A program made the position numbers and the translations under genes. The notes beneath the pieces are model-generated. The model was not told the origin of the DNA and did no database searches. It worked only from the letters and a program-made list of their open reading frames with translations. Shown here piece by piece: positions 1 to 64,000 of a DNA stretch of 64,000 bases. Every line of letters starts with the position of its first letter. The stretch's first letter is position 1. The DNA is from Patagioenas fasciata. Taxonomy: Eukaryota; Chordata; Aves; Columbiformes; Columbidae. The stretch spans positions 51,220,398 through 51,284,397 of the forward strand of contig NC_092521.1 in the NCBI RefSeq assembly GCF_037038585.1, read 5' to 3'.

Positions 1-119
1 CTGGATGCCTTCCTGTGTAACCTTGTCTGGGTGTTCCTGCTCTGGCAGAGGGATTGGACTAGATGATCTTTCGAGGTCCCTTTCAATTCCTAATGTTCTG
101 TGATTCTGTGTGATACTGT
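1..119 (+). mobile_element. CR1 LINE 3' end, cut by window edge
   Basis: The sequence matches the 3' end of an avian CR1 retrotransposon in sense orientation. It shows the end of the ORF2-derived part (ctggatgccttcctgtgtaa), the conserved ggattggactagatgatctt block, and terminal ATTCTGTG-type octamers. The 5' part lies outside the window. The same subfamily recurs at 13,335-13,825 and 19,800-20,291. Confidence 0.93.
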
Positions 120-378
120 GAAATGGATGGACAGGTGATGGATGGAGAAGGCAAGGGGGCAGCGTCAGTGGAGGGCAGTGGTCTGCCGGTAAAATCTCTG
201 CCCTGCTGGAGAACGTGCCAGTGATTCACCTAATTTCTAATTGGTTGAAGTCCTTTGTCATTCGAGTCAAAGTTAGGCAACAGTACAGCAACGGCAAATG
301 CTGTCTGAGGAGAACCTGTGAGCCTGACCGTGGAAAGAACCTTTGTACGTCTGTGAGAGTATCTCTGCTCCTGGGATC

Positions 379-580
379 TCACAGAATCACAGAATGGTTG
401 GGGTTGGAAGGGACTTCTGGATATCATCTAGTCCAACCCACCTGCTAGAGCAGGTTCACCAGAGCAGATCACACAGGAATGTGTCCAGGTGGGTTTTGAA
501 TGTCTTCAGAGAAGGAGACTCCACAACCTCTCTGGGCAGCTTGTTCCAATGCTCCGTTGCCCTCAAAGAATCTCTCCAAA
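379..580 (-). mobile_element. CR1 LINE 3' fragment
   Basis: This is an antisense CR1 3' end. It begins with reversed terminal octamers (tcacagaatcacagaatgg), followed by the ggttggaagggacttctgg and catctagtccaaccc blocks and the reversed end of ORF2. It is 5'-truncated near 580, as most CR1 copies are. Its family resembles the + strand copy at 1-119, so the two form a loose inverted pair about 260 bp apart. Confidence 0.92.
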
Positions 581-3500
581 GGACACAACACTGCTATGTC
601 AAGCTACAGCTCATTTTTATAGCTGCTGGTACGCTGAGGTCAGTTCATGGGAGAAGTGCACATTTAGCCTAAATTCTCTTCACCAAAAGTCTGTCTGAAA
701 TAAAGTGTACTTGATGGTACATGGGGGTGTGTCAGCATACCCCATTCAGGACGGGGTGGAACCAGGTTGTTTCCAGCCTGAGAACACAAGGCCGCCACTT
801 GGCAAAGCACAGAACCCCTGGCAACATGCCCAGAAAACTGGACCACCCCACAAAATAAATCAATCAAACAATCATACAAATAGAAAAGAGCTCTCAAACA
901 GGCTTCCTTACCTGGACCAGAGGCAGGTTTTGTTTGTTGTTGTTTTTTAAACCTTGAACTCCTCCTGTAAGCAACACCCAAAGACAGAGGTGGCACTGCC
1001 TACCTACCCTTCTCTGCTGTCCTGACATTATCAGAACAAGCCCAAGACCCACCGGCACAAAGTTAACATTTTTTCAAACAGAATTCAGCTAAAATAATGA
1101 TTTTTTTTTTTTTTTTACCAACATATTTCACAGCATGTGATTGCAAACTTTTCTGATCTGATACTGGAAGTCCTAAAGCCAAATTTACCATGTCCCCATA
1201 CTACAGCTCCTTAAAATATCTTCAGTTTTTTTCTTTGCATATTTCTCATCTGACTGGTGGTCTGGCACTATTTAGTTTATACAATTCAAAATAGCCATTG
1301 CCTGAGGTGACTAGATTTCAGGGAAACTGTTTAATGCAGGGTCTAGCTGTAGCCTTTGAACATGACAAACAGTTTGCACTGAGCTTCTTGATCGCACCAA
1401 TTAAGATCATCCATAAATGTAATTATAGAAAAATATTTAAGCTGCTTTTTTAGGAACAAAAACCAAAAATGAAATTTAGAAATACTTGAAAAGCTGAAGG
1501 AAGAAAAAAGGGTGAAGGCACTTTTTCAGAAAAAGCAATTCCTTTAGCAGAAGGGCTTTTCCAGTAAGAGACACAAACCGAACAATTAACCTTTATATTG
1601 TAATTTTCCACTACAGATTTTGAAGTCTTTCACAAAAGTGCTCAAGTATCACTGACAGAAAACCTGAATTAAACCCAGTGGAATTACTTGCTGCAGCTCT
1701 GCCAAAGAGGTGAAAGCAGATTTAGATGCTGTTAACTGTCTTGTCTCTTAATTTGCTGTACTGACTCTCACTGCTGTAAACTGTATTTTCTATACTGAGT
1801 TGGAAAGGTGAAAAAATGATTGATACCCTTTAGATGCTAGTAAGGATCAAAACATGTTACTGCATTAATCAAATGTCACTGCATAAATCAAACATACCAT
1901 TCTTTTTAAAAAGTTATTTTTAGCATTTTTAAACCATGTAATAAATTTATATTTGACTGAGCCTTTAAAAATTATTCTTTATGATAGCTTATACACCGCA
2001 GACATTTGTTTATAAAGTAAAAGATATTTTTGCGCAAAGGGTTCTGCATGTTCTGATCAACTCGTGGAAATCTCAGGAACATTGGGGAAAGCTCCCTTTG
2101 GTTTTGTCAACACCAGCATGAGGAGCAACTCTAAGTTGTAGCTACAGGGTATTCCTTCCTACGATGTGCTTCCAGACCACCAAGGTTTGGTTTGTTTGGT
2201 TTTTTTCACTTCAAATCCTTACATCTGGGTTGTTTTTTTGGTTTGGTTTCGGTTTTTTTTTCCTAGAAACAATGCACGCTCAGTGCTGTGTAAGTTAAAA
2301 TATCATTAAACATCAATGTGATTTAGGACAGCAACACATTTCCTGACAACTAAGGAATGGTGGATGTTTCAGAGGGCACTGCCAAACTGCTCGGATGGCC
2401 TCAGACTAAAGATTCATTAGTGTCCGGTCTGTCCACTGATCGCACTCTGCAATTACAGCATGAAGAAACTAATTTCTTAAGGACTTTGCATCATTACTGC
2501 AGTGTACCAAAGCAACTTATCTTCTATAACCAATGGGACAAAAACGCTTTAATTAGAAAATGTCTGTAACATTTTACAGTGTCTAATCCAAATATACCTC
2601 TGAAGTGTCAAGTTGGCTTGGTTGGAAGACATTTAAGCCTCAGAACTTTGTCTCAGGTCCACTGTTGATATCAGCAAATGCTTTGAAGGTAGGGAAAGGA
2701 GTGCCTTATTGTTATAATTGCTGTCCTTTGGCTGAAATACTTAAACGAGTTGCATTTTCGTCTGCTGAGAGGTGTTTATCCCAATGTAAATGTAGATACA
2801 AACAAACAGAAGATGGGTTGTGTTTTCAAAGCCTGAATGTCTATTGCAGCTTCCCCAGTTTGGCTCTGAAACTACAGAGGCCAAGTCTTTCCAGTTCCAA
2901 ACTATCATTACTTCACCCAGTTGGAAGCTACTTGGGATTTGTTTGAGGTTTTTTAATGCCATTCTCCTACTTAAAAACTATTGAAAAAAATGAATCTACC
3001 CTATGACGTGCCAGGAGGATGGCCAATAACTTCTAGATAAATGTGAATTGAGTCTCTGCTGACATGAGCAGACCTGAGCTGCAGCTGACAGGTCAAGCAA
3101 GAGCAGAGTTTTGTTCCAAGGGACTTTATCTGTGGGATGGCCAATGCTCAAAGGTGTGAATTCAGGCCAGGAGTCCATCCTTCAGCTAAACTCATCCTCA
3201 TGGCAAGGACAGCCTACCTACCTGTGCTTGGGTTTTTCAGTGTTTTGGGGTTATTTGGACATTGCTATAAAATGTATGCTCTAAAAATGACCTAATGCAC
3301 TAGTTCATAGAACATTTATATATATTATATATACATATAAAGCCTGTCTAGCTGTCCAATACAAAACAATCACGAAACATGGATCTGTTCTACTTCAGTA
3401 TTTGAGGAGGTCATGTTGCTGGAATGTGGCTTTCCTCCCCCCCCCAAAATCTGAAGACTTTCAGTTATATGTTATTGGGGAAAGGCCTTAGTGTTCTCAG

Positions 3501-6500
3501 CAGCAATAGCAATGTCAAGGAAAGCTCACACGCTGCGTGGCTCACAGCCTCATGCTGCTGAAAGGTGTTTGTAGCTCCTGGCAGTCTCCTGTTGACACCA
3601 GCTATCTAGTGACAGCTGCCACTTAGCAAAATCTCATCCTGCATGAGTGACGGATACTGAGCAAATGCATAGCTGAATTTCTGATGGTGCTTCTCTTCCC
3701 TCATTAATACTCTTGTAAACCTTTGAGACTGCTACATATTTTTTCAGTTTGTTCTTTCTTGCAAGGAAAAGCTTACGTTTTCATTTATAAGCTGACTCTT
3801 CAACAAGTTTTTACTGGAAAAGAACAAAGAGTTAATTTTTTGGTTTTTTTCGGCTGGCCCCAAGTGACCCCTTGTTCCCACTGCTTTTGAAATTACTGGA
3901 GTTTGCTTAGCCTGAAAAATCACAGCTATAGGAAAAGTTATGCTTTACTGATCTATTTTAAAAAGGAACAGCAGAATTTTAAAAATAGAATCCCCCTTTT
4001 TTTTTCTTTTTCTGACTGTGGCATCTCCAACCCAAGTATGTTGATGCAATTTCCAAAGCACTAAGAAATGTCTTAGGTCACATTTAAGTTAGGTCAGCCA
4101 AATCCAGGATCAGTGAAAAAATGAGTTGTTCATCTGGCCTGGAATGAGATCTTTCTTCCCATCATTCTTAGTTATAAAGATATCTTTTGTGTGGTTGAAG
4201 CTAAATTTAAGCCCAGGCTGAGTGTATTTGTGTACTATCTATGCATGTTTTATGCATCAGCAGCACACTGTGTTACTAGTAGGCTGCATACACAATTAGG
4301 GCTTTATGATCTTTGAAGTTGGTTAATACAAAGATTTATATTTTTGCAGCAATAAAAGTCTGTGAAGTAATGGGAATAGATGTTTTTTAGAGCTACAGTC
4401 TCATTCTCCTTTGACTTGTATTGGTTTGGCTCCATTGTCTTCAATGGAGTTAATCCTCACCCTGATTTGAGCACGAGAAGAAGAGAAGACGACAATCCAT
4501 CCCTGAATGTATGGCTGGGGAGGTCTGCTTATACAGAGCTTGCTTTTTGTGCAGACTGTAGCCCTGCACAGGGGAAAGCACCGAATGGGAGACCAGATTC
4601 TGACATGGAAATTAAACCATGCAGCTTGTTTCTTCCACTGAACATCTCTCGGTAAGGTGAAAACGTGCTCATTTAATATGTACTTTACTAATTTGTAAAG
4701 AACTGTCTTGTAGTCTGTTTCTTTTTGCCCAAGCATTCAGCTACTGCAATAGGATTTAAAAGTAAAATGAATTGAACTTCAACAGGTCTATAGTAGCAGT
4801 TAACTAGCAAAGGAAAGTCCATGTCTAGCTATTTCCTGCTGCTATAATGTTTTGATAACAATGGTACACAAAGACTTGTTTTGTTTAGCATGTGCCGCAT
4901 TATTGCATTTCAGACAAAGTCTTGATTCTTTAAGTCCAAGACAAAGTCTCAATTCTCTCCATTTGAGACAAAACCCCAAGATGAAAAATATGGATTTGAA
5001 ATGTCCCGAACTACAAGAGGAGTAAGGAATCAGATTAGCATTGATTTCTGCCTCTAGTTACAATGAAAACAAAGATAAGGCAAATACGTATTTTCTAATT
5101 TGACGCACAAATTCAGGAAAGATTTTGTTCCTCAGCATTCCCTAATTATGAAATCAGAAAAATGAAAATATTCTTCCCATTCTCTGCACGCACACCCTAC
5201 TCCAGGCAATTTGCTTTCATACAGCAGCTGAGTTTCCTTTCAAGAGCTCACAGGCATGGAGAGCAGCTTTGTTTACCACCCCCAGGTGCAAACCTCATTA
5301 ACTAATGTTGACTTCTTTTGTGTTTTCAGCTTTCAGTAATGAGCCAGGTTAATGGATAGTGAAGATGGTGGTGGTGGGGAGAATGGTAAGGAAAATTCAG
5401 GAGCTGGTTTTACATCTTTCAGTTTTGCAGGCTCATGGGCAAAATGGCTATCAGCCATTTAGCTATACCCAAGAAAAACCCCAACCATTGGAGATGCTGA
5501 ACCTTCTACATAGGTTTTGGGGCTTTGTTTGTTTGTCTAAGGATGGTGGGAAACAAAGCACAGTCAAACCTCGGGCTCTTTGCAAGTTATAAATACTGTA
5601 CAAAATTCTACTCCTGATACTGGAAAATGCTTTCTCCCGTTGTTCAAAGTGACTCCAGATGCTGATGTACTTAGTGCACAGTGTAAGTAACCCAACTGGA
5701 ATGAAAAAGCAAGGTAATTGAGTTGACATTCATCTGCCAATATTCCTAAGGGACAGACTGTTCGGCCTGCCAAGTTTGCTCTGCTTATGCACACATAAGC
5801 AGAGCGTGAACTTAAACCGACTGGAGATTCCCACAGTACGTTCTCCCCGGTGAACACGGGATCTCTGCTGCTGCTCTAATCTGGTGGAGGTGGTGCGATA
5901 GCTTCAACCCTAGTAATTCCCCCATGTCCCACAATATCAGGAGGTGGGCTGAACGTTTGGCGGGAAAAGAAATAAAAGGTTGAGGTAGAACTGAGTTTTT
6001 CTGCATCAGATTTTCCCCTGACCCAAACCCCATTTTAAAAGGACAAAAATATTAGCTTCCTCCTAGGCTTTTCTATGCTTCTCACTATTATAATATCTGG
6101 AAGATTCACAGACATGTATATTTCTTTATCTTTCTAACATACTAGTGAAGGATCGTCATCTCTATACGTGAAACAGAACACGGAGATCAAAGCTAAAAGT
6201 TCGAGCAGTCTCGGACAGTTAGGAGTGGACTTTTTCAAAGAACTTGGCAATTTTATTCTTTAAATAGGTTTGTATTTGACTAACTGCTGTACCTCATTTA
6301 AGATAGTTCCATGAAAAAGGATCTCCATGTAGCTAGACCATGCAAACAGCAATCTCCATCCCAAACACAGGGGCAAGTCAATGCCCGCAGCAGATCAGAC
6401 ATACAAGACACGTGTGACAGAAGCAGCGACTATGGCCAATGTTCGATCCATGTTGGAAATACACGAAAGAAAAGCAGTAAAGATGGGAGAATCTGTGAGA

Positions 6501-9500
6501 TGAAGCAACAAGGGAATACTCAGTCCTGTGGGCTGGGAGGAAACCAGGGAATGTGTCTCTGAGAAAAACAGATTAAGAGCCTCTTCAGCTGAGCTCGGCG
6601 TGGTAGGAGCTGGTGGGAACAAGCAAAGCAGCTGCCTCTTGCTGTTTAGCTTCTGCTGCATCCAAGGAAACAGTCTTGTACCTAACTCTGGGGAAAAGTG
6701 GCTCCACCACAAATTTCTTCTTGCAGTAGAAACAACCCTCAGCACATTGGCTCCAATGTCACATTAAGGCACAAGTCCACAGACAAAAGCATCCACCTTC
6801 CAATTGCAAAGCCAGGGCCTGACAGCCGCGGCCAGTGTGCAATGGGTCTTCTGCTGGGTGGGTTGGATCCACTGTATATACACTATGAAGCTGGCATAGA
6901 CAGGTCCAGCAAATCTTGTATGTCAGATTTAAGGCTGGGAGGACTCAAAAAACATGAGCATGGGGAGTCAGGATCCTTTGTGCATGCAGGTCAGAGTTAC
7001 CTTCACACGTGTGTGCTGTGTGCAGAGTTGCTTAGCTGGGCTCCCCTTTCTGAACTCTCCTGCTCTCCCGGCATCAATTGTCTCACTGAGGAATCTGGCC
7101 TGGCTGGTGGTAAGCTGTAGTTTCCCTCATGGTCCACTGCAAGGACCTGGGGTTTCACCATGGGGGGCGGTGTCTGTGATGAGTAAGGAACCTTGCAGAT
7201 ATGTAGAAACCAGTCCTGATGAACCAGAGCCCAAGCCACTTCACCCAGCATAAGCAGGACTAGCTGGCCCACCCCTTCTGGTCCTCCCTGCAAAGAAGAC
7301 AGGCAACACTGAAAAAGAGCTGTGGGCAAGCAGGAGAGTGCCAGACACCCAGAGAAAGCCAAGTCCAAGGCCCAGTAGTTGAGCCTCTGAGACTTTCTGA
7401 GCACAGGCAGCCACAGGTCTAGTTCCTGACCTGCTTCCTTCCCTGCTTTCCTGTGAATAAAGGACACTTATGGTGGCACCTGCACAGCTAGGACCAAAAA
7501 CCACAATTAGACACCTCCCTCTGCAGGCATCCATAGAGGTCCTCTGCTTGTATCTCAAAGCAGTGACATGGTGGTGGTCAGAAGGGGATCAGCTCCAACT
7601 ATACATAAGCACACTGTGCAGCAGCAGCACCTGGAAGTAAATGATGAGAGTGCCCTAGTCAGCGTGGGGTATGCGTGTGAAGAAGGTCAGACCATGCAGT
7701 GGCATCTCCGTGTCTGTAAGGGGCTTTGGGCAGGGGTACTTTGGGCAGGGTAACAGGGCCATCTAGGAAAGAGAGCAGATTTCCAAGCGTCCCGGGTGCA
7801 CGGTGGCTGCTCTGTGGGACTCGGTGTGCCCTTCCCGGTCTGACAGCCATAGCAGCTGCGGGATCTGCTGGTATTCCCATGCCTCGGGCAGCCATCGCCT
7901 CCAGTGAGGCACAGGGAAATGGGAGAGGCAAATGAGTGAGAAAGGGGTAAACAGTGTTTTGCTCAAACTAAAGTGGTGAATGTTCTTGCTCAGCAGTTGC
8001 TCTCAGCTACTTCAGTGTGCCAGGCTAAGCTCCCTTCAGAAAAAGCTTATCTACACAGAAACTGACCCAAGCCAACATCTTCTGGAAGAGAGAGCAAAGA
8101 GGAGACCAGGATGGGAAAGCAGACAATTTCACCCCTTTCTCAGGCAGTGTTCCTTGGATTTTGTTGCTCATCCTCAGTTCAGCCCAAGGGAACAGTCACC
8201 AATGGTATTTTCCTTTCTTTGTACAATGCAGGAAGGCAGCATTTGGGACTCAAGCCTTTGGAGATTCCTCTGAGAGTGGATATATACTTTCCCAAAACAA
8301 GGATTCTTCCTCCCTAGGAAAGCAAAGCCAGAGGTCCAAATTGGAGTTAGAGAATAAAAAATATTTACATAAACTACATAACAACTTATAATAATAAAAT
8401 AATGAATGCAATTGATGATTGGGTAAGCTATAATAATAAAATATGAACTGTTTGTGCAAACCAAAATTCTTCACCTCCCAAAGGCAAGTATTCAGTGCAC
8501 GGAGAAACTCTTTCGAGGTGCACAGTGGGGCTGACAGCAAGCAGCAGCTCCACACCCTTCCCCAGGGAAGGTGTAAGAGGAGGACAACCCAGCAAACCTG
8601 GAAGCACATCAAGTAGTTTCCCCAGCTGTTAGTGTGGGTTACCATGCCCTGGCGATTATCCCCGGCTCCCGGCAGAGTTGCTGGTCACCATGCCCCAATA
8701 TGCAGGTTATTGTTTCCAGTTTCTGTTGTGCCGAGCTTTGCTGCCGCAGTCGCTTCTTCTCCCTCCCACATGAATTGCTGCAGAGTGAGGTGAAAGGCAG
8801 CAACCCCAGAGGTGGGCAAAATAAAAGGCAGCAAGGAGCCTTGTGGCCTACCTGCTTTCTTTTTCTTCTCTCTCCAAGCCAGAAAGTTCCTCAGCATGAG
8901 CAAGCCAAAATGTAACTCGGCCCCAGTACCAAAGATAAATGTCAGTATTTTCCCTGGCAGCTAGAAACAAGATGTCCAAGGAGATTTTTCTCTTAGAGGA
9001 TGGCCTCCCCACTGTGTATGTTCCTCACCCATCGCCCTGTCTGCTGGCTGTGTATCCCCTACAAGGGCAGGTAAGGGGGGTTTTCCTCTCTGGCTCTTGC
9101 AGAGGGGACCCCCAAGAGCTGCCCTAGTGCTGGAGGTGAAGCTACACCCTGGTACGTGCTCCCCAGGGGGGCTGCATGCAGGAGGGCAAGCAAAGCAGCA
9201 TCACCTGCCTGATAAAGCTATCCTGAGCTCCTTGTCACCAAGGGGCATGCTTACCTAAAGTACAGGAGGCTCACGTGATTCAGAGTGAGCAGAGAAGATA
9301 ATTTACAGTCCTGATTCTCTTGAGTACTGCAGAAAGAAAGCAAAGCCTTATGGCAAGTTGGAGCGGCCTGTGAAGTGTAGCAGGGTAAATAACTTCTTGC
9401 AAGCAGCAGTCGAAACAAAAACAGGATCAGCAGCTGCTCTCCCCACCTCACAACTTGTCCAGCCTACTCCAGGTTGAGCTCCAGGCTCCTGCCAGGTTCT

Positions 9501-12500
9501 CTTGCTTTGGAGGAAAGTGCTTAGCAGTTTGATGAACTGAGATGGCTGTGCAGCATCCGCTGGAGATGCACAAGAATTTCAGGAATCAGTAGCAATTATG
9601 GAATGGCCGTGACACCACTGTTTCTTCTTGTCACCAATGCAGATGTACAGAGCTTTGAAGTCCACCCTATTTTTAGGCATCTGGATGTATTCTTGATGAA
9701 GATTTGGCTTTTGACCACTGCAGTTCAGTAATTCTTCTGGTTTGATATATTTATTTTTTCTCAATGCTGTTATTTGATCTTACGTTTCTTTCCAAGAACT
9801 CTGTCTAGGAATATCATAGCAAAGATAACAGTATCTTCAGCAAAGAGAGTAATTCATATCTCTCATAATTTTTTCTGTGTAGTTTTATACAGAAAGGAAA
9901 CTGAAACAATCACAGATATAGGCTGTGGATGAACATTAGCTACCAATTTTTGTTCCATAAGAATATTGGTAGGAAATTAAGATTATCACAGGAGAAGGAC
10001 TTGACTTTTTGCTGGTGCCTGTGGGAAATACTGATCACCTATATGCTTCAGTAATCCAGCATATGTGTGCTAACTGTTGGATAATTCCGAGTATTTCCTC
10101 TGCAATCTAACCTTCTTCACCCCAAAGCAGAATCCAAGCCCATGTGTACAATTTCCACAATAACATCTACAAGAAATCAGATGTTTTAACATATGTTTGG
10201 AAAGATTCTTCTCAGTCCAGTGGAAAGGAGAAATATCAGAGAGAAAGGCCATATCATTCACCAACCAGACAACAATTGCTTGGCTGATATGAGGCTGTTG
10301 TGCCCTCCATGAACAGCAGATTTATGCAGGTAGCAATTAGTGTGGTCAGAATTTTCTTGGTATCTGGGATGAAATTCTAGTTATCAAAGTGAGAAAATTT
10401 TCTGTCCTGTGTGGAGAAATATTTCCTCTCATTATGTACGCTGCTCAGCACTGGGGTGATGCATAGCAAGCTTGCTTAACAGAAGTCAGATTAAAAGAGT
10501 ATTTAGGAATATTTTACTCACCGTAAGTCTTTTTAATGGACTGTTGACTGACCTCTTTACTTCAGAAAACAGTAAACAGAATCGCCTCTCCATTTGTCAG
10601 CTCTTCTGTCTGGAGATGAGAGCTGATGAACTACAGCTTGCAACTTGCAAGATGCAAAGTTTGCAACTTGCAGATTTCTATGCAAAGGCTGTAAAACACA
10701 CCTCGGAGTTGCTCTGCACAAGGAGGACTTCACTGTGCTATGGGAGACCGTCTCTATGATACAACCTGACATATTCAAAAGTGGAAAGAGCTATACAAAA
10801 TTACATGCTTCTCTAGCGTCTGAGTTAATTTAAAGCCACAAAGTTAACCTTGGACCCTTGTCCTGACTCCATATACTGAAGCTATGGAGTCACACTTCCT
10901 ACCTGTGCAGCAACCCACCCAGTAGCTACTCCTTGCAAGCAGAGGAAATTATAATTTAAAATCAGGATTTCTCTCAACGTTACTCACTATTGCACATTCA
11001 AGTGAGACAAGCAGTCTTTGCAGTTGTCATAACTTTCATTCCACAACAAAACTACGGAGATGCTTGTTAAGCATCAAACTCCAGTCCTTGGGACAATTAG
11101 CGTCTTGGCGAGTCTCCTGCAGCGGTGTCTGGTGGACAGTCATTAGTACATCAAATTACGCATGCTTGCAATTTGATCTTGACCAATGCAATTTCCTTCC
11201 CTTCTTTAGGAATTCTTCTACTGCCTTTATGCCCAAGGGATAGATGGAGAAGATAACTGTACACAAACCGCTCCAGCTGTGAAGCTAATACTGAAAAGAT
11301 ATTCTACTTCTATTTATAGGGATACTCTGTTCTACAAATTGCTCGTAACAATCTCTGAAATTGAAATTAAAAAAAAAAAACATAGGAAAATATATTTCCA
11401 TTTATCCTAAGTGTCCCTTTTTATAATTTATTAAGGTCATAGTTTTGGCCTATATGAGAAACAATAGCTTATCTATAGCAAAATGACATGCAGAGAGTTG
11501 TCATTTGGTGGAATTTGCATCGTATAAGTTAGCATTATTTAATCATTTAAGAAAACAGATTTTAATTAGTTGGCTGTGGAAATTATCTCAACCGTCCATG
11601 CAATGGCCAGGGACAGGAGAAAACAGCCGGACCAAATAACTCCTACTTATGCCTGACATCATACCTTCATTCCAAAGTTGACAAAATAAATGCCTGTAAT
11701 GACAGCTTGTGTCACTGAATAAATGGCAGGAATCTGTGTTTCTCTACCCATGTTGCAGGGGACTGTCCTCCTCTAGCTTTTTTCTCCCTAAAAAACAAGC
11801 TAGGACATCCAGTTCCCTGTGCCCTCATCATTAAACTGAATCATTTAAGCTACAGTGTCAGTTCTTGATACATTAGAAAATGGCAGATTTAAGACTCCCT
11901 GGGTAATCTTTTTTTGTCCCTCTGCATGTGCATATGTTTTCTTACAAACCCGTCCATGACACAGTCGTATTTTAGACTTTCCCACAGGATGCATGCCTCA
12001 TTCTGTACAACACAGGATAATCACACCCAGTGGTAGAAATAAATTAGCATAGCAATCTTAATCTGGTATTTCCTAATTCTCCTAATTTCCTTATCCTTCA
12101 ATGTTCGTCTGCGCTACTCTAAACAATACTCTCTTAATGTAATTTTTTCATGTTATCATTTAAGTATAAGTAGGCACATTTGTGTATCTCTCCATCTATC
12201 TGGATCTGTTAATGTATTGGTAAACGCAAAAGGAAAAGATAAAAGTTGTTTGTTTTCAATTCTTTCAGAACTGTTTGATCTCTCCTTGCTTGTTTTAGCA
12301 GCTGCCTGACTGTTTTTCCTTGTATGTAAACTTCAAAGTCAATCAGAGGTCAAAACTCTGGACAAAGACAGAATAATAAAAACAACGGTGACTGGCGTAT
12401 GTGATGGGAAGAAGCAGAGAAGCTGGGTCGTATAATAGAATATTGCCTGTTTCTGGACACGGCAGGGGGGAAATTATCTATAATGCCTCTTGGACATAAC

Positions 12501-13334
12501 ATTTCTTGATCTGAACATTCGATGTAGTTGCTGAGGCCTGTATACTTGCCTGGAAATGTATCTCGCAGAGAAACGAAGGGTACAGACATGTACGGAAGGA
12601 CTTGACATTCTCTAGCTATTCTTGGTTCAAGCAATCTGGAAATATTCATAGCTTAATAGATTACTGTAAAAATGCTGGAGAAAAACAACCTTTTACTGGT
12701 TTCTGTTAAATGCAAAGGGCTTCAGGGGTGGATATAAGTTTCGATTCCCGATTTGCTATTTGCTGTTTCTGGTCGTAGGAAAATCAAAGGAAAAGCAAGC
12801 CCTGGAGAGGCAGCTTCTGTAACCATGTAACATGAAACGTTTTCTGTAGGCATGTGCAGTCATAGTACAGGATGTCTCTTGTGTTCACGCCTTTTTTTTT
12901 TCCTTCGGGAGAACATCTGCCTTTCCCTCCTTCATCCGTCTGCGGAATCAGGCCCCTGCTTGTGCAGGGCCCGGCTGACGGCCACGAGCAAGAGAGAGTC
13001 CCCGAGGAGGGGGGCTGCAGCGGCGCAACGTGCCTGGCAGCTGGGAAAACAGCCTCCAGAAATTGGGAACACCTTCGTGATTCACACATCCTCGCAGCAG
13101 CTCCTGCCAGGAGAGCCGCTGGAGAGGCCCCAGCAGAGGCAGAGATGGATTCCACCCTATATATGTATATATACACATATATAAGGCCATGGCAAGTCCT
13201 CAGATTTTGTGCGGGAATTTGTGTAAATGACCTGCGAGCAGAATCTGTTCTGGAAAAAAGTAGTCTTTTCCAGTTTAACCAACGGGGTGGATGGAAACAG
13301 GACTCGTGCCACCCTGTCTGTGGAGTCTGTGGGC
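581..13334. other. Intergenic sequence, no gene recognised
   Basis: About 12.7 kb without a recognisable exon, RNA gene or mobile element. Open frames here are short, overlap on both strands and show no family motif. Small low-complexity stretches include T/G-rich runs near 2,185-2,265 and a C-run near 3,437. About 6,300-9,500 is more GC-rich than its surroundings, and its longest open frame is about 154 codons (minus strand, 7,003-7,467) with no recognisable domain. A short alternating purine/pyrimidine TA tract lies at 13,158-13,184. Confidence 0.6.
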
Positions 13335-13825
13335 TCTTCAGTTCAAGAAGGACAGGGAACTGCTGGAGAGAGTCCAGTGCAGGGCAACAAAGATGATGAA
13401 GGGAGTGGAGCATCTCCCTTATGAGGAAAGGCTGAGGGAGCTGGGTCTCTTTAGCTTGGAGAAGAGGAGACTGAGGGGTGACCTCATTAATGTTTATAAA
13501 TATGTAAAGGGTGAGTGTCATGAGGATGGAGCCAGGCTCTTCTCGGTGACCACTAATGATAGGACAAGGGGCAATGGGTGCAAACTGGAACACAGGAGGT
13601 TCCATTTCAATTTGAGAGGAAACTTCTCAGTGAGGGTGACAGAGCACTGGAACAGGCTGCCCAGGGAGGTTGTGGAGTCTCCTTCTCTGGAGACATTCAA
13701 AACCAGCCTGGACGCCTTCCTGTGTAACCTCATCTAGGTGTTCCTGCTCCGGCAGGGGGATTGGACTAGATGATCTTTCGAGGTCCCTTCCAATCCCTAA
13801 CAAGCTGTGATTCTGTGATTCTGTG
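13335..13825 (+). mobile_element. CR1 LINE, 3' ~490 bp with ORF2 tail
   Basis: A sense-orientation, 5'-truncated CR1. It carries the C-terminal part of CR1 ORF2 (the reverse transcriptase polyprotein) in an open frame ending at 13,737. Visible family blocks are [33 protein letters not shown] and [20 protein letters not shown]. The 3' untranslated end and GATTCTGTG octamers close the element. The catalytic reverse-transcriptase and endonuclease domains are missing, so it cannot move on its own. It is very similar to the copy at 19,800-20,291. Confidence 0.95.
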
Positions 13826-16387
13826 AGTGTGTCTCCCCCAGTCTCCCTTGCTTTCATAAGTTGTAGACACCTTCTGCTTTTCCTACAGGAGGCTTCAATA
13901 TATGTGATTTGTACTGTAGGGGCCAGAACCAGGCAGCCCAGAAGACATAAGTGTAGGAGGCCCCTTGGGGATCTGAAAATGCCAAAGCAAACCTGCCAGT
14001 CCTTCTGCAGGACACTGGTGGCAAAAACATCAGTTATAATATAATTTAAATTATTTCAAGTATTTCCTTCCAATTTATTGGCTTGTATTTGCTGCCTCTT
14101 CCGCTTCCGAAAGAAATTAAAAAAAAAAAAAAAAGCTCAGGTTTTAGTTAAGCTAAAAGCCAGGCTGTGAACCCTGTGCTGAGCAACACTGCTCTAGAAG
14201 ACCCAAGAGAGACACTTTTTTTTCTCAGGAAGGCAGATAAACTTTTCCCTGTGGCTCCTGGTGCAATAGGAAAAGCTCACTGTTCTCTTACTACAGGCCT
14301 CCCTGCAAGGGCTAAGAAGAGTTTCAGACTGGAAACTTCTCCTAATTCAAGGAATATATTTAATGTGTGGCTTACTGTCCCTTGCTAGCATGACCAGAAG
14401 CAAAATTATCCTCTGTGCCTTCTCATTCAGCAACCTTTTTCTACACAGTTCAAGGCCACTGAACATCATGCTTTCCCTTAATTAGCTTTCCACTAGTTTT
14501 CATTTTAGTTGTGTTATTTTTCAGATGTATTGCAATGAGTGTTTCAAGAATTAAAATTTTACTCACTTTTTCTTTAGTGACGATCCATCACAAATCCACC
14601 TAATCTCTGCCATTAATGCCAAAGCAAAGATGAAAAAACAAAACAAAACAAAGCAAGAAGTCGGTGTGAGAAAAGAAAAAGTATGAAGTATCTCCATGAA
14701 AAGCCACATAGGAAAGGGATATAAGTGGTGTAAAGAGAAGCTAAGGGGATGCAGGAGCGAGCAGCTGGGAAACAAAAGCGGGGAGGCTGCTGGAGCAAGG
14801 CTGGTGGCAGGCGGCCCTGCGGGGAGGAAGGGGAAGTGGGAGCAGAAAAGGGAGCGTGGAGATTGTGTTTGGTCTTCGAGGAGCTCAAAGTGAGGAGTTA
14901 AGAGACGGGAAGGAAGCCAGTGAAGGCAAATAAAGACCAGAGAGCAACATAGTTTATGTAGTGAGAAGACTACTTGAGCAGTAGCATTGGGCATCGTGTG
15001 CTGGTGGACTGCATAATGTATAACCTGCATGAAGCAGCGGCTGTGATTCTTCAGGAAGGGACCTAGGAAAGAATACTGTGGCTTAATTTTAATCCTTTTT
15101 TAACCCAGGGTCTCTCCATATAAAGGATGAGCATTGTGTTGCCCTGAGCACTAAGCAGAGTGCGTTGTGTTTTGTGCATTGTCATTGATTCTAAATGCCT
15201 TTTGTGTTCTGGGGCTCTGAAAACAAAGGTCAAGTACTAGCAAATTCTGTTTTCTGTGAGAGATTTAATTAAATCCTAAGGACAAAAGCAGACTACTAGA
15301 AACAGCTATTGAGTGTGAAAGATGTGTAAATTTGCATTCCCATTTCTTAAAACCAGTTTGTACATAGCTTTGTAATATTTTTTTTAAAGCAATGACAAGA
15401 GAATAAACATCTAAAAAATCAAGATAAGTGTTACAGGTGTTATTTTCTGCATGTAAGTTAATTGTGCACTACAGGCTTGGAAAGAGATGCTAGGAAACAG
15501 AGCGAGGAAGCACATGTAGTAGGATGGAACCGTTTCTGAATATAGTTTTTGTCCTAGTAGTTTAGTGAGTGTAAATTGTAGGGCTTGAAAGTGACTGGGC
15601 TGCCTAAGATTTTTTTGTCCTTTAATAGACAACAGCAGCAAACCAGAGGGTTTCAGCAATTAATAGCACTCTGCTAATCAGAACTTCCTCATGAATAACT
15701 GGAGTAAATTGCCTAGTTAACTCTGCTGTGGAATACTCAGGACTCACTGAGTAGAAAACATTTTTCACTTGTTCAATATCGAGACAATTTTGTATGAACC
15801 TACTGTGCTTTAGAGCATTTGAATTTTCCCATACCAACCCATTTTTTCTTGTTTAAATAACAAGAAATGAAACAATGTATTAAGAAAAGCCAAGTTATTG
15901 AAACTGCAGTTAACTTACCAACAGGTAGGAACCAAGAGACACCACACAGCTGTTCCAATTCAACACACACTGATCCTTCTGCTTAACAGGTGATAAGGAG
16001 GGAATTCTTGTTGAGCTGGTGATAAGGCTGCCTCTGAAGCAAAGAGGATCATCTTATAAATCTAGCCATGCCAGTGCATGAACTTGGGAAGATAGAGAGG
16101 ATGAAGTCATCTGTTTATGGGAGCAAGAAACCATCCAGTTTACCCACAGTTTTGCGACTATGTATGAGTAATGCAGCTCCTTCTCCCAGCGTAGGATTCG
16201 ATGTACAGGAAAAGTCTCACAGACGGTGGGTCTAAAACCAGACAAGTTGGAATATGCCACAATCAAGGAACAGTTGGGGACCTGGAGGTGGGGAGCAGAT
16301 CACATTCCAGCACCCTGAGTCTATCTGGGAGGTCACCCTTCCAAAGCACAGCCTCAAACTCTCTGCAGATGCAAGGGCAGACATATT
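13826..16387. other. Intergenic sequence, no gene recognised
   Basis: No exon or repeat family recognised. An A-run lies at about 14,117-14,134, and a purine-rich stretch on the + strand at about 14,690-14,930 produces a long but low-complexity open frame on the opposite strand that I do not believe is coding. Confidence 0.55.
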
Positions 16388-16630
16388 TCATAGAATCATA
16401 GAATGTCCCGAGTTGGAAGGAACCCACAAGGATCATCGAGTCCAACTCCTGTCCCTGCATAGGACAACCCCAAAATTCACACCTTGTGGCTGAGGGAATT
16501 ATCCAAATGCTTCTTGAATGTTGTCAGGCTTGGGGCCATGACTGCTTCCTTGGGGAGCTTGTTCCAGTGCTCCACCACCCTCTGGGTGAAGAACCTTTTC
16601 CCAGTATCCAAACTGAACCTCCTCCTTCAC
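16388..16630 (-). mobile_element. CR1 LINE 3' fragment (second subfamily)
   Basis: An antisense CR1 3' end starting with tcatagaatcatagaatg. It differs from the copies at 1-580 in having the gtcccgagttggaagg and atcgagtccaactcctgtcc blocks, so it belongs to a different CR1 subfamily, the same as the copy at 52,741-53,442. The 5' boundary near 16,630 is approximate. Confidence 0.9.
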
Positions 16631-17662
16631 AGGACACCAGCCCTTGTGACAGCCAGACCAGCACATAGCGGTTGGGGGGTGACAATGAACCTGTTACATT
16701 TTACCTGGAAGCTAACCGACAGCCAGTGCAGACCTGCTAGCCCCTCTCTGTTCCACTACGGCATTCTCTTTAATAAATATGCTGTTGTTGTGCGCTGGGG
16801 TGGTCTTCTCCCACGCTTCCCGCACAGCTCCGCAGCTCTGTGCAGAGAGAGGCGGCTTGCAGACGTCCGTGCCGGCAGACATGACTCATTTTGGGGAGTC
16901 TGCGTATGGGGTTTTGCAACAGTCTGATCAGGACATGACGAAGACAGTAACAAAGCGTGTGCTCAGAAGTACAAGGCACCCCACCACGTTCACAGAGATG
17001 CTACAAAGATGACTGCTGTGAAATGATCTGCCGCCTGCTGGGGGTGAGGTGGGAGGATTAAAACCTCCACCCAGCTGAGAAAGACAGCAGCTAACAGCTG
17101 ATCATCTCCTCCACTGCACAAGACCGATGTTTTTGGCCTCATTTTCCCATAGTGTGGTGTTACCTCCAGAGCAGACGGCTCTCCCTCAGGCTCGGTCCGC
17201 TCTCAACGAGCCCAAATGAAAGGCTGGAATGTATGGCTCATGTCACACGAACAGGAGGGGGATTTCAAATTGACAAGAGGCAGAGCGCACACCATTCTGG
17301 TAGGAGATCCTCTGGATGCAGGTTTGCAGAACCAATTTAAAGATGGTTGCACTAACTGCTGTGTGAATGATAAGACTGTGATGTGTCAGAGCCTTTTAGG
17401 AATGAGTCAAGAAGGAAACAGTAACAGCTAACCAAGAATAATCATGTAGTCATCAAATAGTAGAAATATTGGCCACAAGGCATTCTTGCCATATTTACCT
17501 GCACTGCAGATAACATCAGTGACCACTGTTATAATTGCATGACTTTTTATAATTGGATGGACTTCTGTTTGGAATTCCTATATTCAAATTACTGAATCTA
17601 CAAGTACCATGTCCAAACTATTAGAGAGTCCAGGTTTGTTTCAGTGAAAAAAAAAGTCTCAT
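16631..17662. other. Intergenic sequence, no gene recognised
   Basis: Unique-looking sequence without a recognisable exon. It has one AP-1-like tgactcat at about 16,882, which on its own is weak evidence of a regulatory role. Confidence 0.5.
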
Positions 17663-17916
17663 GTTTATCCCATTTGATGCAGTTCCCATCACTCTTTTGT
17701 AGTGGCCTTTCCACCATTTTCTCCCCACAGGAAGGCAGCAGCATCATGCTGCCCGCGCCGTAAAGTGACCACAGCAATTCAGACCACGTCCGCACCACGC
17801 TTGGCAGATGTGATGGTGTAATCCAGCTGTCTGAAGAACAGCTGCATGAAGCTGTGGCAACATGGACTTCAGGGGCCGGGCAAGTAACACAACAGCTAGC
17901 GGAGGCTGATTTTGCC
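17663..17916 (+). repeat. Left arm of imperfect inverted repeat
   Basis: The reverse complement of this segment aligns along its length with 17,999-18,255, with an 82 bp spacer. The best-matching part is 17,757-17,830 against 18,091-18,170, roughly 85% identical by eye (shared core tggtgcggacgtggtctga on the arm-2 strand). The outer parts are more diverged. Many differences are transitions at CpG, which suggests age. I do not recognise the family. It could be a fold-back DNA transposon or an old inverted duplication. Confidence 0.7.
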
Positions 17917-17998
17917 ACTGTGGGTACCTCAGCCAGCTGATTAGAAACATGTCTGGAGGCACAGAGTTGTACGTTCCTTTTCTGCAGGCACATTTGCG

Positions 17999-18255
17999 GG
18001 CAAAAGGACCAACTTCTAGTCTGCTGACCTGGGGCTATCAGGCACCTCAGGGCGATGTGGGGTAAGAGGATGCAACTGCTGTGACATCAGCCAGCTGGAT
18101 TACACCATCACGTCTGCCAGCATGGTGCGGACGTGGTCTGAGTTGCTGCGGAGTTTTTACAGTGCAGGCAGTATGATGTCGCTACCTTCATAAGGGTACA
18201 AAAAAATGGCATGGCCACCACAAAGGAATACTGGGAACTACATAAAATTAGGTAC
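17999..18255 (-). repeat. Right arm of imperfect inverted repeat
   Basis: Partner of 17,663-17,916. The outer end (cataaaattaggtac near 18,241) matches the reversed outer end of the left arm (catcaaatgggataaac). Both arms can be read as short peptide stretches, but in both the frame is broken, so I do not call a gene. Confidence 0.7.
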
Positions 18256-19799
18256 TTACTACTTGTAGTCTCAATAATTTGTTTAAAAGCACTTTCTCTA
18301 GTTCCAAATTATTCTCAATCCATAGTTTCACCAAAGTTTGGCACACAAAACGGAGTGTTTGCAGAGGTGTGATAATATAACTCTATACAAACGATGCTTT
18401 TGTATATGCGTTTTCACAGGTATGTTTTCATTTTATGAGACTCTTGAGGGACAGCTTTGCTTGCCATGCTACCTGTTGTTTCTATGCTAAAGGTGCCAGA
18501 ACATTGGCCGGAAGCAGTTTTGCAAGCATTCGTATGGCTACAGGCCACGAATGAGTCAATCACCTTGTACATTTTTTTTAATCCAGGGCTTTACAGAGCA
18601 GCCTCATCTACTCTTATGGTGCACTATGGTATGTTAGGAGTGTCATTACAAACCTACTGTGAAGAAAAGGGCAAACATGAATTTTCAAGAGATTGCAACA
18701 CAAGGTTTGGACAGAAGATTTTAAATGTAATTCTGCCCTTTAAAAAAACCCCTCTTTCTGACACAGTCACTCTAGAAAGAAGATATTACATACAACATAA
18801 GACACTCAAAAAGAAGCTCATGTAAACATTTTAGAGTGTTTCTTAGCATTTTTTTTTCTTTCTCCTTGCTTCCTCCATATTTCCAAGCTCCTAATAATGC
18901 CTTTTACCTGCACACTCATCCACCCGACATACTCAAAGCACAGTTACACTTAGAGGGAAATCACACCGTTCATTTCCAGGTCTAGTGACACCCCTAACAG
19001 AGTTTGCTATGGATTTTGCATTATGTGCAGACTGTGCCGGGTTTCCAGGGCCGGAGTCTGCTGAGCTGGAACCCTGCTGAGTGCTGGAGGGAGAGTTTGC
19101 TGCACTGTCAGCTGTGCTGGAAGCATTCCTGACCTGTGCCAGGTGCCAGCGCCTGCTCAGAGGCAGCTTAGGATGATCCTGCCATTCCCCAGTCCTGGTG
19201 AATAGGCTATATTTGAGGATAAGTAAGCTGAGTTGGCTCTTTTTTCACCTTGGCCTAAAAACTTGCCATCAAGAAAGTATTACTTGGGGTCTGCCACACT
19301 CCCAAAATGGATCTCAGCAAGAGGCCCGTTCCTGGTCTTTAGTTTGTCCCTTTGTCAGGTTATTTTTGCTCTCATCAAACTAGGAGTCTATGGGACTACT
19401 TCTCCATCTCAAACCAGTTCCAGGAAGTACCGCTCATTTTAAGTAATCAGCATAATAATGGGGTAATATCAATATAAAATTGCCACCTTCCAAGTATTAA
19501 GAGTTGAATTGCCCAACAGACCCACATGGTGTTTTGCAACAAGAAGTAGGAAGTTTAGTGTCTTTTATCTTTGAGAAGGAAAGAGAAGAACAAAGAGATT
19601 AACCCTTTGATCCAAGACCTGAGAAGGAGCTTGTTCACACTTCCAAACACATAGTTTTATTCCTGTGATTACACCTATAAAACTTCCATTTGTGGGGTTT
19701 GGGTTGTCATGGCCAAATGAAAACAGAATTATAATAAAAATCAAATTTAAATAAATAATCAAATTTTAAATAAAAATAAAATTTAAACCCTCTCTGTCC
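18256..19799. other. Intergenic sequence, no gene recognised
   Basis: No repeat family or exon recognised. The open frame at 18,457-18,825 (122 codons) shows no known motif and no splice or promoter context. An AT-rich low-complexity run lies at about 19,725-19,790, immediately before the CR1. Confidence 0.5.
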
Positions 19800-20291
19800 T
19801 CTAAGGCCCCTCAGTTCAAGAAGGACAGGGAACTGCTGGAGAGAGTCCAGCGTAGGGCAACAAAGATGATGAAGGGAGTGGAGCATCTCCCTTATGAGGA
19901 AAGACTGAGGGAGCTGGGTCTCTTTAGCTTGGAGGAGACTGAGGGGTGACCTCATTAATGTTTACAAATATATAAAGGGTGAGTGTCATGAGGATGGAGC
20001 CAGGCTCTTCTCGGTGACAACCAATGATAGGACAAGGGGCAATGGGTGCAAACTGGAACACAAAAGGTTCCACTTAAATTTGAGAAGAAACTTCTTCTCA
20101 GTAAGGGTGACAGAGCACTGGAACAGGCTGCCCAGGGAGGTTGTGGAGTCTCCTCCTCTGGAGACATTCAAAACCCGCCTGGACACCTTCCTGTGTAACC
20201 TCATCTAGGTGTTCCTGCTCCAGCAGGGGGATTGGATTGGATGATCTTTTGAAGACCCTTCCAATCCCTAACATTCTGTGATTCTGTGATT
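19800..20291 (+). mobile_element. CR1 LINE, 3' ~490 bp, frameshifted
   Basis: A near-copy of 13,335-13,825, sense orientation, ending in attctgtgattctgtgatt. Compared with that copy it has a 5-base deletion near 19,937 (after tttagcttgga), which shifts the ORF2 frame. It also has a 3-base insertion near 20,095. It is therefore a dead, 5'-truncated retrotransposon copy. Confidence 0.95.
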
Positions 20292-23200
20292 TCAAAGCTT
20301 ACAGATGTGCTATAGGAGTAGTAAAGCTCTACAAACATAACCACAGTGGTAGTGTCAGTGTAAAATAACTGTTATTAGATTGTCTAGTGGCATGAGATTA
20401 ACAGAAGAATTTCAAAATATCCTGAGTGTGAACAAAATCACTAGTTCAGCTTCTGTGATTTCATTATTAAAAGCCACCAAAAATTACTAGATTGGCTCAT
20501 TTATAATTCCTGCGGTTGCAATGAATTTGAATTCCTTGTTGGTGACTAAACTTCCTAAAGGATTTTTTTTTATGACTATCTGGAAGATAGTCATATGAAA
20601 CACATGAGTTTTTTAAAACTGCATATTTAGTGCCATTTGGGTGTCTTAAATTTAAGACACAAGCCATACAGAATCAAATGAAGCTTCATGATATAAAAGA
20701 AGCTGGCTAATACTTGTGTTGCCAAACTTTACAATGTGAATGTCAAGAACTGCAGCTTCCACTGTTCTGCCATATGACCATATGAAGCCCACTCCATTCA
20801 TTCCAGCAAAGTTATGAAATGTGTAATTTAGAAGTTAATTATCCGTTAAAGTCTGAAACTCTTAAATACTTCCCAGGTCCAAGATAAAAACATGGCTTTT
20901 AATGGGTTTGACATAGTCTTCAGCGGAACAAAGCATTCACAGGGAGTGTAGATATTGAGGACAACGTATGAAAAACCAAAGCCAGGAGTTTACTTTTAAA
21001 CTGAGCCCAGTTTACTTTTAACTTTTGTCTTCAGAAGAACAACTATTTGAGTAAGGACTGCAAAACTAATCCAACCACAGGAAATGTGATATGTGTACGT
21101 GGAGGAAGCAGGAGTAAGGTGGGGTGGAAGAAATTTGTTCTGGGAGAGAGCACTTAGGGTTAAGAACTGGAGAAATAAGAAGATAAATTCTTACTCTTGT
21201 AGGAGATTGATAGCTAACAAATTAATAGCAGAGGAGAATGTCAGATTCATGATAGCTTAATCTGCAAAGAGGTCTATAATGATGGCAATCACTCTACTTA
21301 TAAACTACATTAAAAGACACAAATAATAGCTTACTTATGTTTTATATCCTGATAGATGGTACTATCAGGAGATTCATTTTCAGCTCCCGCTTTAATATAG
21401 TCCTAACATTCTGAAACTTTCATTTTTTTTTTGTTTCTCCAGGCTATTTTTTTCCATGGCTTTTCTTCCACTTAAGAGTTGAGTTTGTTTGGGTTTTTGA
21501 AGATTTTGAGCGAGAAGTACTTGGGCCATTTTTAAGCTCTGGGATAGTAAAAATAAAAAACTTTTTCCCAGGGTAAAAGAAGAATTTCTGGCATCTTAAC
21601 GGTTTCTGTACCCACCAAGTGGCTTCAGTGGGAAAACAGTATTTGCCACGGAAATTGTCCTTACTGAGGTATGAAGCTTTCAGCATTCCAGTGGAATTTT
21701 GTTTTGATTTGATTTAAAATCACTCTGTGAGCTTTTGCCATACATTGGTCACAGGCTTTTTCTTCTGCAGAAAAGCAAAGGGAGCCTGCACTGTATATGT
21801 AATTGTGGTTAGTATTGGCCTGAGCCATATGGTGACCAGATATTTATCCTGTGGATTGCTATCTCTCTCTGGGCTCACAGCTCCCCTCCTTTTCAGATAG
21901 AGCAAAAGTTACTTTGGGAGTGCCTATACTGCATTGTTTATACAACTATGCCCTTGTCTGCTGGCAGCAAACTCATCTGTGTTTGCACCGGAGCAGACAA
22001 TCCCATCCAGTTTACTTCCTCCATTGCAACAGTTTGTTTTCAGACCCAACCCTCTTCATCACACCGGGCGAAAGTTCCAAAAGGTGATAATTTTGCCTAT
22101 TTCTAGCTCATTCAAGAAAAAGGAACAAGGTAAGTGTGCCCCATTTCTTATTCATTGCTCACCGCACACAGGCAGTGGGAACTGTTTCTCCTCAGGTTTC
22201 CAGTGCTGGATGCAAAAAAGAAAAAAGCACTACAGTGCGTGAAAACTGGCTGCACTGTGACAGGAAACAGCAACTGCCCTTTGTCAAGAAGCTGAGATAC
22301 TTCGAAATAGGAAAGATCACATGCCAGGAGCCTTGCATCTTTATTGAAGCTAGTGACAAGCAGGAAAAACATACATATTTATATATCTCTATGTATATCT
22401 TGCACTGTTTCAGCATCTACGGATGTTTGAAAGATATTACTTTTGCTGAGCAAATCCATGCCACATTTCTTTTGATCGATTATATCCAAATCTGTCTTAT
22501 TTTGCCTAGGTAATTTCTATTCTATTTCTACTCTATTCTGGCTCCTACATTTTGCCTCATCCTGGAAGAACCAACATGCCTTTTTTAAATGTGCAAATGA
22601 TATGACTAATATCTATCACATTGCTTTCTCTCTCCTATTGATAGGGCATTTTAATGTGTTCACTACTCAGAGCACCTTGCACCTCAAGCTCACAGTCTGT
22701 AATTCCTTGAGGAGTTTTTTTGGAGCATAGCTGAACCCCCAGGGGAGGCGAGGGGGCTGCCCTGCAGTCAAGTGTGTCTGTGGCTTTAAATCAGCCACCT
22801 ACAGCCAGCAGCTTCACTACCTCATGCAGTTTTTTTTCCTAGATTTTGCAAATACACTGCCATCAATGTTGGTATGATTTTATCAAAAGGCCTTTCTGTT
22901 GCACAGATGAGCTTTAGCAATGGTAAAATGTTTGCCCAAGGACTGGATTTGTTGACCACAGTTGTCATCTCAGAGCTTCGAGCAATACTGGACCATGCAA
23001 ATAAGTGTCTACAGGACTAGAGCTGAGGCAAACCTGAGCCAGCTTTGTACAGCAAACCAGAAGAGAGGGTGGTGCACCAATGGCAGCCTGAATGTGATGT
23101 GATTTAGCTGCTGCAGGTTTCATGTTGACTGAATAGGAAGTTGAATGTGAAGGTAGATCAAGTGTTACTAACTTGGCCAAATACGGTGAACAGGATATAG

Positions 23201-25524
23201 TCTCATTTCTGCCTTGTGTAACTCTGCTGAAGTCAGTAGTTACATCAGGAACTCCAGCATCCCAGCCTTTTCTCTCATTCTGAGACTGCATGCATTTGAA
23301 AGATGCATACTCAGTGACCAAAAAAAATCTAGATGGCCTTTGACTTTATTACAAGCTCTTTCACTTCATTTTTCTTAGCTTTTGCATGAGAGGATGGGGG
23401 TAACAGTGCCTCCTCAGAGGGGGGCCAGCCAGTACTTGTCGAGTATTCCACTGCTCTTGTGCTCTTGCTGTTTGCTCATTTCCTGAAATGGGCACTCCTG
23501 AAACCTCTTATGAGGCACAGGCTTTTAAATCTAAGGTACACAGATGCTTTTTACACAATAAACACTATTACATGTACTTTTTATAAGTATGCCATGATGT
23601 TTTAGAGGAAGCAAATATAGTAATTCTACAGTTTACCCATTTTCTGCATTTAATAGTAAATTGTAATCTCTGCCAATCAATCAGCTCTAAACTCAATATC
23701 AATTTGTCACATTTGTATCACGCTAAAAGCAAGACCATTTAAATATCTTATAAAATAGGCAAGACAACATGGATATGAGGACTATGATTCCTGTTTTGTT
23801 AAGGATTCTCAGTTCACTTGTTTACTAAGCATGGACATGAGCTTACATAGAGACACTTCCAAGAATTAAGAGACTACATGCTTTTGAAGAGAGAAAAAAT
23901 TGTTTTTCAGGCCTACATGCTTGATCAGTGTTATCAGGTCATAGATGTGTTGAGTAATTTCCATTTCACTCAGCAAAAGATAACTCAATTACAAAACACG
24001 TGACACAACAAATGCAGGAAGAAGGAATTACTAATTTTTAGTTTATTTGTTATGAGGAATGAAAAAACATCGTGTTAATGCACTATGATTGGTTACATAG
24101 GATGGAACTTCATAAGACTTCTAATGGCCAACACTGTGCAAGTTCCTAATCCTACAGATGCAAAGAGTCTGACTGAAGTTCATGAAAACGTGCTTCGAGA
24201 TCCAAGCACGTGAATGAGCATTCACTGGATTAGAAACTATTACATTACACTGTCAAGTTACAATGGGAGCACTTAACCTATACCAGACACCACACCAGAC
24301 ACTTAACCTATACCTGCTTCCAAAATTAGAATTTATTTTCCATTTTGCTCTTTGTAGCCAAAGCCTCCCTGTTATGTTTTCAAAGCAATGCTCTGCGTTT
24401 CCTAGACAGCTTGGAGAAGTACCTGCCACACAAATTCTATTCTATTTGAGACAGACAGACAGACCAGCACTTTTACTCTACCATAGTTGTGAGAAAAGCC
24501 CCGTCTGACAGATGTGTGTGAAACCCGGTGCGTCTGCACACAGCTGAACACAAACACAGCAGCTTCCCTCACCACAAGCACTGGAAAAGGCACTTAGGTC
24601 TACTGGTCAAATGGCAAGATCCTTCACTGGCAAACAAATATGAGTCTGGGCCTGTCCAATGCTCAGCTCTCGCATCTCAGTGAATTCTCCAAGTTGCTAA
24701 GTCAATGGGATGGTGCTTCTCTCCACTTCACTGTGTCAAAACTGGGCTGCTGTAAAAGAAGTAATGCAAGATGCAATGGGCAAGTGAGAGTAAGACCCAT
24801 GTAGCTTTGTTGCAGGGAGGCCTGGAGATGATGGAAGAAGTTTTGCATTTCCAAGACTACCTATATGTTTTGCTACAGACATTGGATAAAACACATGAGC
24901 AGTATCTGGAGCACAGCTCAGGACTGTGTCACTTCAGGCTTCCTCATCCTTATTCTATTACAGGCCTCATGAATTTTACATTCTTTACAGCTACGTGCTT
25001 CCAATCACCCTGCTGAGGCCTTGCATCCTCCCTGTGTATCTTTTAATGCCTAAACCAGGTGTCCAGGAGCACTGAGAACTTATATCTCTAACAATGACTT
25101 TCATCTTGTTTAATATTGTAAGAAGGGAGGATTTTATTTCTGTTTCAAGAATTACTTGCTGCATCATATATGAAATGATCCCAAGCCTACACCCTGTAGC
25201 TTGTGGAGTACATGCAATGTTCTCTTTGGACTGTGGTTGTTGAAATCGAACATCTGCACTTCCAAGAGCGACCAAACCCTCTGAATCAAAGAGCTGTGGT
25301 AATAGCTAGCACAAAGAGTGAAAGTAAACATGAGTGTAACGTTGTTATAGCATGTATTTTTGCTTTAACCATACATACTTCTCATTAGAAAAAAAAGTTG
25401 CAGGCAGTTGTGGACAAAAAAAAAAAAGGCAAAATGTACAATGCCAATGCTTTCACACTGCATTTTTTCTTCGAATAAAACAAGATAGCCAGTAGTGAAT
25501 ATCCATGATTGAATAGCTCAAACT
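20292..25524. other. Intergenic sequence, no gene recognised
   Basis: About 5.2 kb without a recognisable gene. Minor features are a 30 bp direct repeat start (acttaacctatacc at 24,271 and 24,301), a (GACA)4 run near 24,449, and an A-run at about 25,418-25,429. Confidence 0.55.
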
Positions 25525-25635
25525 GCTACAAACTATTCCTACATTTATACAGTCCAAAATTATGCTTGGCCCTTTGAAGGCAACCACGAGGCTGATGCGA
25601 CCCCCAGTGAAAATGAGTTTGACACTCCAGCCCTA
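25525..25635 (-). mobile_element. Probable hAT-type DNA transposon remnant
   Basis: The stretch ctttgaaggcaaccacgagg, then gctgatgcgacccccagtga, then aaatgagtttgacactccag resembles, reversed, the terminal part of an old amniote non-autonomous hAT (Charlie-like) element whose end reads roughly like tgtcaaactca followed by a GC-rich block. The match is from memory of the repeat type. I cannot name the family, and the left boundary is uncertain. The other terminus was not found. Confidence 0.45.
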
Positions 25636-26079
25636 GAACTTGGCTATAGATCATTTGTTTCTTAATTATGACTTGGAAAATAACTCATAGTGCTGCTAGT
25701 GACGCAGGTTTGCTACTGGCAACTGTTCAGTGACCAGAGATTAATGATTTGCCATTCTCTACATGATTTTGAGTGACCTTTGTAAAAACACCATTGCCAC
25801 TTCTGGAACAGCAGTGGAAGTCAAAGGACTAAACCAGTACAGCGGACTCCGTTTAATATTATTTGAAATAATTTCTTTACTTGAATTTCCTTATTTGAAT
25901 AAACGGTTCCTGCTGCAGTCCCAGAGTAAGGTTTAAGCTGGAAACACTGAGATAAGCTGCACAGGTTATGTATTAAATGCTGTATGTCTCTCTTATTTCC
26001 AAGTCAGGTGTGCTCCCTTGCGCATGACTCTCGTCAGGGCATAAGCTGGAATGCTCTGAACTTCTGGTGTTGGACAAGG
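25636..26079. other. Unique sequence before the CpG island
   Basis: AT-rich sequence with nothing recognisable. CG content rises sharply after about 26,080. Confidence 0.5.
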
Positions 26080-26681
26080 TAGCCTCTCCTTCCCCGGGCG
26101 CACAGAATCCGAGCAGCAGCAGTTAGAAGAGCCAACTTCTCCAGCCCCCCTCTCAATCTGGGCCACCTACAGACGGCTGCCCAGGGCCGTGTCCCGCCCG
26201 CGTGTGAAGATCTCCGAGGCCGAAGCCCCTCGAAGCTCCCTGGGCACCCTGAACTGGGTGACCCCACAGGCTAGCAGGCACCTGTCCCACCCCGTCAGCG
26301 AGCAGAGCCTCGCACTGTGCACCGCTCGCCTGCCCGATCGCAAAGCCGGGCCCGCGCCGCGGGGCGGGGGGGGGCCGGCCGCGCTGTTCCTCGCAAAGGC
26401 GCGGGCAGCTTTGAGGCGCCCTCAGGGATCCGGGTTAGCCGTACGGCGGGCAACGTCCTCTCCCAGCACCCTGCCAACCGCCGCCTTCCGACTCCCGACT
26501 GGAACGGCCGCGCTCCCCGATGGGACGCGGGCCCGTCGCTCCGCGCACGCCTTCGCGCGCACGCAACGCCCGCCGGAACCGCCCAAAGGCTGGCAGGGGG
26601 GAGGCACACAGAGGCGCGCTTCGCCCCACTTCCAGCAGGCCCCAGCGCCGCCGCCTAACTGCGGAACCCGCCCCGCTTCTA

Positions 26682-26720
26682 CCGGGGCCGGGGCCGGGGC
26701 CGGGGCCGGGGCCGGGGCCG
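26682..26720 (+). repeat. (GGGGCC)6 hexanucleotide repeat
   Basis: Six perfect GGGGCC units at 26,684-26,719, flanked by partial units. The + strand has six runs of four G separated by CC, so it can form G-quadruplexes. The unit is the same hexanucleotide as the C9orf72 repeat of human ALS/FTD. It lies about 230 bp upstream of the NRF1-type site, so it is probably promoter rather than ROCK1 transcript. Confidence 0.97.
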
Positions 26721-26951
26721 CTCTGAACGCGCCCCCTCCCCCCGCGCCGCCACGGCTGTTTGGCGCGCGCCGCCCACTCGCTCCCGCCGCCGCCGCCCCT
26801 CCCGCCCTCCCAAGTCTCGAGGGCGCGGCGCGAGCACGCCCCCTCCGACCGTTGAGCGGCGGCGCGGCGGGTGAAAGGGGAGCGGCGGCCGCACGCGCCC
26901 CCGCCCCGCGCGCATACCTTGTGCCTCCCTCCCCTCCCTGAGCCGTTCCTT

Positions 26952-26964
26952 CCGCGCATGCGTC
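26952..26964 (+). promoter_or_regulatory. NRF1-type site in core promoter
   Basis: ccgcgcatgcgtc closely fits the palindromic NRF1 consensus (GCGCATGCGC). NRF1 sites usually sit within about 100 bp of the start site in CpG-island promoters, which suggests initiation around 26,950-27,000. This is inference from motif only. Confidence 0.6.
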
Positions 26965-27022
26965 CTGCGCCCCTGTCCCAGCCGCCTCTTCCCCCCCAGA
27001 CTGTTCAAACAGGAAGGCGGAC

Positions 27023-27073
27023 ATGTTGGTGTCTTTCGCAGGTTTCCCCATAGCCGCCGCGGCCGGACCTTAA
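27023..27073 (+). promoter_or_regulatory. Upstream ORF 1 (16 codons)
   Basis: ATG to TAA within the probable leader, MLVSFAGFPIAAAAGP, with G at -3 and T at +4, an intermediate start context. If transcribed it would be the most 5' of the upstream ORFs. Confidence 0.4.
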
Positions 27074-27276
27074 ACTCTCCCCTCCCCTTAAGCCACCTCC
27101 TTCCCTCCTCCTTCTCACGCCTCAACCTCAGGTCGGTCCTGAAGTGGTTCGGGCTGCTGTCCCGTCCGTGAGGCAGAGGAGCGGGCGAGGGGCGGGAGCG
27201 GAGCCGGCGTTGGCAGCGGTGGGAGGCAGCGAGGAGCTACCGGCGGCCGCGCAGCGAGGAGGAGAGAGGAAGAAAG

Positions 27277-27303
27277 ATGCTGTTGCAGTCTCTCCGCCGT
27301 TGA
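27277..27303 (+). promoter_or_regulatory. Upstream ORF 2 (8 codons)
   Basis: MLLQSLRR then TGA, with A at -3 (aagATGc), a good start context. Contained wholly in the probable 5' leader. Confidence 0.4.
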
Positions 27304-27455
27304 AGTGACTTGCCCCCTGCCCGCGGGGATCACTCGCAGTGGGGGCCGGGCCGGCCTGTGCTCGCAGCTGGCAGCCCTGCGCTGCCCGCCCGCCCGCAGC
27401 AGGCAGAGGGGCAGCCGCTCCCCCCGGCCCGCCTGGGCTCCCTCGCCCTGTGCCT

Positions 27456-27482
27456 ATGGAAGGACCAACCCCACGACGCTGA
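27456..27482 (+). promoter_or_regulatory. Upstream ORF 3 (8 codons)
   Basis: MEGPTPRR then TGA. The start has G at +4 but C at -3, a moderate to weak context. Confidence 0.35.
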
Positions 27483-27710
27483 GACACGCCGCCGAGAGGA
27501 TTTTCCTACGGCTTGATTTTTATTTACTCTCACTTTTGCCTTGTTGGTGTGACTGCAGGTTTTTTTCCTCTCGTTTTTGCTTTTTCTTGTGATTTTCCGG
27601 GAAGAAAGCTACGCTTCGGAACGTGGCACCGGCCCGCCGCCGTCGCTCCTGCAGGGCGAGGAGGAGGAACCGCTACGCTGGCTCCTAGGGCGGCTTCCCC
27701 GGCTGGGAAA

Positions 27711-27782
27711 ATGAGGTTGCTGAGACGCAGGGGCCCGAGCAGAGGAGGGAGAGAGAGGAAACCTGCTGCTGCAGGGCTGTGA
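27711..27782 (+). promoter_or_regulatory. Upstream ORF 4 (23 codons, Arg-rich)
   Basis: A 23-codon frame beginning MRLLRRRGPSRGG and ending in alanine, glycine, leucine before TGA. A stands at -3 (aaaATGa). It is the last ATG before the ROCK1 start, 324 bases upstream of it, leaving room for reinitiation. Arginine-rich upstream peptides may simply reflect GC-rich codons. Confidence 0.45.
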
Positions 27783-28106
27783 GCAGCCCAGGAAAGTGCG
27801 TGCGTGCGTGGAGGAGGGGGGAGAAGCAGCCTCGTCCCCCCCGCCACGGCCGCGAACTCTTCGGTTTTCTGTCCCCTTGGCGGGGCAGCGTGGGGGATTT
27901 GCCTCAGAGACTTCTGTGATTGAAGGGATTTTGCAGGAAGCGGTCCTCAGCCTGGTATAGGCTGTGTGGTTTCTCTTTTGTGCTCGCTTGTTCCTGTTTT
28001 TTTGGTGTGTGTGTGTGGTTTGGTTTTTTTTTTTTTTTTTACATTTTCATTATTTTTAACCTAACTTTGCTCTGGAATAAGGGAAACTTTTTTTATCTCC
28101 GAAAAC

Positions 28107-28199
28107 ATGTCGACGGGAGAAAGTTTTGAGTCTCGGTTTGAAAAAATCGACGTGACTTTGAAGGACCCCAAATCCGAAGTGAACGTGGACTGTTTGCTG
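28107..28199 (+). CDS. ROCK1: ROCK1 coding exon 1 (residues 1-31)
   Basis: First coding exon of Rho-associated protein kinase 1, the serine/threonine kinase activated by RhoA-GTP that phosphorylates myosin phosphatase subunit MYPT1, myosin light chain and LIM kinases to drive actomyosin contraction. The peptide begins MSTGESFESRFEKID and ends DPKSEVNVDCLL, clearly ROCK1 and not ROCK2, whose N-terminus is longer and proline-rich. The start is chosen because it gives the family N-terminus and has A at -3 (aacATGt). The exon ends after a complete codon (phase 0) at donor GTGAGT (28,200). Against human ROCK1 as I remember it, residues 5, 9, 14, 16, 17, 19 and 27 differ, a more variable tip than exons 2 and 3. 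The CDS continues at 59,868. Confidence 0.97.
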
Positions 28200-29687
28200 G
28201 TGAGTAGGGAGCGCCGATGGGCCCCCGGTCTCGTCTCCCCGAATTTCTTACCCTGTGGGACCGAATCTCGCACTCACGGCTGAGTCACCACCCTCCCTAA
28301 CTCCGCACCAGTGTTTTGTTTACTCAGTGTTGAGCTGAGGGTGCGTGAATGTCTCTGTGCAGGGAGAACGGCTTTCATGCCAAGGAGGCGCCCGCCCGGT
28401 CCTGCCCCAGACTTGTCATCTCTCTTGCTTCGTGCACCTTTCTTTTCTTCACCGACTGTCCTGAGGGCGGTGGGCACTTTGTACAAAGGCATAATTCGTC
28501 AGTGTCAGGCCTGTGTGTGAGCAGGAGACTGTAAATAGCTTTGATATACTAATTCCCTCTTCAACAACGTGGTTTTTTTTTTTTTTTTGAGAGTGAGGTT
28601 CTCTTATGGCGTGGTTGGGCAATGCAGCACTTATTTCAGCCTGTTTAACGTGGACGTTTGCAAATGCGAACTAATGATGTGTAAAACAGAGCTCTGAGAT
28701 TAATATGCCCTTACAGGTGGGGAAGTAGTCATGGCAGGGGTTCAAATGCATTTCAAACTAGTTGGTGTGCTAGGCCTGCGATACAGGGCTGCTTGCTTAT
28801 TGCTTCTCTGCTTTACCGTACCTAATGGTTCAGCAGATCTCTCCGGTGCTGTCAGTGTTATAATTGCATCATAAGAAAGCAAACCATAACACTTCCTGAC
28901 ATAAACCCAACATCATTTGGTAGTTGCTTGACGAAAGTAGATGATGTTTGGGTTCTGATTATCGAAAGTATGTCAACAAAGTGTATGCCAAATCCAACCA
29001 ATCTATTTGGGATGTAGCTGGGTACTTAGGTAAGCCTAGAGATACCCTTAAATAGTAGCAAATTGTAATTTGTACTTTTATGCTGAAGTAGAGAATTTAT
29101 TTTCTTTGTAACAAGTGATAAAAGTTTTTTGGGTGGTTGTTGTTTTTTTTTCTGGCTTTGTCAGGAGGATAAATGAATTGAATTTGTTGCTAGCATGAAC
29201 TCTGACATTTGAGGCTGGGGGAAGGGAGGTGTGGGGGTGGAGGTAGCTCTTAAATAGTCTGCCTTCATCTTCTGCTGCACGGCTCTTGCCAGGAAGCTTG
29301 CTTGAGCGCAAGGCAGTGGAGAAATGAAAATAATCTAATGAAAGAATTTGTAAAAGTTCATGATATTGTGTGCTCTGTTTAGCTTATTACTGATTTGTGA
29401 GCTTCTGAAGTGTTGACAGATCAAACTTACATCCCTGAATAAAAGCAGAGCCTTGTGCATATTGTTGCTACAGGGGAAAATAGCACTGCATCTTCCAGTT
29501 AACGTACTTCTTTTGATCTAGTTTACCTATTTGTCGTCTTAGAACCATGGTGAAGGTGAAGAGCTCTGATGTGTAGGATATATTGTGTCAGTTTCGACAA
29601 TTCAAGACTACTGTCAAATCCTACTTTTTACACCCAGCTTCTATTGATAGATTTCAAGTATGTAGATCCAGTTAAGAGTCCAGAGGT

Positions 29688-29775
29688 TGGTTGGTTTGTG
29701 GTGGTGGTGGTGTTTGTTTGGTTGTTGTTGGTGGTGTGTTTGTGTGTGTGTGGTTGTGTGTTTTTTTTTTTTTTT
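29688..29775 (+). repeat. G/T-rich low-complexity tract
   Basis: Almost pure G and T on the sense strand: GGT/GTT units, then TG repeats, then a run of about 15 T. Confidence 0.9.
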
Positions 29776-30192
29776 ACATTAACCATAATTCAATTTGCTA
29801 GTATGTGCTTTAATGCTGACCATACTATGGGGACCTTCCTGCAGTGATAGTAAGGAGGCTGCAGGTATCAAACATGTAGTTGATAGTATCTTTAACTCTA
29901 TTCCTTCACATTTTAATCAGTTTATGGATTTGTCCCTTTTCGGTTATCTTAATCGTGATTTGGAGCTAAGCTGTAGTTAGTTTGGGAATCAACTTGTTGG
30001 GATGCTTCCTGTCATGCTTGTTGTAAAGTTTTGGAACATATGTTTGCATCTCAGATCTTAAGAATATCCTTTAAAGTGTGAATTTTTTAGGAATCTTCTG
30101 AGATTTTGGGGCATACCTTTGCGTTTTCTTTAAAATCAGCTTCTTATGGTATATTAATCAGAATTATGTTATCATGGGTGTTGTGTTTTGGT

Positions 30193-30193
<1 letters not shown>

Positions 30194-30224
<31 letters not shown>
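30194..30224 (+). repeat. T31 homopolymer
   Basis: Thirty-one consecutive T on the sense strand. Length is likely variable or mis-assembled. Confidence 0.95.
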
Positions 30225-30227
<3 letters not shown>

Positions 30228-32779
30228 AGGCCCAGTTACAGATACTGTTCTTTTAAACTAGTACCAATTCAAAAAGGAAGTACTTATGAAGACATCAGCT
30301 GGCTGTTTAACTTCTTCCGTGTTTGGTCACTATATCGGTCTCTCTGTTGGCTGGGCTTGTGTTTCATCTCTCTCATCTGGAGTTGATTCTTGAACTCTTC
30401 TATAGAATTTAAGTATCATAACCCTTTCTAAAGACTTTAAATATTTTACACCCATTCTTAGTGTGACAATTCACACTACAAGCATCATTCTTGGCCCAAG
30501 GTATTATATTATTGATATATCAAAAGCTTCATAATATATGTAGTTATTTTTTTAAGGAAGAAATGCTGAGGTGTGGGTGTAATTGTTATACACTTAAAAT
30601 CACTTCTAAGATGTACACCCTGTTGCCCTCTCCCCAGCCCCTGTTTGAAGAGGGAAATTTGTCAGTCTCTAGGTCTGGTACACTTAAAAAGATCTATATT
30701 TTGTGATCAGACTCAATACAAATGAAAACATCCTTTTTTTTTTAAATAAAACATTTAAAATCTAAAATCTTTTTTTTCCCTTTGATTAAAGTTGTGAATT
30801 GATATTATTTTTAATAATTTTCACTTTTCCTGTGCAAAGGTGTTAGCTAACTGTGTGTATCTGAGTGGTAATATATTAATAACTGATACACAGCCACATT
30901 AAATTCAGCATCTGATATTGTATATGTGTAGGCTTAAAATGCTGGAGTTCCTTTAGTTTCAAGAAAAGCCTTTTGGCTGTGTGAAGAAAAGTCTCAGCAA
31001 TGCCCTTAGCTTCTCTTACTATGTTTTTATCCTCTTTAGCTTTAATTCGTTTTGCTTCTATTCTTACTCTTTTTCCCCATCAGTTTGTAGCCCCTGTAGA
31101 CTAAAAGGCAAGCGTGGAGTAACCTTTAAATCAGTCTTGTAACCGTTTTGTAAGTGCCATAAGCTAGGTTCTGTGTGCTAGAAAGATTCTAAATTTGTAT
31201 GTGAAGTAGAATGAAAACCCTAAGAAAAGGGAGAGGGCTAATACAAAGGAAGGCATGTTACTGTTTCAGGAAGGTGTGGGAGAAGAGTGCTGACAACAGA
31301 GCAGGCGGAAGAGACACACTGAGGACTATGCAACTCCAAATGCTGCAGGAAGGAAATTCATAAACCTGAGGTGCAGGAGAGAGATGTGTTTATTTTTCCT
31401 GTTTTCTCTTATGCAACTGTAATAAAAAGAGTAAGAAAACTGACTAAGTTCCAACTGACTGTAACTAATTATTTTTTTTTTTTTTTCCTTTGGGGCTTCC
31501 ATGCACTTGTTTCAGTACTAGGCTGGGAAATCATAGATAGGTTGCCTTTTTTGAAGAGCCATGAAAAGACCGAAGCCTAAGTTCTGTGTAAAGTAGGTGC
31601 CACAGGGTAATGTAGTGCTTTTTCTCAAAAAATCAGGTACTAGGAGTCCTATAATCCTAAAAAGATCTAGTAAGACTCTGTTAGGTAGTCACACTCTAGG
31701 GTGTGCAATGATCCAGATACTGGTGAATACCATAGGCGTGCTAAGTAGAGCCAAAGGCGATGTAAGTAACTAGCTATTAACTTGAGCTTAGTGTATCATT
31801 AATGATGTTGGGTAAAGTCGTATTCAATGAACATACTTCTACAACAATTTTGGAATAAACCAGATTTCTTTTTCCTCTGTTTCTCACTAAATCCTTGGTG
31901 TTTATGGGCTTCTAGTTTTTGGAGAGTGGGGAGGGAGGGCTGTAACAGGTAAATGGATGCGAGACATTTTGACCTGAACCTGCCTATGCTTTTGATTCAA
32001 AAATAGCTAGTAAATTTTAATGAAATGGCTTTTTGATGCTCTCTCTGCTCTGATTCTAACTCAAAAAGAATTTTTTCATGTTTTATGTAGATACTTGAGT
32101 AACTCAGTTATTCAAGTACTTAGTCAATTACCTGAGTGGTTAATTATTTTTTTTAACTAAAGACTCTTGATGGTTTTAAATCTTCAAAGATATGAAATGT
32201 TTCACTTGTTCAGCAATTTGGCTTCAAATTAGCTGACAACAGTAAACATTGTGTATGACAAACTTGTTTTATGTAGTCTCAAGAGGCTTTTGTTTTGGTT
32301 GCACCAAAAATACATAGCTACAGAGTGTGATTTCACCTGTTTTTCTGCTGTCTGTTTCATTTCAGCTTTGCACAGGAAAAGGTGAAATGATATTATCTTT
32401 GTGATAGGAGTTCTGAATCTTTATTGTCACTAGACTTCTGAAGACCTTGTCGTTAGGGATTTGGTAAATAAAGAAATAAAGAATATAACTAGAAGTACCT
32501 AACTTCCAAAGTTCTTATCTATCAAAATAACTGTCAAAAAATCAACTTCGCTGAAACCACATTAACTCTTAGAATTTGAGTGATAAAATGTTAGAGAAAC
32601 TTGGTATCTGAGAAACTTATGCATTTACCTATGAAGCTCATGTATAGAAAAAAGCGGAGTTGGAACGTTTGCAGATTGTCAGCTTTGAAAAGCTATAAGT
32701 TGTCTGGGAGTGGTTCAAAGTAAGGGGAAATGTCATGGTTGACTAAATCTCCTTGGATGTGTTTCTACCATGCTTAAGA

Positions 32780-33217
32780 TCCAAGTGCAAGGTCCGTTGT
32801 TTGGGTTGGGGCAGTCACCAGTATCAGTACAGATTGGGCATGGAATGGATTGAGAGCAGCCCTGTGGATAAGATCTTAGGGATATTTGGAGGGAATATCT
32901 GAATAGCTCTCTTTTGACAGAGAGGCTTTTTACCAGAGCCTGTAGTTACAGGACAAGGGGCAATGGTTTTAAACTGAAAGATAATAGACTTAGGTTGGAC
33001 ATAAGGATGAAGTTTTTTACCGCAGGGTTGGTAAGATGCTGAAAGAGGTTGTCCACAGAGGTTATGGATGGCTCATCACTGGAAGTGTTCAAGGCCAGAC
33101 TGGCTGGGACTTTGAGCAGCTTGGTCTAGGAGAAGGTGTCCCTGCCCATGGCAGGAAGGTTGGAACTAGGTGATATTTAAGGGTCCCTTCCAGCTCAAAT
33201 GATTCTGTGATTCTGTA
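32780..33217 (+). mobile_element. CR1 LINE fragment with internal deletion
   Basis: A sense CR1 3' part. The left piece (caagtgcaaggtcc, gggttggggcag, gattgagagcagccctg) and the right piece (ggacaaggggcaatggtttt through gattctgtgattctgt) are both CR1 ORF2-tail and 3'-end sequence. The ORF2 sequence normally between them is missing around 32,880-32,925. Frames are broken. Confidence 0.88.
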
Positions 33218-35589
33218 GTTATATATAAAATAAAACATCTGGCTGACCTAGAAATATAATTCTGTGTCTTCAAGTTACCACGTCCAAGCTTTATATGCAA
33301 AACTGATTATGTTTGCAGATTAATATTACCTGATCATCACTGAGAACTATGAAATGTACAGGTTGTTGTGAAATTAATGATAAAATAGGTAACTTGGTGT
33401 ATTAAAGGTAAAATGCAACTGTAAGACGCCTTTGTAAATGCAAGAAGTTGGTGCATTCTCATTTCAGGTTGCACTTCTTTAGAAGAATTTTGTAATATTA
33501 CGTAAGCTTCTAGAAAGTTAACAGTAGAGATGGTGGGACTGTCAAAATGTTAGCATCTGATTCACAGTGTATAGTAGGTTTTATACAGAAATAACAGTTA
33601 ACTTAGCCGATTCTTCTGCTCATAAAACTAGAGGCTATAGGAATGTAATTTATTTTTCCTATAAAAATTTTTAATCACTGATGATAATAGAGAGTTGATG
33701 TTAAGACACGTTTCAACGAGAGGAATAAAAAACACAACTGAAACCCTGTACTAGATTATAAATGCTCTTATCAAGTAAAAATATTTGTAAACAACGTTGT
33801 CTTTCCTGGCAACTGTGGAGTGTTCTAGTTTTGTGGTAGTGGGAAGGAAGAGGGAAACACCTGGAATTTGTTTGCAGGACAAATTGAAAATCAACCTGCT
33901 GGTCTGTAAATCTTGGAGGACAATTACAGCTTCAGGAGCCACTCATTGAGAACTTAAAAAATATTTAGAAACAGTGTGAGCAGATGATATTGGTAGCCTC
34001 ACAGTTGGTGTTAGCAGAATTCCCTAGGACATACTGTAGTACTACATAAAAATAAAAAGCTTTTTCAGGTCTCTTAGCAAGTAATACTGAGATGTTTGTC
34101 TCGATACAGGATGTTTATCTTGAATTTGAGAGGTTCTAAAACATGTAATTAAAACCTTTTTTTTGTATGTTTCTCGATGCTTTTTATTGAAATTCCTTTG
34201 TCAACAAGAAATTGCAGTTCCAAGTGGAGATGCTGAAAAAACTGAACTTCCTTCTTTGACAACAAAATTAGAGAATGGCTGAAAATTATTCCGTCTTTAC
34301 CTTAATTTGTCTAGTCATTCAAGCAGCAGTAAAGGCAGAAGGCTGATGAGTCAATATTGGTAAAACTGTAAGCACTATGCAGACATCCAGTTATAGTTCC
34401 TTTAAAACAAATGCAGATAATACCATCTTTTAGCTTTCTGAGTAGCCTGCTGAAATAGACATCCGAATTAACAGTGGTTGAACAAGAGCTAAAACTTGAT
34501 CTTTGTGTAGAAATGTGGTTTGGAGCTCTCCTTGTCTATAGTGTTCTGCTCTACTCAGTCAATTTGATCTCCTGTAGTGTAATCTTCAGTCAAGTTTCTT
34601 CTTGGGCTTTTCAGTATTGGTGGACATCCAAACAACATCAGCAGAGTATAACATGATGTCGTGTATCTTCAGTTACAGCAGTCTAGAGGCTGTCTAGGCA
34701 AGCAGCACTTGCTTGGTCCGGTTAGTTACCTACCCTGCTAAGGGAGAACTAGCACAGGCTCAGTACCAGGTTCTAACTAGAGTACAGGTCAAAGTCTGTT
34801 CTGATACTTGTAAAGGATTGGCTTTAACTAACTGAAAGATTGCCACTCCCTGTCAATATTTATACCATACAGACTGTCATGGGGACAGTACCTAAGATCT
34901 TTTTATTAATAGGTCCTAATTTAAATCCAGCTGCTGATTTCTTTATTTTAGCTTTCCCTCTTAAATTTCTCATGTGTGTTCATTTTCCTGTTTCTTTTAT
35001 GAAGTTGAGAAATACGTGGAAGTTTTCTTGTGTGTGGTTTTTTTTTTTTCGTGGTCAGAGATGATGCAAAGACCTGATGCTTTGAAACCTCTGTAGAAAA
35101 CAGTATACAAACTAAGCCTTTATTTTGGGCTGTAGGTTGTAACTACCTAAATGTGCTTCTAGTTTGTGTGTCTGGGCTATAGAACTTATGATTGATCTAG
35201 AAACACAAATGGAGTATGTACTTTTTTCTCTGAAGATTTTCATGAGTTATAATATTAATTTAAAAATATAACTAAGAAATCCTTGAATTCCAGTAGTTAT
35301 ACAAATATTGAGTAACTGTGTCTTTATCTTTTTTCTCTTAAAAGCTCCATAGTATCCAGATAGCGCTGCATTGCATTCATATGTATTAAATTCCAAGGTA
35401 TGAATATGTTCAGAGGAAAACTGATACTTCCTGGTAAAGTCTATTGATGTTAGATATCTACCTCTAAAATGTAGTAATGAAAGATAGCAATTTTTCTGTG
35501 TAGTCACTGACTGCTCTGAAAATGTTGTTTGTGTGGAGTCTTGGCTTTCTTAGCCATTATTTGCTAAAAAAGAAAAGCCCAGACTACCC

Positions 35590-35957
35590 AAAATTAAGTA
35601 TGTCATCTGAAATGCACCTTCCAAAGAAGAAGAGGCCAGAAGCTTCTCCTGAAATCTGGAGATTTCAACTAGCAAATTTTTTCCCTGTTTCATGACTGGG
35701 GAAGTTGCATTTCTCAGAAGATGGTTAGTACAACTTGTATTTTAGCTGTAATGGTCATTTAAAATGGGAACACGTGAAAGAAGGATGGTTCGTGCTGCCC
35801 ACTGATGCTATGCTTGCTATTCCAAGAAAATCAAGATATTGAGATAAAATTAGTTTCTTTATGTCCATATTTTGATTAGAAGCTTCTAAAGAAAACTCAA
35901 ATTAGTTTCTTCTGTCTAAATCAGTTAGTTTGGAAGATGATTTGGATGTCTGACTTT
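35590..35957 (+). repeat. Block X, left copy (inversion breakpoint duplicate)
   Basis: Its reverse complement is present at 41,323-41,693 with high identity (roughly 90% or more by eye). Shared landmarks are attaagta at the start, aggccagaagcttctcctga, gaacacgtgaaagaaggatg and ggaagatgattt near the end. A T-run of about 13 bases (35,955-35,967) separates it from block Y. Confidence 0.93.
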
Positions 35958-35970
35958 TTTTTTTTTTCTC

Positions 35971-36281
35971 AGCTATGGCTGAGAAAGCAATTTGTACATA
36001 TAGTATCTGTAATTACTGTGTGCTTAACAAGCACTGCTGCAAACACATAGTTGTGCTGATTCAAGAACCTGACTGATGCCTTGAAACCAAAGCTAAAAAA
36101 AGACAAAAAGGGGAAAACAATGAGTGAAACACTGTACAGGTATTTTCTCAAAAGCTGGAGAATCACAGAACTGTAGAACAACCCAGATTGAAAGGGACTT
36201 CAGAAGGTCATCTGGTCCAACCCTCCATGGGAAAGGGAGCCTCCATGAGGCTATCTTGAAAACCTCCAGTAATGGGGACTC
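35971..36281 (+). repeat. Block Y, left copy (inversion breakpoint duplicate)
   Basis: Its reverse complement is at 41,694-42,006 with only scattered mismatches (by eye about 95% or better). It runs from agctatggctgagaaagc to cagtaatggggactc. The last ~120 bases are the 3' end of a CR1 element that continues beyond the block to about 37,105. Confidence 0.95.
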
Positions 36282-37105
36282 CACTGTGTCTCTCGAAAGA
36301 TTGTTACAGGGACTGATGGTTCTCATTGTAAATAACTTATTTCTTATATAGATACAAAGCTCTCCCTGTGCAACCTGTACTCAATTACCATTGTCTTCTC
36401 CATGTGGCTCCTTGTGTAAAGACAACCTCTATCCCCTTTGTAGCTGCCTTTTAAGTCCTGGAATATTGCGATGAGGTCCCCCTTGAGCCTTTCTCTTCAC
36501 CAGGAAGACTACTTCAGTATTCCCTCACAGGGCAGGTTCTCCAGCCCTTTGATCTTTGTGACCCTCCGTCAGACTCTCTCCACTCTCTGTGTCTTTGTTG
36601 AATTGTGGGGACCAGAACTCCACTCCAGATGCAGCCTGACCAGCACTGAGTTGAATGATGACATCTTCATATCTGCTAGTAATGCTCCTGGGAATGCAGT
36701 CCAGGATCCAGTTTGCCTTTGGTGCTGCTGCAGTGCTTTGCTGTCTCATGTCCAGCTTGTTGACCACCAGGAACCTCAAGTTCTTTTAGCAAGGCTGCTC
36801 CCCAGCCACACAGATCCAAGTCTGTATGTACTACGTTCTTTGGTTATGTTGTCCCAGATGCAAGACTGTGCACTTGGCTTTGGTAAACTTCATAGTGTTC
36901 TTACTTACTGTTTGAACCTGCCCAGATCTCTCTGTAAGATGACTCTCCCTTCTGATGTGTCTACCTCACCACCCAGTTTAGTGTCATCAGCAAACTTGGT
37001 GAGGGTACTTTCAATCCCGTCATCTAGCACATTTATGAACATGTTGAACAGTGTCCACTATCCACACATGGAAGACCCCACTTGTGACAGGCTGACAGCC
37101 TGAAT
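36161..37105 (-). mobile_element. CR1 LINE, ~945 bp 3' portion
   Basis: An antisense CR1: reversed 3' end (aatcacagaactgtagaac, catctggtccaaccctcc) followed by a long stretch of reversed ORF2 tail, recognisable by ctccagccctttgatctttg, gtccaggatccagtttgcc and gtgtcatcagcaaacttggt. The reading frame is broken. Its first ~120 bases fall in duplicated block Y, so the element was present before the rearrangement and was cut by it. Confidence 0.92.
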
Positions 37106-39589
37106 AAAAAGCCCTGGCTACTGAGAGATCTTGAGATATTTTTAAAATATTTGATGTCTCACCAAAATGAACTCTAATTCAACTACATACTAGCAAACTT
37201 TATACAGATAATTATTTGTGCCATTTTGATGTCATCACACAGGATATAGAAATATTCTCAACATAGTTGCTTCTAACAAAATCTGGAGCAGGAAATTGTA
37301 ACTTCACTGTATTGGAAACAAAAACTCCTATTAGTTATTGTGAAGCGTGAGTACTTCAACTGAATTTGCATGGTTTTTTATTTTAAAGGAAAATGCATGT
37401 CAGGACTTCATGTGATATATATAAAATTACCGTGAATGGACTGAACATAAGTCTTTCTTTCTAGCCAACTCATTTATTTCATTATGATCTCAAGTGATTA
37501 ATGAAGCTTTTCACAGAAAGGCTTTCCTGGAAACCTGGAAAGCACACCTTCAGAAGTCAAGTAAAAGGCAAGCAATAGTTGCATTTGAATTTGTTAAGAC
37601 AGAAAAACACTACCTACTCTGTATGTAAGGATAACAAGAAGGAGAATTATTTCAGAGAACTAATGAACTTTACTTCTTACAACCCTCAAACTAATTAGGT
37701 CAATAAAACATTTTAGTGATTTTTTTCCCCCTTTCTTCCAGTGATTGCACTATGGGAAACTATGTCAAACAGGAGCAGCCTCCTGTTATACTACTGAGCA
37801 TTTTCAGCTGAGCACTGGTCACTGTAATTTATAAGCTTAAACATAGTTTAAAATGCATACATCTTCATTTCAACAGCTTCATATAAATGCACAAACAGCC
37901 AGGCAGTACTGAACTTTTTCCTTCAAAAGCATCATGTTTCATGAGCTGTTCTTAATTTGTCTCCAATTTTCCCCACTAGAAAATAGAATGCCTACCACAC
38001 AGTCTATGTAGTTAGAGACCAACAAACTTAATGAACATTAAAGTTTCCATGCTACTAAAAACTTTAAGGCATTGTAAAAGTTTATTATCCTGAAGAAAAG
38101 TAATTTTTAGACTTGTGTACTAGTATATACTAATATACAAACTAAGTTTTTTTCACTTAAAAACAATATCTTGCAGCCACAAGTTTAGGTTCAGATAAGT
38201 TAGTTTCCCCTGTCTGTTTATCCTTAACTAAAGGAAATAAAACTCTAACTCAAAATACTTGAGAATCTGAGAGCGATGCCTTATCTTAAAATAACACAGT
38301 TTAACATTGCATCTTCATTGGTATGTTATACATAGACTCACACCTTGCTTTTGATGTAGTTTAAAAATTCTTTTTGTGGAGTTTTGTCATTGATATTTGC
38401 CACATGTGCTTGAAGCTTGATGTTGGCTTTTCAGATACACCATGGTACCACCATCGAAATTTCCCTATCTCTTAAAAAGAGTACAAACAATAGCTTGCCT
38501 CCATGCCATCAAACTCACAAATCAGGGAGGAGGAAAGAAAAAAGTACTTCTTTATTTTAGATGAAGGAAACAGAAATTCAAAACAGTCTCACAGAAAGCC
38601 TGAAGAAATCAGGAAGCCTTGACATAAGTCATCATAAGCCAAACAAACAATTCCAACCCCAGAATCATCTTTAATTATAAACTTCCTAATTTCCCTGCCC
38701 ATTTTCCAAACCTCATATTTGTATTTATATCTTACAGAGAGACAAGACTTAGTTCTACACAAAGAACATTTTCTTTTGGTTCTTGTTCCCTACCACCATC
38801 CCGTAAGTGAGATCTGTTTTGTGTTCTGCAGTTAGTCAAAAGTACCAAAGGACAATATCACAATTTTATACTACACTGATGGTCTGTATTTGTTGATATT
38901 TCATTTACTAAGTAGGAGGAAAAAAAAGAGGATAATATGGCACAGCAACCTTTGATTTCAACTTCCATGTATTTTCAGGTGAGATTTTTACTCAAACAAG
39001 AGAAAGTATTAAAATGGAATGATTGACTTTCCACACAGTTTCTTTTTAAAACTATTAAGAATGAAGTAATTTATAGTAGGCACGCATCCATTGCATGAAC
39101 TTAAGAATTAGCTTGACGGCCTGTGTATAGACAGATATGGCATTGCTGACAAAATTACTTCTTTGCCTGTCCAATTAGTCACTTTTCCTATCAGAACTTG
39201 ACTACTTCTTCTGCAGTAGAAGTGAAACAGAAATTAACTGATCTGAACAGGGAAGAGCATGAGATCTTGACAGAGTTCTCCTGAATATGGTGGACCTAAT
39301 GAGAGTCTTCACAGCTTGCTTCAAAACAACAGTGTGACTAGTTCTGGAGATTTCTCCAACTGTTTGATTTTTACAAGCCGAAAGTGTCTCCGAAGACTTT
39401 AAGGTTATGCTATACCCAGAAACTATATGTACAAAACAATTTGTGGAGTATTAGAAAGGCTGAGAACAGCCACAAGCATTTTAGTAAAAGACAGAAGACA
39501 AAAGCTTTTCCAGGAAGCATGGTAATCTGTTATCTACAGAGAGTCTAGCTTCTTAATGACATCTTCAATTCCAAATTCAGTGTACTAAA

Positions 39590-39665
39590 TAAATAATAAA
39601 AAAACCCCACCCACAACCCAAACAACAAAACATGCAACCAAAAAACCAACCCAACAAAACACATG
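39590..39665 (+). repeat. A/C-rich low-complexity tract
   Basis: Almost only A and C (for example accccacccacaacccaaac). It looks like the complement of the T/G-rich tracts found elsewhere in this intron. Confidence 0.9.
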
Positions 39666-41119
39666 ATCACTTCAGTAGCTCAGCTCTCAGTCCATAAGCC
39701 TTAACAGGCATTTTGTTATTTCCATTGCTGTCTTTGTTAGTCCCTGTTTCAAAAGCTATGACAATTATTGCTAATACTAGCAGGGGAAAAAAAACCTGAA
39801 GTCCTAATAAGTCTACTATTTGGTTGGCACCATTTTTGGTCTTGTATTACCAACAAGAAGATACATAGCATGTAACAGCATGTTTGAATGATCCCAACAC
39901 CACCAGAAACAATATAATAGGTGTGCTGGAAATTGTTTAATTGGCAGCGAACTTAATAGTAATTGGAGTTTAAAGAAGAGGCAGCAGGTCACAGAAGATG
40001 TACTAGAGCAAGAAACAAACTGCTGGGTAGACTGAAGTGGCAGAAGAACCTTTCCTCTTCGCAAGGAGAGAGTAAATTCTTTCAGCTTAGTACTGACAGG
40101 ATTCTTTGCATGCTTACAATTGAAGCTACTTTCTAAGAAGAGATTAGTATAATAATACATTACTGTAATAAGATTTCATAACAAAGAAGGGCTCATGAGG
40201 AAATCGTATGATTCCACCTCTAACACTGACAGCTGTGCATAATATCAAGATGAAGTTGTGAGGCACCAGTATTGCCTCTATTTTCAACTACAGCTTCATG
40301 TCCTGCCTAGTATTGTTCCATCCAACCTGGCATCTGTGAAAAGGCATCAGGAAACAATAACCAGCAAAAACTCAGTGTCCTACCTTCAGCTTTGCTCCTC
40401 CTTGAAGGATCTTCCCCATCAACTCCTACTCTATCATCTCCTGGCTGGAGAGGCTTCCTCCCCTCCTAAGGACCTTAACACAGAGTCACTTCACACTTGT
40501 AGTCAAAGTTGCTCCTAGATTTCGGTGGTGGAATTAACACACTGGACTCTGTCATCCACACCCCAGGAAGACTGTGCCTGTTGTACTGACACCTGACACT
40601 TCAACTTCTACCACGGGCAGTCTCTCATCCCTCTTCACCTTGCCCCCACAGATATGGAAATCACAATGCTACCAAGGTTCAGAATCACGAAAGACTGAAG
40701 TGTCATTTCTAGAGTGTAAATTCGACATCAGAGCAAGGCAAATTCTTTCCTTTTTCCTCCAACAGAAGAATTCTACATCTAATCTGTTTCAAGTCCAGTC
40801 ACAGATTAAACTTAATGAGTTTACCAATTCATAGCAACTGTCCTCTCAGATACAAACCCTTATGCTTAAAATCTCCAAATCTGCAATTGCCTCCATGCAA
40901 GGAGTTCCCCTGGTCTTGTGGCAGATGCCTTTCAGAAAATTATTTGGGCTACAAAGAGGTTTACTGACCAGGTTAAGAAGACTAAAACATTTAAAGAACT
41001 CTGCAGATAAATGCAAAATGAATACTGATGACTTTTCTGTTTAGTTTTGCTGAACTTTTTTCTCTGCTATGAAGTGTCAATCAAATAAACTTACTGCTGT
41101 GTAGTAGAAAATCACAGAT

Positions 41120-41260
41120 TCCCCAGAGTAGTTGTGGAGTTTACTGCCTCTGAGATACTCAAAAAGCCATCCTGGGCAACCTGCTCCAGGTGGCCCTGCC
41201 AGAGCAGGAGGGTTAGACAACATGACCTCTAGAGGCCTCTCCAGAATCAATCATCATGTG
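41120..41260 (+). mobile_element. CR1 LINE fragment, diverged
   Basis: A worn sense CR1 3' piece: gccatcctgggcaacctgct, ggtggccctgccagagcagg, gttagacaacatgacctcta. The terminal octamers are degraded. It lies inside the probable inverted segment. Confidence 0.8.
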
Positions 41261-41322
41261 AAATAACAATCATTTGTACTCAACAAAATACTGCTTTAAC
41301 TGTGCACACAGTATTAAATATT

Positions 41323-41693
41323 AAAAAGTCAGGCATCGAAATCATCTTCCAAACTAACCAATTTAGACAGAAGAAACTAATTGTTGAGTTTTCTTTAGAA
41401 GCTTCTAATCAAAATATGGACATAAAGAAACTAATTTTATCTCAAGATCTTGACTTTCTTGGACTATTAAGCGTAACATCAGTGGGCAGCACGAACCATC
41501 CTTCTTTCACGTGTTCCCATTTTAAATGACCATTACAGCTAAAATACAAGTCGTACTGACCATCTTCTGAAAAATGTAACTTCCCCATCCATGAAACAGG
41601 GAAAAATTTGCTAGTTGAAATCTCTAGATTTCAGGAGAAGCTTCTGGCCTCTTCTTCTTTGGAAAGTGCATTCCAGATGAAATACTTAATCTT
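41323..41693 (-). repeat. Block X, right copy (reversed)
   Basis: Reverse complement of 35,590-35,957. It directly abuts the right copy of block Y at 41,693/41,694 (cttaatctt then gagtcccc), a junction that truncates the CR1 sequence. Confidence 0.93.
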
Positions 41694-42006
41694 GAGTCCC
41701 CATTACTGGAGGTTTTCAAGATAGCCTAATGGAGGCTCCCTTTCCCACGAAGGGTTGGACCAGATGACCTTTTGAAGTCCCTTTCAATCTGGGCTGTTCT
41801 ATGGTTCTGTGATTCTCAAGCTTTTGAGAAAATACCTGTACAGTGTTTCACTCATTGTTTTCCCCTTTTTGTCTTTTTTTTTAGTTTTGGTTTCAAAGCA
41901 TCAGTCAGGTTCTTGAATCAGCACAACTATGTGTTTGCAGCAGTGCTTGTTAAGCACACAGTAATTACAGATACTATATGTACAAATTGCTTTCTCAGCC
42001 ATAGCT
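41694..42006 (+). repeat. Block Y, right copy (reversed relative to left)
   Basis: Reverse complement of 35,971-36,281. Its first ~123 bases (to about 41,816) are a sense CR1 3' end. It continues to cagccatagct, after which the similarity stops. In the inversion model this copy sits in the original orientation. Confidence 0.95.
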
Positions 42007-44923
42007 ATCAAGGTCCCATTTTCTGACGTGACACTATGCAGGATATGATATCTATGCTGAGCAGCACAGTGTTCATGTCATTTGTCTTGTAATATCAGAT
42101 CTAGTCAGAATTTTTAAAAAAAAGGGCTTATGGAGAAAAATCTTTAAATCTAGTGGTATGAAGAGATGGAAGAAACTCAACCACAGAATGCATCTGCAAC
42201 AAATCTAGTTTCTAAATGGAGGAAAAGATAAACTGCTGCTAGATATATTCTTAAAAAATGTTCAGCCTAAATGGCAACTATAAATTGCAATTTATCTGAA
42301 TTTTCCAAGGAAATAAAGTGACTCCTATGGAATTAATTTTTTTTCTGTGATTGCCATTCAAGTGAAGATGAATTCCTCCTTCTGTCTGGAAGGAGGAAAA
42401 AAAATATTCCCAATACTTAAACCACCAAGTTCACATTATCCATTTAGATTGGGAAAAAAATCTCTGCTGAGAGAAATTTGCAAAACGATCAGGAGCTAGT
42501 AGGAGTTCTTACACGCTCTGTAGGTTTTGTCTCATGATTGCTTCAGGTGAGAAGTTGCTCAATTACTATATAACTCTCCAAATTCAGAATTAGCATAGAA
42601 TGAACTTTTCACTAAATGGGATATAATTATTTTTCATGAGCATGGCAGTAATTATTTGGATTATTAAAGATTGTTACTATATACAGTCAGCTCTCATTAA
42701 GCAACAGTTAAGTTTTACTGCATGCAGATATGTAGTTTATTTGGGCATAGAATTATGACTTCAAGGATGTATATCGATACACTTTCAAAAGATAGCTGAA
42801 GTAGTTGGTTGAATCAAGTGTCTTTCTGATGGAACTGATGGAATTAAAAAAAAATGCCCAGACTGTGCTCTGATTTCACGTGTATTTTTTTCTCAAATTA
42901 TTATTCTGTAATAAAACTTAAAAGTGGCAGAGATTCATTTCAGAATTTCATTTTTGTAATCAGATGGGTGTTAGGGTGATCTGGCCAGGTCCAGGTCAGT
43001 GTCCATCAAGAATGAGGCCCACAGTCTTGCTGCAACAGCATCTTGTCTCTATTTTTTAAGTCAGTGCCTAATACAGCTACCGCCTTTGTGCTACATGCAG
43101 AAGCTGTAGTACTTAGATATATGCCTTTTAAAATTTACCTTCCTTTTATGTTTTGGGTTTTTCAGGGTGAGGGGGCAGCTACATTAATTAATAGCAGGAG
43201 ATGTATGGGATAAAAATGTGTTAGGAAAACTCTGTGGCATGGGCAAATCAAATACTAGCTAGTGGTTATGGTCTTTTCTAGGTCGCAGTTATGTGAGGCA
43301 TCCTCCATTCACTTTTGAAGAAAGTAGCTGCTCCAACATCTGCTGTGCCAAATGGGCAAAGTCAAGCACTATTTCTGTGGTATGGCAAGGAAAAGAGGTT
43401 AAATAGGGATATCTTTTAGTCATCTGTTTACCATCAGCTTTCTTTTTGTGTTTCAACTAGTTCAGGATACAATGTATTGGTAGTTGACTCTTGACAGATG
43501 AATTTATCTTTGAAGACACTTGAAGGTATGCATTTAGCTTTTTACAGAAAGCAGCAAATTTATTCTGAAGATGGGATAAGAAATGTAAGTTATAATGTCT
43601 TAATATTGGCTTTGTCATTCTTAAGGTCTTACTGCTGGCTCTACCATACTTATTGAAGGCCTTGGCATTTTGGTAGTTAAAAATCAAAATATGTTTTTGA
43701 CATGCTCATGATACTGAACCGTTTTTAGAAGCAGACCAAGTCAGATTGTAAGATCTTCAGAAGGTTTTAAGTTGTTAAGATTAACTTCTGTGTAGAAACA
43801 GCATGTGACAATATAGAACTACTCAGCTCTTTTTTCTGAATTTTCTGGCTCTTGTCTTCTGGACAGTCATGAACTTTCATACTGGTTTTCAGAACTTGTC
43901 TATTCCTAAATGGGTTCGGTTTGACTCTTTTACTTCTGCCGTGTTCTTATTTCCTAACAGCAATTTGTACAAAAAAGAGCTATAGTCAAGGATATCGTAA
44001 GTGATGTAGTTATCTCTTAACCTGCATTCTCATTTGTAAACATTTACTTTTAAGTAAATCTGTTGTCCAGAGAATAAATGGATTAAGAGGTTTTTCAATT
44101 AGGTAAGATTATGTAAGATCTGAGATTTGTCATGCCATAGTTTGATAGGTAGATAAAGGGACAAAATTATTAAAGGACCAGTTCACATGCATGTCCCTGA
44201 AATCCAAATTGGAAGGAGCAAGAAAGCAAGCTCTAAACAGTTGAATATGATCTGGTCTGAAAGTTGATCTACAGTGATTCAAAAAAGAGACAAAGTTAAT
44301 TTCTTTTTTTGTTTGCTCCAAATCATACAGTGTGGTATCTTGACTGAAGCAACTAAGGGTTTTTTGAGTGTGTTTTACATGACACTGTTAGATGAAATGC
44401 TGCATTGCTTGTCTTCTCTGAAGACTTTGTCTTAAATGTACAGCTTTGCATCATTGAACTACTTATAAATTTTCAAGTGCTAAAGAATGTATTTCCTGCA
44501 GTTTTTGGTCTGTCTTACTTCTCCTGTCCAGCAGTTTTAAAAATGTGAATCAAAATGAAAGTGATAGGTCATTAAAAAAAAAAAATATTTTTAAGAGCTG
44601 ATTCTTTATGATGTGTAGATGTATGTATACAGAATGTATACACACAAACACACTTCCTGCTGTTAGACATTTCCTAATGCCAAATGGTTGTTTTTTTCCT
44701 TTTCTAAATTAAATTGCTTATCTGTAATTCAGAGTCTAGTTAACTTTAATAACAGAGCTTACTTCAATGCCAGTGAATTTTGTTTGAATACCACAAAAGA
44801 TGTAATTTTTTTCTTAATTTCCTCTTAAGTCTCTGAGGCTAGGTAAATATTTTCAGTTACAAAATTATCGTGGTTGGTAACAAGTATCTCTTTCCAAAAT
44901 GGCTGTTAACATGCATTAATTTA

Positions 44924-44950
44924 GAATAATAGAATAGTTTGGGTTGGAAT
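44924..44950 (-). mobile_element. Very short CR1 3' stub
   Basis: agaataatagaatagtttgg and the following gttggaa resemble the reversed extreme 3' end of CR1. Only about 27 bp, so tentative. Confidence 0.5.
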
Positions 44951-47900
44951 TTATTTAGCTATTTATGTAGTTCTTCAGAAATTGGCTCTGTGATCCAGCA
45001 GGGACTTCAGGAAATGAAGCGCAGGAGGTGTAACTCAGAATTCTTGAAACAATGCTACTGCTCTTTAATTATGTTCTGGAATATCACTTGTTGATATTTT
45101 ACCACATTTAGAGATTGGGAACCTGCTTTACTAGGTGTTATACACAGAATTTGTATGGGTGGGAAGTAGCAGATACTACCTGACTTGACTAGACATGGCT
45201 TTTGAACCACTGGTTATAGATATATGTCTACACATACAGTATCACAATGTCCCGTAGTTCATACAGATTTCCAAGAAAGTAGGTCCTTTTTTTTGGCTTT
45301 TTTTTTTTTCTTTTTTAATTGGATGTTGGAAAAATGCTTTTGTAAAACAAATGCTGGGGAAAAAAAAAAACACATAGAAATTGGATGCAAGCCAAACACA
45401 ACCTTTCATTAGCTTTTGTTTTACTTTTTAGAAAACACGTTTTTATCAGGTTTGATCTCTGCTTAATGAGAAACAAAGTGACAGCTACTCAAAATAGTTT
45501 GTGGGATGGAAGAACAGAAAATGTAATGTTAGTGTGCAGTGTGCTCTGATTTGTTTCATGGCAGGCTTTTATGGTGTGACAAAAACATTGCTTACCCTCA
45601 TCTCCTGTAGAGATTAAGTTAATCAGCCCAAACTCAGCCTTGCTCCCTTGTAAGGACAGGCAGGAGAGATTTTGACAAGATTCTATGGTAGTGGCAGTGG
45701 TCCAGACAGCCCTGGCTCTCTTTCCTCTTGGGTTAAGATTTGTTTTCTCCCTTCTTCTAAATTTAAAAGAAAATCATGCCTTTGGAGGCCATATATCAAT
45801 CTGCTGCATCCTCTTTGGGAGGGGGTGTGTTTTTCTCAAGTTCTGAAGTGGAATGTTGGGAGAATGGTATTAGGGAAGAGCTGACTTACTCATTTGTATC
45901 AATCAAGCTGGAAAACTTGGTGGAAGCGTTGGTTTTCAGCTATTTCTTTGAATTTTAGTATTTTTCATCCCTATAATAGCAGTATCTAAACTTGGTGAAA
46001 ATGTTGAGTGTTCTAAAAGTTCAATACCACTGTTTTATGAAGTTCTGCTGTTTATGTCTCATACTTGAGCAACTGTATTAGAACTGTGTTTCATGCTTGA
46101 GCAACTGTATTGAAAATGTTGGGACATACTTTAATGGTATATGAAGTCAATGGCTTTAGTTTTCCTCAAGCTTTAGTGTCAAGGCTTGAAAGGAACATAG
46201 AAAAACTAATTTGCATTTTCCTAAATGAACTTGCAGACCTGATAAATCACATAATCTCTGGGCCCTTTTGAAATTAAGTGTTAGATCCTACTGAGTAATT
46301 TATCATAGTTCCTCTCTTCCTCTGGTCTTGCAATACAGTACTTGAAAATCCCAGGTAAACTGACCTGTATTCTTTCAGTGTTACGTGTGATAAAATCCTT
46401 AGTGATTATCACGTAAGGAACTTCCAATTGGAAAAAGCGACCCTAAGTTTCCATGGACAGCTTTGGTTCTGCTCTGGCATTTCAGTACTTGAATATGGAA
46501 CCATATTTTCATGTAGGTTTTTGATTTTGTAGTTACACCTCTCCTTTTTACGTGCAATCCAAAGCATTGGAGATTTTACTCACAACTATACTATGGTGTC
46601 AGAAAGGGTAAAAAGACTCCTTAGAAGAGATTAGTTTTAAATACCATTGAAGTATTTATTGACCTGAAAGTAGTCGGCTTGAAAATACACTTAAACATCC
46701 AATATTAATTAAAAATTGTGTTACTACTGGTGTTGTCTGTACATGTTATTTTATTTTCAGCTGGATTTTGAAAAAGAGAGCATGTCTTTTTATCACACCT
46801 TTTTTTTAGTTGCTTAAAGGGTAGTGGGTAAAAGTGTGTTGTTGTAGGTCAGTTTATAAAATTAATGCATTGGATTCTGGAATCCAGAAAAAAAATTGTT
46901 AGCAAAAGTGCTTTGTACTATATTGGCAGTGAAAATACTTGAAAAATGTGGAAAACTTGCTGTTTTATTTTTGTTAGTGGCAAAATCTGGTTAGTTGTGA
47001 AGAATCTTAGTACTTGGTGGTAGAAGTAACTTGTCTATATCTGAAGTAATACTTATGAAATTTTTATTACTTTTATAAAAACCCACTACTTTGAAATCAT
47101 TTTTGTGTCTATATTCATCATGGAAAAAAAAAGAATAAATATAGAAAAACGTTGACTTTATGTATACATATTTCTTTTGCTTTATTGAAAGTGAAGTTTT
47201 TCTCTTAATCAATGCATGAAAAAAAGTCCATGGGCTTTGGTAGGGTTTGTATTATGAAACTGCATAATTATGCACAAATTTTTAACTAGTGTTAGGTTCT
47301 TGTTTAGTTGCATATTTCAAATATCTGTTTGACATGTGATTGCTTGTGATGGAATGTTTATTGCAGAAATGTAGCTAGAGCTCCAAGAGGAGATTGCACA
47401 GAGAAGCTTCTCAGAGTTGATTCTCTGCTAGAGCTGTGCTCAACTTCCTTTTTTTATTTTTTTTTCAGACGGGTTGTGTGTGACACTAAAGAAAAGCATA
47501 TAGCTTTATAAATTACTGTTTCAGTTTCTACAAAGTATTTTTAGTATAATTCTTTCATATGCTTCATTTCTGAACTTCTGTCATGACTATTCACCTCTAA
47601 TTGGAAAAGTTTATTGTTTATATCTATCATTAACACACAGTTTTGTTTACAGCAAACATAATCCAGGTCAGGTGACAACAAGTTGTATTACATAGCTGAT
47701 GAGGTATTGTTGCTTTATAGAAAAGCTAGTTACCTTCTTCACTGACTTACTATATTGCAAACTTTGCTGCTAATGTTGTGTGTATGTGTATTTTTTTAAT
47801 AGCAGAAATAACATTTTTCAAAGGTGTTAGTGGGGCAGCTAGTGGCAGCAATTTAAGCTATTGATGGGAGAATTTACTTTTACCATAATGTGTTAAGCTA

Positions 47901-50900
47901 AGAGATCTAAAGTTGCTTTGCATATTAAACAACCTTTACAAGGGCTGATGCACTTTTATTTATTTATTTTATTTGTGTTTGCAATAACGTATTATGTTTC
48001 TTCTTAAGAACATGTTACTATCTTGCTAATTCCCACCTTGTCCAACTGACTAAAGTTTACTTCCTGAAGTCTGTCTTCATAGACACCTGCCTGGAAAAAA
48101 GCTTGAGAGGCAGACAGCAGTTTCCCAGGCAACAGATGAGGAGGGGATTCTGTTTCCTTTGCTAAACAACACTATTTCTCAAAGGAGTTGTGCAGTTGCT
48201 TTCTTTTCATTGAAGTCTTCACCTGATTCCTTGCAGGCTGCTACCCGAAGAAGCCTAAGGCTTTTGAGCTGGAACAGTTTTTTATTCTTTCATATCTCTG
48301 ATCTGTCTACTATGCCGTTTATTGAAGGGAAATTATGTACCAGTATTTGCATTCATAATTTTTATCTATCTTTTCCTTTCTAGTGAGTGTTCCTTAAAGT
48401 GTTGACTCACATTGGTCTAAACTGGTAGTTTTAAGTGTGTGTGTTTTAAATGAAAACATTAAGACTTCTAAACCAGAAGTGGTAGATCTGTAAGAATCTG
48501 TCCTTCCAAGATAACCAAGAAAGCTGTGGAGACCTCAAAGGACTTTTGTTTATGTAATTTACAAGTGAAATTTGGGTGATTTTTTTCTTTTTTTCTTCCT
48601 TCTTTTAATTTTCTTAAGTAGTTATTTTACATTTTAGGTGGGGGAGCAGGGCTTGCCTTATAATTCTGGTGAATGTGCTAACTTTGAGAACTTGAGAGGA
48701 TGTGAGGTCACTTTTTCCCCCCACGAGGTATTTCTGTGGGTAGTGTTACCCTCCTGTATGTCAGGTTGGCTGCTCATCTCTAGTTGCAGTTGTTAGAGTA
48801 GCTGGGAACTCTAGGCCTATGAGGTACTTCCTAAGGCCAAGTGCTGAAGTCACTGTGAAATGATGCTTCCATGGCGATAAACATCAGTCAGTTCTTCAAC
48901 TACCAGTGCTCCCTGTTTTTTTAACACTATTTAAATATATATGCTTTATATGCATATTTCATACAGTTTTATTGAAAAGGGCAGTTTATGAAGCTGTACT
49001 TATGCTTTATTTAATCCTAGAGTGAGACAAATATGACTTGGTAAATCATTTAAACCTAGAGTATGCAATCTGTTGTTTTTTACGTATTCGAATACCAAGA
49101 ATCTGTGTAGCCCTCCAGATAGTTATACAACTGGTTTAGTCTTTTTATGTAAGATATTCTATTGATGGCATAATGTGCCACATTTGATATGGAAGTTTTG
49201 TACTTCATAAAACACAGAGAAAATCAACCCAGACAGGAGAATCTTTTTTTAAGGAAAAAAAGTTGCAAATATCCGGAGATCTCACTTGCTGTGAAATGAA
49301 ATAATACAATTTGACTTAATAGCAATCAGTTTTTGCTGCTATTACACATCTCCCTGAGCTATTTTCAAACAGTATCTATTATGCCTGTTTCTGCATTAAT
49401 TTTACTGAAATATATTGCTAGTGATATTTTACTCCATATTCTTCGTCTTCCTTGAAGATACTGCTCTCTCATCTGATAGTTATTCTTAAAGACGTAATAT
49501 TAAATGGAATTAATTGTGATGCTAAATTGAAATAATAAACCACTAATGTAATAAATTGAAGCCACAACAAAATATTGTAGTGTAGTGAAATTAGTGTTGT
49601 AATGTAGTATTAAAAGTTTGCGTTTGGAGCAGGGGAAAAACCGCACTGAAATACATTTTCTGAAATGCATCTTCAGACAATGTGAGCTTTCCATAATTTT
49701 AGGCATAAAATAGTACCTTGAATAGGCGTCATTCAGAACAGATCTACAGATCCAAGGTTCGTGCATCTAGTCAGTGGGCTCTGGTGTGAAGGAACTATGA
49801 CTTGTCCTCAGTTTTAGCAGAAGCCTGAGTGAGGCTTGTAGGTTCTCTGAATTGTGTGTGTACTGGTTACTGACAGTACTCTTGCATGCTTACTGTATAT
49901 GAGTTAGTTTCACAGATTTGCACTGCACTTCATTTCATTTTAGGAGAAGTTTCAGGTGGTAAGATTCATTGCTGCAGTGGAAAAAACCGCAACACTTGGA
50001 AAAACTACATCCCTGTGAAAGAGCATACTTGTCTATATACCTGTCCATAGACTTGCACCTGAGGCTGCCTTCCATGCTAATATGTATGTTAACAATATTG
50101 AGAGTCTGTGGGCTCTGATGTTAGTGGTGGTGTGTATTTTGAGATATATGTGTGTGTGTGAATATATATTGAGATACCTATATTAATTGTTTACTGAGTC
50201 AGGTAGTAAGTGCATCCTCTAGGAATCTGTCAGTAAAAATGTTGAACAGTTGATGTTTGACCAGTATGCAAGTACTTGTACTTATGTTTGTAACTGCACA
50301 GAATGTGATATGGGTGAAGCTTGCAACTATAGATGGAATCACTCCTTGAAGAGACTGAAAAGAAAAAAACAATCCATACTGCTTTCAATAATCCTGCCTT
50401 GAGGTTTCAAGATCTTCTTATTGAGATTTTAAATCTTTACTGAGTCAAACTCTTATCTCTTTATGGAGTTTAAAAAACATCTTTGTGAAAGGCTATGTAT
50501 TTAACCTAAATTTGCAAAAGCTCTTTATGAATATTGCAAGATATTAAGAAGTAACGAGCTCTGTAGAATTGTATCATGCTGGCAACAAGAATGGGTGATG
50601 AATCAAGTGCCTTGTACTCAGGCTCATGTGTCAGTTTGTATACTTTGCCTAGTCTAACAATGTAATGAAAATTCTTAAGTGAAGTGCCTTAACTCTCTCT
50701 ACATTGACTTTTATGCTTTAAAGACAAAGTATGAAATTGCAGTTTTCTGTTCTCTGGACAGCAAGATAAATGGATGTGATTAACTTAAAACTAAGTAGAG
50801 GGACCTTTTGTGTACTTGGTTAGAGATAGATAAATGTAGCACTGTTGGCATTGGCCTGGAAGTTGGCTTTCAATCTGTGTTATTGCCTGAAACGGGTTGT

Positions 50901-51340
50901 ATAGACCTATTCAGTACTTGTTGCTCAGGTAAACTTACAGTTGCTCATTTAATTAAAAAACCAAAACCCACAAAAGTATTAATGTTGTGCACTAGAGGAA
51001 ATTACTGTGTGTGTGTGTTTTTCCTTACCATTGAAGTTGCAGTACAGTATTCCCTAAAAGAGTTAAGTATCAAAAAGGGGTTCAAGATTTTCTCTTGTTC
51101 AGTTAGTAGCATCAGAAAAAGTCTGTCCTTGTCACAAAGGAGTAATGGCTGCTCTGGACTTACTTGAAGGGCTGAAAAATGTGACTCATGCAAAGCTAAA
51201 CCTTGTAATGAAACCTTCTTGTTCATCTCTTGCCACACTGGTAAGGAATTAAAGGACATTTTTGGTAGACTAATTCTTTGCGGGAACTACCTTTATGCAA
51301 ACCAAAAGCACAGCTTGGCTTTGTGGATAAAATGGAACTG

Positions 51341-52137
51341 TCGAGATTGGAAGTGACCTCTTAAGATCACCTAGTCTAACGCCTTTGTGCAAGCAAGGTC
51401 AGCTAGAGCAGGTTGCCCAGGACTGCGTCAAGTCTGGTGTTGAATATCTCCACAGATGGAGTCTGCAGCCTCTCTGGGCAACCTGTATTTGACCACCTTT
51501 ACAGTCAAAGAAGATGCAATCTCCTGTTTTCTAATTTGTGCCCATTGCCTCTTGTCTTGTCAGTACACACCACTGAGAAGAGTTTGACTCCATCTTCTTC
51601 ATTCCCTCACATTTTATACACATGAGTAGGATATTCCGCCTTTGAGCATTCTCTTCCCTGGGTTGAAGAGTCCCAACTCCCTTAGCCTCATAGTATGGGA
51701 GATGTTCTAGTCCTTTCATCATCTTTATGGCCCTTTGCAGGACTCACTCATATATGTCCATGTCTCTCTTATACTAGGGAGCCCAGAACTGGACCCAGCA
51801 CTTCAGATGTAGTCTCACCAGTGCTGAGTGGAGGGGATCACCCCCCTTGACCTGCTGGCAACACTTTGCCTAATGCAACCCAAGATGCTGTTGGCTGCCT
51901 TTGGTATAAGGGCACATTGCTGGCTTATGTTCACTTTGTTGTCCACCAAGAAGGACCTTGGGTCCTGGTAGAGCTGTTTTCCAGCTGATCAGCCACCACC
52001 ACCATGTACTGGTGCCTGGGGCTGTTCTTCCCCAGGTGCAGAACTTGGCATTTCCTTTTGTTGAACTTCATGAGGTTCTTCTCTGCCAGTTTCTCCAGCC
52101 TCTGCAGGTACTTCTGACAATTCAGAGATCTGATAAT
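51341..52137 (-). mobile_element. CR1 LINE, ~800 bp 3' portion
   Basis: An antisense CR1 starting close to the 3' end (gattggaagtgacctcttaa) and running through the reversed ORF2 tail: cattgcctcttgtcttgtca, gtcctttcatcatctttatg, gcccagaactggacccagca, gttgaacttcatgaggttct. The terminal octamers themselves are worn away. Reading frames are interrupted. Confidence 0.92.
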
Positions 52138-52161
52138 TCCAACAATTCAAAGAAACTCCTA

Positions 52162-52238
52162 GGGGTTTTTTTGTGTGTGTGTTGTGGGGTTTTTTTTGTT
52201 TGTTTTTTGTTTTTTGTTTTTTGGTTTTTTTGTTTTTT
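52162..52238 (+). repeat. T/G-rich low-complexity tract
   Basis: TG dinucleotides, then T-runs broken by single G. It lies just beyond the 5' end of the antisense CR1. Confidence 0.9.
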
Positions 52239-52740
52239 GATGGAGTTGAGGTGTTACTTTTCATGTGTGTTTGAAAATACAATATAAAACCCTGCTTCTC
52301 ACTTACAGCACTTAAATAGGCTCATTCAGTATCGATAGTTGACCACAGAGATCTCTTATGTGGCAAATTTTGATGAACACATGAAAATCAAGTTCAGTCA
52401 GGTTTGTTGATTTAAAGTACAGGGGGAAGCTTTAGTACTATAGAAATAATTAGGAAAATGGCTACAGTACAAGGAACTAAAATATGGATAGTTAGAGTTG
52501 TAGATCTTAAGGCTTACTTTGATGTCTCCAAAAAAGGAAGAGTAGCAAAGACTTTATACTTGGGTAATGGCCAGTCAGTCCAAGGAATGTAAATTTTGTA
52601 TGCTGGTAATACCCACTAAGGTGGTTTTATTTTTTCCTTTGAATGCTAGATAAATAGTAAACAAGTGTCTCAATAACAAAGTTTCAACTGGATTTAATAT
52701 ATTTTTCTTTATCATGTGTTTCCAGTAGATGATATTATTG

Positions 52741-53442
52741 TAGAATCATAGAATGTCCTGAGTTGGAAGGGACCCACAAGGATCATTGAGTCCAACTCCT
52801 GTCCCTGCACAGGACAACCCCACAGTTCACACCATGTGTCTGAGGGTGTTGTCCAGTCTCTTCTTGAACACTGTCAGGCTTGGGGCTGTGACACCTCCCT
52901 GGGGAGCCTGTTCCAGTGCTCCAACCACCCTCTGGGTGAAGAACCTTTTCTTAATGTCCAACCTAAACCTCCCCTGGCACATCTTCCTGACATTCCCTCG
53001 GGTTGTGTCATTACTCACCAGAGAGAAGAGATCAGCACCTGCCCCTTCTCTTCCCCTTGCGAGGAAGCTATAGACCACGATGAGGTCTCCCCTCAGTCTC
53101 CTCCAAGCTGAACAAACTAAGAGACTTTAGCCGCTCCTCACATGGCTTCCCCTCCAAACCCTTCACCAGCTTTGTAGCTGTCTTCTGGACACTCTCTAGT
53201 AGCTTAATATCTTTTTTATCCTGTGTTGCCCAAAACTGCACATAGTGCTCCAGGTGAGGCTGCACCAGTGCAGGGAAGAGAAGGACAATCACCTCCCTTG
53301 CCCGGCTGGCAATGCTGTGCTTAATGCACCTCAGGACATGGTTGGCCCTCTTGGCTGCCAGGGCACACTGTTGGCTCATGTTCAACTTGCTGTCAACCAG
53401 AACCCCCAGATCCCTCTCCCCAGAGCTGCTTTCCAGCATCTC
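52741..53442 (-). mobile_element. CR1 LINE, ~700 bp 3' portion
   Basis: An antisense CR1 of the same subfamily as 16,388-16,630 (tagaatcatagaatgtcctg, gagtccaactcctgtccctg). The minus strand still has open ORF2-tail frames: 53,439-53,068 reads [20 protein letters not shown] and later [14 protein letters not shown], typical of the CR1 ORF2 C-terminus. The reverse transcriptase core is absent. This is one of the better-preserved copies here. Confidence 0.95.
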
Positions 53443-53906
53443 GTTATGTCATAATGAAATGTATATGAAGTAAAAATTCAAAATACAAAGATGCTATAAC
53501 TGTACCATAATAATGTAGATTGTATACTCTTTTTTTTTGACTTTATATCACTTGTGGATCCTGAGATATGTTCTTCTGAATTGAAGTACTTAATGCAGTA
53601 TATTTTTAAATACCCTAACAGTAAATTTTGCTATAAAATTGCATGAATATTAATTCATACATCCGAATAAAACCAGCATAACATAACTGTAGTGAGTTTT
53701 GAGAATAAAGAATGTAGTTATAGAGTAAGGCAGTCCAGTATAGTCATTAAAACTTTACCAAAATGTGGGTAAAAATCCAATTAATATGAGACTGCATAAG
53801 TCACACAGAAGAAAACCAATACATTTTAGAGGAATCTAATGAAGAAATCGCATAACAGCCTAAGAAATTAAATGCTAATAGAATGTGTGGATAGTATGTA
53901 TGTTAA

Positions 53907-54195
53907 TCACAACATTGCGGAATGGTTGGGGTTGGAAGGGACCTCTGGAGATCATCTATTCCGATCCAGCTGCTAGAGCAGGTTCACCTAGGCATGTGTC
54001 CAGGCAGGTTTTGAATGTCTTCAGAGAAGGAGATTCCACAGCCTCTCTGGGCAGCGTGTTCCACTGCTCTGGCACCCTCGAAGTAGAGAAGTTTCTCTTC
54101 ATATCCCGATGAAACTTCCTGTGTTTCAGTCTGTGCCCGTTACTCCTCATCCTATTGCTGGGCACCACTGAAAAGAGATCATTCCCAACCTTTTG
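53907..54195 (-). mobile_element. CR1 LINE 3' fragment
   Basis: An antisense CR1 with ggttggggttggaagggacc, gagatcatctattccgatcc and the reversed ORF2 tail. The minus-strand reading includes RVPEQWNTLPREAVESPSL. 5'-truncated near 54,195. Confidence 0.92.
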
Positions 54196-55363
54196 ACACC
54201 CACAGTGATAACTTTTATGTTATTGCATTCTACATTTTTAGAAAAAAACTGAAGGAAAAGGAAAAGGCTGTTGGAAAAACCTTTCTGCACGTTTCTTCAA
54301 GAAAAAGCTTAAAGGAGTTTCCATACTGGAATCTGTCTTTACAGTGTTCATGTTGGAGGTTCTCTCTCAAGCTAAAGTGGTACTAGAAAACTTTTTTTTG
54401 GACAAAATAGCACAAGCAGTAAGATTGCTGAACTGCTGAGACTACTTGATTTAATATTTATCAATCTTTTTTGTACCTGTTTGTGTTTCGTTAAGGCATG
54501 TAAGTGTATGTATAACCTTAGTGTTTATCTACATCAGTGATTAAAACTGTTTTGACAACAGTAGTAAGGAAGCTGGTAAACATACAGCTTTTTGTATTAT
54601 TTTTTCTATTGAAGAAGAAAATATTGTGGATAATACAGGAGCTCCCGTGGCAGAACAAGTGAGCCTGTAGGTGTTACGATGGCAAAGGGCTAACTCATGT
54701 ATTTTGGAGGAAAGTCATGTTTTGCAAACCTAGTGAAATTCCTTCAAGTAATTTCTGAGTATGACGATAACAAAACGTTTTGACGAGGCTCTTATTTAAG
54801 CTTTTTATCAGAACTAAGCTGCTTTGGGCTAGGCTTGTTTAGCGGATGAATGGATGAATGAATGAAGAGCTGGTGATCAGTTTATTGAAAACAGGGAGAG
54901 CAGTATACAATCTAAGTGGTCTGTACTATTTCACAGTCATAAGTGATGTAAAAATGGTGAATAACAATTAATTATGATGGAGTAGTAAAAATGAAAGCTA
55001 TAGCAAATCACAGAAGACATCAATATTCAGTGATGCCTGATTGATCAAAAGTGGTAGGTGAAATTCAGCATTGGTTAATGTTGGGTGAGTGCATGGGAGA
55101 AAAACTTCTCATCCTTACATACTTCTGTTGTTGAATGTTGAACTAGCTTTGATTTATAGTACCTAGTTTTGTGAAATAATCAATTTCGTACACAGTGACC
55201 ATAAAAATTAAGCAGATATTTCAGTCAATAACTTAAAATTTAATGAAGAACAGAACAGGAAACATTGTACTGCATTGTGTACTTGTGGTGCACTCACATC
55301 TTAAATACTATACGCAGTTTTCACCTTGATTCAAAAACTATGTTGTAGAAATAAAAAAGCAGT

Positions 55364-55379
55364 GGGGGGGGGGGGGGGG
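55364..55379 (+). repeat. G16 homopolymer
   Basis: Sixteen consecutive G followed by tgggtcgtggtggg. Can form a quadruplex on the sense (RNA) strand. Confidence 0.95.
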
Positions 55380-57007
55380 TGGGTCGTGGTGGGAATTGCA
55401 ATAGCTTTCGTACAAAGATAATTGGAAGAGAGATGACCAAGGGAGAAATTATAGAAGTGTGTAAAGCTGTGTCTTGGGGCAGGTGGGTAGAGTCGTTGCT
55501 TTGAAGAATGGCAAGCTCAACATGAGGTATACTTCAACGTGGCCTGTAGGCGGTGGAATTCATATCTATATTATGCTGTAAATGCAAGAGATTAAAACAG
55601 GTACTGAAAGTGTTTAGACAAAATCACTGTAGAAAATTCTGGCTAGAGCAGTTAAGTATGTCAGTGCCATTTCTGGCTCACAAATACACCAGAGAAGTGC
55701 TACCATATGCTGGGCTTGTTCTTATCCTCTTTTCTAGACACCCTTATCATAGTCTCCAGAGGCAGTATATGAGTCCAGGCTGACCTTTGGTTTCACTCCG
55801 TATCTCCATCCTTTTGAAAGTTCTCAGTGTGGCGTAGTAATGAACAAAACCAAACCAACGGAATATATGGAAATGTTGATTTTGTATGGAAGAGCTCTCT
55901 GCACATTGTAATGGCTCACTAGTATTGCCTTGATTTAATTTCAGAATAAAATGAGGTATATTAAATAGATTATGAAACTCTGGAGTTTCATTAAACAAAT
56001 GTCATATAGAAAAGACTATATCAGGCCATAAAACTGTTTTAGTCAAGGACATTAGAAAGGAAGATTTTTCTCCTGTTCTTTTTTAATCACCTCTGAAATA
56101 CTGTTTCTGTGTTAGATGAAGTGCAAGTCAGATGTTTGCTTTTACAAACCGATTTATTTTAGTAATCTAATTTAACTATTAGCATAAAAGGAAAATGTCT
56201 GTGTAGACCTCAAAGCTAAACTGGATAATTGCTCTGCAATGACAGAATAAGGTAGAACTTCACATTAGCTGAAAATACCTCTAAGTTACTATATGTATTT
56301 CTAAGACGTAGAGGATGTGCTGTATTTAAAGAAGATACATGCTAAAAATATATTGAACCCATCCAAGTGGGGAAAAATCCATCATAAAAATGAGACCTTA
56401 TTTTAATAAAGCATTATTAAACTATTTCATGTATGGTTACCTATTATAATGACATCTTAGTATCCTTTTTCTTTAAGAGGAGGAGGTTATGGCTATTATA
56501 TGTCTTGAAGTAGAGATGTTTCTTCCTTTCTGAAAAATGTCAGATGGCATATTGATAGACTGAGTAAAACTGAAACAAGAAAGCTGACAGATGAGTTATC
56601 TCTGCAACCATCAGCAATGTCTCCTTTGATTTGGCCTTTACCCTTCTTCTCTTAACCATTATTGCTAAAACTCTATAGTATATTCCCATCTCTGTGACCT
56701 GCACCGTTTTCAGCTGGCACTGCATCCTCATTGTTGAGCTTGTGTGATCCTCCCCCATTTGTTCACGAGTTATACCACTTCAAATAGCCACGCTTCTGTG
56801 TTTCTCTGTGTACTGGGACAGCTTGTAGCATTCATGAGTTCTTTTGGTTTAGCTAATGTGAGCGAAATAAAAGTCTAGTCCATGTTTTATTTTATACACT
56901 AGGCATTCCAATTATTTTACTTCCATTTTTCACAGTTCTCTAAAATTACCTTAAGCTTAGTCTTGTATTTGCAATCCACCATTTAAATAATGTGATGTTT
57001 TGGTGCT

Positions 57008-57058
57008 GCGTGGTTGGTGGTGGTTTGTTTTGTTGTTGGGTTTTTTTTTTTTTTTTTC
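57008..57058 (+). repeat. G/T-rich tract ending in a T-run
   Basis: GGT/GTT units followed by about 17 T, the same type as 29,688-29,775. Confidence 0.9.
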
Positions 57059-59280
57059 CTTTGAGAAACATAACTTCAGTTGAAGAAATTAATGATTTTG
57101 AGAGTTAAGGGTTTACAATTTTCGTAATTATTATAGGGACACTGCACTACCCCTACCTTTTTTTAAATGAAAGTATTGAACCAGGATAGTTTCTTCTCTG
57201 GATACTGTAGCAAAGGGGAGCTGATTTTTGAAAAGCCCTTTAAATAAGTAACTCTTGGCGTGCAGCTTCCTTAGATGTTGTTTGCATGATTTTGAAGTGT
57301 AATTTGAATTGAATGCATGACCAGTAGCTTGAATCTGTATTTCAAAGTTTTTTTAAAGTGTTTTCCTTGAAAGAGTCCATATCTAAAATCTGAAAGGCAG
57401 TGTTTTCATGATGAATTCTGAATTAAATAGTCTCAAAATTCACTTTTGTCTGTGAAAAGTGTACTATTTTTCATCTTTATTTTAGAGCTTTTAAAAAGAA
57501 ACATACCAAAATACCCAGCATACCTGAAAAACCAATGACACTGTGATGTTTTCTGTACTTTTTTCTGTGTAGGCTTATATATTGATGTTAAAAAATAGCA
57601 TTTCCATTTGTCTGATGTTGTAGTCAGTGTTTAAAGCCTCCCCTCTTCTAAAGAGAGAGACTGAATTTTAACTTTTGAAACAAACCGTGAAATGATGCAG
57701 GTGTTTGTATTGCCCCAGAGCAAACCAGGATTTTGAGAATTTTGTTATGCTTCTGCTTGATGTGTGGAAAAGTTTTGAAGGCTTATGGGCAGAGAGGACC
57801 CCAAACTTTGGCAATTCATCACCATCACTCATCTGCTTTTGAAAATACCTGGATGTGACCTAGCGGCCTCATAGATATTCTTTGCCTACTGCTTCTCATG
57901 GCATGTGGCTTGATGCATAGAGCTACCAGTGTACTTTGTACTGCTATACAAGCAGTTATCATGCTTTCTCTGTTTAATTTACCAAATAATTGAAATTGTT
58001 AGTGGATTTCCTGGATATTTACTATGTATCTTTGGTAAAGATGTCTTCTGCTAGGTTACAGAATATTTCTCACTAAGTTGCACTTACCCTGCATAGATTT
58101 ATTTGTACAACTGTCTCTAGTCCAAGTTGTTGTTGGCCTCTTACTCTCTTATTTATCTTACTGACCATTAAATGTTTTTTCATTGCCATTTGCTTTCTTT
58201 TTTCATCATCAGTGTAAGTCAAAAAAGATGATCCTATAATGCATTCAAGATGCAAAGCATGACTTTTATTTAAAGTACTGTGAAAATATTGTGATGTTTT
58301 TCTTGATTCTTATAATTCTCTTCGTAACGTTCCTTAGTTCAAACTGAGCCTCTGTATGGAGAGGTAACTTCAAACAGGAATGTTTTTATGAAATTAACAA
58401 ATGTATTATCATCCAGCCTTTAAAGTAATTCTCATTATCCTTGTAGCTTTATTTCTTTACATCTGTTTTCAAATTCTAACATGATTCTACTGCTTATTCT
58501 CATATCTGAAGTAAATAATTTCTGTCTCACACATTTCAAAAGTGAGGACTACAAGCATATAAATAATTCTGATTTTGATAGCATTTGATTTTTTTAATAG
58601 CTTAAAATCTCCTATAGTGAGGGGAAAAATAGGTTTGAATTTGAAGTGAGGGATCAAAGACCTAATTTTTTGATTTAGATCAAGTGTGTTCTCTAATACA
58701 TATTCCTGAAAAATAAGCTTTAAAAAAACTTATACTCTAGCTTTTCTTCGGGCATAGTTACTTGATGGGCGTAGCAGTCACACACTTGATGGATCAGGTT
58801 TCAATCCTGTATTGCATAATTTTATAAAAGCTGAAAACAGTCTAATTAGGTCTGAACTGATCAGATCAAAGATATGCGTAGCCTAATATTTCTCTGCCAA
58901 TCACAGATAGCATAGATATGCAGGTAGGAATTGGACAAGTGAATAGGAGCATGCTTTGTTAACACCCATCCGTTTCTGTTTTATGATCTTCCTCTTTATG
59001 CAGTTGCCACTTAAACATTACCTAGTTGAGAAAGAAGACCAGCTAACTTTGTTTGAGTCTTCGTGATATAATTTCCTAGAATACTTGATTGTTTTTTGTT
59101 AGGTACCATGTCTCTGGTTTTCAACCAAAATATCTTGCTTAGTTTTTCTTTGAGAAGATGCAATCCATTGAAGGATCATGTATACCTGTTGTAAAATTTA
59201 GACAAACTTTAAACCAGGAAGTTTATGGCACTTAACAAAACTTTAAAACATATATATTCTTAGTTATTGTTTTATTTTTC

Positions 59281-59322
59281 TGTTGGGTTTTTTTTGTGTG
59301 TTTTGGTTTGGTTTTGTTTGTA
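59281..59322 (+). repeat. T/G-rich low-complexity tract
   Basis: T-runs and TTTGG-type units about 0.55 kb before exon 2. Confidence 0.88.
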
Positions 59323-59822
59323 GAGGTGTATTCCATTGTAGTAATACCAGATGAGCTTGTGGCTGTTTGTTTCTAGATTTTAGTTAGAATGCATGAAGCC
59401 AATATATTGTTCATGAAAATTCCTTTTGAATCCAATGAGTAAAAAGTGGGTGTTGACTGCTATTGGAATTAAATTACCATCATTGTCCTATTTGCAAGTT
59501 GCCACATAATGTTCAGGTGCCTACTGTGTGAGATTTTGTCACTTTTTAGCATTGATGAGCTTCATTAGAATTTCTGTTTGTTGTTTTGGAAAAAAATTGT
59601 TTTTTTCATGTAAATGTGCACTTAATTAAGGTAATTAATAATTCATAGAAGAATATTTGGAGATGGATAGATGTTAGGTTTTGAAGAGTTCAGTGGAGGT
59701 GGAACAGTAACGGCTGTTTCGTTTAACTGCTAACTGAATCATTAAGTAAATGGGAATTACTTTGTTTGTATGGAAAATAGGCTAACTGTTTTTATCGTCT
59801 CTTTAATTAGCATAATGTGTGA

Positions 59823-64000
<4,178 letters not shown>

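Follow-up and report, generated by a model that had tools for sequence, protein, structure and literature searches.

Introduction

Inversions explained by staggered breaks have been described in Drosophila (Kehrer-Sawatzki 2005, Matzkin 2005 and Ranz 2007, as cited in the part of PMC7584159 consulted). The overhangs in these cases measure tens to hundreds of bases, with 58 and 534 nt at the O7 proximal breakpoint (PMC7584159). In the same part of that source the isochromatid and chromatid models are held to be indistinguishable from the duplications. The chromatid model is said there to have been favoured, since the isochromatid model needs long unwinding, and a repair-based alternative is also offered (PMC7584159). 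Human variants of the dupINVdup type (PMC5338099, PMC6286558, consulted sections) have the part order duplication-inversion-duplication. In birds, microinversions in non-coding DNA have been reported at 17 loci (PMC3123225, consulted sections), and rearrangements in chicken and quail are treated in PMC3245302 and PMC6466734, as judged from extracts. Snap-back insertions by polymerase theta are recognized by a short complementary tract at the repair junction, as from extension in cis (PMC4912351, extracts). GC skew has been applied to bacterial genes (PMC6220195, extracts). A literature search on skew as a means of orienting inversions gave, in the portions of text retrieved, no study evidently on a vertebrate intron.

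Here we describe a block in a window of 64,000 nucleotides (the whole stretch of DNA that was analysed) from the pigeon Patagioenas fasciata. The dupINVdup or staggered-break layout is already known, and this block in a ROCK1 intron is a further instance. Compared with the Drosophila inversions the ROCK1 event is small, intronic and in a bird, and its uninverted arrangement is a reconstruction. It has the part order of the human variants in common, but the duplications of 280 and 283 kb in PMC6286558 (consulted sections) contrast with 0.37 and 0.31 kb in the ROCK1 block, which is old by its divergence. The avian microinversions are likewise in bird non-coding DNA, although they span 5-38 bp (PMC3123225) against about 5.7 kb at ROCK1. 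In comparison with the snap-back insertions, what one ROCK1 junction offers is a footprint in the sequence, at most 6 bases long.

Layout and divergence of the repeated blocks

Peptides that we take to be those of ROCK1 matched the window at 28107-28199, 59868-59948 and 63711-63812, all on the + strand. GTGAGT directly follows the first match and T12CCCCAG directly precedes the second. Because these two matches flank the block, with GTGAGT and CAG at their edges, the block was placed inside ROCK1 intron 1, where an earlier reading made from the letters of this stretch (the sequence-only reading) had also put it.

The window was aligned to itself with E values up to 1e-5. The stretch 35586-35959 matched 41697-41323 on the minus strand (93.1% over 376 columns, E 4e-158), and 35971-36281 matched 42006-41694, again on the minus strand (96.2% over 313 columns, E 5e-144). 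These matches define the following parts.

35586..35957, + strand: block X, left copy; 345 of 367 aligned bases identical to rc(41325-41693); presumably in its original place beside the upstream intron
35971..36281, + strand: block Y, left copy; 301 of 311 aligned bases identical to rc(41694-42006); within the flipped segment
36282..41322, - strand: centre M, 5041 bp; by its GC skew, probably inverted relative to its original orientation
41323..41697, - strand: block X', the right copy of X, reverse-complemented, from self-comparison and alignment
41694..42006, - strand: block Y', the right copy of Y; presumably in its original place beside the downstream intron; a CR1-like piece is cut at the junction

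Both copies read X then Y, though each right-hand block is the reverse complement of its left-hand counterpart. The sequence-only reading had described this recurrence with retained order, and the self-comparison and the alignments agree with it. Its block coordinates needed changes of only a few bases: the start of X moves to about 35586, and the end of X' to about 41697, which gives an overlap with Y' of as much as 4 bp. M is single in the window: with E values up to 1e-3 its only other matches were of 102 columns (72%) and 66 columns (73%), and both of these weak matches fall in CR1-like stretches. No other inverted pair flanks the block in the window self-comparison (E up to 1e-5).

The X and Y copies were also compared by trimmed global alignment. 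Identity was 94.0% for X, with 22 substitutions in 367 aligned bases (16 transitions, 6 transversions) and 2 gap events, and 96.8% for Y, with 10 substitutions in 311 aligned bases (8 transitions, 2 transversions) and 1 gap event. The divergence of 6.0% in X and 3.2% in Y did not differ significantly (Fisher P 0.10). A test for gene conversion between the copies was not significant: uninterrupted identity extended over no more than 83 bp in X (permutation P 0.06) or 109 bp in Y (P 0.13). If avian DNA changes by about 2e-9 substitutions per site per year, 3-6% divergence corresponds to an age of roughly 8-16 million years, with wide error. The high identity of the copies had been read as pointing to a fairly recent event; a divergence of 3-6% means that it is not very recent.

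An Rfam scan of the 64-kb window returned no match at gathering scores, and none of the 13 tandem-repeat rows for the window lies within the block. The list of open reading frames has two of at least 100 aa in the block, at 36471-37103 (+) and 39816-40160 (-), the former in part antisense to a CR1-like element. Elsewhere in the window there is an inverted repeat at 17672-17834 / 18087-18248 (about 163 bp, 79% identity, spacer of about 250 bp) without a match to the CR1-like profile described below.

Old and new borders marked by a CR1-like element

A profile was built from six pieces in the window, none of them taken from the block, of a repeat that we presume to be CR1.

36160..36806, - strand: CR1-like element, profile positions 4-695, E 9.5e-48, unbroken over the Y/M border at 36281/36282

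The left copy of Y thus contains the 3' end of a minus-strand CR1-like element. A second CR1-like piece, at 41695-41814 (E 2.2e-7; envelope from 41690), begins at the X'/Y' junction. Since the element is continuous over the Y/M border and cut at the X'/Y' border, the former is taken as original and the latter as new. No match to the CR1-like profile crosses the M/X' border; by symmetry with the Y side, the borders on the X side would have the corresponding old and new status. Two further CR1-like copies in the window, at 13332-13820 and 19805-20291, are in direct orientation, 93% identical and 6.5 kb apart.

Strand skew of the centre

A strand skew is characteristic of transcribed introns. GC skew was -0.113 in M, compared with +0.135 and +0.077 in the two intron-1 flanks, and TA skew was -0.019, compared with +0.099 and +0.086. 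None of 61 overlapping windows was as low as M in this first comparison. A block test was then made on 100-bp blocks, 43 in M and 230 in the flanks, with the four repeat copies and the intron-1 CR1-like stretches excluded. G-C per 100 bp was -4.0 in M and +4.02 in the flanks (Mann-Whitney P 4e-8), and T-A was -2.4 and +5.7 (P 4e-5), adjacent 100-bp blocks being non-independent, so that these P values are too small. With M turned round, G-C was indistinguishable from the flanks (P 0.90), and T-A, at +2.4, was weaker than the +5.7 of the flanks (P 0.066).

The lowest combined-skew segment of intron 1 was 36026-41606, both ends of which fall within 100 bp of the predicted inverted segment (35958/35971-41693), although these ends are loose: any start between 35950 and 37160, and any end between 41380 and 41802, comes within 20 units of the optimum. 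None of 5000 shuffles was as low with blocks of 250, 500 or 1000 bp, and 7 of 5000 were with blocks of 2000 bp. Cutting out the CR1-like stretches recovered the same segment (0/5000 shuffles as low, 1000 bp blocks), and turning M back in silico reduced the lowest skew segment from -365 to -86. Taken separately, the two skews gave 36320-42023 (0/500 shuffles as low) and 37026-41606 (P 0.004, 500 shuffles). Since X and X' are necessarily mirror images, they help to place the ends of these segments; the test on the M core is the one free of that effect. Antisense transcription through M could be another cause of the reversed skew. Counts of AATAAA and TTTATT in M (6 and 4) were too few for an orientation test.

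Three 1-kb bins of intron 1 at 51207-54206 also had a weakly negative G-C skew (-0.06, -0.04 and -0.03). This stretch contains three minus-strand CR1-like pieces, to which its weak negative skew is possibly due.

Sequences at the two junctions

The features at the junctions are these.

35960..35970, + strand: 11-bp insert T8CTC separating X from Y at junction 1; neither parent continuation, rc(41280-41345) or rc(41975-42040), contains it
35965..35986, + strand: 9-bp perfect hairpin TTTCTCAGC-TATG-GCTGAGAAA spanning junction 1, with a 4-base loop; possible snap-back repair footprint
41694..41697, no strand: junction 2; reads GAGT (X side: GGGT; Y side: GAGT)

The end of X at junction 1 is GACTTTTT, at a point from which the other X copy goes on as AATATTTAA; the start of Y is AGCTATGG, before which the other Y copy has CTTGAT. 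The T-run is 13 T's long (T13, 35955-35967), and CTC occupies 35968-35970. The insert ends in TTTCTC, a hexamer whose reverse complement, GAGAAA, occurs within Y; together with AGC this hexamer pairs without mismatch to GCTGAGAAA of Y, which gives the arms of the hairpin. The hairpin, which the sequence-only reading did not mention, is not present in the other copy. It is one of 7 distinct hairpins in the 64 kb with perfect arms of at least 9 and a loop of 3-8; the chance that one of the other six would fall at a given junction is about 0.002, for a criterion that was set after the hairpin had been seen. The T's of the insert may stem from later slippage, so that strict support for a snap-back comes from CTC alone, a match expected by chance about 1 time in 64.

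Judged by its letters, junction 1 is compatible with snap-back extension by polymerase theta, which can leave such a pattern; the footprint is no longer than 6 bases. Identical letters would result from two template switches, one through TTT and one through AGC. The microhomology at junction 2 is at most 4 bp with one mismatch. The features that bear on possible polymerase-theta end joining are the hairpin insert at junction 1 (3 strict bases) and the imperfect microhomology of at most 4 bp at junction 2. An uninterrupted stretch of 31 T is found at 30194-30224, elsewhere in ROCK1 intron 1.

Origin of the block and alternative explanations

Both ends of the segment are duplicated in inverted orientation, the centre is reversed by the skew of the M core, and on the Y side CR1-like continuity distinguishes the old block/centre border from the new block/block border. 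Because the layout, the CR1-like border evidence and the reversed skew of M all agree, the best reading is one dup-inv-dup inversion within ROCK1 intron 1, to which we give a probability of about 0.92. We infer a single event and an ancestral state A-X-rc(M)-Y'-D, which would have become A-X-[Y-M-X']-Y'-D, with a flip of about 5.7 kb and, at its ends, duplications of about 370 bp and 311 bp. A single inversion with duplicated ends had been proposed in the sequence-only reading, and layout, CR1-like continuity and M skew bear out that part; the isochromatid route that it specified fits, but not uniquely.

The isochromatid, chromatid and template-switch models all predict the same layout, which does not separate the routes. 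We lean slightly towards breakage and joining by either staggered model. The duplicated ends would then be filled-in 5' overhangs (isochromatid) or would come from sister chromatids broken at staggered positions (chromatid). Junction 1 would form when the 3' end of Y folded back, with GCT on AGC, and copied GAGAAA, and A/T pairing then let the extended end join the T-tract of X; at most 4 bp of microhomology would serve to close junction 2. Replication-based template switching (FoSTeS/MMBIR) would give the same product and takes a share of the inversion reading, not an additional one; we consider it a serious candidate at somewhat below even odds. A strand would leave the end of X, briefly copy TTTCTCAGC of Y' in direct orientation and switch strand at AGC, after which Y-M-X' would be copied backwards before a switch back to Y'. 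The short homologies that this route calls for are present, TTT and AGC at the junction-1 switches and at most 4 bp at junction 2. Replication-based mechanisms are favoured for human complex variants, with one dupINVdup among four cases (PMC6286558, consulted sections), and template switching has been offered for a Drosophila inversion (PMC7584159, consulted part). Three switches are required, however, and nothing specific to replication was observed.

Explanations other than an inversion in place fared worse. A circle of X-rc(M)-Y' that was cut open in the T-run and put back between X and Y', a circle being the main alternative in the sequence-only reading, would yield the same permuted order, but with M single in the window the target must also have lost M, which makes two or more events, and the reversed skew of M is not specially predicted, unlike in a flip in place; this origin is very improbable. 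We think it just as doubtful that X-Y is a dispersed-repeat unit, or the terminal repeat of a mobile element, that is present twice. Y is partly CR1-like and hence partly repetitive, yet outside the CR1-like part X and Y have no further match in the 64 kb (E up to 1e-5, a test at the level of the window). False inverted duplications do occur in assemblies. Such an error is nevertheless hardly credible here: the two copies disagree at 32 of their 678 aligned bases, 24 of these being transitions, and by 3 gap events, too much for a doubled locus, and the skew of M is independent of the copies. Non-allelic homologous recombination between inverted repeats was rejected, as a flip between pre-existing copies should not give the permuted X-Y / X'-Y' order.

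For the dup-inv-dup inversion, the likeliest role is none, the block being an old intronic scar. The analysis suggests that one genome may suffice to orient an old intronic inversion without an outgroup, by two types of evidence, mobile-element continuity and the strand skew of a transcribed intron. The same test is applicable to many introns, in which small dup-inv-dup events could be found and oriented, and such a scan could ask how often the junctions show templated repair or form splice sites.

A candidate splice acceptor at junction 1

In the ROCK1 sense direction 35950-35972 reads CTGAC-T13-CTCAG, like a 3' splice site. The branch-point-like CTGAC comes from X, the T13 tract follows, and CTCAG is completed by the insert and Y. 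A literature search found no paper on a new splice site at an inversion junction. Acceptors were scored with a simple matrix. The junction-1 site ranked 5th of 2126 AG sites in intron 1 and 10th of 4473 on the + strand of the window, by a matrix that is crude, ranking the exon 2 acceptor 1st of 4473 and the exon 3 acceptor only 629th. Scores as high are reached by 11 of the 4563 sites on the minus strand. Within intron 1 it is the sole site scoring at least as high with CTRAC upstream. That the inversion junction created a new ROCK1 intron-1 acceptor, and with it possibly a regulatory or poison exon in this lineage, is improbable, and the acceptor is probably not used. The candidate exon would cover the 167 bases 35973-36139, up to the next donor-like site, CAG/GTATTT, and it has stops in all three frames.
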